Both the position numbers and the translations under genes were made by a program. Below are positions 1-64,000 of a stretch of DNA of 64,000 bases, piece after piece (position 1 is the first letter of the stretch; each line of letters begins with the position of its first letter). The DNA lies in the NCBI GenBank assembly GCA_015178975.1, contig WHVD01000018.1, positions 952,693 through 1,016,692 on the forward strand. Direction: 5' to 3'. This stretch comes from Hysterangium stoloniferum (lineage: Eukaryota; Basidiomycota; Agaricomycetes; Hysterangiales; Hysterangiaceae). Below the pieces are notes generated by a model. That model was not told the origin of the DNA. It did not search any database and saw only the letters and a program-made list of their open reading frames with translations.

Positions 1-338
1 ATATCCTAGGTATGTTTCTTCCCCTTTGATTATCTGCTAGTGATGATACTTACTTGACCACTTGTGGTTGTTGTAGATTTTGCCATTTCTAGTCAGTATT
101 AGCTCTCATTTGTGCATTTCAGTATGTTATGGAAGACCAGGGGGAGTAACTTGCTGCCCATGTAAATGTTGCCTCATGTGTAACACATGTTCATGGTTTG
201 AATACATCTGTCTCTGTATCTTGCAATTCTACAAATACTTTGGAGCTCCATCCATGTGGTTCTTCATGCACAGTAACAACAGGCTATGAGTGACTGTATG
301 CTATCCTCTTATCATGTCATTCCCTGATATTTCATTGG
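1..338 (+). other. Left edge of the acceptor-donor array, poorly defined
   Basis: No convincing coding sequence. Loose matches to the AG-NNN-GT pattern seen further right occur here, for example TAG-TCA-GTATTA near 91 and CAG-GCT-ATGAGT near 281, but the spacing is less regular. The array may start outside the window. Confidence 0.3.
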
Positions 339-2165
339 TAGAGTGTGAGTGTCCATACATATGTTGACAATATCTGGAGATTATTGATTCCAGTATCTTG
401 GCCTTTTAGTTTGTGAGTTGATCTTCCTTGTGATTGTCATTGCCTTATCTAACCTAACATCATTGCTTCTCAGTGGAATGTAGGTCTATCTTAGGGAGTG
501 TTATCATTATGTTGATCTCCACTTCTCCCTGCTCACCACAGAAAGTATGTAACACAATTCCACTGCAGTTCACTTTTTCTATCCACAATCATTGAATTAT
601 TATTATGTTTCCATGTGGTGAGTATTTTAGCAAATATGTTTATAATACTGCTCAAGCTATGTAGTTTATCATCCACTGCCCTCTTTTAGATTGTGAGTAT
701 GGCTTCTTCATATTTTTGTTTGGCTTCTGACATATTTGACAGGTAGTAAGCCCTTGCTGTTGTTTCAAGGCTGTATAAGCTTCATCAGGTATATTACCGA
801 TAGGATGTGAGTGTCTGCCCAGTTTTTCATATAATGGCTCATAACTGTTCCTGTAAACTACAATGTGACAGATGGTGAGTCTTTTTGTACTGCATGTTCT
901 TTTAGTGCCTCAATGACTTGTGGATGACTCAGGATGTAAGTGTCATGAATCAAATTTTACTCAATAAAGTTGAATAAACAATCAAAGAATATTCAACAAT
1001 ATTGAATAAAGATGCCTCATTCGATGAAGTATTAATTCACCCTGTTGATGAAGTAAGAGGCTATTACCAGTCACAAGAACTCATGGAAGTGTTTGTCGAA
1101 GAAGTTACGACAAGATAGATTATTAGTATCAGTAATTTACAGATATTTCAACTGACTTCTCTCGCTCCTTTTGTAGTCCTTTTATGCTTTTCTTCATATC
1201 GTTATGACTATGTTATGAACTAATAATGAAATCATACATGATGTCCAAATGAGACATGTCGAAAGAGATTTGATGTTGTTGAATAATGTTCAGGTTTGTC
1301 GAGTCGAATTTGATGTATTGAAGAGTTGTTGAAAGTTACCTTTGAATATTTGTGACAGTTGTGACAGTAAGTATGCACGTCCAATGCACAAATGATTGAT
1401 GCACACTAATAAGAGTATGATCCAACTGGTTTTAAACTGCACAGAAAGTGAGCATACTTATATGGTTATATTGAAGTTAACCTTATATGATTTCCACATT
1501 GTGAAAAGAATGTAAATTCTCTCTGAGTTCTAATTACATACTTCATTCACTCACAGCAATTTTCTGCCTGCTTGGACTTGATAGGCTGTGAGTTGGAATA
1601 TTCTCTGGATTTGGTTACTAAGAAATTCTAATGTTATATTTGTAATGCTCAAACAGGTTGATGTGAGTGTCTCTTCCAAACAACTATAGTATGCTTATTA
1701 AAAACTGTGTTGGAGATAGGCTGTAAGCACTGCCTATCCAAGATTTGGAAACCAGTTCATGATATTTTTTCATCTTACCAACAGACTGTATGTTTTGTCT
1801 GGTTAAATGCATTGTCAAAGTCTGGATAACAATGGTTATGCTCTTTGGTTGTGTGGATTACCTACAGAGAGTGAGTGTATCTGACTCTGTTGCATTTCAT
1901 GGCTAAGTAGGATGTGGACAATTTAGGAGGTTAGTCACATACTCATTGTCATGTATAGATATGTATTGAGTGGTGGATTGATTGGATATAAATCAGAGTG
2001 TATGTGATTTGCTTTTTGTACCAAATTGAAGAAAGGTACTCAATGGAATTTCCATGTGGGATTGCAGGTGGTGAGGATTCCTTGCTTGCTTGTAATCAGA
2101 ATTATTATCACAAACTAAACTGACATCTTGAACAATTGTGAGGGTGATCATTATAGAATGTAAGT
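339..2165 (+). other. Divergent array of intron-like segments separated by 3-nt (or 6-nt) exon-like gaps
   Basis: Seen directly: about 20 sites where a 3' splice-like AG is followed after exactly 3 nt by a 5' splice-like GTGAGT, GTAAGT or GTATGT. The 3-nt gaps start at 342, 410, 542, 690, 743, 804, 872, 933, 1445, 1509, 1585, 1720, 1795, 1868, 1927, 1997, 2068 and 2157. Two gaps are 6 nt (474-479, 1657-1662). All gaps are multiples of three. The segments between them are 50-86 bp, the usual fungal intron size, apart from one of 145 bp that seems to have lost a site near 615. The segment interiors are unrelated to each other. Joined in order the gaps give 22 codons without a stop. Either this is an extreme microexon gene or a decayed form of the tandem repeat at 2166-3870. 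Splicing itself is not shown. Confidence 0.6.
941..1366 (-). mobile_element. Solo LTR, family F (copy F2)
   Basis: The ends are TGTCAT...GTGACA and the 5-bp target duplication GTAAG (936-940 and 1367-1371) is perfect. In reverse complement it matches the right part of the LTR at 17282-17963, including the stretch with ATTCAACAATATTGAATAAAG. It is shorter than that copy (426 bp against 682 bp) and lacks its 19-bp minisatellite. The insertion sits exactly on a GTAAG splice-donor-like site of the surrounding array. Confidence 0.85.
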
Positions 2166-3870
2166 TTTTCTGCCTTCTCTGCCCCTCATGGCTCATTTCC
2201 CTTGGCATGCTCTTCCCAGGATGTGAGTTTCTGACCTTTCCCCCTTCTCTGCCCCTCATGGCTCATCTCCCTTGGCATGCTCTTCCCAGTTTGTGAGTTT
2301 GTGACCTTTTCCTCCTTGTCTGCCCCTCATGACTCATCTCCCTTGGCATGCTCTTCCCAGCTTGTGAGTTTCCAACTTTGTCCTCCTTGTCTGCCCCTCA
2401 TGGCTCATCTCCTTGGCATGCTCTTCCCAGCTTGTGAGTTTCCAACTTTGACCTCCTTGTCTGCCCCTCATGGCTCATCTCCCTTGGCATGCTTTTCCCA
2501 GCCAGTGAGTTTCTGACTTTGTCCTCCTTATCTGCCCTTCACCACTCCTCTCCTTTGGCATGCTCTTCCCAGGGAGTGAGTTTCTGACTTTGTCCTCCTT
2601 GTCTGCCCCTCATGGCTCATCTCCCTTGGCATGCTCTTCCCAGGAAGTGAGTTTCTAACTTTATCTGCCTTGTCTGCCCCTCACCCAGTCTGTAAGTTTC
2701 TAACTTTGTCCTCCTTCTCTGTTACTCATGACTCATCTCCTTTGGCATGCTTTTCCCAGCGAGTGAGTTCTGACTGTGTCCTCCTTCTCTGTCCTCATGA
2801 CTCATCTCCTTTGGCATGCTTTTCCCAATGAGTGGGGTTCTGACTTTGTCCTCCTTGTCTGCCCCTCATGGCTCATCTCCATTGGCATACCCTTCCCAGA
2901 TTGTGAGTTTCTGACTTTGTCCTCATTGTCTGCCTCTCACAGCACATCTCCCTTGGCATGCTCTTCCCAGTTTGTGAGTTTCTGACTTGGTCCTCATCTG
3001 CCCCTCATGGCTCATCTCCATTGGCATGCTCTCCCCAGGAAGTGAGTTTCTGACTTTGTCCTCCTTGTCTGCCCCTCAAGGCTCCTCTCCCTTGGAATGC
3101 TCTTCCCAGTTTGTGAGTTTTCTGACTTTGTCCTCCTTGTCTGCCCCTCATGGCTCATCTCCCTTGGCATGCTCTTCCCAGCTTGTGAGTTTTCTGACTT
3201 TGTGCTCCTTGTCTGCCCCTCATGACTCATCTCCATTGGCATCCTCTTCCCAGTTTTGAGTTTCTGACTTTGTCCTCCTTGTCTACCCCTCATGACTCAT
3301 CTCCCTTGGCATGCTTTTCCCAGTGAGTGAGTTTCTGACTTTGTCCTCCTTGTCTGCCACTCATAGCCCATCTCCCTTGGCATGCTTTTCCCAGCCAGTG
3401 AGTTTCTGACTTTGTCCTCCTTATCTGCCCTTCACCACTCCTCTCCTTTCGCATGCTCTTCCCAGGGAGTGAGTTTCTGACTTTGTCCTCCTTGTCTGCC
3501 CCTCATGGCTCATCTCCCTTGGCATGCTCTTCCCAGGAAGTGAGTTTCTGACTTTGTCTGCCTTGTCTGCCCCTCATGGCTCACGTCCCTTGGCATGCTC
3601 TTTGCAGATTGTGAGTTTCTGACTTTGTCCTCTTTGTCTGCCCCTCATGACTCATCTCCATTGGCATGCTCTTCCCAGTTTGTGAGATTCTGACTTTGTC
3701 TGCCTTATCTGCCCCTCACAGCTCATGTCCCTTGGCATGCTCTTCCCAGCCTGTGAGTTTCTGACTTTGTCCTCCTTGTCTGCCTCTCATGACTCATCTC
3801 CTTCGGCATACTTTTCTCAGCCAGTGAGTTTCTGACTTTGTCCTCCTTGTCTGCCCCTCATGGCTCATCT
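2166..3870 (+). repeat. 70-71 bp minisatellite, about 24 units, each with one CAG-NNN-GTGAGT site
   Basis: Tandem units of 70-71 bp (one of about 45 bp near 2650-2692) share a core with TGCCCCTCATGGCTCATCTC, then CTTCCCAG, three variable bases and GTGAGTTTCTGACTTTG. The variable triplets in order begin GAT, TTT, CTT, CTT, CCA, GGA, GAA, TCT, CGA and later include ATT, TTT, GAA, TTT, CTT, TGA, CCA, GGA, GAA, ATT, TTT, CCT, CCA. Two units (near 2830 and 3254) have lost the pattern. The CCA-GGA-GAA block occurs twice, 891 bp apart (2502-2646 and 3395-3539), with the same diagnostic CCTTATCTGCCCTTCACCAC variant, so multi-unit blocks have been copied. Short open frames here only reflect the repeat. 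Confidence 0.9.
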
Positions 3871-4520
3871 CCATTTCCATTGGCACCATTCATTGTCTAC
3901 ACTTTTAACAATATCTTGCATGATGGTGCCACACACCTTACTGAACTTACAGATATCTTGGCACATATTGTGAGGTCCATATGCCATATGCATAAACTGT
4001 CTCTGGATGAACTGTGTGCACTTCAATTGTACCTTCAGTTTTGGATACAACCATGTGTCCCTTCTTCTGATTCTCACCTCTTGGTGAATTGAACTGTATT
4101 GCCAGAGCCTATTGCAATAAGCCATCGAACTTTCATGTCATCTTTTCATCAAGATCCATGATTTGAGAATATTTCGAGGTTCAATGACAATATACCAACA
4201 GCAGATATATCCACTTCTATCGAAACAAGGAAGTATCTGTGTATTAGACCTAGTGGTCAAGCCCCTCTTACAGTCTTGCAGATGTGGTGTTAAAGGTACA
4301 AACATTGGTATGCCAGTGGTTAATATTCCAAGACATCAAACCATTAGACCATGGTCTGTGGGAGGATGTGTTCATACTTCCGATCAATCCAGTAAAGGGG
4401 TCAAAGTTGCAATTTGCAGAATATATTATTTTGCATGGCAGGTCCTTCCCAAGGGGTACAACACTGGAAACAACCCCCACTTCAAAAATCTAAAGGACCT
4501 TAGTAGAAGCTTGTAAACTC
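3871..4520 (+). pseudogene. Decayed coding sequence of unknown family
   Basis: Beyond the last array unit the plus strand reads as a protein-like frame for about 75 codons (to 4089), meets a TGA, and continues in the same frame with another TGA near 4159. A further open run in a shifted frame covers about 4250-4493. The residue make-up (hydrophobic helices, few low-complexity runs) looks more like real protein than the surrounding DNA, but I recognise no family. The minus strand also has open runs, so strand choice is uncertain. It could be a host gene remnant linked to the array or an old transposon. Confidence 0.35.
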
Positions 4521-7500
4521 CCTTGATCATCAATTGGCTCCTTAGAAGAGTTAGAGTTGTTAAAGATCCACAAGGTGGGTGGGGATAAAGCCTCCCTTCA
4601 GTAATATGGATATGGACATGAATGTCACGGAAGTGAATCACTCGTCATCCTTTGGATATATCACTGAAAGTAAGCATGATATTTGGGAGGATTTATTGAT
4701 AATCATTCTGAAAATATGAGGTGAAGATACTTTTTTTTGACCGGTCTGTATAATAGTTCTAACAGGGTTTAGCTTACGGAACCCAAATATGTGCTATAAA
4801 GATGCTAGAAGATTGAATTTGGTATTACAGAGCAGCAACTTGACTAATTATAACCAATTTGGCTGCTCATTTGTTTCTGGTATGGGAAAAAAGGTTTCTC
4901 ATGTCAAGAAGACAATTGACAGTGTTGAAACTACCAGTCAGGCCTAGAGCCGGAATAATAAAGAGGCGCAAGCGTCACCCTACACAACGGGCTGCAGACA
5001 TTGGCCAAAAAAAGTAGAAGTACTTAAAAATGAGTAAATTGTGTTAATTCCGATTTCTTTCGTGGTTTTCTGGAAGTCTAGGTATTTTCAAGCCATTTTG
5101 TATTCGTCAAGTATTTCTTTTGTCCAAAAAATATTCTCCCTATATCATACAAATCATAACATCATATAAATTTCATTTGATTATTACCCAGATAAATAAA
5201 TAAGTATTTCTTTCGATTTTTCCTTTGCCAGGTACGCGCCCGCGCCGGCTTCCGATCCGAAGTCCGACCTGTCGTGGGACACTCAAAAGTTCCAAGCCCT
5301 CTTAGTATTGTATTTGTGCAGCGGTTAACACTTAATTCCTTGGTCTGCCCTTACCATTGCAATATATACAAAGGATTTTATTTTAAACCATTCTGACATC
5401 CATGGAATACACTCGAACATACTGGAATATATATATATATACTTAACATAGCTTTAGTAACACTTTTGTAATCATTTGATTTATGAGATCCATGGTGAGT
5501 AATTCGTTTGTAAGTCGATTAAATATCTTTATCTTCTACCGTGGCCTGCGCAGGTCCCCAGTAATTGTACTCAGACTGAATAATGTGGCAGTCTAGTTTA
5601 TCACGCATGGTGTGATTAATTTTAACTAACAGGGTGTTTAGGATGATTTATCGGACATCGAAAACTTTACTTGACGGGATGAAATTTATGTAATATGGTA
5701 TTGTAAGAAACGGTAGAACATTCCATAGCTCAAGAATCTCTTTGGGGAACTGTCTAGTAGTGCTTTCATGGTGCGGCGAAGGCTCACTCACATTAAGGAT
5801 ACTTAATAACAGCTTTAAGGTCTCGAGTCATTTAAGTAAGCTCCTCTCTGAGTGATTGATGTGAAGTTTCATTTTGCGCTTTCATGATTACGGATCTATC
5901 ATGTTCGCCATGGTTGTGGTGGCAAGTGAGTTGCTGCGCCTGTCAGTGGCAATGTGGCAGCGCAGTTGTTGGGCGAGGCCCCCGTCGACTCCATCATACG
6001 TTTATGCCAGGAAAAGGCTCAAGGCATTGCTGGATGTCTCGAAGTTATCCCGCTCATATGGTATTCTGTGCACATGGAAATTAGATGTCATAGCTTAGAT
6101 ACAATAGGAGTGAGCCCTAAATATCGATGTTACGTGTGTTTCATCATCCAGTGGCCACATTTGTTCCAAAGTATATCTAGAATGAAGTGAAAACTTAAAA
6201 TATTGACCTCTGTTATCGGAAATTTGCGAGAGAAGTCTGAGGCGCTATTGATGTTATCTGTTATCCCGCACGGGCACTCATTAGTGTTCAGATATCTTTG
6301 AAATTCGGGGACAGTCAGCATAGCTCACACGTTCCTGATTTGAGCGGGACCGAATCAACGAAGCATGATGATTATAAATCAACGTTTATGACTGAGATGG
6401 CTTATCGGAAATCTCAGGCTGTGTTCTCCAGACAGAACAATAGGCCAATTTATATAAGAGTCATAATTAGGCTTAGTGCCGAGCCCGAGCGCCATGGGGC
6501 AGACAACTGCCACATTGACATAGTCACGTTGACCCCAGCAAAACGCCAGGATTGAGCGTCTTCAGGGGCTCGTTGTATTATCCTCTAGCGACATATGGAC
6601 CTAAGCAGGATGTGCAAGACCAACCACATTTGGGATCCTGTAATAGCCCCAGAGTGCTTCGAGTGACAAAAGTGATCCTTGAAAAGTAAGTATATTATCT
6701 TTGGCGCTATCGGCATCACAAATACAGTCTCGTCGCACTGTATGTGGCTATATGAGATTGGCCATGGCTAGGAATTTCGCGTTTCCTTCCTTTATCCTTG
6801 TCCGAACACGATCCACACCTCTCAAAGACACAGCATTTGCCTAACTTCAACGGAGTATCGTTCTCGCCGGTAGCCTTAGGCTTGTTGGGAGATATGCCGA
6901 TGATCAGTATGCGGAGCTTAAACACAGCAATGATATGCCAAGGTGGCCGGGATGTAGTTAGTTCTTAGCATCTTGCAGATGAGATATATTCTGTACAAGT
7001 AATGTCTGCATTAAGAAGTTACTGCCTTGGATTTAATGAGGTATGGTATACCCGTTGTAGCCAAGAGCGACGCAGATATTTGAATGCTCTACGAATAGCT
7101 TCTGGTTACCCCTGGACGACTCGGAGATGCGCAGCCAAGCCAAGCAGATGCGTAACTGGAGAGAGAACGTGTAATAGATCACATAAACAATATGGCAGCA
7201 AGGAAGCACCTGTCAAAGCATTAATGGATTAAAGCGAAGTAGTCGCTCCACGTAGTGCCTAATTTCTTATGACCACGTAGATCGACCCATTTATGGCTAA
7301 GATACGAAATTGACAACGCCACACATTCCAAGTGTTGCGAGTCGGACTGGATGTCAGTTTGTTCCAGGTTCGAGTCAGCCCACTATGGAGCGGCATAAAG
7401 GAGAGTACAGCATTTACTATGTACACCTTGCAATCCGGGAGTGGTGGGATTCCACGTTCCTTTGTGTTGGTAGCGTGTTTCTAGAAACTGAAAGAATTTT

Positions 7501-7844
7501 GTAGAAAGCAGGGAACAATGGGAAAACGGACCAATGGAGATGGTGCCAAAATACTCACGCTCACAGGCTTCGTGGCAAATAGGCACCTACAGATATATTT
7601 TACGCTAAATGATTTGAAAGTATATAATGCACAGAAACTCTGAGGGGACGTCGGTCAAGTAACTTAGCATTCCAGATCAGTCTACACTGATGTTATTTTA
7701 TTTATAGCTGTACAGAAGACAGTAAATGGTTACAACCCAAAAAAAAAAACAAAAGAAATATCGCAGATAAATATGGCAGTATCGTATAAAGAACCCTTGA
7801 TTCCCCAAATAGCGACGCAGGCAATAAATAATGGGCCAACTACA
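4521..7844. other. No gene recognised; composition changes near 5.2 kb
   Basis: 4521-5220 is AT-rich and poor in CpG. From about 5230 (GTACGCGCCCGCGCCGG) to the right, CpG is common. Open frames are all under 90 codons, overlap each other on both strands and show no domain, splice pattern or repeat I can support. Only short homopolymer tracts, such as an A-run near 7739, stand out. Confidence 0.5.
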
Positions 7845-8940
7845 TTACCGTGCGGCCTCGCTCAAGCGCTCCCACTCTTCATCGCTCAGGGCATTGCGAT
7901 TACCATGCAAGCCCGATTCGTCAAGATCCTCGGACATGTCATCGAGGGAGGAACTATCAGATGATTCGAATGATCCATCGGAATGGCTATCTGCAAATGC
8001 ATCGCCCGCATCAAACACAGTGTGATCAACGCGATGGGTCCGGGGATACTCCTCTGCGGTGGCGGAAAATATTTCTGAATGGGCTATATCGGAGAAGGAT
8101 GCGTCAGATACCAATCCACCAGGCCCCGACATAGCATCTGTAAATGGTGTTCCCATGCGAGAAATATCCTCGCTGGTTATCGAAGAAGTGACTCCGGAGT
8201 TAAGTTCAGAGCCTGACGGCGCCCGATGATCAGGAGAAATAAAATGTGTATTTGACAGAACCGGTGAATGAAAGGGATTTTGAGATGTATCTTCGCCAAA
8301 GGGGGACTCCGCAGCCTGGAGGATCGTATTGCTGTTTTGTGAGGGCATCTCGGGGGAGATGGTGCCAGGCAATGGCAATGGCAACGGCATATTGGTCGTT
8401 GGCAAAGTTGGCTCATTTTCAGATCTAGATGGTGAATGGGAGGTAGAGTCCGGGGAAAGAGTGGTGAAGGGGATAAAGCTGTTGGGCTGAAATAGGGGGC
8501 TAAGCAAATCATAGAATGCCCATTGATAGTTGATTACTCACCTTTTCAATCAATATGGACTCATCTGAACTTCTCAAAGCTGGATTTCTCCGCCTCAAAG
8601 ATGTCTCTTCACCAGGGGTGTTGATCCCTCTGTCTATAAGCGGTTCGAGCTCTACGCTCGCTTTATCGACCGTACGGGAGCTTTCCCCTTCATCGTCATC
8701 TATGTTTTTATGCGGCGCGGCCCTCTTCCGGCGTCTTTCTTTTCGAAAAGCTGCATAAGTTGATGTCCATGCCTCAAGCTTAGGTGCGACATGTGGATCG
8801 TAAACGAACTTGACGAGATAGAAACATTGTAAGGTAGTATCAGGAAAGATAGAAGATTAGAAACATACTTCCTTGAATGCTACACCAGCCACTGCAACAC
8901 CAACGACAGCCACCACAACGTATAGAACAGGACCAGGCAT
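7845..8940 (-). CDS. Hypothetical protein with N-terminal membrane anchor, three exons
   Basis: My model joins exons 8869-8940, 8542-8808 and 7845-8486 (minus strand). The introns are 60 bp (GTATGT...AAG) and 55 bp (GTGAGT...CAG), both in phase 0, and the product is 326 aa. Residues 5-22 are a hydrophobic segment rich in V, A and G right after the start, so a signal anchor is likely. It is followed by a tract rich in R and K (about residues 45-52), which suggests the bulk faces the cytosol. The rest is rich in Ser, Pro, Asp and Glu with no catalytic motif, probably disordered, ending in an acidic helix-like tail. The start was chosen because the anchor begins there and no upstream ATG extends it. 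Fungi have many conserved proteins of this layout; I know no assigned function. It lies 641 bp from the stop of the zinc-finger gene, on the same strand. No frame damage is seen. Confidence 0.75.
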
Positions 8941-9581
8941 ATTGAGCTCTTCGGACTCTTGAGAGATTAGAAATCGACTGACGTTAGGTGATTAGTAATT
9001 ACGGATCGCGCCGGGAGCTGCCGCACTTCGGCAAAGAAGTTATAAGTAATTAAAGTAAAGCGAAGCTACAAAGGAAAGGAGCAAGAAATACGCAAAACAT
9101 ATTTTCCCAATTGAAAGGTTATTCAAGAGGACGCACAGAAGAAAGATATAAAACTAGATTGGTAAACATAACTGCGGCAGCGCAACGCCGCAGTGGCGGA
9201 ACAACCCGGCAAGTACATATCATGTGATACCCAATGTCAGCAAGTGAATGTTTATCACAGAACATTGGTTGAAATTCAGTATTCGTTATGGTGCATGTTG
9301 ATCTTACAGTAAATAGATACTGACATCGTTCTAGCCGAGTCACAGAAAATTCATAAGATACATATGAAACATAGGAAGAATCCAAGCAATACAAAATGAC
9401 GAGTAAGCATGGTAGCAATACCTCGGGCACGAACGTAACAATACAGTTGAATGAATATATGACAATCAAAAGGGATATGGCGAAAATACACATAAGAAGT
9501 TGTGATTGTGATATCTCATTGCGCCCGAAATGCCATAGAGGGTTGAAAATAAGGGAGTTTGTGAATCAGCCTGAGTGCCAC
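8941..9581. promoter_or_regulatory. Intergenic region between the two minus-strand host genes
   Basis: It contains the 3' flank of the zinc-finger gene and presumably the promoter of the membrane-anchored gene. I see no clear TATA box, repeat or RNA gene. The small open frames here overlap on both strands and lack support. Confidence 0.3.
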
Positions 9582-10332
9582 CTAGATGTCAGTCTGAGGT
9601 TGACTCATCGCACGGTATCTCTTATTGTGGACTTTCGCGTGCTGCCGCATATTATCCACCCTATTAAACATCAAATGGCATTTTGGACATGGGATATCTG
9701 AAGGGATTGAGATTTTTAACCGACAACCGAAAAGAAGACATACCTTTGGAGTTTACATGAACTCCGCTGACATGGCGCCGCAAGTGATCATTTCTGTGGA
9801 AGCATTGTCCACAAATGTGGCAGGCGAACCGTCGATAGTTGGATCTAACACTCTGGCCAGCTCGGAGCTCATTAGCGGTGGGAACACGTCGACCAGGACG
9901 CTTCTTTCCTTCCGTTGAACTGCGTTTCGTCGTCTCTTCTCCGATATCCAACGTGCCATCGACCATTATCTCTGGTACCACTTCAAAGCATTCATGGTTC
10001 AGCCGTGGCTGCTCTTCCACCAGCCGTTCCCCACAGTACGACACGGGAAAATCTTCCTCAAATACCGTAGGTAGGCTAGAGGGAAGACTGGAAGGAGTTG
10101 TAGAAGGCGTTGAAAGCGGAGAGTGCCCCACTGGAATTGTCAAGTCACCTTTTTGTCGATTTGAGCCACTGCCAAAATACCATTGGAATAACGCACCAGC
10201 CATCAAAAGATAACTATTATAATATTGCGTGTCGTCGAAGGGTGATGTGACATTTAGGTAAACCACGTTTGGGAAATGCATATCCGAGTCGTCGAATGGA
10301 TTGGTGCAAGAAAAATCGTTCGCTGGGTGCAT
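9582..10332 (-). CDS. C2H2 zinc-finger protein, two fingers, two exons
   Basis: Exon 1 is 9744-10332 and exon 2 is 9582-9697. The 46-bp intron (GTATGT...TTCAG) is needed to complete the second finger. The product is 234 aa. Finger 1 (about residues 168-190) has C-x2-C, then H-x4-H (HVSGVH); finger 2 (about residues 200-222) has CPKC and HAKVH. Both fingers sit at the C-terminus, preceded by a basic stretch with KKRPGRR. The N-terminal two thirds are acidic and Ser/Pro/Thr-rich, as in fungal transcription factors whose C-terminal C2H2 pair binds DNA. Reading through the intron would replace finger 2 with an unrelated tail, so the splice is well supported. A nuclear DNA-binding regulator is likely; targets are unknown. 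Confidence 0.85.
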
Positions 10333-13300
10333 GATTAGGGAGAGTCTGAGCTGCTGAGAGAAGATTTGAGGCTGTCGAGTAATATTGAATATTCTCTCAT
10401 TTTTTAAAGCCTTGGTCTTAATATATCAAATAGAACACAGCCCCAACGAGACGGATATGGTAGATCTTTATGACCCAACAGCACAGCAGAAGGAGCCACG
10501 TAAGAACAGCCCGGGAAGCGCTGTCACGCGCACCGCTGCTCAGAACTCGATTTTCGCTGTGTAACTGTATGTAAACGATCACCACCTGAAACACTAGTAA
10601 TTCTCTTCCAACTTATGGTGGCCTGTATCGGGCACTGCACAGGCGCACTCACACCTAAGGCTGAGAATAGTTCAGCGAAATTCTCACGCTAACAGCCACG
10701 ATCGATTCTAAAGCGATCTTAGGATCTGTACTAATGACTCATCTGGGCTGGGCGGCCGCTGTGAACATGAGAGAATCCTAATAACCCGGAAAGCCGTGCA
10801 AACCCTTACTCCCAACGATCGCCCAAAGCGGGAAGTGAGATATTCAAGGATCATGTACATAGAAGAGAAGAATTCTCTTAAACAATCTCATCATTTTTGC
10901 CAAAACATGCATCCAGCGGGGGGTTGCCATACCTGGCACAGATACTGTTCCGATCTCTGCCAGGTACCTGGAGTTCCGCCAATAGACTCCATTAAAATTT
11001 GTATAACTCATGAAACAATAAGGAAAAAACTCGAAACTTAATTTTAAACTTTTGTTTTCTAATGCGATGCCGGAAGGGAAGCCCGGGCGCTAACCTAATG
11101 TTAGTCACACCCAAGTCTAACAAAACGACCAGTCGTCATCAATGGCAATATTTCCTCATAGGAGTCCTTTATTAAACTTTCATAAGCCTCAGAAACTGGG
11201 GTTGAAATATCCTTTAAAGGCTGAATCGCTCGCGTAAGTACGCAGTAAATTTCGTACAGCCTTCGCTTTGTGCTGATGCTCCGGTGGGCATGTATCTCTT
11301 GATTTGACGATTTCAATCTCGCTATGAAGCTGTCTACGCAACCTATCCAAGTACCAGCGGCCAAAGCCGCCTGGGAGATTTCCCCGGTCCCGTAGAGCTG
11401 CTGTCCTTGTCGCGCTGTTCATTGGCCGAGAAGGGGACTTATACGTTCTTCTCAGCCAGTCAGTAGAATATCCCGAATTTCATATTATTCTAAGACTTTC
11501 GCCTCAGGCGTGCAGAAAAATTGAGGAGTTACCCGGGAGATACCTCACTCCCTGGTGGTAAGCTAGAGAGAAATGATCGTTCGATAGAGAATACTGCGGT
11601 ATTACGTCATATTTTCTTCTCCAATGAGTCATAGACTGAGTCTGAGCTCGGTAGCGACGTGAGGCATTTGAAGAAGTGCGTGTGCGATTGACTCGTACAT
11701 GATAATGCTCCTTTTACCCATGGATAGATCGGTTTACCGCTAGATAAGAACAAGGTTCCGCTACTCTGCATCTTAGAACCCTTCTTAGCCGGAAATAATG
11801 TAATAGTAACACCGTAAGTTCGGTCTCTTATCGAGCCAGCGCCGCCGTTTGACAATCGTTCGCAGCGTTGTCGTACTCGTATTGGATCCCACCCTCCGTG
11901 TAAGTGACTCAACGTGAACCTAAGCTGCGGCCAACCACTCACAGTTCCACATATGCACAGCCAATATTAAACCGCAGCGAAGTGCAGAGTTTGTTCTCCC
12001 ATCCGTTGCTGGGCTTCCTGACGACTTCTCCGATCCGTGAGCCAGAATCGCGCGCGCGTGCCACTGGCACTGAGCCTCACGCCAAGTCCAGTGAGACAGC
12101 GTAATTTTTTTCAAATTTTCCTGCTTATCAACTACCATGCAGCTGTGGAGCGCGCCGTGTCGAACACGTATGCGCTCGAGCCGCCAGCGAAGCCATATCA
12201 TACTTTTCGCGATATCGGGTGGCACGGACGCCACGTTCGCATGCATAGCTTCTTGACTGGACGGGAAGATGGGGGAGTCAAGCCTGTATATGGCCTTACA
12301 TCGTGAGCCTCATTCGTGGCCGAGTCGCTGGCAGCTTCAGAATATTTATGATTGTTCTTGCGAAGTTCCATCCTTGTTCGTACGGCCCAGATAGGCTATG
12401 CCAAGGACCCTGATTTCCAGTTGAATGCAGAGGGACAGCTCAGTATACGTGATAGGATCACCATTGCAATGCGGGTGGAGGAGTCGCTCCGGCACGCGTG
12501 TGAGGCGGAGGGGATAGAAAAAGATTGGCTGAAGTATGACATCAGTACCGGTTCCTCGGTAAATAGCAAGGAGCACATACGTGGCCGTCTGTAGAATCAT
12601 GATCCCTGTGAGTGACTTGCCTACTTCTACAAATGTTATCTGCTGACTGCGGTTCCGGTTATGTAAAGTTTTGATGCGTGTCCTTCCGCCATTTTATCCT
12701 GTATAGCTTACCATATCTCGGAACTCGGAAAATAATCATTCGGTATAAACTATGGCCAAGTGTGTAATAAAGTATTTGTTCACGGCGATAGCGTCCATAA
12801 GCGCTCAACACTCACACTCGCATGTCTCATGGTGTCTTCCCTCGCTCAGGGGGGATCAAAGCAATAGAAATAGTTTTAGAGGCTGTTCCCTTTGTGATCG
12901 TTATAATTGGTGGCTAGTTGGGTTGGAAAAACATAGGTCTCAGACGTTTTAAGCGGAGAGAAGTACCATGTTCAACAGTTTAATTTCTCTAATGCTGAAC
13001 ATGCAGATTTGCAAATTTGTCTTGCTGTACAAATGCAAGACCTCCATGTTACGAGAAGTGTGAAAGACACCCATGGCCCAATTGAGATAGGGTATTTGCT
13101 ACCCTTCCAATTGTGGCATAATTTGGGCATTCATTAATTGGGTGTCGAATGAAGAATTTACACCACTACGGATATGGGCAAGACATCTGATATAACACGA
13201 CACACGGAGTTTATTTGAGGTTTTCTAAAGGAATTGCTTTGATCGCAAGTGCTATACACCTTCCATTGTCAATTTTCGGGCAGCTAATCCCGCAGATATG

Positions 13301-15600
13301 ATTAATGTTGCCACAGGCGACAATGCACCGCCTGGCCGTAGGTCGGAACCAGTCACTGTATAGTCGCCTTAGTTCGTTTGGCTATAGAGCTCACCGAAAG
13401 TGTTGTCTCTTTACTAAATCCGCACAGATTCCTATCAGGAAAACTAAACACTTAATTCCTGCGGCACCTCAATCGAGGGTTGATCTATTTCAGGGGCACA
13501 TCATGACATGAATGCTATAGCTTATCCACATATGACTGCGCCAATTGGTTGTTCTGCAGCACCGCAAAGTGAGTGATTTGGGTAAGTTCCTTTCATCATT
13601 TAACTATAAACCAGATACTTTCTTTTGGGATGGTTTTCAGGGAATACGCAGCAGCTTTCTAAGACCCACTGTTGACTTTGGATCAACTTTGGCTGCATAG
13701 TCATTGTTAAACGTTGAACCTCGATGAACTTTTCGACTGTTCTGGAAAAGGCATTGGAATGTCTATATCAGAGATGGTGATGTGCATCAAGGATAATTCT
13801 TCTCGCGCCATTGTACTTCTGATGACCATTAATTAGAGCGGAAAATAGCCAGGTAGAGTTCTTAACGGACGTTCTAATCAACTGGCGGCTCCTAAACGCT
13901 CATAGGGCTAAATCCTTTCTTGATATAGGGTCTTTCATCGATTCCTCCGTGCCTAGCTCAGCTTTTCCACATACTACCTCATCTCGCCCATACGGGGATG
14001 TCCAGAGATTAATATAACTGGCCGGAAAGAGTTAGGAGTTGCACTGCCACAGCTCATCCTTATCAATGGGTGTGTCTTACCCCGTTTGAGTGGAGCGGAT
14101 AATTTGACTACGAAGCGGTTGTCAAGAGTTTGACTGTTACCCAAGAAGGCATTTGGGGTAAAATTATAGGAGAAATGCGGAGTCGAGGCCGAAGTTAGTT
14201 GTTGTATCGCCAATTATGTCTGTCGCAATGCAAGATGGTTTGAGGGAGCATGATGATAGCTGTTCGATGAGAAGAAAGATTTCCAGCGGTGTTAAACATG
14301 TGCGCTGTGTGCTACAAGCCACCCGTTCTAACACTCTGCATGCACTGCACAGCATGCCACCACCCATTCTTCTTATGACTCCCAGACACGATGCGATATC
14401 GATTGGCTGCATCTCTATGTGAACCATATATATATCCTTTTATATATCCCAACCCCATTATTATGTAGCCAAACATATTAAGAGTCACGGTTAAGCTTGA
14501 GATATGACCGCTGTCAACATTAACTAGCCTCTTCATCCGTCGGACCGCAGGGCCATCTACCGCTTAATCCACTCTCGTGCACGGACTTCAAACTGTCATT
14601 ATAGCATGGTAAATGCTCCATCTATGTTATTGCCCGAACTTCTCATGTATGATCTGAATAGGGGTCAATAGACCCTTACGCTTACATCTGCAGAACTTAT
14701 AATACGATATATATATAGCCGTTGGAAGAAAATAACCTAATGGCATCTCCGAGGCCAAGGCATTGCTTTTCGGCGACGTCTGGTACCACTTATCCACTAC
14801 AGGAAATGGGAGCGGAAATTAAGGAGCCCTGTCCGAGATAAGTTGCATAGCATTGGTGACAGTTTAGCAGGCACACGACATTTTGACATTATATAATAAT
14901 ACATAAGTCTTTGATATCCGAATATCGGCTCGTGACTTAACATATGATATCGTTAATGCCCGGTATTTAATAGAGAGTATTTGCAACTAATATTAACTAC
15001 CGCAATATCCGAGAGATGGCCACACCGCCGTTTACCAAAATCGCCGATGAACGGCCAAGGATGAATCTATCCTGCAGCGTCCGGAGAGGCTCTGTCGCAA
15101 TTAAGAGATGTGGATCGTAGATATCTTTCTTGCGCATGTCGGTGGGATTAATGGGTCCAAAGCTCTTTGATTGGTATTTGTTATACCTCATGGAGAAAGA
15201 ATCACATACAACAACCTCATTGTCACAGCGGCATCTGTAAGACTGTGTCAATCGGCTATTCCCTCACTGGATATTTTACCATATAAACTCCCGACCCCAT
15301 GCTAGTCCCTTGGATCAGCTTGAATAATGCCTAAATCGGCAGGCCAGATGCCATTTTGCGTCTTTAGAGGCATCGCCCTAGGGAAACTATTTGACGCACT
15401 TTGTAGCCTTTTTGGTGGACTGGTTAATGGGTGATGGCCTGATTCCGTCGACACTGCAGAAATTCGCTTTTCTACTCAACTATAGTAGGCGAGCTTATGA
15501 ACAATCCCAAGTGAAGCGGGCGCTTGATTGCATATGGATTCCACGAATGCCAAGAATTCGCCGACAATTCGCCAACCGAGTGTAAAAATAGTAATAAAAG
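10333..15600. other. Gene-poor, CpG-normal unique sequence
   Basis: More than 5 kb without an open frame I can defend. The longest frames are about 110 codons and are matched by open frames on the opposite strand. I found no LTR ends, TIRs, tandem repeats or tRNA-like T-arms. A frame at 12352-12597 reads somewhat protein-like but has no recognised domain or splice partners. The stretch differs from the flanking transposon zones in retaining CpG. Confidence 0.5.
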
Positions 15601-16513
15601 GAATGTGTGTAACCTTAAATAAAAACAAAAAATGTGTAGTATCGGTATTTCGGCCAATTACTTGGCTGGAAAAAATCCAAGGTTTTTGCATAAAAAATAA
15701 AATAAAATGTAAAGTATGAGATCTCAAATAAATAAATAAACATAAAAATGTAGTTGAGGTTGTTTCAGCTCTCTTAACCCTTGGGCATGTGTAGTCAGAG
15801 TCTGTGTGGTGAGAAAGTACATATCTTACATGATTTCAGTAATTATCTAATAATTAGTTTATGATAAAGTACTTTCAAAATATAACCACTTAAACAACCA
15901 CTCACTAGAGGCATTGCAGGATTTTTGAAGTTGGAAAACCTTCAGAAAATCTGGCTATTCAGCCAAATTTTCTAGACATTTTTGAACTGAAAAATTATTT
16001 GATAATTGATAATTTCAGTAGGTTTCTCTGAGGTGAAAATTTGTATCTGAAAACCCTAAATAATTTTATCAGGAAACTCTGAGGTAACATTATTAGAAAT
16101 AGTATATTTTTGATGAAATTTCTAAATGAGAAAACTCTTAAAAAACCTTGTCTTTTGTTGGGGTTTTTCCAACTAGTGTTAAGTTTTGGATCTCTGGGCA
16201 GAATTTCCAGACATTTCCCAGAATGTGTCCATGGAGTTCCCAAGAATTAGTCTGGGAGTTTCCAGGGATTAGTCTGGGGAGTATTGTAATATTACCAGAG
16301 TACAGGATGGACTTGGCTTCAGCTTATGTGCTATGCTCTTGTGCACTCACTCAGGTGTCCATATTTCAGAGGGCAGATATATGCCAGAGTGTTTACAGAT
16401 ATCCAGAGTCTGGAGAGTTCCAGATATTGAGCATAAAGAAAGAACAAAGGAGTGGGTTAACTAAGTTGAGATTAAAACTGAGGAGTAAGTACATGACTAT
16501 GGAAGACTATATA
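15601..16513. other. AT-rich, CpG-poor sequence with a decayed LTR fragment
   Basis: 15601-16140 is A/T-rich with no gene. About 16140-16440 looks like the remains of an LTR: it contains ggacttggcttcagc (16309-16323), the 15-base core shared by LTR families A and E here, in the same minus-sense orientation as in LTR-A. The ends are not recognisable. Confidence 0.35.
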
Positions 16514-17281
16514 CAGTGGGTGACAAAACTGTCCCAATGTTTTGATAATTCCCATTATATGTTTTATAACTGATCAATAAACTTCCTAAAATAGTGAAAA
16601 TATTCTCCAAGATACCTTCACATACTAGCTTTTATATTTTCAAACATTACATAATATTGATGGAAATTGGTGTCTCAGTGAATATTTAAAAATAGCCAAT
16701 CATTGGGACAGTTTTGCAACCCTCTCTTTTCACACATTTCATTATATCATATTATATTCTAGAGGGCTAGGAAAATTACAAGAAAAATCACATGACATCT
16801 ATTTGATGTTCTAATTAATATGTGACATGAAATGTCACATTTTAACTATCATTCTTATCATGAAAGCTATTTCCCCTCTCAAAAGAGAACAAGCCATCTC
16901 CCTCCTACAAAATGGACTCTCCAATAGGAATGTGGCCTCTATGACAGGTCTTGGCAAGCCTACTATCAGTTGAATTGGTCAGGAGATGGACATAGATGAA
17001 GAGAACCTGAAAGGAGGATGTCCTTCCAAGCTTTCTCCTACTGACCAAAGGAGCATCATGCATCAAATCACCTCTGGCAAGCTAGATAATGCTGTCCAGG
17101 CCACACACTACATCAATTCCATCAATCAATATCATGTCTCACCCAACACAGTCAGGAGGACCTTGAAACAGCATGGTTTCAAAGCTGTAGTCAAGACAAA
17201 AAGACCCTTGCTCAAGGCTCAACATAGAAAGGCCAGGTTAAGCTTTGCCCTCAAATACCAAAACTGGACAGTGGATGATTG

Positions 17282-17963
17282 TGTCACGAACATACAAACT
17301 CAAATTTTGATAATATTCAATTTAATATTTCTTCAACATTTCTTCAACATTCCTTTGACTTTCCGACTCAATTTCTGACTCGACATCTGACTCAACTATT
17401 CTTCGACAATATCTTTGACAATCTCGAATATCTTTGACAATCTCGAATATCTTTGACAATCTCGAATATCTTTGACAATCTCGAATATCTTTGACAATCT
17501 CGAATATCTTTGACAATCTCGAATATCTTTGACAATCTCGAATATCTTTGACAATCTCGAATATCTTTGACAATCTCGAATATCTTTGACAATCTCGAAT
17601 ATCTTTGACAATCTCGAATATCTTTGACTTGTCTCAGGTTGATATCATTGATGATTTCACTTTGATATCATATTATCATCATAGGTAAATGATATATAGT
17701 ATATAAGGGCAATGATAGGAATGAAGGAAGTCAGTCAGAAAACCTGTATTATAATTATATTATTACTGTATTATATAATCGTCCAACTTTTTCCGAGCCT
17801 TTCTTCAACTTATTTATTCGTGAGCCTCTGTGTCCTATCTTTGCCTCATGCTTTATCAACAGGATGAATTAATACTTCGTCGAATGAGGCATCTTTATTG
17901 GATATTGTTGAATATTCTTCGATTGTTTATTTGACTTTATTGAGTAAAATTCGATTTGTGACA
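17282..17963 (+). mobile_element. Solo LTR, family F (copy F1)
   Basis: TGTCACG...TTTGTGACA, 682 bp, with a perfect 5-bp target duplication GATTG (17277-17281 and 17964-17968) inside the Tc1 transposase gene. The empty site can be read from Tc1 copy 2. TG...CA ends and a 5-bp duplication are typical of LTR retroelements; the internal family is not present in the window. Confidence 0.88.
17410..17631 (+). repeat. 19-bp minisatellite, 11 identical units plus a partial
   Basis: The unit tatctttgacaatctcgaa repeats 11 times without a mismatch and ends in a partial copy. It lies inside the family F solo LTR and is absent from the other copy (941-1366), so it expanded after that copy separated. 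Long open frames on the minus strand across it are by-products of the repeat. Confidence 0.97.
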
Positions 17964-18477
17964 GATTGGAAGAGGGTATTGTGGCCTGATGAGACCAAAA
18001 TCAATAGGATTGGGTCAGATGGACATCAATATGTGTGGAAGAAACCTGGAGAACCACTTTCTGATAGGACAACCCAACCTACTGTCAAGCATGGAGATGG
18101 AAATATCATGGTCTGGGGCTGTATGGGTTGGAATGGAGTGGGAAGGCTTGTAGAGATTGAAGGAAGGATGGATTCTGCACAATATGTGGAGATCCTGGAT
18201 CAGTATTTGTCCCAGAGCATTAGAGATTTGGAGATTCCAAAAGATAAGGCCATTTTCCAGCAAGATAATGATCCAAAACATACATCCAAGATGGCACAAA
18301 AATGGTTTTCTGAAAATCAGATTCAGGTATTAGACTGGCCAGCACAGTCTCCTGATCTCAATCCCATAGAACATCTTTGGAATCACCTGAAGAAACAGCT
18401 ACAAAAATATCCTTCACTACCAAAGTGAGTTTGGAAGTTATGGGAGAGGTGGAAGTGGAATGGCCAAAGATTGAGCC

Positions 18478-19313
18478 TGTTAAGGGTGTGTACACAGAGG
18501 GTTTCCAGAGAAACCCACCAGAAATCTGGTAGGACTTGGCTTCAGCTTATTGGCTGCACCCTCACGAGATCATGTTGTCCAATTTCAAACAGGCAGATGG
18601 GAATCCCAGGGAGTCCAGGCGGAGTGTGTGGGTCGAGGGGTCGGGGGTTGGGGGTCGTGGGTCGAGAGGTCAGGGAGTCGAGATAAATAAGTCTGAGGTT
18701 AAGAGATAGATGTGTTGGAGCCCGTGGGCTCCAACCAGCGAGAGTGGTGTAATTCAGAGAGGAGTTTAGACTGGAAAATGTACTAGATTACTGGGGAGAA
18801 TCTAAGCTGATTTTCTGACTGGATTGTATGTACAACATCTGCCAGACTATATATACTGTGGAATGAATAACATACCAAATCCAGTAATAATGAAATGAAA
18901 CTAGCAAAACATAAAACAGGATAAGTAAACACCCAATTTGGTGTTAGGAATGGGACAGAATGGAGTGGAGTCTGAATTGTGACAAATCATAGACCATAAC
19001 AGGAAATGGAGCGGGAGCGGAGTCTGAATCATGACAGGTCATTTGACTAAAATGGGAATAGGGCTCAGTTAGAGGGATGACAGGTTTTCCAAGCGGGGTC
19101 CAGTGACTGATGTGTGGGACAGAGTTGGACATAGACAGGGATGGAGTCCAGCGGGTATTCTGGTGACTGATACACAACATAACAAAGTCGAACATAGACA
19201 AGTCTGATGTACGGAGTCTGGCGGGAATTCTGGTAAACTGACAATTGGTGCATGTAGGGCACGGGTGCGTATAAGTTAGTGCCCAGAGTCCGGCGGGAAT
19301 TCCGGTTGTAACA
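18478..19313 (-). mobile_element. Solo LTR, family A (CpG-depleted copy)
   Basis: It begins TGTTAAGGGTG and ends GGTTGTAACA, 836 bp, colinear with the LTRs of Gyp-A (34456-35294, 41755-42572). The target duplication in the Tc1 gene is GAGCC/GAACC (4 of 5). Many CpG positions of Gyp-A read TpG or CpA here, which fits an older, methylation-decayed insertion. Confidence 0.88.
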
Positions 19314-19641
19314 GAACCTCAGCAGTGTCAGAAACTTATAGAAAGTATTCCTAGAAGGCTTGATGCTGTAATCAAGGCTAAGGGAGGCCATACAAAGTAC
19401 TAGAATAACAAGATATCTGATTCAAAAAGGGTGGTTCCAAAACTGTCCCAATGATTGGCTATTTTTAAATGTTCACTGTGACACCAATTTCCATCAATTT
19501 TATGTAATGTATGGGAATATACAAGCTAGTATGCTAAAGCATCTCTGAGAATACTTTCACTATTTTAGGAAATTGATTTGATCAGTTATAAAACATTTAA
19601 TGGGAATTATCAAAACATTGGGACAGTTTTGTCACCCACTG

Positions 19642-20636
19642 TAGATGTTTTAATAATTGTATTATAAGTCTGGGAGTGTAATAAAACTTATTTGGAACTG
19701 TTTTTAAATTAAGAATACAATAACAAGTCAGATAAATGAGGATACAATGATGGAAACATATCAGGGAATAAGAGTAAGAACAATAAACAAATGAATGAAC
19801 ATCTATCAACCAGTCAGTTACCAAATGTGGAACAAAGGAAGTGAGTCGGAATATCCATGGATATCCAATACTATTCAGAAATGGATCTTAACACTATAAT
19901 GATTAAGTTTACATATTTCTGGGAATGCCACAGGCAGGTCAGAACATTGGTGTAGGAGGGGTTGGCAAGGGTGATCTGGTGAAGTTGGGCCACAGACCAA
20001 AGTATCTAGAACAAACACTGGGAGTCCCACCAGAGTCCAGGTCAGGAAATGGCTAGGGACATGTGGAGAGGCCAACTGTAAAAGGGTGGAGTGTGATGGA
20101 TTCCAGGTCATAATAGGAGGTGTCTAGTTGAGGGCAGAATACCAGAATGGGATTTGAAGGGTACTTGAGAGATGAGGGTTGGGTTCCAGTGGATTCTGGA
20201 TCTTGATACTAGTATGGAAGGTGGTTTGGAACCTGATGTGATGTCTGGGAAATACTCCATGGAGTCTCTGGGAATGGATCTTCATACCTAGCAAAATCCT
20301 ATGAAAGCCATAATAATGTGCCTAGAGAAACTAATTGAAAATATCATATTTTTACTAAATCTTTCCCCTCAGGGAATTAAGAGTGAAAACTGTGATTCTC
20401 TGCCTGGAAAAATCTTGTGCCAAGGCAAAGATTTCTTAAAGTTTTGCCAAGGGGAAAATCACATGAAATTTAGAATTTAATTGTGTGTGTAATCATTGAA
20501 TAATTATATATTTTAACAAATGTTTCCTTAGTCACAAATATGGAAATTCACAAAATATCTTTGTGAAATCTTGAAGAAATTTAACAGTTTTATGTGAGTT
20601 TGTTAAAGGTTTTGAAGATGAGAAGCTGTTACGACC
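19642..20636. other. AT-rich, CpG-poor sequence, no feature recognised
   Basis: No defensible frame. The part around 19910-20270 has a purine-rich, G-rich composition like decayed LTR DNA, but I could not align it to any LTR in the window. Confidence 0.4.
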
Positions 20637-21366
20637 ATGTCGCAACCCTATCAGTCCCTGAGGTTATTGCCACTTATCAACGATTCAAGTTACTATTCAA
20701 GTCACCACATCGGAAACCATCGGCCCCCGAAGCTGATGTATGCTTTCACAATGATCAAACTCCATTTACGCCCACATCAAAATATACTCGTACTATCTGG
20801 TTAAACTTTTGATACGTCCCTTTTATTATCATGATCCGTACTATCCTATGTTTCACATATGTCTATCTATATTTGTAGTCCTTGAACTATTTCCTTTTTC
20901 CGTAATTCCGCTCTCGGTTATCTCTTCGGCCTCCGAACTAATCATAAACTTCCCATTCCTAGTCAAGCCTATTGTTAATACCATTTTCCGCCTTTCTCCA
21001 CATTAGTATTTTCTAGACGCCTGTTACTTGTATATGAACCCACTGTAGTTGTAGTTACTAGGCAATCAGAATATCGACTCAGAATACCCTCATAAGTCTG
21101 TAACAGTGTCATACTAAGGATCCCCTCATCCGCCTTCACGTGCACTTGCCCACTCCTGGCCCCGACCCCTTGGCCCGACACTTGACTTGTCCTTCGGTCC
21201 CAATCGGTATCTCGCCGAAAGGAACTCTTTAGGATTAGTCTTCGCCCGTCCAAAATTTAAGGACACACTACAGATATTTGCAAGGGTGCAGCACATAAGC
21301 TGAAGCCAAGTCCTTCCAATCGGTCCCTGTCGGCCACTGACATTAGTCAGTTTTCAGTTCTTAACA
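20637..21366 (+). mobile_element. Solo LTR, family E (copy 1)
   Basis: TGTTACGACC...TTCTTAACA, 730 bp, with a perfect target duplication GAAGC (20632-20636 and 21367-21371). It matches the LTRs of Gyp-E over most of its length, including the TCAGAATATCGACTCAGAA stretch. It still has many CpG dinucleotides, so it is fairly young. Confidence 0.9.
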
Positions 21367-22365
21367 GAAGCCCAGAACTGATTTTTCTCAATTTGTACAG
21401 ATTCAGTGTAAATCACAGTGATTTACAATGATTCAGTATGATTCAGCATGATTCAGCATGCTTTATAAATTATAGAGAGAGTACATTGTGATTCACTGCA
21501 ACTCACAATTATTTGGGAAGACTCAGTATGATGGAATAGGATTGGGAAATATTCAAGAGGATACACTACAATTTGCAATTGTTCAGGAAGATTCAGCATG
21601 AATCACTGTGATTTACATTTATTGTGTATGATTTCATATAAATGCAAATCTTGTTGTATCCTGATGAATCAACTTGGGTACAGATGCAAATCTGATTTTA
21701 CCCTCCAGAATCTATCTTAGTCCAAATGTGAATCTGGTTTTATCCTGATAAATTGGAACAGACTAATTTCATTAGTCCATGTTCTTTGTAATGGGAGTGT
21801 TTTCCCCTTGTAAGCTCTGCCATTGTGCAGTCAGCTCCTGCCACCTTTTGTCTCTCATCACCATCATCTGAGTGGCCAGCCCCCAAGGATTGCTCAGCCT
21901 TTCCTTGAGTAGTTCTCTTTTTCTCTTGGAATCTCCACCTGGACATCACTCTAGTTTTGCACTGCTATAGAGAGGTCCTTTTGTCCTTTTCAGTAGGCAG
22001 TTCAGAAAATGGGTGGCACAGATATCCTTCACTGCTTTTGAAGTCCATCATGCCTTTTTGTCAACCTCCAGGATCTTCAAACCATAATCACTTATACTAT
22101 GACTTCATCAACTCATCACTGCCATGTTCCTCCAATTGAACCATAATGTGTAAGGGGACACCTGAAATTTCCAACTGACTGCTCATACTCATCAGATGAC
22201 TGGTGTTGATGACTGGTTGCCTGCTCAGACCATAGGCCTTATGACAGATAGGAGCATCTATCATCTGATCACTGACCACCTAGCAATAGCCACAGGGCCC
22301 CTCACTTCTATGGACAGCCTCATTCTTTATCTTTGGATCCCCTCCCTCTCCTCATCCTGCCAGGA
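21367..22365. repeat. Degenerate short repeats, otherwise unassigned
   Basis: Around 21400-21640 the motif GATTCAG recurs many times, including three near-tandem copies of gattcagcatg at 21430-21462. At 21650-21760 a roughly 43-bp unit (GCAAATCT...ATCCTGAT) occurs about three times with changes. The rest, to 22365, shows no gene. Confidence 0.5.
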
Positions 22366-23042
22366 TGTTATGATCTAAGCAAGGGGGCAAAGGGGGCTCT
22401 ATGTATGTCAGGGGGCCAACAATAGAGATCATACTAGTTGGGAGGTCTGACTCTATAACCATAGTGGAGCTTGGCTTCAACTTATATGTTGCACCCTCAC
22501 ATGAACTGTCAGGGTGCTCCAGTATTTCAAACAGAGCAGATAGTATGATGTGAGCAAAAGTCAACACTTAGCTTAATTGAGACGGCTGAATGACTAAGAG
22601 TCAAGAGATAGAGGGTCACAACCACTCTTGAGAAGTATAGTGGTGAGGAAAAAGGCAAAACCCTAAGAGGCTAATCTAAGTTGATATTCAAACTGAAGAA
22701 CTGTAGTGTACATGAAAAAAACTTTATACTACATCAAGATGGGTGATTGGAAGGCCAATCAAAGAGTAGGATGGATCACAGGGAAGTGATGATGAGGTGG
22801 GGAGATATAGAAACTAATGTATGGTACTAAGAAACAATACTAGGTGGCAAATAAGAGTATACATAGAGATGGAAATGGAGGAATGGGTGGAGCAGAGATG
22901 GAATGGGGTGGGAGTGTACTATAAACAGGTATCAAGGGCACCATGAGGGGTCATGGCATGAGTGGAGGCTCCAATAATGAGATGACAAGGGGTTTCTAGT
23001 GAGAAACAAGCCATGGGGGACTGAAATGATGGGATCCTAACA
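22366..23042 (-). mobile_element. LTR, family D (copy 0)
   Basis: TGTTATGATCTAAGC...GGGATCCTAACA, 677 bp, CpG-free. It adjoins the gypsy pol relic directly on its right. The flanks (CAGGA/AGTCT) do not form a target duplication, so one flank was lost or rearranged. Sense is taken as minus because the shared 3'-side core reads on that strand. Confidence 0.75.
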
Positions 23043-23090
23043 AGTCTCCAGAGAACTTCACAGACCTGTTTGTTGTGTGCCACAGGATCC

Positions 23091-24574
23091 TGTTAAGATC
23101 TAAGCTGGGAAGGGAGGGAATGCTCTAAGTTAGAGGGCTGATGATGGGAAATGAGTTAATTGGGGGGCCAATGATAGAGATCATACTAGTTGGGAGATCT
23201 GACTCTATCACTGTAGTGGAGCTTGGCTTCAACTTATGTGTTGCACCCTCACACACACTATCAGGGTGCTCTGGTATTTCAAACAGAGCAGATAGTACAA
23301 TATGAGTAAGAGTCAACACTTAACTTGATTGACTGGAGGGCCAAATCACTAAGGGTTGAGAGGTAGAGGGTCATGGCTTGCTGAAGACCACTATTTAAGG
23401 ATATAATGATGAGAGGGGAAGGCAAAAAACTAAGAGGGGCTAGTCTAAGTCAATATTTGAACTGAAGAACTGCAGTGTACATGACAAGAGCTTTATATTA
23501 CATTGAGACAGATGAGTGGGAGGCTGATCAGAGAAGCAAGGTGTAAGACAGATCAGAGGGAAGTTATGACAAGGTGGGGAGCTGTTAGGACCAGAAAAGC
23601 TGCTGGGCTCCAGACCCCATCCTACATACACCCAACTCTCTATAACAGGTTACAGTTAACCGGAAAACCTGTTGGGACTCAGACATCAAACCTGTCTATG
23701 CCCAACCCTCTGTCTCTCATGCACCAGTCATCGGAACACCTGCTAGGACCTGTGCATGTCAAACCTGTATGTCCAACTCCATTTCATGCACCAGTCACCG
23801 GACTCCACCTGGACAACCCATCAGCTCTCTAACTGAGCCCCATTCCTGTTATGGTCAAATGACCTGTCATGTTTCAGACCCCACCTCCATTCCATTCCAT
23901 CCCTAACACCTAGTTTGGTGTTTATCCATCCTGATTCATGATTACTTGTTTAGGTTTTCATTATTACTGGATTTGGTATTGCATACATTCCACAGTCTAT
24001 ATATGTAGTCTAGCTGATGTTTGTACATACAATCCAGTCAGAAAATCAACTAAGTCCTCCCACAGTTACTTAACACATATCCCACTCTATCTCTCATCTC
24101 TGAAACGCAATGCTATTGACCTTGTCAGAGCCTGCAGGCTTTCCGATTGACTGCCCAACCTATTGCCTATCACCCATTGACCTATTGACTACACCCAGAC
24201 TCCTTGGGTTTCCTGTCCACCTGTCTGAAATTGGACACCATGATCTTGCAAGGGTGCAGCCTATAAGCTGAAGCCAAGTCCTACCAGAATATCCATGGGT
24301 TTCTCCGGGAACCCTCCATGAGCCTGCATGACCCTTAACAGGAGCAATGGAAAGTAATGTATAGTACTAAGAAATAATACTAGGTGACAAATACATGGAT
24401 ATAGAAATGGGGAAGTGGATGGAGTGGAGATGGAACAGGTCACTAGTTCAATATGAACAAGTTTTGGGGGAGCCATGAGGAGTAATGATGTAGGTGGGGG
24501 CTATGATAATGAGATGATGAGTGTTTTCTAGTGAGAAACAAGTCATGGGGGTCTGAAACAATGAGATCATAACA
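23091..24574 (-). mobile_element. Solo LTR, family D (copy 1), itself interrupted by an LTR-A
   Basis: TGTTAAGATCTAAGC...ATCATAACA with target duplication GATCC (23086-23090 and 24575-24579) inside gypsy pol. Removing the nested LTR-A leaves about 720 bp, close to the 677 bp of copy 0. Confidence 0.88.
23583..24340 (+). mobile_element. Solo LTR, family A, nested in LTR-D
   Basis: TGTTAGGACC...CCTTAACA, 758 bp, with perfect target duplication GGAGC (23578-23582 and 24341-24345). It is the reverse orientation of Gyp-A's LTRs and CpG-depleted. The 15-base core GCTGAAGCCAAGTCC lies at about 24265. Confidence 0.88.
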
Positions 24575-25069
24575 GATCCTCAGAGTAGATAAAAATGTTG
24601 TCCAAATAAACAATGATGCATACATCAAGCATGTCAAAGAAAATATCATCAATGAAATGTTGAAAAGCAGACAGAGCATTGGTTAGCCTGAAGGGCATTA
24701 CCAACCATTCAAAAGTTCCATAACAGGTCCAGAATGTGGTTTTCCACTCATCTCCCTCAGCAATCTGGACCAATTGGTAGGCATGTTTGAGGTCTATCTT
24801 GGTATAGATCTGTGCATTCTGCAGAGTGTTAAGTAGATTGGAAAGAAGTGGGAGTGGATACTTATCTTTCCATGTGACAGCATTGAGTCCATGGAAATCA
24901 ATGCATAGTCTAAGGGATCTGTCCTTTTTCTGACAAAAAGAATGGGTGCTCCAAAAGGAGACTTTGATGGCCAGATAAAACCTATGAACAAATGTTTGTC
25001 CAGGAAATCCCAGATCGCAAAACATTCTGTGGAGGACAGCAGGTAAATATATCCAAGGGGTGACTGGGT

Positions 25070-26570
25070 GTTAGGATCCTCACCCTTTCAGGCCTCCAAA
25101 ACTTGGTCTTACCCTGATAACCTTTCTGAAACCCTGACATCAGTGCCTCTGACTATGGAGCCACTGCCTTTGGACCCCAACACTTGGTTTATGTTGTTAT
25201 CCCTGTCTTTCAGCCCCTGCAACTTGTTCATACCCTTGTAATCCTCTGGCACCCTGACATCAGAGCACCCAGAACATGGTACCACCTCCTCAGCATCCCA
25301 AAACCTGTTTCATTGTAGAATAAATACCCCTTTAGGCATTCCATTCCATTGCTCTCCCTTCATCTGCTCTATATGTAAATGGAGGGTGTTTATAATTACT
25401 ATAATCTCAAATATTTACTAATAAAAGTCTTATTTTTACAAAACTCTATCTTTAAATAGTGATATCTATTCTGAAACAATTATATCATCAAAAAACAACC
25501 ATTCATAAATAGTTCTCCATATTACATCTTATACAACCCATAGTTATTTAACAAATTCCATTGTATATAATTTCCTTTCTTTTACAGATGCCTACTAATA
25601 CTTTTATTAGTACTTTGTTTTTTAAAAGTAGTAATGTAGTTATTTCCATGTAAAATATGTAAAGTATTATTGGAAATTTTTCATACCACAGCTGTCTTTA
25701 TTAAGTAAAACCCCCCTATATATTCTGGGTATGTTGAATCAAGTAGAAATCTGTTCAGATTGACAAATCCATTCCAAAGTAATACATATGTATTTAGAGG
25801 TGCCAATGATATACATACAGTATGCATGGAATGGAATGGACTATCTAAAGGTATCTATTTTTTAAAAGTATTAGTGTTTCAAACTACTAATTTTTTTTTA
25901 TTGTCTACTTGTGTCCGGAAAGATTCTTTAGTTTGTAATGTACAAGAGAGTTTAAAACTTTTTGAAAGTTTTAAAAACCAAATTATGTTTGAATCACATC
26001 CCAGATGTTTAAATGACCTTTAGAGTATATTAGAATTTGGTATACTTAATAGTTTTCAGATATCCTCCAATGTTATTTGCCACCTCACACCTTTTCAGAA
26101 AACTTTCCTATGTTGTATTTAGTCTTGTTTGGATCCCCATTCCATCCCCTACTTCTTTTTGACCCATCACTACTTCCACTTCCTTAATTGGACCTCTGAC
26201 TCTCCATTACAGTATACCTTTGTATAAAGTTCCTACCATGTATGCTACAGTTCTTTAGTTGTGAAACTCAACCTAGATTACCCCCTCTTGTTTAAGTCCT
26301 CTTACATTCCTCTTAATACTCTTCACTCTATGACTCTTAGTATTTTCAGCCCTCTGGTCAATTGAGCTAAGTGTTGTCTTCAGCTTTTATTGTACTATCT
26401 GCTCTGTTTGAAATACTGGAGCACCCTAACAGTTCATGTGAGGGTGCAACACATATGTTGAAGCCAAGCTCCACTTTGCCTTATAAAATTGGACCTCCTG
26501 ATTAGTACAATTTACCATTTTCAGACCTCTGTAATCACCCCATTTTTCCCCCCTTGCTTAGATCTTAACA
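25070..26570 (+). mobile_element. Solo LTR, family D (copy 2), with an AT-rich insert
   Basis: TGTTAGGATCC...AGATCTTAACA with perfect target duplication CTGGG (25065-25069 and 26571-26575) in the gypsy relic. It lies in the opposite orientation to copies 0 and 1. At 1501 bp it is about 800 bp longer than the others because of the insert at about 25385-26072. Confidence 0.85.
25385..26072. other. AT-rich insert of unknown type inside LTR-D
   Basis: Comparison with the LTR-D at 47302-47968 shows that these about 690 bp are extra. They are strongly A/T-rich. The ends are roughly TGGAGG...CCTCCA, so a short inverted terminus is possible, but no clear target duplication is visible. An 87-codon open frame (25760-26020) has no recognised domain. 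It could be a non-autonomous DNA element (MITE-like) or captured DNA. Confidence 0.4.
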
Positions 26571-26792
26571 CTGGGCCCCATCTTCAAGATTGATTTTTTT
26601 TAAGTTGTACTGTCTGTGGGGTGGAAGCCGGTCAGCTTTTCACTTACTAAAAACATCTGTGAAGTCATGATATTTCTCTGGGACACCCTCTAGGTCTATG
26701 ATGTGCTCAGATTCTGGAATTGCAAAATGTCCAGTTGCTTCATCAATTTTCAAATTGATTGTGAATGGCTGGGATTTATCCAACTTTGTAGC

Positions 26793-27513
26793 TGTTACGA
26801 CCGTGTCGCAACCCTATCGGCCCCGAGGTTATTGCCACTTGTCAACGTTTCAAGTCATCCTCTCGGAAACCATCGGCTCCAAAGCTGACGAATGTTTCGC
26901 GAAGATCAAACTCCATTTACGCCCACATCAAAATAACTCGTATTGTCTGGTCAAACTTTGATACGTCCCCTTTATTATGTTGATCCGTTCAATCTTATGT
27001 TTCGCATATGTCTATCTATATTTGTAGTCCTTGAACCATTTACTTTTATCGTAATCCTGCTCTCGGTTATCATCGGCCTCCGAACTAATCATAAACTTCC
27101 CGTTCCTAGTCAAGCTTATTGTTAATACCGTGTTCCGCCCTTCTCCCCATTAGTATTTTCCAGACGCCTGTTACTTGTATATGAACCCACTGTAATTGTA
27201 GTTACTAGGCAATCAGAATATCGACTCAGAATACCCTCATACGTCTGTAGCAGTCTCATACTAGAAGAACCCCCTTCCGCCTTCGCGTGCGCTCGCCCAT
27301 TCTCGGCCCGATCCCTTGGCCCGACACTTGACCTGTCCTTTGGTTCCGATCGGTATCTCACCGAAAGGTTCTTCTTAGGATATAGTCTTCGCCTGTCCGA
27401 AATTTAAGGACAACCTACGGATATTTGCGAGGGCGCAGCACATAAGCTGAAGCCAAGTCCTTCCGATCGGTCCCCATCGGCCACCGACATTAGTCAGTTT
27501 CCAGTTCTTAACA
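26793..27513 (+). mobile_element. Solo LTR, family E (copy 2)
   Basis: TGTTACGACCG...TTCTTAACA, 721 bp, with perfect target duplication GTAGC (26788-26792 and 27514-27518), cut into the gypsy relic. It is rich in CpG, unlike its CpG-poor surroundings, so it is one of the youngest insertions here. Confidence 0.92.
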
Positions 27514-27659
27514 GTAGCCCTAATAAAGGCTGCTGCATTAATGAGTGAAATGGATGGGATTACCATAGGTTCTGTGGAAGCCAAGACTACCATAGAGGCC
27601 ATGGGTGCCAAAATGGCTGGGAATGATACAGTTATATCGGGTGCCATGTATTAAGTGTG

Positions 27660-27851
27660 GGGCTCACAGGTGGGCCTCCAGGGGAAACCTGCGGAAGTTC
27701 TGGAGAAGGACTTGGCTTCAGCTGATGTGCTGCCCTCACGAGATTGCATTGTCCAACTTCAGACAGGAGTGGACAGGAAACCTGTGGGTTCTGAGAATAT
27801 GCTAAGGCAGATACTAAGTCAAAGCTAAGTTGATTTTCTGATCAGATTGTA
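27660..27851 (-). mobile_element. LTR-A fragment, cut by Tc1 copy 2
   Basis: It contains GGACTTGGCTTCAGC (27708) and CTAAGTTGATTTTCTGATC, which match LTR-A in order. The following LTR bases seem to resume at about 29750 (CTAGACTATATGAAC) after the Tc1 copy, so the Tc1 inserted into this LTR. Both outer ends are lost. Confidence 0.6.
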
Positions 27852-28089
27852 CAGTGGCTCCCAAAACTGTCCCAATGTTTTGGTAATTCTCAATAAATGC
27901 TTTATAACCTACCAAATAAATTTTCTAAAATAGTGAAAATATTCTCACATATACCTTAGCATACTAGCTTTGATATACCCAAATATTACATAATATAGAT
28001 GGATATTGGTGTCACAGTGAATATTTAGAAATGACCAATCATTGGGACAGTTTTGCAACCACTCTTTTTGAATCAGATATCTTGTTATT

Positions 28090-29407
28090 CTAGTACTTTG
28101 TATGGCCTCCCTTAGCCTTTATTACAGCATCAAGTCTTCTGGGCATACCTTCTATCAGTTTCTGACACTCCTGAGGCTCAATCTTTGGCCATTCCACTTC
28201 CACCCTCTCCCATAACTCCCAAACTCCCTTTGGTGAGGAATATTTGTGTAGCTGTTTCTTCAGGTGATTCCAAAGATGCTCTATGGGATTTAGATCAGGA
28301 GACTGTGCTGTCCAGTCTAATACCTGAATATTCTTTTCAGTAAACCATTCTTGTTATGTTTTTGATCATTAGTTTGCTGGAAAATGGCCTTATCTTTTGG
28401 AATCTCCAAATCTCCAATGCTCTGGGACAAGTTCTGATCCAGGATCTCCACATATTGTGCAGAATCCATCCTTCCTTCAATCTCTGCAAGCCTTCCCACT
28501 CCATTCCAACCCATACAGCCCCAGACCATGATATTTCCACCTCCATGCTTGACAGTAGGTTGGGTTGTCCTATCAGAAAGTGGTTCTCCAGGTTTCTTCC
28601 ACACATATTGATGTCCATCTGACCCAATCCTATTTATTTTGGTCTCATCAGTCCACAATACCCTCTTCCAGTCATCCACTGTCCAGTGTTGGTATTTGAG
28701 GGCAAAGCTTAACCTGGCCTTTCTATGTTGAGCCTTCAACAAGGGCCTTTTTGCCTTGATTATTGCTTTGAAACCATGCTGTTTCAAGGTCCTCCTGACT
28801 GTGCTAGGTCACACATTATATTGATTGATACTGTTAATGTAATGTGTGGCTTGGGCAGCATTTGTTAGAATATGATAATGTGATTAATCGTAATCTCATA
28901 TCTCATCTTGTGACTGTATAGGTTCTGACTGGTTCACACATGTGATTGTTTTATTTAGTTCAGTGTTCACTAGATCTGTAGCATATTTATGCACAGACCA
29001 GTGCACAGACCATGTATTCTAGTATATAGTTAGTTCAGATGAGGAGTAGATCCCTCATCTGAAAGCCTAGTTATATCACCAGTTTAGCATCTACTCACTC
29101 TACTCTTAGTGGATACACTCCAACAGTAGAGAGTCCTCATACTGTGATCACCAGGCTAGCAGATTATTTGAACGGCATTATCTAGCTGGCCAGAGGTGAT
29201 TTGATGCATGGTCCTCCTTTGGTCAGCAGGAGAAAGCTTGGATGGACATCCTCCTTTTAAATTTTCTTTGTCTATCTCTATCTCCTGAGCAATTATACTG
29301 ATATTAGACTTGCTAAGACCTGTTGTAGAGGCTACATTCCTATTGGAGAGTTCATTTTGTAGGAGGGAGATGGCTTGTTCTCGTTTGAGAGGGGAAATAG
29401 CTTTCAT
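28090..29407 (-). pseudogene. Tc1 transposase, interrupted by LTR-C
   Basis: It reads from ATG at 29405-29407 through the helix-turn-helix region to 29175, is broken by the solo LTR, and resumes at 28862 through the DETKIN motif and the second catalytic region. Here the second Asp context is changed (QQTNDQKH against QQDNDPKH in copy 1) and the frame shifts near 28350. The C-terminus ends at TAG 28090-28092. Copy 2 keeps codons that are stops in copy 1, so the two broke independently. Inactive. Confidence 0.88.
28863..29174 (+). mobile_element. Solo LTR, family C (copy 2)
   Basis: 312 bp starting TGTTAGAATATG. The target duplication GCATT (28858-28862, 29175-29179) is perfect. The right end reads ...TTGAACG rather than the CTAACA of copy 46456-46748, so it has diverged. 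Repeated GTGCACAGACC-like words lie in the middle. Strand is arbitrary; no coding partner of this family is present. Confidence 0.85.
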
Positions 29408-29749
29408 GATAAGAATGATAGTTAAAATGTGACTTTCATGTCACATATTAATTAGAACATCAAATAGATGTCACATGATTTTTCTCGTAATTTTCCTAGC
29501 CCTCTAGAATACAATATGATATAAATGTGTGAAAGAAGAGGGTTGCAAAACTGTCCCAATAATTGGTCATTTTCAAATAATCACTGTGACACCAATATCC
29601 ATCTATATTATGTAATATTTGGGTATATCAAAGCTAGTATGCTAGGGTATATGTGAGAATACTTTCACTATTTTAGAAAATTTATTTGGTAGGTTATAAG
29701 CATTTATTGAGAATTACCAAAACATTGGGACAGTTTTGAAGCCACTGTA

Positions 29750-30303
29750 AGTACAGGTAGTAGCTAGACTATATGAACTAGTAGATTATTATATTATATA
29801 TCCAGAGATTCAAAAAGACATATCAAGCATAGAATAAGACAATAAACTGTTAGAGTATGATACTACAGCTCTAACATAGTCTATTATGTTACCTATATAT
29901 ATTTCTCTATATTTTTCTGATATTTGTAGTATTTTTCCCAGCATTGTAGGTCCAGTATTTAGTAAATTACTTAGTTTGGTAACTCCTATGTGCTTAGATA
30001 AGCACCCAGTAGAATACTCCACTGTGGGTGTGGGAAATATTAAAAATAGTATGAGTTGACTCTATTGCAATACACAATATACAAGGGTTTAATAAGCTTG
30101 TAATAAAAGTACTTTGTGTCTCAATATCTTGTGTCAGTTAGTGTAGCACCTCCTGACAATATAGGTTGGATGCTCTGGGAGGTGTATAGTGGTTCTGACA
30201 CACATTAACCTCCAAATGCATGGTCCACAATTAGCATCTTCATATGAAAAGTTGCAATAATTGGTGGACTCCCCCTATAAAAGGTGTGTTTCATCATCAA
30301 ATT
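29750..30303. repeat. LTR-A remnant, then dispersed repeat R1
   Basis: 29750-29800 looks like the rest of the LTR-A cut by Tc1. 30035-30303 recurs in reverse complement at about 58012-58278, including the TGTAGCACCTCCTGACAATA and GGTCCACAATTAGC stretches. No ends or target duplication are defined. The remainder is AT-rich with no gene. Confidence 0.6.
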
Positions 30304-30655
30304 TAACAGGAAAGTCTCCTTAGTGTTTACTTTCCAATCACACACTCACAGGGTGTTCTGCAAAGCATTATCCAACTGTTTCAATATAAACCAGATGCAG
30401 ACAGGTAAAGATGGATTGGAAACAAGGGGTCCAGAATGTCTGAGTGGAGTCCAGTGACTCATTTGTATGATATAGAGAGTTGGATATCTATAGGATTGGT
30501 TCTGGGAGCTGGTGGGTTTCCCAGTCCTAACAGTACCTACCCTCCCTTTAAGGCTGAAGTCAGAAAGAGGCCCTAGAACTTGTTAAGGTTTGCCAGTTAC
30601 ACATATGTGTCAAGACATCAGGTGATCTGGAAGGTAAGGTTCAAATGCAAGGAGC

Positions 30656-30666
30656 CTATATAAAAA
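30656..30666 (+). promoter_or_regulatory. TATA box of the extra gene in Gyp-B
   Basis: CTATATAAAAA lies about 55 bp before the ATG at 30718, the same placement as in Gyp-A (35444) and, on the minus strand, in Gyp-E (57127-57137). Confidence 0.55.
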
Positions 30667-30717
30667 TTGAAAATAATCAAATTCCTCCTTCTTTCATACC
30701 CCATCAATGTCCAGAAA

Positions 30718-31620
30718 ATGGGACCAAAACCCACACCACACAAACCCAACACCACTGCCAGGAACTCCATGGGGGCCACATACTGGGCTCTGCTCTCAGC
30801 TGCACAAATGCTTGAACAGTGTGAGGAACAGAAGTGGTTACAGGAAGAGGAGGAGAGCAGGGCTAGGGAGGAGGAAGTAGCACTGGAGAAGGAGTACCAG
30901 AGTACCAGGTGGTGTTGGCTACAGAGGAAGAGGCAGAGGAGCAGAGGAAGAAGGAAGAGGAAGAGGTGGCTGCAAAAAATACAGAGGCAGAGAAGGAGGC
31001 AGCCTAGGTCACCACAGAATGCACCAAGGTGTCCATGGTAGCCAATGGCAAGGTAAGCCAAAAATATATATATGTATATGTCCCAGTCCTGATCGTGCAA
31101 AGCATTGGACAATGAGACAGAGTCCAAAGGGGAGCAGGGGAGTCCTCAAAAGGTAAGTGGGCAGTCCAGGGGTAATCCACAACTGACTTATGATTGACAG
31201 AAGGCCCAGAAAAACACTCCAGCCCAACTGGAGACCAAAAATGGCCCACAGTGTTCTGGTTGTCATGACCAGAATGTGGATTGTTTCTGGAAGGCTGCAG
31301 GCCTTGCACACACTTGAAAGCCAAGTGCTCACTAGTGCAGGAAGCCTCAGATTCCAGTTCCTGGGAAGTGGGTGGTCATGTGGAAAGGCCAGGGGCCTTG
31401 GAAGAGATTTTGGAGCAGATTGTGGTGGGCATTGAGGCCCAGAACATCTTGTTGCATGAGAGCAACAATGTGTGGAGGACCTTGGTAGGTACCATTCAGG
31501 ATGTCTGTGGGTTATTCTGGGAGTTCCTGAAGGACTACAAAAACTATGACAATTCTGAGGCCAAGGATTCCAAGGTTCTGAGGAGATGGACAGGTCGTGG
31601 GGGCTGAGGAGGTCTAAGAG
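30718..31620 (+). pseudogene. Decayed copy of the opposite-strand coiled-coil/Zn2Cys6 gene
   Basis: It starts MGPKPTP like the Gyp-A copy and continues with the charged E/R/K-rich coiled coil. The frame slips near 30900. Splice sites survive: a donor at 31053 (AAG|GTAAGCC), a short acidic exon ending CAAAAG|GTAAGT near 31155, and an acceptor GATTGACAG near 31200. The cysteine cluster retains CSGCHDQ and a later CTHLKAKC but has lost spacing. The C-terminal helical part (ALEEILEQIV...) is open to about 31604. It shows that the arrangement predates CpG decay of this element. The product is not functional. Confidence 0.75.
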
Positions 31621-31639
31621 CTGCATAAGGAGTTTGTAT

Positions 31640-34253
31640 AGGTGGGACAACCAGGACCTGTGATAGTCATTGATGACTAATAGTATATATATTAATAAGA
31701 TGTGAAAAATGAGAATGCCCACAGAATATCCACTTTGAGCCAAAATCAAACAAGTCAACATCTGTAAAAGCAAGAGAGACATAAGGTAAGAAGAAGAATG
31801 AGGTGAACCCAAAATGTGTACAGAGTCTGCAGATAATGTGGTTAGAGAGTGGATAATGGGCCAGGTTTGAGTGGATATTCTGTATAAAAGTCAGTGATGA
31901 TCTCTGTGGTATTCCTGAGTTCTGTGGCCAAGACCCAAGATGTTTCTTCATCTGTGCCCTCGTAACCCACCCACTTGACCAAGTAAAGGAGTTTAAAAGT
32001 GTGTTAATGACTACAAGATTTTTGAGTCTAAAATTTGTGAGATTTCAAACTTGGGTTCTCCATCTATAATGACCAGAGGGGGTGGAGGTTGCACATGGTT
32101 CTAACAAAGAGGCATGAAATACTAGGTGTACTGCACACATGCTATCCAGAAGCTACAAGGTCCATGATACAGGGCCAGCTTGTACTATGATTTTGAATGG
32201 GCCTAAATACTTTTCAGCAAGTTTTTTAGATGCCCAGGTAGTCTGGAAGAATTGAGCTTTAACAAAGACACTATCACCAATTTTAAAGTTAGGTGGCAGA
32301 ATCTGGTTTTGGTCCACTGCATGTTAATATTGTTCTTGGGCAGATATTATCACTCTCTGGAGTTCTTGATAGAGTTCATCAAGGTCTGTGATAAACTCTT
32401 GAGCATGGACTGAGGCAAGGTTCCATTCTGGGTGTACCATGATATTTGGATTATAACCTTTATTTGCAAAGAAAGGGGAAATGCCAGTAGTGTGGATGGT
32501 GCATTGTTGTATGCAAATTCTGAAAGGGGTAACAGGGATTTTTAATTGTCCTGTTGGTAGTTGCAATATCCACAGAGATATTGTTCCAGTGTCTGATTGA
32601 GATGCTCAGTTTGTCCATCACCCTTTATGTGATACCTGGATGTAAAATGTAACTTCATGTCCAAGGATTTTCCAAGGGATCTAAAGAAGTGAGATACAAA
32701 CTCTGAACCTCAATCAGAAGTTACAAGGGATGGGACTCCATGCTTGGAAAATACTTGGATAATGAAAAGTTCTGCTAACTGCATGGATGTAATGGTATCA
32801 TGTGTGGGGATGAAAATACCTTGCTTGGAGAATCTGTCAACAATGACTAGGATTGTGGAAAAGCCTTTGGAGTCCAGTAGGTGTTCAATTAAATCCATTG
32901 AAATGGAATTCCACAGGTATTCCAGTACCAGGAGTTGTTTCAGAAGGCTGTATGGCTTGTGATGTTGTGATTTGGAGTGTAAACAAGTAATGCAAGATTT
33001 ACAATAATGCTTAATGAAATCTCAGAGTCCAGACCAAGTATATTCTCTGTGCAACATTGACAGAATCTTGTTGAGCCCAAAATGTCCCAAGAGTGGGTGA
33101 TCATGTTTGTACTGGAGGATCCTGAGGCAGAGGCCATTGGAGTCCAGTATATAGATGTGATCATCAAGTCTAATGAAACCATGCTGGTCTTGAGACCACT
33201 GGGGTTGACTGGGGTACACAGGGTTATTGAGATGTGCCTTGGCTACTGGGTCTAGTGGAATTGCTGATAGAATATATTGATGTAATTTCTCAATATCCAT
33301 AATGATAATTCCATGCATGACTGGATGAATGAGGTAAGTAGCATGACTGATGCAGTAAGTTGCAAATTTGTGAATATGGGTTTCAAGTTGTGCAGATTTA
33401 CTATGGCATAGTCATTACTCCCCTCTTTGGGATAGACATCCCATTGTCTAGTCAACACATCAGGTTTTTCACCAAGGTGGCCAGGTCAAAAATCGATGAT
33501 CATATTAAAGGCAGATAGATATTCAGACCATTGGGCTTGCTGGTGGGTCAAAAGTCTTGTGGTCAAAACATATTCCAGGTTTTTGTGATCTGTAACAACA
33601 TCAACCAGAATTCCCACACCCTCCAAATAGTGTCTCCACACTTTGAAGGCTTCAAAAATGGCAAGAAGTTCCTTGTCATGGATGTCATAAGTGAGCTCCA
33701 GTCCAGTAAAAGTTTGGGAGAGAAAAGTGACTGGGAGGATTTCTCCATTGGAGTCCTGGATAGACAAAATAGCACCCAGTGCATAATCTGAGGTGTCCAT
33801 TTCAACAATGAGTGGGAGGCCTGGTTTCCAATGTGAGAAGATGGGAGCTGAAGAAAAGGAATCTTTTAAAATATTGAAAGCAGCATGACACTTATCATTG
33901 AAATTCCACAGGGTGTCCTTATGAGTGAGATGAGTAAGGGAGACTGTGATTTCAGAATATTTGCAGATAAACTGCCAGTAAAAATTGGCAAACTTGAGGA
34001 ATGATTGTATGTCTTTAACCTTTCAAGGTTCAGACCAATCTTTGATGACTTGTACTTTGGCTTTGTCCATCTGGAGTCTGTTGGGTCCCATGATGAAACC
34101 CAAATATTCCATGGAGTCCATCTCAAAAGTACATTTCTTACTGGCAATCCAGACCAAGTAGTAGGCATGTTTAAGGTCTATCTTGGTATAGATCCAGGCA
34201 TTCTGCAGAGCATCAAGTAGATCAGAGATAAGCAGGAGCAGATACTTATCTTG
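31640..34253 (-). pseudogene. Gyp-B pol remnant (RT part, RNase H, integrase, chromodomain)
   Basis: Pieces on the minus strand in order: end of RT near 34250-33800, RNase H (33486-33800, with MDTSDYALGAILS), integrase (zinc-binding HDHPLLGHFG near 33100; DLIEHLLDS and VTSD near 32700-32900), the SPFFANKGYNPN segment (about 32460) and a decayed chromodomain (31700-32050). There are multiple stops and frameshifts. RNase H and integrase motifs are still recognisable by alignment to Gyp-A. Confidence 0.85.
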
Positions 34254-34455
34254 GAGAATAACCCAAAACTTTAAAAGTTATTTGTCCACTAAAGTATATA
34301 TATTTATACTGTTTGTTGTAGAATTAATATTTAATCAAATTCAGTCCATCAGGTGATACTCTGGAGAATACAATAAGGAAATACTAAAATTTATCTTGTA
34401 TCTGACAAAAGTTAGTCAAACAAACATATATAGATTATCCTTTTGGGGATAAATT
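34254..34455. other. AT-rich junction between Gyp-B and Gyp-A
   Basis: About 200 bp of A/T-rich DNA, with no feature. It does not match the DNA on the other side of Gyp-A. Confidence 0.4.
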
Positions 34456-35294
34456 TGTTAGGATACACACACAGGCCGGGTTTCTGGAGAAACCCGCGGG
34501 ATATCCGGTAGGACTTGGCTTCAGCTTATAGGCTGCGCCCTTGCTAGATCGTGTTGTCCAATTTCAAACAGACGGACGGGGATCCCGGGGAGTCCGGGCG
34601 GGGTTCATGGGTCATAGGTCGTAAGTCGGGTCGTGGGTCGTAAGTCGGAGGTCGTGGGTCGTGAGTCGAGTTGGTTGAGAGAGATAGATGCGCCAGAGCC
34701 TGTGGGCTCCGACTAGTGCGAGTGATGTGAATTGAGTAAGGTTTTAGAGTGGAAAATATTATTAGATTACTGGGGGGAATCTAAGCTAATTTTCTGACTG
34801 GATTGTATGTACAACATCTGCCAGTTTATATAGACCGTGGAATGCATGACATACCGAATCCAGTAATAATGAGATGAAACGAGCAAAACATAAAACGGGA
34901 ATAGTAAACACCAAATTGGTGTTAGGAATGGGACGGAACGGAGCGGAGTCCGAATCGTGACAAAGCATAACCCATAACGGGAAACGGAGCGGGAGCGGAG
35001 TCCTAAATCATGACAGGTCATTTGACTAAAACGGGAACGGGGCTCGATTAGAGCGGTGATGGGATTCTGAGCGGGTTCCGGTGACTGATGCATGGGACGA
35101 AGATGGACATAGACAGAGACGGAGTCCGGGGGAAGTCCGGTGACTGATATGTGTCGTAATGAGGTCGAACCTAACGAGTCTTGACATAACGGAGTCCGGG
35201 CGGGAAATCCTATAAACAGACAATTGGTGCTTGTAGCGCGTGGGGGCGTACGAGTTAGTGCCTGGAGTCCGGCGGGATTTGTCCGGTCGTAACA
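34456..35294 (-). repeat. Gyp-A 3' LTR (839 bp)
   Basis: TGTTAGGATAC...GTCGTAACA. It differs from the 5' LTR mainly by C/T changes at CpG and by the copy number of a short GGTCGTRAGTC repeat (about 34610-34675), which accounts for the 21-bp length difference. The 15-base core ggacttggcttcagc lies at 34511-34525. Confidence 0.93.
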
Positions 35295-35443
35295 GTATCC
35301 TCCCTTTATGCCAAAGTCCCAAAGAGGCTCTAGACTTCGATAAGGTTCTTGTCGGCTACGTGCATGTGTCAAAAGTCATGTTGGTTACACGTATGTGTCA
35401 AAGAGTCATGTGATCTGGAAGGTAAGGTTCAAACGCGACGAGC

Positions 35444-35454
35444 CTATATAAAAA
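35444..35454 (+). promoter_or_regulatory. TATA box of the extra gene in Gyp-A
   Basis: CTATATAAAAA about 55 bp before the ATG at 35504, on the plus strand, opposite to the element's own transcription. The equivalent site is kept in Gyp-B and Gyp-E. Confidence 0.6.
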
Positions 35455-35503
35455 TTGAAAAAAATAGAAATTTCTTCTTCTTCATTACCCCATCTTCGTC
35501 ACC

Positions 35504-36487
35504 ATGGGACCAAAACCAACACCACGCAAGCCAATGCCGACAGCAGGGCCCTCCACGGGCACTCCGTATCGGGCACCGTGGAGTGTGGCCCAATTGTTGG
35601 CACGGCAAGAAGAGCAACGCCAACTGCGTGAAGCAGCAGAGAGAGAGGCGAGGGAGGCCGAGGAAGCCCTGGACAGAGAGTACCAGGAAGCGTTGGCCGT
35701 GGAGGAAGAGGCCGCAAAGGAGAGGGAACGTGAGGCAGAGGAGGCTGCGCGAGTGGCTGCGGAGAACCCCCGGGTGGCTGCAGAGAAAGCCCGGTTGGCC
35801 GCGGAGAGGGCCGCCATTGTTGCGGGAAAGGTAAGTCCCAAGTTTCAACTTGTCGAGACTTTTACTGACTTGTAATTTCAGCGCAAAGTGACAGAGGTGG
35901 AGTCCGAGTCCGAGGGGGAGCTGGAGAGCCCCCAAAAGGTAGGCCTCGTCCGTGGGATAACCGGTGAAAACTGACCATATCTACAGAAGGCAAGGAAGGC
36001 GGCGCCAGTCCGACTACCGACATGGAACGAGCCGCGGTGTTCCGGTTGTAACGACCGGAACACAGAGTGCAATCGAAAGTCCGGCCGGGGTCCGGGGTGT
36101 TACCAATGCGCGCACCTCAAGGCGAGGTGCTCGCTTGTGCACGAGCAGGCCACGGGATCCAGGGTGTGAGACATAAGCGGGACGGACGGGTTGTCCGGGT
36201 TGGACGAAGTCCTTGGACGGATCGCCGAGGGCATCGAGGCCCAAAACGAGTTGCTCCGGAAGAGCAACAAGGTCCAAATTGTGGTGGCAAAGGAGCTGTC
36301 CGGACTCCGCGAGGAGTTTTGGAAGTTCCTGGCAGAGTATGGCAGCTATGTCTATAAAGAGCTGCAAGTCGGGAGTTCTGAGGATGCCGGATCGGATGAG
36401 GACGGGGTTGCCGTGGAGGTCGCGGAGCTCCCAGAGGAGATAGCTGAGGAAGCAGGGAAAAAGAACAGTCCCATAAATGTAGACTGA
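35504..36487 (+). pseudogene. Opposite-strand extra gene of Gyp-A: coiled coil plus Zn2Cys6-pattern protein, one premature stop
   Basis: Three exons: 35504-35830, 35882-35938 and 35987-36487, with introns of 51 and 48 bp (GTAAGT...CAG, GTAGGC...CAG), both in phase 0; 294 codons. Residues about 40-109 are an E/R/A-rich coiled coil; exon 2 is acidic. Exon 3 carries six cysteines as C-x2-C-x6-C-x9-C-x2-C-x6-C, the spacing of the fungal Zn2Cys6 DNA-binding cluster. A helical C-terminal part with an acidic tail follows. TGA at 36167-36169 interrupts exon 3; Gyp-B reads on at this place, so the stop is a mutation. It lies between pol and the 3' LTR, convergent with pol (206 bp apart). Role unknown: it could bind nucleic acid or control the element. 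Confidence 0.8.
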
Positions 36488-36693
36488 AAAAGTAGTATAG
36501 AATAAAAGTAATTGAATCATAAAAGTAAAGCGTGAAAGAAAACATAAAAATAAAAGTCAAAGCCAAAGTCCGCGGAGAGTCCGCTTAAAGACTTGACTTG
36601 ACATGTCAGAACCTGTAAAAGCAAAGAGAGACATAGGGCGACAGGGAATAGTGAAAATGAGTCCAAACATAACACGGGGTCCGCGGAGTGCGG

Positions 36694-39600
36694 TCAGAGA
36701 GACGATAATGGTCCAGGTTTGAGTGGGTAAGCTGTATGAAAGTCAGTAACGATTTCCGTAGCATTACCGAGTTCCGTGGCCAAAATCCATGAGGTTTCTT
36801 CATCGGTGCCCTCGTAACCCACCCACTTGACCAAGTAAAGCAGTTTACAAGTGCGTCGATGCTTGTCAATTTTTGAATCTAAAATCTGCGAGATTTCAAA
36901 CTCGGGTTCTCCGTCAATGATGACAGGAGGAGGCGGAGATTGCACGCGATCCGGGATAGTGTTAGCAGTACAAGGTTCTAGCATAGAGACATGAAATACC
37001 AGGTGTACCGCGTGCATGCTATCCGGAAGCCGTAGAGTCCAAGAAACTGAACCTACTTGTGCGATAATTTCAAAGGGACCTAAATATTTTTCAGCAAGCT
37101 TCTTTGATGGACGGGTAGTCCAGAAGAATTGAGCTTTGACATAAACACGGTCGCCAATCTTGAAGTTGGGTGGCGGGATCCGGTGTTTGTCCGCTGAATG
37201 TTGGTATTGCTCTTGGGCGGACAGTATTGCAGTCCGGAGTTCCTCGTGGAGCTCGTGGAGGTCCATGGTGAACTCTTGAGCACGAACAGAGGCGAGATTT
37301 CATTCTGGATGTACTGTAATGTTTGGATTATATCCTTTATTTGCAAAGAATGGGGAAACGCCAGTAGTGGCCGAGGGTGCATTGTTGTAAGCAAACTCTC
37401 CAAGTGGTAACAAGGTTTTCCAATTGTCCTGTTGGTAGTTGCAATAAACACGGAGGTATTGTTCCAATGTCTGGTTGACGCGTTCGGTTTGTCCGTCACC
37501 TTCCGGGTGATGTCCGGATGTGAAATGTAATGTCATGTCCAAGGATTTTCTGAGGGATCTAAAGAAGTGAGACACGAACTCTGATCCTCGATCGGAAGTC
37601 ATGTGGGACGGAACTCCGTGCTTGGAAAATATGTGGATAATGAAAAGTTCCGCTAACTGCACGGACGTAATTGTATCATAAGTAGGGATGAATATACCTT
37701 GTTTTGAGAATCTGTCAACAACGACTAGAATAGCAGAAAAGCCTTCAGAATCCGGTAGGTGTTCAATGAAATCCATAGATATAGAATTCCATGGGTGTTC
37801 TGGTACCGGGAGTTGTTTCAAAAGGCCGTATGGCTTGTGTCGCTGAGATTTCGAGCGGGGACAAGTAGTGCAAGATTTACAATAGTGCTTAACGAATCCA
37901 CGGAGTCCGGGCCAAGTATATTCTCTTCTTATTAATGATAGAGTTTTGTTGTACCCGAAATGTCCTGAGAGTGGATGATCATGTTTGTATTGAAGGATCC
38001 TGAGGCGGAGGCCGTGGGAGTCCGGTACATAGATACGATCGTCAAGTCTAATGAAACCATGTTGATCAAGAGACCACCGAGGTTGATCGGGGTCCACGGG
38101 ATTGTCCAGATGAGCTTTAGTAACTAGGTCTAGCGGAATTGCCGATAGAATATCTTGATGTAACTTCTCGATATCCATAATGATAATTCCACGGACAATG
38201 GGATTGACGAGGAAAGTTGCGCAGACCGATGCGGTAAGTTGTTGATTCGTGAAAATAGGTTTCAGGTTGTGCGGATTTACCGTTGCATAGTCATTGCTCC
38301 CCTCTTTAGGATAGACGTGCCATCGTCTAGTTAAAGCGTCGGGTTTGCCGCCGAGACGGCCGGGTCGAAAACAGGATAATCATGTTGAAAGTGGAGAGAT
38401 ATTCAGACCAGCGGGCCTGCCGGCGGGTCAAGAGTTTTGTGGTAGAAAAGTATTCCAGGTTTTTGTGATCTGTTACAACGTCAATAGGAGCTCCTGAACC
38501 TTCCAAATAGTGTCGCCACGCTTTGAAAGCTGAAAAGATTGCCAGAAGTTCTTTATCATGAACATCGTAGTTGAGCTCTGCTCCAGTAAAAGTCTGGGAC
38601 AGAAAAGCCACGGGGTGGACTTCTCCGTCGGAGTCCTGGATAGACAAAATGGCTCCAAGCGCATAATCGGAGGCGTCCGTTTCAACGATGAGCGGGAAGT
38701 CCGGTTTCCAATGCGACAGAATAGGAGCTGTGGAAAAAGAATTTTTTAAAAGATTGAAAGCTTTTTGACACTTATCGTTAAAGTTCCACGGAGTACCCTT
38801 ACGCGTAAGACGGGTAAGGGGTACCGTGATGTCAGAATATCCACGGATAAAACGTCTATAAAAATTGGCAAAGCCGAGGAAGGATTGTATATCTTTAACT
38901 TTTCGGGGTTCGGGCCAATCTTTGATGACTTGCACTTTAGTTTCGTCCATGCGGAGTCCATCGGGTCCCATCATGAAACCTAGGTATTCCACGGAGTCCG
39001 TGTCAAAAGTACATTTTTTACCATTTGCGAAATAAACCATGTTGTCTGAGTCTCCGGAGAACTTCACGGACTTGTTTGTCGTGTTCCGCGGGATTCTCGG
39101 AGTAGATAAGAATGTCGTCCAAGTAAACAATGATGCATACATCGAGCATGTCGGAGAAAATGTCGTTGATAAAACGCTGAAAAACAGACGGGGCATTAGT
39201 GAGTCCAAAAGGGATGACCAACCACTCAAAGGCCCCATAACGGGTTCTAAAAGTGGTTTTCCATTCGTCGCCCGCGGCGAATCCGGACCAAATGATAGGC
39301 ATGTGCTTGAGATCTATTTTGGTGTAAATCCGGGCATTCTGCGGAGCATCGAGCAGGTCAGATATAAGTGGGAGTGGATATTTATCCTTTTTGGTGACAG
39401 CATTGAGTCCTCTAAAATCAACACATAGTCGAAGGGATCCATCCTTCTTTCTGACAAACAGAACAGGTGCTCCAAAAGGAGACTTTGAGGGTCGAATAAA
39501 GCCTATGGACAAATGTTCATCCAGGAAATCACAGATTGTGGATAGTTCCATGGACGAAAGCGGGTAAATATGTCCTAGGGGTGGCTGGGCGCCATCTTCA

Positions 39601-40425
39601 AGATCAATTTTTAAGTCGTATTCTCTGTGAGGCGGAAGCCGGTCAGCTTTTTGCTTGCTAAAAACATCCGCGAAGTCATGGTATTTCTCCGGGACGCCTT
39701 CTAGGTCAGCGGCTTGCTCAGATTCGGATACTGGGGTTGAGAAACGTCCAGTTGCTTCATCAATTTTTAAGTTGATAGTGTGAACGCCTGGGACCCATCC
39801 ATTTTTGAAGCCCTAATAAAAGCTGCAGCATTAATCAGAGAAATGGACGGAGGTGCCGTGGGTTCTGGGGAAGCTATAGGTGCCGTAGGGATCACAGGAG
39901 TCCTCGAGACTGCAGGTGCCGGGAAGGCCATGGGTGCTGTGGAGGCCGAGACAGGCGCAGTTTCCTCGGTCACTGCGGGAGTCCGGAATGTTATACTGTT
40001 AGCTATCCAGTCAATCAACGGATTGTAGCGGGTAAGCCAGTTATGTCCTAGAACCACCGAGCAACTTGAGTCTAACTGGGTCACATAGAAAGTGACCAAT
40101 TGAGATGTTCCACAAGGGAAACTGATGGGTAAATCACAAGCTTGGGTAACAACCGAATTACTTGTGCCATCGAAGAGGCGGAGAGCGATGGGATTTATCG
40201 AATAAGTTGACAAAGAATTTTTTTGCGTGAATTTTGTATCTAAAAAACAATGAGTCGAGCCGGAATCTATGAGAGCTGAAAAAACGAATTTCGGGATCAT
40301 ATTAGACATAAGTTTAACGAAAAATGAATCAGAATGTGAAAGAGCGGATGTGTTGAGGCGAGTGAACTCTTGAATGTGCGGAGAGGCAACGCAACCCCTA
40401 ACCCGTGCGGAGTCCGCAGGGTTGC
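36694..40425 (-). pseudogene. Gyp-A pol: protease, reverse transcriptase, RNase H, integrase, chromodomain
   Basis: The pol frame is -1 to gag and open from the Gag stop through the first ATG (40307-40309). Order: retropepsin-like protease with DSGST (40253-40267); RT from about 39551 with YLDD at 39114-39125; RNase H with DASDYALGA near 38665; integrase with zinc-binding HDHPLSGHF and CTTC (about 37880-37990), then the catalytic D in MDFIEHL, D in TSDRGSE and E in NQTLEQ (37460-37790); chromodomain (EFEIS...YLVKWVGYEG...) at about 36730-36910. Damage: single-base insertions near 39035 (after RLRQHGLF) and near 38370 (end of RNase H), a compensated shift near 39290, and TGA at about 37302, where Gyp-B has TGG. 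Not active as it stands. Confidence 0.92.
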
Positions 40426-40437
40426 TTACTCTTTTTT
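40391..40437 (-). promoter_or_regulatory. Candidate gag-pol frameshift signal of Gyp-A
   Basis: On the minus strand: a run of six A's and G (40431-40437), the Gag stop TAA (40426-40428), and immediately after it a stem with arms GCAACCC (40419-40425) and GGGTTGC (40391-40397). The same layout occurs in Gyp-E (52359-52405). Pol is in the -1 frame. Confidence 0.55.
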
Positions 40438-41607
40438 CGAATCGGCAGCCGGTTTATCCTTCGACGGGGTTTCCGTGGAGGCCTTGGCTGATCGACCCTT
40501 TGAAGAGTTTGCTTTTGCCAGCAGACATTCCGGGACTCGATGACCGGGTTTCCCGCACAATAGACAGAGGTTGTTGTCCATACGACGTTGTCTTTCTTGT
40601 GGAGTCAATTTGCCATCAGGTCCGAGTTTGCCTGAGAGGTCGGGTTTTCCGGCTTGCTTGCCGGACTGTTGACCCTTGTTGTTGTCCTTATTGTCCTTAT
40701 TGTTGTTGTTGTTGTTTGAAGACTTTTTATTGTTCTTCTTGTCGGATTGCATGGAGTTCTGGTTGCTGGTTGACGAATTGTTGTTATTGTTTTTGTCCTT
40801 GGACTTGTTTATTTTGTCCGCAGATGTCTCGCGGGCAACTTCCACGCGATGTTCCCAATAACGTGCGTCCGCGTTTTGAGCTTTGAGGTGCATATGGGAC
40901 AGGGTTTTTGGTTTGCCATCTTCTCCTTTCGAGACTTCGTCTTTAAGGCGGGATGGCAGACCGGCGTAGAATTGGTGGCGGAGAGCGGGATCGCCCCACT
41001 GACAACGAGCTGCAAGATTATTGAATTGGACGATGTAGTCCGTGATGCGCTGCGTGTCCTTCATACGAAGATTTGTGAGACTATTCTCGGCTTCTCCTGT
41101 CGGGTCATACGGGCCGAAGTTGGTTTCAAGCTCCTCAACAAAAGCTTCCCAATTTTCAAGCCAGAGCGGCTCTTCCTCGGTAATCCCGCTAAAAGCCGGT
41201 TCGAACCATTTCAACGCGGATCCCGACAAATATGAAAGTGTGTAGTTGACTTTTCGGGAGTCCGTGGAGAATGCAGCAGCACGATTGCGGAAATTGAAGC
41301 GACATTGCATGAGGAAAGTGGAGAGTTTGTTTGGGTTGGAACCTGTGAAGGGTTCCAGAGCATTGACTTTTGACCGTGGAGGTTCTTGTTCCTTTCTTTT
41401 TCGTTCTTCTAGCAGGTGCATCATGAATTTATCTATAGTACCTGCTAAAAACTCAGAAGTAGGATCCCTCGTGTGCGGTCGTTGAAAAGGCGGAGGATTT
41501 TCAGGAGGGATTTCGACACCTTTGCCCTTGTCGGGGGCCACGGAATCGTCCTCGCGCTTGGATTCGTCCAGGTCTTCCGGGACTTCTTCAATGCGGGCTT
41601 CTTCCAT
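40426..41607 (-). CDS. Gyp-A Gag polyprotein with CCHC zinc knuckle
   Basis: Intact 393-residue frame. It has an acidic N-terminus (about residues 1-45), a retrotransposon gag/capsid-like helical core (about 60-230, including WFEPAF and ITDYIVQFNNLAARC), an N/K-rich stretch of about 50 residues encoded by GTT/ATT repeats (about 280-330), and a nucleocapsid-type zinc knuckle C-x2-C-x4-H-x4-C (CLLC...GH...C) near residue 355. Gag would assemble the virus-like particle and package RNA. An upstream start is not needed; the ATG lies about 150 bp inside the 5' LTR. The Gag stop is followed by the candidate frameshift hairpin. Confidence 0.92.
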   Translation of the reverse strand: MEEARIEEVPEDLDESKREDDSVAPDKGKGVEIPPENPPPFQRPHTRDPTSEFLAGTIDKFMMHLLEERKRKEQEPPRSKVNALEPFTGSNPNKLSTFLMQCRFNFRNRAAAFSTDSRKVNYTLSYLSGSALKWFEPAFSGITEEEPLWLENWEAFVEELETNFGPYDPTGEAENSLTNLRMKDTQRITDYIVQFNNLAARCQWGDPALRHQFYAGLPSRLKDEVSKGEDGKPKTLSHMHLKAQNADARYWEHRVEVARETSADKINKSKDKNNNNNSSTSNQNSMQSDKKNNKKSSNNNNNNKDNKDNNKGQQSGKQAGKPDLSGKLGPDGKLTPQERQRRMDNNLCLLCGKPGHRVPECLLAKANSSKGRSAKASTETPSKDKPAADSKKE

Positions 41608-41754
41608 GGGTTCCGACTAGTTCGCAAGCGTCTGACTGGTATACAGAGTTAACGGGGGATGAAGAGTCGACGGTCCAGGTATTGATGACTGTGCGCATGT
41701 ACTTCTTCTTGGTGGCATAATGAAAACAATCTGCGAGTATTAGTCAGAAAATAC

Positions 41755-42572
41755 TGTTAGGATACACACACAGGCCGGGTTTCCGGAGAAACCCGTGGGA
41801 TATCCGGTAGGACTTGGCTTCAGCGTATAGGCTGTGCCCTCGCTAGATCGTGTTGTCCAATTTCAAACGAACGGTCAGGGATCCCGGGGAGTCCGGGCGG
41901 GGTTCGTGGGTCGTAGGTCATAAGTCGGAGGTCGTGGGTCGTGAGTCGAGTTGGTTGAGAGAGATAGATGCGCCGGAGCCCGTGGGCTCGGACTAGTGTG
42001 AGCGGTCTGATAAGAGTAGGGTTTAGAGAGGAAAATGTATTAGATTACTGGGGGGAATCTAAGCTAATTTTCTGACTGGATTGTATGTACAACATCTGCC
42101 AGTTTATATAGACCGTGGAATGCATGACATACCGAATCCAGTAATAATGAGACGAAACGAGCAAAACATAAAATGGGAATAGTAAACACCAAATTGGTGT
42201 TAGGAACGGGACGGAATGGAGCGGAGTCCGAATCGTGACAAAGCATAACCCATAACGGGAAACGGAGCGGGAGTGGAGTCCTAAATTGTGACAGGTCATT
42301 TGACTAAAATGGGAACAGGGCTCGATTAGAGCGGTGACGGGATTCTGAGTGGGTTCCGGTGACTGATGCGTGGGACGAAGACGGACATAGACAGAGACAG
42401 GGTCCGGGGGAAGTCCGGTGACTGATATGTGTCTTAATGAGGTCGAACGTAACGAGTCTTGACGTAATGGAGTCTGGGTGGGAAATCCTATAAACAGACA
42501 ATTGGTGCTTGTAGCGCGTGGGGGCGTACGAGTTAGTGCCCGGAGTCCGGCGGGATTTGTCCGGTCGTAACA
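41755..42572 (-). repeat. Gyp-A 5' LTR (818 bp)
   Basis: TGTTAGGATAC...GTCGTAACA on the plus strand; the promoter reads on the minus strand. A TATA-like TATATAAAC lies at 42101-42110 (plus-strand TTTATATA), a likely transcription start region. DNA just inside the LTR reads (minus) GTATTTTCTGA, shared with Gyp-E; it does not start with TGG, so ordinary full tRNA-3'-end priming is not obvious. Confidence 0.92.
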
Positions 42573-42763
42573 TCTACTCCTCATCTGAACTAACTATATA
42601 CTAGTATACATGGTCTGTGCACTGGTCTGTGCACAATGGTGTGCTATGGATCTAGTGAACTCTAACTAAATATATCAATCACATGTGTGAACTGGCCAGA
42701 ACCTATACAGTCACAAGACGAGATATGAGATTACGATTAATCATGTTATCATATTCTAACAAA
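42573..42763 (-). mobile_element. Partial LTR-C (copy 3)
   Basis: Reverse complement of about the first 190 bp of LTR-C (ends ATTCTAACA at 42763). Its right boundary lies inside Tc1 sequence, as in copy 2; its left part is replaced by Gyp-A. Confidence 0.75.
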
Positions 42764-43279
42764 AGCTTGGAAGGACATCCTCCTTTCAGGTTTTATTTGT
42801 CTATGTCCATCTCCTGACCAATTATACTTATTAGTAGACTTGCTAAGACCTGTTATAGAGGCTACATTCCTATTGGAGAGTCCATTTTGTAGGAGGGAGA
42901 TGGCTTATTCTCTTTTGAAAGGGGAAATAGCTTTCATGATAAGAATGATAGTTAAAATGTTAAATGTCACATATCAATTAGAACATCAAATATATGTCAC
43001 CTAATTTTTCTCATAATTTTTCTAGCCCTCTAGAATATAATATGATATAATGAAATGTGTGAAAAGAGAGGGTTCCAAAACTGTCCCAATGATTGGTCAT
43101 TTTTAAATATTCACTGTGACACCAATTTCCATCTATATTATGTAATATGTGGGTATATCAAAGCTAGTATGCTAAGGTATATGTGGGAATATTTTCACTA
43201 TTTTAGAAAATTTATTTGGTAGGTTATAAAACATTTATTGAGAATTACAAAAACATTGGGACAGTTTTGGAAGCCACTG
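42764..43279 (-). mobile_element. Tc1/mariner element (copy 3), one end only
   Basis: It contains the first about 65 codons of the transposase (minus, start near 42936) and one complete TIR ending GGAAGCCACTG at 43279, followed by TA. The rest was lost when LTR-C and Gyp-A entered or by later deletion. Confidence 0.85.
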
Positions 43280-43323
43280 TATGTATGTTTATGACCTGCC
43301 CCACTACTCACTATGGACTCTGG

Positions 43324-44139
43324 TGTTAGGACCTGAAAACCCACTGGGTTGTTAGGACTGGAAAACCTGCCAGGCTCCGGACCCTAACCTACATGCACCC
43401 AACTCACTATATCAAGTTACAGCTAAACCAGAAAACCTGCTGGGACCCAGATGTCAAGCCTGTCTACTCCTGACCCTCTGTGTCTCACACATCAGTCACT
43501 GGACCCTGCTGGGACCTGCACACATCAAAGCCTGTCTATGTCTGCCCCTGTTCCACACACCAGTCACTGAGCTCCACCCGGATAACCCGTCAGCTCTCTA
43601 ACTGAGCCCTGTTCTCATTATGGTCTAATGACCTGTCATGTTTTGGACTCTGCCTCCATTCTGTTCTGTTCCTAATACCTAGTTTGATGTTTACTCGTCT
43701 TGTTTCATGATTACTTATTTAGGATTTCATTATTACTGGATTTGGTATAACAGACATTCCACAGTCTATACTGTATAGTCTGGCAGATGTTGTACATATG
43801 TACAAACCAGTAAACTCAGTACATTTTCTGCTCTATTCCTTTCTTTGAAACATACCACTATTTACCTCATCAGAGCCCATGGGCTCTGACCTAACTATTT
43901 GCTCAACCTCTGACCCATCACCACCTGACCTCTCAACCTCTGCAGGATTCCCTGCAATTGACCCTCTGACCTCTCAACCCACCAACTACTCCCAGACTCC
44001 CTGGGATTCCCATCCACCTGTCTGAAGTTGGATGCCACAATCTCGTGAGGGTGCAGCCTATAAGCTGAAGCCAAGTCCTACTGGATTATCCGTGGGTTTC
44101 TCTGGAAACCCTCTGCTAAGCCCTGCATGTGCCCTAACA
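43324..44139 (+). mobile_element. LTR, family A (copy 3), CpG-depleted
   Basis: TGTTAGGACC...GCCCTAACA; a second possible start is 43350 (TGTTAGGACTGG), a short duplication of the end. The core GCTGAAGCCAAGTCC is at about 44063. No target duplication is seen with either start. Confidence 0.75.
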
Positions 44140-44395
44140 GTGGTCCTGGATCCTATCCTGTATGTCTTTATCTCTCCCTCACAGTATGACCTGCTGACTG
44201 GGCCCCACCTGGGTACCCCAGATCCCTTAGATGCTTGGAGATCTTATCCTGATTTGCCCCTGAACCTGGTTGACATCTGGTTTATTATGTCCTGTTAGGA
44301 TCCTATCATTTCAGACCCCCACAACTTGGTTTTACTGTCATAACCCTCTGGCACCCTGCTATTGGTATCCCTGACCTTGGTGTCACCACCTGTAG
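44140..44395. other. Fragment of LTR-D type
   Basis: 44295-44395 begins TGTTAGGATCC and follows LTR-D for about 100 bp before gag sequence starts. 44140-44294 has no recognised feature. Confidence 0.5.
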
Positions 44396-45120
44396 TCGGT
44401 AATGCATTGGGTGTCTTTCATTTTGAGATTAGAAAGCACAGCCTCGGCATCACCAGTTTGGTCGTAGGGACTGAAGTTTGTTTCGAGTTTTTCAATGAAA
44501 GTGTCCCAATCATGAAGCCAATTGGGATCTTCAGAAGTGAGGCTGGAAAATGCAGGTTCAAACCAGGCTGCTGCAGAATCCTTGAGGTAAGAGAGTGCAA
44601 AATTTACCTTTCAGTCATCTGTTGCAAAAGCAGCCAGGCAGTCCCAAAAGTTGAATCAACATTGCATAAGAAATATCAGTAATTTCTTCGGGTTTGAGGT
44701 GGTAAATGGTTCGGGTTTATTGACTTGGGTTTGCCCAGGTTCCTTTTCCTTAGTATTGTTTTTAAGAAAATCATTAAGGGATCCTAAGGTACCTGAGAAC
44801 AATTCCCATGCTTTGTCGGGAGTGAAATCCGGTTTTTGTTTTGCAGACTTCGTAGGACCACTGGCTTGAGGTATAGACTGGTCATTATCCTGGGGTTCGG
44901 GTCCTGGAGCTGACTGATTGTTAACCTCTTCAGGTGCTTCGGGTTCCATGGCTTTGGTAGCTTCTTCAGCATTGCCAGTAATTTCCATGAAGCGGGATTC
45001 TTTGGAGGGTTCTGGTTGTGGTGTTTTAGGCATGGCTCGGGCTGTATACAGGAATGGAGATTGAAGGGTGGAAGATTCTACTTCACCACTTGGCTTAACA
45101 TCTTTCTTCCTTGGAGGCAT
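44396..45120 (-). pseudogene. Gyp-E2 gag fragment
   Basis: Minus-strand frame starting at 45120 (MPPRKKD, as in Gyp-E) and running 154 codons to a TGA, then readable to about 44396 with damage. It covers the N-terminal acidic part and the start of the gag core, and is cut by LTR-D sequence. The TGA falls exactly after the MQC residues, the same place as the stop in Gyp-E. Confidence 0.88.
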
Positions 45121-45683
45121 GATTTGATGGAAAATGCAAAGGTGAAATCAGAATATACTGTTAAGAACAGAAAACTGACTGATGTCAGAAGACTGACAAG
45201 CTGAATGGAAGGACTTGGCTTCAGCTTATGTGCTGCACCCTTGCAAGTTACTGTCAGGTATCCTTAAATTTCAGGCAGGTGGAAAACTAAGTCCTATCGA
45301 ATAATCCTCTCGGTAAGTCACCAATCGGAAACTGAAGGATAGTTGAGGGTTGGAGGGTCAGAGACCGATGGTGAGCACAAGCAAAGGCAGGAGCAGGATA
45401 CTTAGAGCAGGACTACAAGAGAGGTATGCAAGTGTTCTGAGTTGATATTCTGATTGACTTGTAGCTACATTACAGTAGGACTTGAATACTAATTATTGGC
45501 ATCTCGAAACACTAACTATAGTAAGAGCAGAAATGTCCAACTAGTGACAAATAAACTTGATTAGAAACTGGAGGGTTACGATACGATCGGAAGCCATGAT
45601 TAACTGAGAGCGGAATTACAAGAAAAGGAAATAGTCCAAGGGCTACAAGTATATACGGGCATATGTGAAACATAGAGTAGAAC

Positions 45684-46801
45684 TGTTAAGGGTGCATACA
45701 TGGAGGGTTTCCAGAGAAACCCATGGGAAATCCAGTAGGACTTGGCTTCAGCTTATTGGCTGCACCCTGGTGAGATTGTGTTGTCCAATTTCAAACAGGC
45801 AGACAGGAGTCCTGGGGAGTCTGGGCGGAGTTCGTGGGTCGAGGGGTCATGGGTCGAGAGGTCGGGAAGTCAAGATAAATAAGTTGGAGGTTGAGTGATA
45901 GATGCATCAGAGCCCATGGGATCTGACTAGTGAGAGCAGTGTAATTCAAAGAGAAGTTTAGAGTGGAAAATGTACTAGATTACTGGGGAGAATCTAAGCT
46001 GATTTTCTGACTGGATTGTATGTACAACATCTGCCAGACTATATAGACTGTGGAATGAATAACATACCAAATCCAGTAATAATGAAATGAAACTAGCAAA
46101 ACATAAAATGGGATAAGTAAACACCAAATTTGGTATTAGGAATGGGATGGAACGGAGCGGAGTCCAAATCATGACAAATAATAAACCATAATGGGAAATG
46201 GAGCGGGAGTGGAGTCCGAATCATGACAGGTCATTTGACTAAAACAGGAACAGGGCTCAGTTAGAGGGATGATGGGTTTTCCAAGTGGGGTCTTGTGACT
46301 GATGTGGGATGAGGTCAGACATAGACAGGGATGGAGTCTAGTGGGTATTCCGGTGACTGACACGAGACATAACGAAGTCAAACGTGGACAAGTCTGACGT
46401 ATGGAGTCTGGTGGGAATTTTGGTAAACTGACAATTGGTGTGTATAGGGCATGGGTGTTAGAGTATGATGATTACGATTAGTATTAAATCATACCTCGTA
46501 TTGTGAATGTATTTTTCCGGTCTGGTTCACATGTGATTAGCTATATTTAGTTTAGTGTTCCCTTAGTTCCAAACCAAGTGCACAGACCATGTAGCTTAGT
46601 ATATAGTTACATCCAGATGAGAGTAGGACCTCATCTGGAAACCTAGCTATATCACCGGTTTACTTCTACCCGCTCAGTCCTTAGTGGCATTCGCTCCAAG
46701 TGCCGAGAGTCATCGCACTGTGATCCCCCAGGCTTGCAGATCCTAACAATGGGTGCATATAAGTTAGTGCCTGGAGTCCAGCAGGAATTCCGGTTGTAAC
46801 A
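45684..46801 (-). mobile_element. Solo LTR, family A, nested in LTR-E
   Basis: TGTTAAGGGTG...GGTTGTAACA with target duplication AGAAC (45679-45683, 46802-46806). Without the nested LTR-C it is about 820 bp, equal to Gyp-A's LTRs. Confidence 0.9.
46456..46748 (+). mobile_element. Solo LTR, family C (copy 1)
   Basis: TGTTAGAGTATG...GATCCTAACA, 293 bp, target duplication ATGGG (46451-46455, 46749-46753). It is the best preserved of three C copies and retains CpG. Confidence 0.9.
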
Positions 46802-47016
46802 AGAACGGATCAAACATAATAAAAGGGATGTATCAAAATAACCAGATGGTACAAGTATAACTTGACAGGAGTGTAAACAGGGTTTGATTGCCATGAGGGT
46901 ATACATCAGTGTTGGTTTACCAACAGTTTCCGATACAATGACTTTGGCCAGTAACTTGAAGCACAGACAGATGATAGTATCATTGGAGACTGTTGGGTTG
47001 CGACACAGTCATAACA

Positions 47017-47301
47017 GGTGTAGGGTTTACTATACCTCTAACCATAATTCAGCCTACACCATTTTCTGAATATTCTTTTAGGCTGCTTCTGAAACATAGC
47101 ATCCTCACACATTCACTCTGCTTTGTACTTCTGAGCTAATTTTTGGTCTATTTAGAGACAAAATGTGAGATTCTTGAGTGTCTGGTTCATTTCCTTCACT
47201 AAATCCATATGTATTACATGGGAGCATTAATCTATGTCAAATTTTGAAATTGATAGTGAAATATGTACCTGATATTCAGTCTCCTCTGGTTCAGGAATAT
47301 C
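47017..47301. other. Short unassigned AT-rich stretch
   Basis: It begins with an 8-bp inverted repeat GGTGTAGG...CCTACACC (47017-47061). Nothing else is recognised. Confidence 0.4.
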
Positions 47302-47968
47302 TGTTAGGATCCTCACCTTTTTGGGACCCTACAACTTGTTTCTACCCTGGAAACCTTCTGGCACCCTGACACTTGTTTTACTGTAGAGTACCCCTCAGTC
47401 ATTCTGTTCCATATCTGTCCTGATGCTCTCCCTTCATCCATTCTATGTGTAAACATTATTTTACACCTCATACCCTTTAGAATACTTTTGTTACATCCCA
47501 TTTAGCTTTAGTTTGATCCTTGCCCCCTTCCTTGACCCATCACTACTTCCCACTTCCTTGATTGGACCTCCAGCCCTCCATTATACCTTTGTATAAAGTT
47601 CCTACCATGTATGCTATAGTTTCTTAGTTTGAAACTCAACCTAGATTACCCCCACTTTGACTTATATTACCCCCATTTAGTCTTCAGCCACTTTACTCCT
47701 CTCTAATACCCTCAAAGACATTGTCAGCAAGCCATGACTCTTTACTCTATGAAACTTAGTATTTTGGCCCTCTGGTCAATTGAGCTAAGTGTTGTCTTTA
47801 GTCTTTATCATACTATCTGCTCTGTTTGAAATACTGGAGTACCCTAACAGTTCATGTGAGGGTGTAACACATATGTTGAAACCAAGCTCCACTTTGCCTT
47901 GTAGAGTTGGCCCTCCCAACTAGTATGATTCACCCTTTCAGCCCCCTTGGAACTTGTAAATCTTAACA
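47302..47968 (+). mobile_element. LTR, family D (copy 4)
   Basis: TGTTAGGATCC...AAATCTTAACA, 667 bp, orientation as copy 2. The target duplication is not conserved (ATATC/AGTAA). It serves as the reference showing that the AT-rich part of copy 2 is an insert. Confidence 0.8.
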
Positions 47969-48529
47969 AGTAAGCAAAGTGGCAGAACACTGTAATCAGG
48001 GATACTGATATGTATTGGGATGCCAGAGGATTATCAGAGTGAAAACAAGTTGCAGAGGCCTGCAAATGAGATTTCCAACATTAAGTATTGATGGAGCATT
48101 GATTGAGCATTAATTGAGCATAGATTGAGAATTGATGAGAATTGTTTGAGAAAGAGTAGTAGCATGCATGGTAGGAACTTTTTACAAATGTGTAACAGAT
48201 GAGCAGAGGGTCAATCAAGGAAGTGGGAAGTAGTGACAGGTCAAAGGAAGCATGGGAAAGGGTAGGGATCAGACTAGAACTAAATACAATGTAGTAAAAG
48301 TATTCTAGAGGGTATGTGGTGGCAAATAATATTTACAAGTAGAACAGGTGATGGGAGAGCATCAGGATGAAGGTAAGATGGGATGATGGAAAGGGAAAAC
48401 CATAATGAAACATGTGTTGGGGAGCCGTAGGCAGTGACACCATGGTTGAGGGTACTGGTGATGGGATGCTGGAGGTGGAGAGAGTAAAACAAGATTGTGG
48501 GGGGCTGAATGTCTGGGATCCTGACATGC
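47969..48529 (-). mobile_element. LTR-D-like remnant in opposite orientation
   Basis: It ends GGGATCCTGACA like LTR-D copy 0 (GGGATCCTAACA) and contains related G/A-rich stretches. The start is lost against the neighbouring LTR-D, so the two D copies lie tail to tail. Confidence 0.55.
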
Positions 48530-49290
48530 AACATCATTGGAGGTCAAGTCAGTCCTATTTTTCGTCTTGGACTTCTTTGAGGAGTGTTCACCAGTGTTGT
48601 TAGTGTTGCTGGTAGATGAGAGTGCTTATTCATTGTCCTGGTTGCTTTAGTTGGGCAGTCTGAAGATGTTTCATGATTGACCTCAGTATGCCACTCCCAA
48701 TAACAAGCATCACATTGCTGAGTCTTGATGTGCATATCAATGAGAGTGGTCAGCTTGCCATTGCCTCAACACATGTCATCCTTAAGATGAGACAGGAGAC
48801 TGGAATAGAGCCTATACCATAGAGCCAAGTCACCCCAATCCACAAGAGTGGCAAGAGAGTTGAACTGGATGATATATTTGGTGATCTGCTGACTATCCTT
48901 CATTTTGATATTGGCCAAAGTGGCTTTGGCATTTCTGACAACACTGTGGGGCCCAAAATTGAGTCTGAGTTCTGTGACAAAGAATGAGTAGTTGTTGAAC
49001 CAGCTGGATTGATAATCATCAAGGCTGTTGAGTGCTGGTTCAAACCAGTTCATGATGGTGCCCTGAAGGAATGATAATGTGAGTATAACCTTGCTTCTGT
49101 CAGTGGGAAATTTGTCAGGCTGGTCAGTGAAGTCAAGGTTACATTGCATGAGGAATGGCTACAACTTTAAAGTGTCAGTTCCATGAAAAACATCAGGTTC
49201 CTTAACCTTTGCACACTGGGTAGCCTTCCCTTGATTATTTTCAAGGAAAGTGTCATGTAACAGGTACATAAACTTGATATCAATCACTCA
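48530..49290 (-). pseudogene. Gypsy gag remnant
   Basis: The minus-strand frame 49149-48766 reads MQCNLDF...WFEPALN...ITKYIIQFNSLA...L, the gag core of the Gyp-A/E type. Further gag sequence continues to about 48544 and upstream to about 49290 with stops. It is CpG-free and old. No zinc knuckle is visible. Confidence 0.85.
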
Positions 49291-50403
49291 AGCCTCCAAC
49301 TAAATTGTCATGCTACAGTCCATTTTACTACCCTCAGTGTGATCACTAGGTTTGATTAGTCTGCTTTTCCTTTTCCTATTGACAGGGTTAATTGTTATGA
49401 TACATGTATTCAACATACAAACATTACTGGTTATTTGAACTATTGATCTTTGGTACATGTAGTTAGGGTATCTATTTGTGAATGAACAGTAAGACTCAAG
49501 GTGCATATTGTTAGAATAAAATATAGAAGCTCTGAATGAACTATAAGAGCAGTATATAAATTTCATTTGTGTGTACATACATAAACTAGCTAGAATTGAA
49601 GTCAAATTTAGTTTTGGAATCAGTGAATTGTTATTCATATTTTAGTAATTGTTTTCACAGAAAAAGAACAGCTTGCAAAAGCAGCTCTCAAAACCTTCTT
49701 TGCAAAGTAGGGTGCATATATTCAAGTAAACTCTTGACTTCAGGGGTTCTAAGTCTATTCAGGCTGCCACTGATTAATATCAAATACTTAAATTATTTTA
49801 CCTTGCAGTAAATTGAGTATTTGCACATTTTGATAGAGCATTGGACTCCCTTTTCAGAAGATAGTATTAAAATAAGGCTAATACATCACAGCTACCCAAG
49901 TACATGATAGAGACACATGTATTTTAACAATATGTTCCTTGCCCAGTATATCAGTCCAATGAATATCCACTTCAAACAAATGATACTACCAGTCATGTGA
50001 CCTCAAAATGAGGCTACATTGGATGCACACAGAGCAGAAAAATGAGAATTAGTAGGAAAAATACAGACAGAAATGGATAAATTGGCTAATAGCAGCATTT
50101 GGAGATTTGTAGAAACAGATGCAGGTCTCAGCTCAGTCTCATAATCATCCTTAATGCAGCTTTAAAGTGCAACAAAAAGCCTAGCTTATCTCAGAAAGGA
50201 TATTTTATTAGACAGGCTTGGCCAAACAATAACTATGTAGAATATACAATTTTTATTAACATAATCAAAGTTAATGCATTTGATAACTTTGACAATGAGA
50301 ACAAACTTTATTTGTGCTGTGAAAAAAACAAGGCGACCAGAACGACACAAATATGTATTACAATGGTGCTATCACCTAATGTAACATTCCCACATTGGGG
50401 TAT
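49291..50403. other. AT-rich unique sequence left of Gyp-E
   Basis: No gene, LTR end or tandem repeat recognised. It provides the left target duplication (GGTAT, 50399-50403) of Gyp-E. Confidence 0.5.
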
Positions 50404-51032
50404 TGTTACGACTGTGTCGCAACCCCTCGCAGGCCGACGGCCCCGATGGTATAACGTCATAGTATTTGTCTGTCTTCAATCAGCTAGACATCTCGGACGC
50501 CATTGGCATCCCGACGCTGACGTATACCCTCCCAGCTATTCAAACCCAACTACGCCTTTTCTGTCTGGATATGCTTTGATACTCCCTTTCCATTATGATG
50601 ATCCATTTTACACTATGTCTCACCTATGTCTATATATATATGTAACCCTCGAACTATTTCCTTTTACCGTAGTCCCGCTCTCGGTTATCATCGGCCTCCG
50701 AACTAATCATAAACTTCCCATTCCTAGTCAAGCTTATTGTTAATACGGTCTTCTGCCTTTCTCCCCATTAGTATTTTCTAGACCCCTGTTACTCATATAT
50801 GAACCCGCTGTAGTTGTAGTTACTAGGCAATCAGAATATCGACTCAGAACATCCCCCTAGCTCTATATTAAGTATCCCGCCATCTGCATCCTTGGTCTTC
50901 GACCTCGGTCTCTGACCTCGGCCTCCGATCTTCACCCGCCCGAAATCTAAGGACATAATAAGCTGAAGCCAAGTCCTTCCATTCAGCCCCCATCGGTTAC
51001 CCAACATTTAGCCTGTCAGTCAGTTCTTAACA
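50404..51032 (+). repeat. Gyp-E 5' LTR (629 bp)
   Basis: TGTTACGAC...TTCTTAACA. TATATATATA at 50631-50640 is a likely TATA region. Compared with the 3' LTR it lacks about 28 bp just before the core GCTGAAGCCAAGTCC (50962). Confidence 0.93.
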
Positions 51033-51069
51033 GTATATTCTGATTTCACACTCGCATTTCACATCAACC

Positions 51070-52370
51070 ATGCCCCCGAGAAAGAAAGATGCCAAGCCAA
51101 GTGGCGAAGCAGAATCTTCCACTCTCAAGTCTCCTTTCCTGTATACAGCCCGAGCCATTTCAAGAACCCCGCAATTAGGAACCTCCGAAGAATCCCACTT
51201 TGTGGAAATTACCGGTGATGCTGAAGAAGTTACTGAAGCAACCAAACCCGAAGCACCTGAAGGGGATAACAATCAATCAGCTCCGGAACCTGAACCCGAG
51301 GATAACGACCAACCAGCACCTCAGGCCAGTGGTTCTAAAAAATCCACAAAACACAAACCAGCTCTCGATCCCAACAAAACATGGGAATTGTTCTCAGGTA
51401 CCCTAGGATCCCTTAATGAATTCCTTCAAAACAATACAAAGGAAAAGGAACCTGGGCAAACCCGAGTCAACAAACCCGAACCGTTTACCGGTTCAAACCC
51501 GAAGAAATTGCTGACATTTCTTATGCAATGTTGATTCAACTTTCGGGACCGCCCAGCTGCCTTTGCGACGGATGACCGAAAGGTAAACTTTGCACTCTCT
51601 TACCTCAAGGATTCCGCAGCAGCCTGGTTTGAACCCGCATTTTCCGGCCTCACCTTGGAAGATCCTGACACGATTGGGATGCTTTCGTTGAAGAACTCGA
51701 AACAAACTTCAGTCCCTACAACCAAAACGGCGATGCTGAAACTGCGCTTTCTAATCTCAAAATGAAAGACACCCAGCGCATCACCGATTACATCGTCCAG
51801 TTCAACAACCTTGCCACGCGTTGTGACTGGGGCGATTCAGCCCTCCGTTACCAGTTTTACTCCAGCCTTCCATCTCGCCTCAAAGATGAAGTTTCCAAAG
51901 GAGAGACTGGCAAGCCGAAGACCCTCCCTCTCATGCGTCTGAAAGCCCAAAACGCAGATGCCCGATACTGGGAACAACATTCAGAAATTAGTCATGAAAA
52001 CCCCTCGGACAAGAAATCGTCGGACAATAAGAACACCAAAAAGTCTGGTAATCAAAACACCAACAACAGTGGCAACTCGACCTCCAATAAAAAGTCTGAA
52101 AACAAAGGGTCTAATGACAAAAAAGGCAAGGGAAAACAGTCGAATAAGTCTCAAGACAAAGACAAACCCGACTTAACTGGCAAACTCGGCTCCGATGGCA
52201 AGCTCCTACCACAGGAAAAGCAATGCCGAATGGACAACAATCTGTGCTTGTTATGCGCAGATCCCGGACACCGAGTCGCTGCATGCCTAAAAGCCACAAA
52301 AGCCCGATCGGCCAATATGGCCTCAACTTTGCAACCGGCCAAGCCGGCTGCCGAATCGAAAAAAGATTAA
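51070..52370 (+). pseudogene. Gyp-E gag with zinc knuckle, one stop and one frameshift
   Basis: MPPRKKD start, acidic N-terminal part, gag core (WFEPAFSGL, ITDYIVQFNNLATRC), N/K/S-rich linker, and zinc knuckle C-x2-C-x4-H-x4-C near 52245-52290. TGA at 51532-51534 stands where Gyp-A encodes Arg (CGA to TGA). A small deletion near 51665-51680 shifts the frame (Gyp-A has about 5 more residues here). The last frame, from 51762, is clean to the TAA at 52368-52370. Confidence 0.92.
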
Positions 52371-52405
52371 GCAACTCTCTGGATTCTGTGCGGTTAGAGA
52401 GTTGC
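52359..52405 (+). promoter_or_regulatory. Candidate gag-pol frameshift signal of Gyp-E
   Basis: AAAAAAG at 52359-52365, the Gag stop TAA at 52368-52370, then a perfect 10-bp stem: GCAACTCTCT (52371-52380) and AGAGAGTTGC (52396-52405) with a 15-nt loop. The -1 frame is open through it into pol. In the zero frame the codons are AAA AAA GAT, so the run is one base off the canonical X-XXY-YYZ heptamer; slippage of a single Lys-tRNA would do. Confidence 0.6.
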
Positions 52406-55400
52406 ATTAAATCTCCCCGCACACCAGAAAGTTGTCATCTTAACGCATCTGCACTTCATGATCCAAATGCCTTATTTGTAAATCTTACTTCGGAACCCCT
52501 CAGGAGCCTCATTTTTCGAGCTCTTGTAGATTCAGGTTCAACCCATTGTTTTATAGATAAAAATTTCTCCCGAAAAAACCTCTTAAACACCTATGCAATA
52601 GATCCGATTCTGCTCCGACTTTTTGATGGTACCTCAAACTCTGTAATCTCACAAGCCTGCAAACTCCGAATTTGTTTCCCTTGTGGAACTTTTCAATCCA
52701 TTACATTTTTCGTAACACAGTTGGACTCGAGCTGCTCCGTGGTTTTAGGACATAACTGGCTCACCCGTTACAATCCGTTGATTGATTGGGTATTGGGCAG
52801 TATCCAATTCCAAACCCTGCCGGCACCCGATACAACTGCTCTGTCTCTGCCCGTTTTGGCAAATATGGCCTTTACTGCACCTCCAGCCCCCATGGCAAAT
52901 CCGAGCTCTCCGCCCTCCGTCTCTCTAATAAATGCCACAGCCTTTATGAGAGCCATCAAGTTGGAAGGTTCCCGAGCATTTTCCATCAAACTCAAAGTTG
53001 ACAAAGTTACCAGTCGCTTTGTGACTCCGGTAACTGAACCTGTCGCAGATTTGGAAGGTGTTCCAGAAAAATACCACGATTCTGCTGATGTCTTCAATAA
53101 ACAAAAAGCTGATCATCTTGCCCCTCATAGGCCCTACAATTTGAAAATCAATATTGAAGAAGGTTCACATCCGCCCTTAGGCCCAGTTTATCCTCTCTCG
53201 CAATCCGAGTTATCGGCTATCTGAGATTTCTTGGATGAACATTTGGCTATAGGATTTATCCGACCCTCAAAATCTCCTTATGGAGCCCCTGTCCTGTTCG
53301 TTCGGAAAAAAGACGGTTCCCTTCGGCTTTGCATTGACTTTCGAGGACTAAATGTGATCACTCGAAAAGATAAGTACCCATTACCTCTAATTTCCGATTT
53401 ACTCGATGCCCCTCGGAAGGCCTGAATTTGTACGAAGATAGACCTCAAACATGCCTATCATTTGGTTCGGATCGCTGAAGGCGACGAATGGAAAACGGCT
53501 TTTCGCAATCGTTATGGCTCCTTTGAATGGTTAGTGATGCCTTTCGGCCTCACCAATGCTCTGTCGGTTTTTCAATGTTTTATCAACGACGTCTTTTCCG
53601 ACCTCCTCGACATCTACGTCATTGTGTACTTAGACGATATCCTTTTTGATGTCGACACAATTGAATATTTAGGCTTCATGATGGGACCTGATGGTCTCCG
53701 CATGGACAATTCTAAAATTCAAGTCATTCAAGATTGGCCAGAGCCCCGAAAAGTCAAAGACATCCAGTCCTTTTTAGGTTTCGCTAATTTTTATCGTCGT
53801 TTCATTCACAACTACTCAAAAATTACCATTCCGCTCACCCGTCTTACTCGTAAAGACACCCCGTGGAACTTCTCCAAAGAATGCCGATTGGCATTCCAAG
53901 AATTGAAAAGTGCATTCACGTCTGCCCCTATATTCTCACACTGGAAACCCGATGTTCAACTCATTGTGGAAACTGATGCCTCAGATTATGCACTTGCTGC
54001 GATATTGTCCATTCTGGACACTGACAGTGAAGTCCACCCAGAAGCTTTTTTGTCTTGCACATTCTCGGCACCTGAACTCAATTACAATGTTCATGATAAA
54101 GAGCTACTCGCAATATTTGAAGCTTTCAAGACATGGAGACATTATTTGGAAGGGTCGGCTCACCCGACAGACATTATAACCGACCATAAAAACTTGGTTT
54201 ACTTTTCAACCACAAAACTACTCACCCATCGGCAAGCCCGATGGTCGGAATACCTTTCTGCCTTCAATATGATTATCCATTTCTGCCCCGGCCGCCTTGG
54301 CGGGAAACCCAACGCTATGACTAGACGATGGGATGTCTACCCTAAAGAGGGGAGTAGCGACTACGCCACAGTTAATCCACATAACTTTAAACCTATGTTT
54401 TCATCGGAACAACTGTCTGCATCAATCCAAGTGACTTACCTCATACATCCAGTCATGCGCAGTGTTATCCTTATGGATACCGAAAAGTCACATCAAGATA
54501 TACTATCGGCAATTCCATTAGACCCAGTCACCAAAGCACACCTCGATAATCCATCTGACCCCAATCAACCCCGATGGTCGCTAGATGCACAAGGTTTCAT
54601 TAGACTCGACAATCGCATTTATGTACTGGATTCCGACACCCTTCGGCTGCAAATCCTACAACATAAACACGACCACCCGATCTCGGGACACTTCGGCCTC
54701 AACAAGACTCTTGCACTCATTTGCAGAGAATATACTTGGCCCAGCCTCCGAGTTTTCGTTAAGCACTATTGTAAATCTTGTACAACTTGTTTACACTCTA
54801 AATCACAGTGACACAAACCATATGGCCTACTCAAACAATTATCGATACCGGAAAAACCCTGGAACTCGATTTCTATGGATTTCATTGAGCACCTACCAGC
54901 ATCCGAAGGACATACAGCAATCCTAGTTGTTGTGGATCGGCTCTCAAAGCAAAGCATTTTCATTCCAACTTATGATACAATAACGTCTGTACAGTTGGCT
55001 GAACTATTCGTCACCCATGTGTTTTCAAAGCACGGTGTCCCATCGCATGTCACATCCGATTGCGGTTCCAAGTTTGTCTCTCATTTCTTTAGGTCACTCA
55101 GAAAAGCGTTAGACATGAAACTGCATTTCACTTGGGGTTACCACCCAGAAGGTGACGGCCAAACCGAATGCATGAACCAAACTTTGGAACAATACATTCG
55201 TATCTATTGCAATTATCAACAAGACAATTGGAAATTGTTACTACCACTAGCCAAATTCGCATACAACAACGCCCCAAATGCCACTACTGGCATTTCTCCT
55301 TTCTTCGCAAACAAAGGCTACAACCCGAATATCACTATCCACCCGTGCTCAAGACTTTGTTACTAATCTAGACGAGCTACATCAAGAACTTCGGAAAACA

Positions 55401-55934
55401 ATCACAATGGCCCAAGAGTGATACCAACGGTCCGCAGATAAAAATCGACTCCCATCTCCCAATTTTAAAATCGGTGATCGAGTATTCATTAAAGCTGAGT
55501 TTTTCCAAACCACTAGACCTTCTAAAAAGCTCTCTGAAAAGTATTTAGGTCCTTTTGAAGTCATAGCACAAGCTGGCACACTTTTGTGGACGCTTCGGCT
55601 TCCCGACAACCTGCGTGCAGTCCACCCGGTGTTCCACGTATCTATGTTAGAACCATGCATTACTAACACTATACTGGATCACATACAACCACCACCACCA
55701 CCTGTAATTATCAACGGAGAACCCGAATTTGAAATATCAGGAATCCTAGACTCCAAGATCGACAATCACAGGCAATCGTGCAAGTTACTTTATTTGGTCA
55801 AATGGACTGGCTATGAAGGTACAGATGAAGAAACTTCCTGGATCCTAGCCACTGAACTCGGCAATGTGTCAGAAATTGTGTTAGGTTTCCATCAAGCATA
55901 CCCGAACAAACCCGGTCCTTTAGACTCTCTTTAG
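52371..55934 (+). pseudogene. Gyp-E pol: protease, RT, RNase H, integrase, chromodomain
   Basis: Protease DSGST at 52529-52543; RT from about 53231 with YLDD at 53627-53638; RNase H with DASDYAL near 53970; integrase HDHPISGHF and CTTC (about 54665-54790), the catalytic D in MDFIEHL (54875), D in TSDCGS (about 55050) and E in NQTLEQ (55181); chromodomain about 55720-55900. Defects: TGA at 53222 (Cys in Gyp-A), TGA at about 53423 and about 54811 (both CGA in Gyp-A), loss of about 35 codons straight after the YLDD box (53640), a deletion near 55346 that shifts the frame, and TGA near 55420. Not functional. Confidence 0.92.
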
Positions 55935-56073
55935 TTTTCAACAGTACCCGACATTTTCCGATCCTCAAACCTCAAGTCGAACTTGGGTTATCAAGTCTCA
56001 CTATCCGATGCTTTTCAAGTTCATTTCATGCCAAAAATAAAAAAAAAAGAGAACTAAGTCAATTATTATTTTG

Positions 56074-57082
56074 TTAACTATCTAAAGTTTCCCCTACTAC
56101 TTCTCCTTCCTCCTCAGCCTCTGAAGCTTGCGCTTCACCGACAGCTGCCGATATTCCTTTCCCTCCAACTTCCTCCAAAGCTCTAACCTGCTCAACCTCG
56201 TCTGAACTGGGTAACTCGAGGTACTGCTCGAGCTGCCCCCCGACCCATTGTAGCATGGCTGTTTGCTCCCCAATAGCAACTCCCAGCAGTCGCATTTGCT
56301 CTTGAAAGAGTCCCTGCTGTCACAGAGACTCAGTTCACCACCGAGTGGTTTCTGAGAAGTATAACCACATAAGGCAGTTTTTTTCCTCCATCGCATCTGT
56401 CTGGCGCTCCCCATAGGTTGCATTTCCATCGGCCCCTGGGAAGATACAACCGAGTTTTTGACCCACACACTCTTGGCATGTGCAGCCCCGACCGTTTGCC
56501 CGAGGATGGCAAGCTCGATTCCGAGCAGTGCAGCGGTTACATCTTGGATCATTTTCGGGCCCCACCTTGGGGGCCTCCTTTTGTCTCTATCACTAAAAGT
56601 CAGTAAAAGCAAAAAATATATATATATCAAAAGCACCTTCGGGCTTGAAGGCCCTGCAACTTCATCATCGTCTTCCTCGTCCTCTTCATCGGAGGCTGAC
56701 GGCGATACCGCCTTCTGCTGAGAAGAGAACATTAGTGGATATTCGCAGTGCGATGTTTCTCCTGACTTACCTTCCCTTCTCGCCTCTTTCTCGCCTCCTC
56801 CTCTCGGGCCCGACCGGCCTCCTGCTGTTTTTTTCTCGTGAGCTCGGCCTCCTGATGCTTGCGTGTAGCCTCCACCTCTGCTCGTCTCTTCTCCTCTGCC
56901 TCAGCCACCTCGATCACCTTCAACTCCTCCATCTCCTTACGTTCCTCCTCCTCACGCACCTTCTTCTTCGCCTCTAGTTGGCGACGACATTCTTGTGCGT
57001 TCGGCATTCTGCTTGGAACCAACAAGGGGGTTACCTTCAGCCTGACAGGGATGGTCTTCGCCCCAGAGTTCAACGACATCAT
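56074..57082 (-). pseudogene. Opposite-strand extra gene of Gyp-E: coiled coil plus Zn2Cys6-pattern protein, two stops
   Basis: Three exons on the minus strand: 57082-56771 (104 codons), 56717-56637 (27) and 56586-56074 (171), introns 53 and 50 bp, all phase 0, as in Gyp-A (109, 19, 167 codons). Exon 1 is an E/K/R/A-rich coiled coil; exon 2 is strongly acidic (D/E run). Exon 3 starts RQKEAPK, like KARKAAP in Gyp-A, and carries cysteines spaced C-x2-C-x6-C-x10-C-x2-C-x6-C. The C-terminus is helical and acidic. Two TGA codons near 56330 and 56318 interrupt exon 3, probably former CGA. The acceptor of intron 2 is weak (GTGATAG) but keeps the frame. It lies 139 bp beyond the pol stop, convergent. 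Function unknown. Confidence 0.78.
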
Positions 57083-57126
57083 GGTTGGAAGGATGAAGAA
57101 AAGTTGAGCGCCTTGTAACCCTCCAA

Positions 57127-57137
57127 TTTTTTATATG
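57127..57137 (-). promoter_or_regulatory. TATA box of the extra gene in Gyp-E
   Basis: CATATAAAAAA on the minus strand, about 50 bp before the ATG at 57082, matching the placement in Gyp-A and Gyp-B. Confidence 0.55.
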
Positions 57138-57251
57138 CAAAAATTTTTCCAGTCACATGACGTTCTGACACATAACCCGTACCAGACATTGTTTTATGTA
57201 CACGATCTAGATTTTTGGCCTCCTTGGGATTTTGGCCAAATGAGGGGATAC

Positions 57252-57891
57252 TGTTACGACTGTGTCGCGACCCCTCACAAGCCAACGGGCCTGATGGTAT
57301 AATGTCATAGTATTTGTCTGTCTTCAATCAGCTAGACATCTCGGACGCTGTTGGCATCCTGACACTGACGTATACCCTCCCAGCTATTCAAACCCAACTA
57401 CGCCTTTTCTGTCTGGATATGCTTTGATACGTCCCTTTCCATTATGATGATCTGTTTTACAGTCTCACCTATGTCTATATATATATGTAACCCTCGAACT
57501 ATTTCCTTTTACCGTAGTCCCGCTCTCGGTTATCATTGGCCTGCGAACTAATCATAAACTTCCTGTTCCTAGTCAAGCTTATTGTTAATACTGTCTTCCA
57601 CCTTTCTCCCCATTAGTATTTTCTAGACCCCTGTTACTCGTATATGAACCTGCTGTAGTTGTAGTTACTAGGCAATCAGAATATCAACTCAGAACATCCC
57701 CCTAGCTCTATATTAAGTATCCCGCCGTCTGCATCCTTGGTCTTAGACCTCGGCCTCCGATCTTCACCCGCCCGAAATCTAAGGACATTCAATGTGAACT
57801 TGTGAGGGCACAGCACATAAGCTGAAGCCAAGTCCTTCCATTCAGCCCCCATCGGTTACCCGTCATTTAGCCTGTCAGTCAGTTCTTAACA
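57252..57891 (+). repeat. Gyp-E 3' LTR (640 bp)
   Basis: TGTTACGAC...TTCTTAACA. It is near-identical to the 5' LTR apart from scattered C/T changes, some at CpG, and a 28-bp length difference before the core (57821). Confidence 0.93.
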
Positions 57892-58318
57892 GGTATATAA
57901 GCTCACCCAACAATACAGTAGATCACAGGTATAATTGTGTTGAAAATGGAACACCGATCCATTTCTTTCCTATAGGTACATGTAAGCCTAATTCATGACA
58001 ATAAAGATATTGTTAAATTTGATGATGAAACACACCTTTTTATAGGGGAAGTCCACCAATTATTGCAACTTTTCATATGAAGATGCTAATTGTGGACCAT
58101 GCATTTGGAGGCTAATGTGTCAGAACCACTATACACCTCCCAGAGCACCAAACCTATATTGTCAGGAGGTGCTACACTAACTGACACAAGATATTGAGAC
58201 ACAATTACTTTTATTACAAGCTTACTAAATCCTTGTAGATTGTGTATTGCAATAGAGTCAACTCATACTATTTTTAATAGGTTATGGGCCCCGACTTCTA
58301 ATTGTAATACACATCACT
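57892..58318. repeat. Right flank of Gyp-E, including dispersed repeat R1
   Basis: 58012-58278 is the reverse complement of 30035-30303. The homology stops at ACTATTTTTAATA (58278), after which sequence leading into the Gyp-G LTR begins, so Gyp-G or an associated piece inserted into this repeat. Confidence 0.6.
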
Positions 58319-58956
58319 TGTGAAGGGTATGCATATATCATGATTGGACTGTGGAATAATACATATATTATAGTATTATATTATTTAGTTCTTACTCTTT
58401 TTCCCTAACTCTCTAGATCTTCGAGCATACCTGTATTTCTTAGTTCGAAGTCTTGTGTATATCTATGGGTGCTCTCAGCGCTAAAGACAGACAACTTTTT
58501 ACCCAGCAGACACCACTTCGTAACGACTCAGACGTCGAATAGCGAGAGGTGTCAAGGGTAGTATCTCAGCTACCATAAGGGTAGCATTCTCTAGTCTACT
58601 AATAGCCTTTTGGACTCGAACCGCTAAGGTCGAGTTCCGCTTTCAAGACTTTGCGCTCGTCGACACCGTAGTCGACTCACGCTACTAATACTCTATCCTA
58701 GACACTCAGTCTTTAGCTGAGTATCTTTCTTATTTCTAGCTACTAGTTGTACCGTAAAAGGTCAACTCATTATCTTACTGTTCTAAGCCGCCACGAGCAA
58801 CTATACAGTTGCTCTTGAGGCGTGCAGTGTGTTCTTATACTAGTACTAACAGTCTAGTAGTCTATAGTATTGTACTGACGGTCAATACTCTCTAATAGTA
58901 GTTGAATAAGCACTATTCTTCGTATATAGAGCGGTCAGAATCCACCACTCTTCACA
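58319..58956 (+). repeat. Gyp-G 5' LTR (approximate limits)
   Basis: Chosen for the 7-bp inverted ends TGTGAAG (58319) and CTTCACA (to 58956) and for the primer-site-like TGGTGATCCAGGCC that follows one base later (58958). The left end is uncertain: homology to repeat R1 ends 40 bp earlier. The right LTR is outside the window, so this cannot be checked here. Confidence 0.55.
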
Positions 58957-59032
58957 GTGGTGATCCAGGCCGGACCGTTCTTTTCCTACGAGGAAAAACT
59001 TATTATTTGACTACTAAGACCTGAACACACGA
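58957..59032 (+). other. Gyp-G leader with candidate primer-binding site
   Basis: TGGTGATCCAGGCCGG at 58958 starts with TGG, as expected for pairing with the CCA end of a tRNA. I cannot name the tRNA. Confidence 0.4.
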
Positions 59033-62000
59033 ATGACTACGGGCAAGAATCAAACATCTAGGCCTTCATCAACGCCGGGTAGCTCCATGCCTCGTCAAAA
59101 ATCTTTTAACCTAGAACCACCCCGTAACGTCACCCTGAGGAAGTCTTCGTCGACTTTTCAAGGATCAGCTCCTCCGGAGGATTCCCCCGGAGTAGTAGCT
59201 GGATCATCTACGAACATTCCCCAGCTTCCTACAGGATCACCTCCTCCAGAGGATTCCCCCGGAGTAGTAGTTGGATCGTCAATGAACATTCACCCCGATC
59301 CACCTGAGGAACGCTCATTACTCGAGCAGTTGGACACCCCTGGAGTTAACGTCGAGTCTAATCGAGCACCCATGCCCGTTCTCAGATTCCCTCCGAGACA
59401 GGTCATCCTTAAGCAGTTCCTCGGAGGTCATATGGTTTACGCCCAGCCCATCGATTACAAATGGGATATGTACTACACCGATCGAATCCCCGAGGATCAG
59501 GTTACCCCCTTCGTGGAGGAGTACAGTACGGATTACCCTATTCTACCGGAGACTGTAGCAGTCTGGTTAGGGCGTTATCAAGCGATTTTATCGGCACGGG
59601 ATTTATTCACGTGACCAGGGAACCTTGAGGATTTGACCCAATCGATTCCTGAATGGTCGAACGAGGTGACGATTACTATGGAATGAGGAAGAAGAATTCT
59701 CAAGCGGGAAGTGTTTTCTATGTTCCTTGAAGCACTTCGTACGCATGATGATGTGTTGCAGATCCTGCATGTCCTGCTTGGCGGAGATCATGTTGTGCCT
59801 AAGGTTGACTACCAGTACATGTACATCCGTATGTTGGAGGAGTCTCTCAATGGAGTCACGCCGAATCTATCGCTGGCATACCTCACTTTGAGAGGTCGGT
59901 TGAAGCGAAACCAAAGAAGACTTGATAAGATGGTTTTAGAGGTACTCCTCCCCTATAACGACTCGATCCAGGTCCCTGATTCGCCTATCTCCACGACCAA
60001 TTCGTTTGTTCGCAACTTAAACGGGTCCCCTGATACTCGTTTTCTGCATTCTCTCAACCGTCCTGTAATATTGGAGGATTTTCCACTGGATTTGAGGACA
60101 CAAGTAATAGAACGCCTTCAGGAGAAGAGGATTGAGGTCTGCGCTCCCTTCCATCAACCCCAGCCGTGTCGACTTCTGAATGCGACGGAGATCGAGAGAC
60201 AAATCGCGATGGAACCAGGCCTAACGTCTTTCCAGGGAGATCACCGCTCTCGCGTCGCATTTGAGGGAGTCTCCAACAGCCCTAACTTCAGGGATGAAGT
60301 GACCACTCGCAGAAACCGATCAGTCGCCAACAAGGGTCGACCGTCCTTCTCCACGGCATTTACTGAGGGCATAGCTGGCCCAGTTGCTGGTCGAGGATCG
60401 CTTAATCCGGACGGTCCCCACCATTCTCTACCGATCGCTTCAAACCCTTTCTTGCCATCAGGAGGACCCCCTAGCGATTCATCTGGGAGTTCGAATACTT
60501 CAGACCGGGGAGGGAACTCAGGACGTGGGGAACGCCACAATGGAGTGCCTAATACCCCTTTTCGAACTCCGATGTGGTCTCGAGCTAGCGCGCTTATTGA
60601 TGACTTACCTAAGGACAAGAAGGTCACTCTTAACACCAACGACCTCAAGATCAAATGGTCTGATCTCCCTGAATACGATGGAGCTCAATCCGAAGCCCTG
60701 GACTATATCATGGATATCATGAGTCTCGCAGAGATATCAGACTCTATGAGTGCGATCTTAGGAGTTGCTCTGCCAAGACGACTCAAGGGGCACGCTAAGG
60801 TCTGGTGGAGCACCTTAGACCGTGAGCATCGTACTGAATTCAGTCAATCTCATGGGTCGTGTCTTTGGGGTATCGTCGAAGGATTGCTCCGAACTTGTTG
60901 GCGTGAATCCTTAGCCTTAGAATGGGAAGCTATGAAATTTCGACAGGCTGGTCACGATCGTGAGACACCCGTCCACTATATCCAACGGAGAGTTAAACTT
61001 TATCGTTTCCTGTACGGGTTCCACCAGGACAGAGGGGATGAGACACGCAGACTCATTCTCACACTGCCTACGGAATGGCTCTACCTTCTTCAAGGACAAC
61101 CCATCGATAATATCATGAGTTTACAGACTTATGCTAATAACCTGCAAGAAGCTCTGATTAACACTTGGGTCCAAACACACCGGGAACGTTACAGGTTCCA
61201 GAAACCGCACGTAATGTTATCGGAGGGTCAAGAATTGGATTTTAGAGTCACCGGCGACTCCTCTTCACCTAACCATATTCTCGTTAGTGAGACTAACGAG
61301 AGAGGCTCGACGAGAAGGACCGTTCCAGACGTCGCTGATCCAAAACAGGGAAAGCGTCATGGAAAAATGTTCTTCGAGAGGAGTAACAAGAGGAGTTCGA
61401 TCAAACCCACCAAGGAATGTTGGATATGTGGAAGTCCAGAGCATTTTAAGATAGACTGCCCTCAAGCGGGCAAAATGTCTCATTATGTCTCTATCAACAA
61501 ATGCTCCGCACAGGATATGTCGGAGGAAGCTGAGGAGCAAAGGTTATATGAAGCGGTTCATGGACTATCTATACAAGGACAAGTAAATAACTCTGATGAC
61601 GAATTGACTTTTGTTTCCGTTTATTCGCCCCATGTCGAAGACAAATTAGTGAGGGAGGAAAATCGAACGACTGATGAAGCTCTTCTGTCAGAAGCTTACG
61701 TACCCATACTCGCCGCAGATTTCTTCGAAAAGGGAGACCGGCTGAGTGTTCATCGGCAGGACCTTGAAGGCCTGACCGAGGACTACTGTCAGACTGGAGA
61801 TTCTCACGAACAAATCAGTTCGAATTCGCTCTGTTCGCCTGGAGCTGATGTTGACACGTTCCCGTTTGATCCCGGGAACCCCCCCGATTTACTACCGTAT
61901 GAGAATTCGGATTCGGAGGACAGCGACGATGATCCAGTATTGGATTCCCCTTCGAAGCGTGTTCCTTGCCGAAGTGAACGCAGGAACGTAATCTTGTCCC

Positions 62001-64000
62001 TGCACAAGGAAAGTAAGAGGCCTCGAATCCAATACCCTCGTCCCAGTCGTCTGATGAAGGAGGATACTACAATCCTTTATCGAAAACGGGATCCTCCCAG
62101 TGGTTACTCTAGCATAGGAGTTGCAGCGCTCCATGTTTTCGGTCATGTAGGACCTCCCGATTCACCCGAACGCGTTAAAATTCGAATGGACACGGGAGCG
62201 GATCTTTCCCTTATATCGGAGGAATTCTACAAGGAACTGCAGGGCATGTATAAGTTGAAACAAGGACTCAAATTACGTCTAATTCAGCTCACGGGTAACG
62301 CTAAGGTTATCGGATATGTTAATGTCCCCATTTACCTGGAGGACGACAGTGGAACGTTACTGAAGTTCGCGGCAGAAACTTATGTCGTTAGAGGAATGAC
62401 GGTGCCAATTCTTTTGGGAGAAGACTTCCATATTAATTATGAAATTGGTACTCTAAGAGATCAGCCGTTGGGATCTAGACTTATTCTCCCGGGACGACAG
62501 GGTTTTATTCCAGCCAGCTCTTCTAAGGAACCTCAACCTTTGACCTTCACCGTCAATAAGGCCCCTTTCGGGAAGCATGAGAAGGAGTCATCCAAACTCA
62601 CCTCTCTCCCCGATAAAGGTGTGCGTACTGAAAGAGTCGCGCGAGCCTTGGAGGATTGCACTATCGATCCAGAGTCAGCCAGACTAGTGCCTATTTTTGT
62701 TGAAGATTTAAAGGGCGAGGAATGGATTGTTGAAGGAATTGTACTGCAAAACGAGGACGGTTCTATATTAGCCACACCAATCACGGCAATTTCAAGGAAT
62801 AGCGCGGCAGTACCTTTAGCCAATCCATCGCTAACCCCTAAGACTATCCGACGAGGGGAGACAATAGGGATAATTCATGACCCTGCTCGTTGGGCTCACA
62901 AGCCCAGGTCACTCGAGGAGAAAGGTTTAATGGTAGCAGGCGCGACTAAGATCGCACACCTTATTGAAAGTCTCTCTCAACTTGAGGAGGACCGTCAAGT
63001 CGCCTCAGAAAGACCTAAGCCACCTGTTGAACCAGAGATTGCAGACGATTTCGAACCGCCTGGTCCTAAGACGGCTGCAGTGGCTGATAATGAGAAATTT
63101 GCCTCAGAGGATCTTCACAAGTTAGTCAATTTGGGACCGGATATACCAACGGAGGTCCTGCCACGTCTCAGATCAGTTTTGACTGAGAACGTTAAGGCTT
63201 TCGGAGTCGACGGACGGTTAGGGCAAGTGGAATGTAGAGTCCCTGTCCCCTTGAAAGAGGGCGCTCAGCCCATATCCATGCCTATGTTCCCCTCGTCCCC
63301 TGCCAATAGGAGAGTTATAGACAAGCAAATGGATACCTGGTTCGAACAGGGTGTCATTGAGCCATCTAAAAGCCCCTGGGGAGCGCCAGCCTTTGTAGTA
63401 TATCGCAATGGTAAACCACGGGTGGTCATTGACTATCGGAAACTTAACCATCTCACTGTTCCAGACGAATTCCCTTTACCACGTCAATCGGAGATTATGC
63501 AAGCGCTGTCGGGGTCAAATGTTCTTTCTTCTTTCGATGCGCTGGCCGGGTTTACTCAATTAGAAATGTTGGAGGACGATAAGCCCAAAACAGCCTTTAG
63601 ATCCCATAGAGGGCTGTGGCAATTTAAAAGGATGCCATTTGGGCTCAGAAACGGCCCCTCTACATTTCAGCGCGTCATGCAAACAGTTCTAGCACCCTAC
63701 TTGTGGATTTTTTGTTTAGTCTACATCGATGACATAGTCATATTCTCTAAGAACTGGGATGATCATTTGCTTCACCTGAATCAGGTGCTTGGCGCTATCG
63801 CTTCGGCCGGTATCACTCTTCTCTCCAAGAAATGTTTTATCGGATATAATTCGATATTGTTATTGGGTCATAAAGTATCTAGGCTGGGTTTTCAACCCAC
63901 CAAGAAAGTTTTCGCGCTATATTGGAATTGGCCCCACCCACTAAGGTTTCTGATCTACAACGGTTCTTGGAATGGTCCTTTACTTTTCAGCATATATACC
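59033..64000 (+). pseudogene. Gyp-G gag-pol frame (partial), two in-frame TGA codons
   Basis: From ATG 59033 one frame runs about 1,630 codons, interrupted only by TGA at 59612-59614 and 59684-59686; from 59687 it is open to near 63920. Order: Pro/Ser-rich N-terminus with a repeated PPEDSPGVV unit, a gag core (KVWWSTLDREH, FRQAGHDRE near 60800-60960), zinc knuckle C-x2-C-x4-H-x4-C at 61418-61459, an acidic linker of about 240 residues, protease with DTGAD at 62189-62203, then RT with PSKSPWGAP (about 63360), DYRKLN (63430), FGLRNGPSTFQ (63640) and YIDD (63722-63733). At about 63921 a frame change is needed to keep the expected LAPPTKVSDLQRFLG run, with another near 63973. Gag and Pol share a frame here, unlike Gyp-A and Gyp-E. 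Confidence 0.85.

Follow-up and report, generated by a model that had tools for sequence, protein, structure and literature searches.

A family of at least about 25 GTPase loci in the genome of Hysterangium stoloniferum, a truffle-like, ectomycorrhizal fungus, very probably encodes, between its GTPase domain and a C-terminal tail, a hypervariable segment built from exons of one codon each, in which codon cassettes are recombined and diversity is selected. In the better members a GTPase of nine exons comes first, followed by 22 conserved tiny exons for the peptide PSFNKLIVDMDKNAVDATRESVD, by 15 to 73 one-codon exons and by tail exons. The range for the arrays leaves out L023 (nine units, at a contig end) and L035 (17 units, interrupted), and locus counts are lower bounds, since pattern lists covered the first 100 places and the best candidates were scored. 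At the level of sequence, the shared anatomy, the open frames, the constraint on splice sites, the joined reading of the conserved chain (and once of a variable segment) in environmental homologs and the scrambling of codons between near-identical copies are established. If this interpretation is true, the 37 to 95 consecutive tiny exons per gene would make up some of the most extreme exon-intron structures of which we know and would offer a test case for how the spliceosome handles exons too short for exon recognition. They would also supply a concrete reason to keep many introns, namely a diversity region that recombines freely while the frame is never lost.

Splice-site spacing in the window

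The original prediction was drawn from the window, the 64-kb stretch of DNA analysed here, in which acceptor-like AG and donor-like GTRAGT or GTATGT were proposed to be set exactly 3 nt apart (twice 6 nt) between positions 339 and 3870. A scan for AG-N(k)-(GTRAGT or GTATGT), with k from 0 to 12 and 1000 dinucleotide shuffles as the null, confirmed the enrichment at k=3 against both the shuffles and the rest of the window. The k=3 count is 12 in 339-2165, where every other k gives 0 to 3 and shuffled sequence gives a mean of 0.17 and a maximum of 3 at k=3; it is 21 in 2166-3870, where all other k are zero (shuffled mean 0.03, maximum 1). From 3871 to 64000 there is no k=3 excess, with three occurrences on the plus strand and four on the minus strand, and the richest 3.5 kb of plus strand holds one. 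With a looser donor, 17 sites at k=3 fall in 1-2165 and a further 22 in 2166-3880. Chance and base composition are ruled out as the source of the spacing by the shuffles and the remainder of the window. Across the genome there are 674 runs of three triplets flanked by GTGAGT; the reversed pattern yields 45. Rfam returned zero matches within the window.

All features of the window copy lie on the plus strand, with the exception of one unstranded insertion. The window opens on the last bases of tail exon C from a neighbouring copy, L017 (1-9); the rest of 1..270 is the intron-like sequence following that exon, and a similar sequence stands behind tail exon C in L022. L017 itself (C90:946.1k-952.7k), immediately to the left, is the nearest of the better copies: its GTPase is open and it retains an array as well as tail exons, but the splice sites around its microexon 4 are lost. 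The first conserved exon of the window copy is microexon 1, GCT (A, 283..285), with a broken donor (ATGAGT); most relatives have CCC or CCT (P) at this place. There follow microexons 2, AGT (S, 342..344); 3, TTT (F, 410..412); 4, AAT (N, 477..479), whose AG acceptor is lost in the window copy (GG); 5, AAA (K, 542..544); and 6, GTG (V, 615..617), whose acceptor is also lost (AT) and which reads CTG (L) in many relatives. Microexons 7 to 11 with their introns occupy 690..935 (ATT 690, GTA 743, GAT 804, ATG 872 and GAT 933; I V D M D). Between microexons 11 and 12 the intron carries a dispersed insertion (942..1366) with GTAAGT at either side, which is missing from the 19 other aligned blocks and has at least 18 further good matches elsewhere in the genome. 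Microexons 12 to 14 (1445..1587; AAA 1445, AAT 1509, GCT 1585; K N A), the 6-nt microexon 15, GTTGAT (V D, 1657..1662), and microexons 16 to 22 (1720..2159; GCT 1720, ACT 1785, AGA 1868, GAG 1927, AGT 1997, GTG 2068, AAT 2157; A T R E S V N) complete the block.

These assignments refine the earlier list of boundaries. The left segments (339-2165) had been described as unrelated to one another, and a repeat search indeed gave no mutual repeats there. Of two proposed 6-nt gaps, GTTGAT at 1657-1662 is a true 6-nt exon; the gap near 474 is a 3-nt exon with a lost acceptor, because AG CAG/AAT stands there in many relatives. The AG-TAA-GT site at 1366 is the edge of the ~425-bp insertion.

The hypervariable array of 71-bp units extends over 2160..3872 (tandem repeat from 2173, codons from 2220 to 3821) and ends at 3872 without tail exons. 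AG and GT are both present in 22 of its 24 units, the broken ones lying at 2829 and 3253, and this right half of the 339-3870 stretch holds two stops, both TGA: the one at 3324 belongs to an intact unit, the one at 2829 to a unit with acceptor AA. The window copy looks like a partial, decayed family member, a pseudogene, since there are no GTPase exons ahead of it, it bears an insertion and stops, GT or AG is lost at three of its 22 conserved exons, and tail exons are absent.

The GTPase family

GTPase regions are open across nine exons in 17 of 20 loci (L024, L034 and L035 are broken), with L028 and L029 counted as open despite AT for GT at the first GTPase donor. An example of an intact locus lies at C168:368.3k-375.3k. 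Mismatch at codon positions 1, 2 and 3 of the GTPase is 6.3, 5.0 and 10.6%, and that of the GTPase introns 9.7%. The frame of GTPase exons 8-9 was set from P0006 and P0007; the query for the homolog search, the Pfam query and the joined L022 protein use an earlier, incorrect exon model across these two exons.

P-loop GTPases of the TRAFAC type are marked by the motifs G1 GxxxxGK[ST], G3 DxxG and G4 [NT]KxD. The translated loci contain GNANAGKT (GSANAGKT in L018) as G1, FHDSRGFE or FHDSCGFE as G3 and TKMD as G4 (TNMD in L024, a broken copy), and the family protein is accordingly predicted from its motifs to be a GTPase of this type. Homolog alignments took in 35 of the 120 listed matches in one case and 86 of the 120 in another; among the 86, D86, G89 and K156 are invariant and D158 nearly so. 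The N-terminus (MSQEQLENSNN..) leads straight into the GTPase domain, with no hydrophobic leader as judged by eye. Pfam scores for the family were well below cut-off for NACHT (14.1 versus 26.7 bits) and nSTAND3 (16 versus 27.2 bits), and no repeat domain was found. A PDB sequence search gave two weak matches (an acyl carrier protein chain, E 0.00068, and another, E 0.56), judged not meaningful, and no relatives were confirmed in IMG/VR. Tail exons are in frame in L022, the locus checked; by exact-string search, exon A occurs in six and exon C in eight of the 20 loci.

The conserved microexon block and its joined reading

An alignment of 20 block copies (L034, whose block is broken by an insertion, was left out) gives a pairwise mismatch of 1.5% at AG and 1.6% at GT, and of 13.4% in the intron interior. 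Exon length is altered in three of 440 exon cells, and intron lengths vary, not in multiples of three. As in spliceosomal microexon genes, conserved GT-AG sites surround the tiny exons. Two findings count against the reading of the family given here: exonic mismatch at codon positions 1 to 3 (15.5, 8.2 and 9.9%, versus 13.4% for introns) is not uniformly lower, and eight of the 20 blocks contain at least one non-GT/AG site.

Evidence that the chain is joined comes from homologs. Four of the 120 listed matches, all environmental, run past the GTPase into the conserved-microexon peptide (P0008, P0006, P0013 and, more loosely, P0018). The joined L022 protein matches P0008 at 17 of 23 peptide residues with no gap, and the tail exons align again. 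P0008 comprises the conserved peptide, then a variable segment, then the tail; it alone among the listed matches covers the whole variable segment, and when its residues 270-449 served as a query no second protein of this kind came up. Since these environmental sequences are without GTPase introns, they are probably cDNA, and the organisms behind them may or may not use one-codon exons. Three readings, P0012 (..LP/VRIAI), P0026 (..LPS/VSVLA) and P0013 (..ESV/VSYLI), depart from the peptide at exon boundaries, and the departing residues fit a donor GTGCGN or GTGAGT. Sequence comparison therefore lends strong support to joining of the conserved microexon chain, and we infer that the arrays are likewise spliced in Hysterangium. 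The proposal of a gene made mostly of introns with single-codon microexons has thereby gained the backing of family conservation, splice-site constraint and the same residues joined in environmental homologs; nothing observed so far appears to require the alternative transcripts or recursive splicing that had been raised with it.

A non-coding minisatellite within one large intron, with accidental splice-like sites and an RNA that skips from GTPase to tail, would agree with the simple 71-bp tandem array in the right part of the window and with the public protein of L022 (P0001, 255 aa), which ends ahead of the array. We regard it as very improbable, because the 22 left exons follow the same spacing rule without being mutual repeats, with AG/GT divergence of only ~1.5%, because in P0008 a variable segment accompanies the conserved peptide, and because it offers no reason for variation to fall mainly on three bases per unit while stops are avoided. 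A pure minisatellite, in which variation would be blind to frame, was rejected on the block alignment above and on the array measurements given below.

Hypervariable one-codon arrays

Each array unit consists of a ~68-nt intron and one codon. A unit scan trained on the 89 of 989 clean sites that passed a crude string filter returned 1018 units, from which conserved-block exons were then removed. The working set of 951 units required AG and GT and excluded the conserved block, so that its AG/GT mismatch of 0.00 reflects selection of units and is no evidence. Across 14,626 within-locus unit pairs, mismatch at the three codon bases is 0.66, 0.64 and 0.52, against 0.107 in the flanks, and three of the 951 intact units carry a stop, all TGA. 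A larger set has three stops in 1007 units, against 70 expected under independent codon positions. Among 893 units, phases 0 and 1 give three and two stops and phase 2 gives 137; as phase 1 is nearly as stop-free as phase 0, stop avoidance alone cannot fix the phase, which is set by the flanking exons and P0008. As each exon would be one codon in phase 0, the frame would hold whatever the number and order of the units. Hydrophobic residues of the variable segment recur with no regular spacing over lags 1 to 8 (|z| at most 1.43), and an ordered helical or strand pattern was rejected on this ground and on a P0008 model with pLDDT <50 at 315-352.

Codon strings have diverged between copies that are otherwise nearly the same. 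L041 and L036 are 98.7% identical in the GTPase part, yet codon order is not shared: the match between their strings of 44 and 47 codons does not exceed that of shuffled strings (z 0.7 versus 200 shuffles), and the best overall alignment has equal codons at five of 44 positions. Their array introns align equally well at whole-unit shifts (89-91%), and single units therefore cannot be paired. Among the 16 loci whose arrays reach 25 units or more, two of the 120 locus pairs align at z>3 (25 shuffles per pair).

One reading of such diversity is an alternative-splicing factory, in which loci skip different one-codon exons and produce many variants per cell, with diversity mainly at the RNA level. 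One-codon exons and like introns within an array would keep any skipping in frame. We hold this to be rather unlikely, given that near-identical copies already differ in their codons at the DNA level and that P0008 reads the conserved microexons in fixed order with none missing.

Targeted hypermutation, in which a dedicated mechanism rewrites the codon of each unit, would accord with the unit pairs that are identical over 68 flanking bases: the codon differs in 86 of 175, and in 69 of these 86 by two or three bases. Linkage, assessed in the 16 of 20 sets that have at least 25 alignable units, makes it unlikely: codons remain associated with nearby intron variants, the association decaying over tens of bases, and flank variants are likewise linked to each other. 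Most amino acids, moreover, are represented by nearly a single codon (TTT 195 versus TTC 2, GAT 105 versus GAC 0) and each locus has its own small codon lexicon, which suggests reuse of old cassettes. The codon bias might alternatively stem from demands that splicing places on the last codon base.

Because codons remain linked to adjacent intron bases, recombination of old one-codon cassettes combined with selection for diversity fits best. The homology arms would be the near-identical introns; one-codon cassettes would be gained, lost and swapped through unequal crossing-over and short conversion tracts, with the frame kept throughout; and selection would hold codon strings apart between copies while the GTPase is conserved. 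Our guess at the role is the recognition of varying partners, as in nonself recognition or allorecognition.

A second gene family, also termed the membrane-ankyrin family, is unrelated, carries ankyrin repeats and has one-codon arrays of its own, with introns unrelated to those of the GTPase family; a domain search gave it no NTPase match. A broader proposal, which we advance tentatively and hold slightly more doubtful than convincing, is that of an undescribed architecture in which a hypervariable recognition segment is written as single-codon exons, introns act as recombination arms and crossovers swap whole codons in frame. It would have arisen at least twice in one fungus (the GTPase and membrane-ankyrin families), be present in other mushrooms whose annotated GTPases end at the same first microexon intron, and form a genome-encoded nonself repertoire. 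As gene models end before or at the first tiny exon, such genes may be mis-annotated and a repertoire of variable proteins overlooked.

Comparison with known systems

A literature search found no described system resembling arrays of one-codon exons. The HNWD genes het-d, het-e and het-r of Podospora anserina form a multigene NTPase family with an extremely polymorphic repeat region whose repeats recombine within and between members (PMC2873952). The likeness lies in an NTPase, a highly polymorphic recombining repeat region and a multigene family; the unit there is a WD repeat in the protein, whereas here it is an intron plus one codon, and the repeat is mostly untranslated. Neither family has the domain combination of the HNWD or NLR type (a NACHT or NB-ARC NTPase with WD40, TPR or ANK repeats), the GTPase family being without WD40 and above-threshold NACHT and the ankyrin family without an NTPase match. 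To the immunity-related GTPases (IRG: Irga6, GM4951) there may be a likeness, of fold only, at 13% sequence identity, with septins and EngB close behind at a score of 13.4, and folds beyond those compared may fit as well; as a GTPase fold alone shows no shared function, none is read from it.

Published work documents single-nucleotide exons in Arabidopsis APC11 (PMC4674806) and Fusarium CYP621A (PMC12940212), a 3-bp exon in Drosophila homothorax (PMC7392893), plant microexons (PMC8831610) and a 20-nt exon of Trichoderma Xlr2 (PMC11121469). Exons of 1-20 nt can thus be included in RNA and are often missed by annotation, so that joining of this kind is possible; the known ones number one or two per ordinary gene, whereas here 37-95 are consecutive, with one codon each (two in a single exon). 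Schistosome micro-exon genes (MEGs) have, for the most part, longer exons (up to about 36 nt); their products include many secreted proteins, and tandem intron-codon repeats like those described here are not known from them. Numerous short exons tied to variable proteins are the common ground (PMC10399815).

Introner-like elements multiply similar spliceosomal introns within one genome, and tandem duplication can create introns (PMC4457414, PMC4974935). In both cases introns are placed into existing coding sequence; here intron and codon move together, and every unit contributes one residue.

Spacing signal and its recurrence in the genome

An unbiased scan confirmed the spacing on which the original prediction was built, namely that about 42 splice-like AG...GT pairs lie 3 nt apart at 339-3870 of the window (G000:C90:952693-1016692, in an assembly of 111 Mb and 554 contigs). 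With a strict donor definition, the left part holds 12 sites at k = 3, where k is the number of nucleotides between AG and donor GT, versus 0-3 at other spacings (shuffle mean 0.17), and the right part holds 21 versus 0 (shuffle mean 0.03); the other 60 kb of the window has no k = 3 enrichment. Among the best 40 of 1259 candidates scored, matches to the left part (273-941 plus 1367-2165) that are 76-98% identical lie at no fewer than 21 further sites, with two fragments besides, and arrays of the 71-bp type (an intron of about 68 nt plus one codon) adjoin most of these recurrences. Genome-wide, three GTGAGT-flanked triplets occur in a row 674 times, versus 45 for the reversed pattern. Twenty stretches with one copy in each were compared; L041 and L037, the latter carrying a large insertion, were added later.

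Hysterangium stoloniferum is an ectomycorrhizal, truffle-like basidiomycete, named once in the main text of its genome paper (PMC7550596), where GTPase, GTP-binding and microexon do not occur. The open literature searched, with subscription papers and preprints outside its scope, yielded among the titles listed neither an array of one-codon exons nor a paper with single-codon or 3-nt exons as its topic. Single tiny exons (PMC4674806, PMC12940212, PMC7392893, PMC8831610), a schistosome micro-exon gene and introner-like elements were among the topics listed, and a 2024 paper calls functional microexons previously undescribed in filamentous fungi (PMC11121469).

A GTPase gene followed by a chain of tiny exons

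Upstream of the conserved block lies a GTPase gene with the motifs GNANAGKT, HDSxGFE and TKMD, which reads as nine exons, open in 17 of 20 copies; by our count of places, at least 25 loci carry these exons. Copies differ by 6.3, 5.0 and 10.6% at codon positions 1, 2 and 3, and by 9.7% in the introns. In phase with the GTPase follow 22 tiny exons, all 3 nt long except one of 6 nt; their consensus peptide is PSFNKLIVDMDKNAVDATRESVD. Across the 20 copies, AG differs in 1.5% and GT in 1.6% of pairs, donor positions 3-6 differ by 5.1% versus 13.4% in intron interiors, exon length is altered in 3 of 440 cells, and intron lengths vary by non-multiples of three; all block splice sites are intact in 12 copies. 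The exonic bases themselves count against this: codon position 1 (15.5%) is no better preserved than the introns (13.4%), and positions 2 and 3 (8.2 and 9.9%) only somewhat better.

The copy in the window begins directly where the tail of its neighbour, L017, ends, and lacks both the GTPase part and a tail. Three splice sites are lost in its conserved block, two of its array codons are TGA, one of these belonging to a unit whose acceptor is lost, and it is interrupted at 942-1366 by a dispersed element of about 425 bp with at least 18 more good matches in the genome and GTAAGT on either side, a possible target-site duplication. The most plausible reading is that this copy is a partial duplicate that has decayed.

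Joined reading in environmental homologs

A search with the GTPase returned 1215 matches; although the query included the microexon peptide, it is the GTPase that carries them. Among the best 120, the peptide continues past the GTPase in four environmental proteins, P0008, P0006, P0013 and, more loosely, P0018. P0008 (449 aa, encoded on a contig of 1800 bases) has the order LPSFDKLINDMDKNAVNAMRESVD, IRALSLDLDDLHLHDRFHARLLDRFHFFHDLRGHEN, RYLQQC and tail, and the joined exons of locus L022 align with it end to end: the microexon peptide is identical at 17 of 23 residues without gaps, the variable segment differs in length, and the tail has QQC, FQK and VV(F/L)DI in common, in the frame that the L022 tail exons of 54, 46 and 195 nt maintain. 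An exact-string search of the 20 loci found tail exon A in six and exon C in eight; in the remaining loci they are diverged, missing or beyond the compared stretch.

Some environmental proteins depart from the peptide at exon boundaries: P0012, P0026 and P0013 do so right after P, PS and ..ESV, respectively, and the residues that come next would be compatible with a GTGCGN or GTGAGT donor. In Amanita muscaria and Russula decolorans, annotated proteins terminate in LVRICS or nearly so, as would fit translation into the intron directly before the first tiny exon. We read these endings as probably reflecting partly spliced RNA and truncated gene models.

The hypervariable array

Beyond the conserved block, the 20 copies contain 951 intact units in arrays of 15-73 units, a range that omits L023 (9 units, at a contig end) and L035 (17, interrupted). 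Only three units bear a stop, TGA in every case, and they belong to L019, L032 and the window copy; independence of codon positions would predict 70 in a 1007-unit set. In that set, TTT, GAA, CGA, CAA, GAT and CTT make up 748 codons, and none is CAG, AAG or TAG. Of 929 codons, 891 have A or T as their third base; final C is also rare. Triplets ending in AG number 6 versus 13.7 expected, a scarcity that fits avoidance of a second acceptor next to the donor.

In 14,626 within-locus unit pairs, each with at most 14 flank differences, flanking intron bases differ by 10.7% and the three codon bases by 66, 64 and 52%. Even among the 175 pairs identical over 68 flanking bases, the codon differs in 86, by two or three bases in 69.

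Turnover of units

The excess information between codons and intron variants falls from 0.095 (0-9 bp) through 0.076 (10-19) to 0.029 (20-29) and 0.032 (30+), with 0.129, 0.074 and 0.032 in a second estimate, and that among intron variants themselves from 0.086 through 0.020 and 0.010 to 0.002. These associations indicate that codons travel with their surroundings and that recombination disrupts linkage over tens of bases. Loci have small codon lexicons of their own, L021 being without TTT and L022 without GGA; the GTPase regions of these two are 1.3% different, and their arrays align no better than shuffled ones (z -0.4). Array alignment reached z > 3 in 2 of 120 locus pairs.

The clearest case is L041 versus L036: over 1353 gap-free bases their GTPase parts are 98.7% identical, the block is 97.0% and the array introns are 91.0% identical, and 5 of 44 codons match when the two are aligned overall. 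The array introns align equally well (89-91%) after whole-unit shifts, so one-to-one pairing of units is impossible, and the codon strings have no common order (z 0.7); the change is thus unit turnover rather than point change in fixed units. We propose that the introns would serve as homology arms, through which crossing-over and conversion would exchange complete cassettes of one codon without loss of frame; under the same proposal, selection would favour differing codon strings.

A second, unrelated family

Three successive GTAAGT-flanked triplets occur in 106 places genome-wide, versus 9 for the reversed control. Among 100 places listed, some are a 21-bp minisatellite, one (C124) is the GTPase family and the rest lie in arrays at C24:439090-446441 (-), C209:66299-67852 (+) and C542:189789-196626 (+), with units of about 73 bp and an intron that looks unrelated to that of the GTPase family. 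A DNA search returned, among the best candidates scored, the same three loci and fragments on C507. Sites at k = 3 number 23, 13 and 22 in the three stretches, versus 0-4 at other spacings, and the starting codons, K F F G/E N/K E R F E A/V Y, are common to all. The protein upstream has ankyrin repeats (Ank_2, E 3.7e-21), several hydrophobic, membrane-like stretches judged by eye, and relatives in Mycena. From its anatomy, this family appears to be another, unrelated case of one-codon arrays. Among the nine of 120 listed matches that were examined, the models of the Mycena ankyrin proteins P0122, P0129 and P0144 terminate with what could be translation through a donor, close to where the Hysterangium array starts; one-codon arrays may also exist in Mycena.

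Other features of the window and genome

Ty3/gypsy-like elements lie at 36694-41616 (-), with gag and integrase by Pfam, and at 51031-55934 (+), recognized by eye from reading frames, from which a chromodomain-like end was likewise judged. Transposase fragments at 17868-18428 (+; DDE_3 by Pfam) and 28317-28808 (-; by eye) encode closely similar proteins. A 19-bp tandem repeat, AATATCTTTGACAATCTCG, occupies 17408-17628 in 11.6 perfect copies. The 21-bp minisatellite, with GTAAGTCGG, is found on contigs C13, C223, C377 and C520 of the assembly (G000), and 34609-34668 of the window is similar to it.
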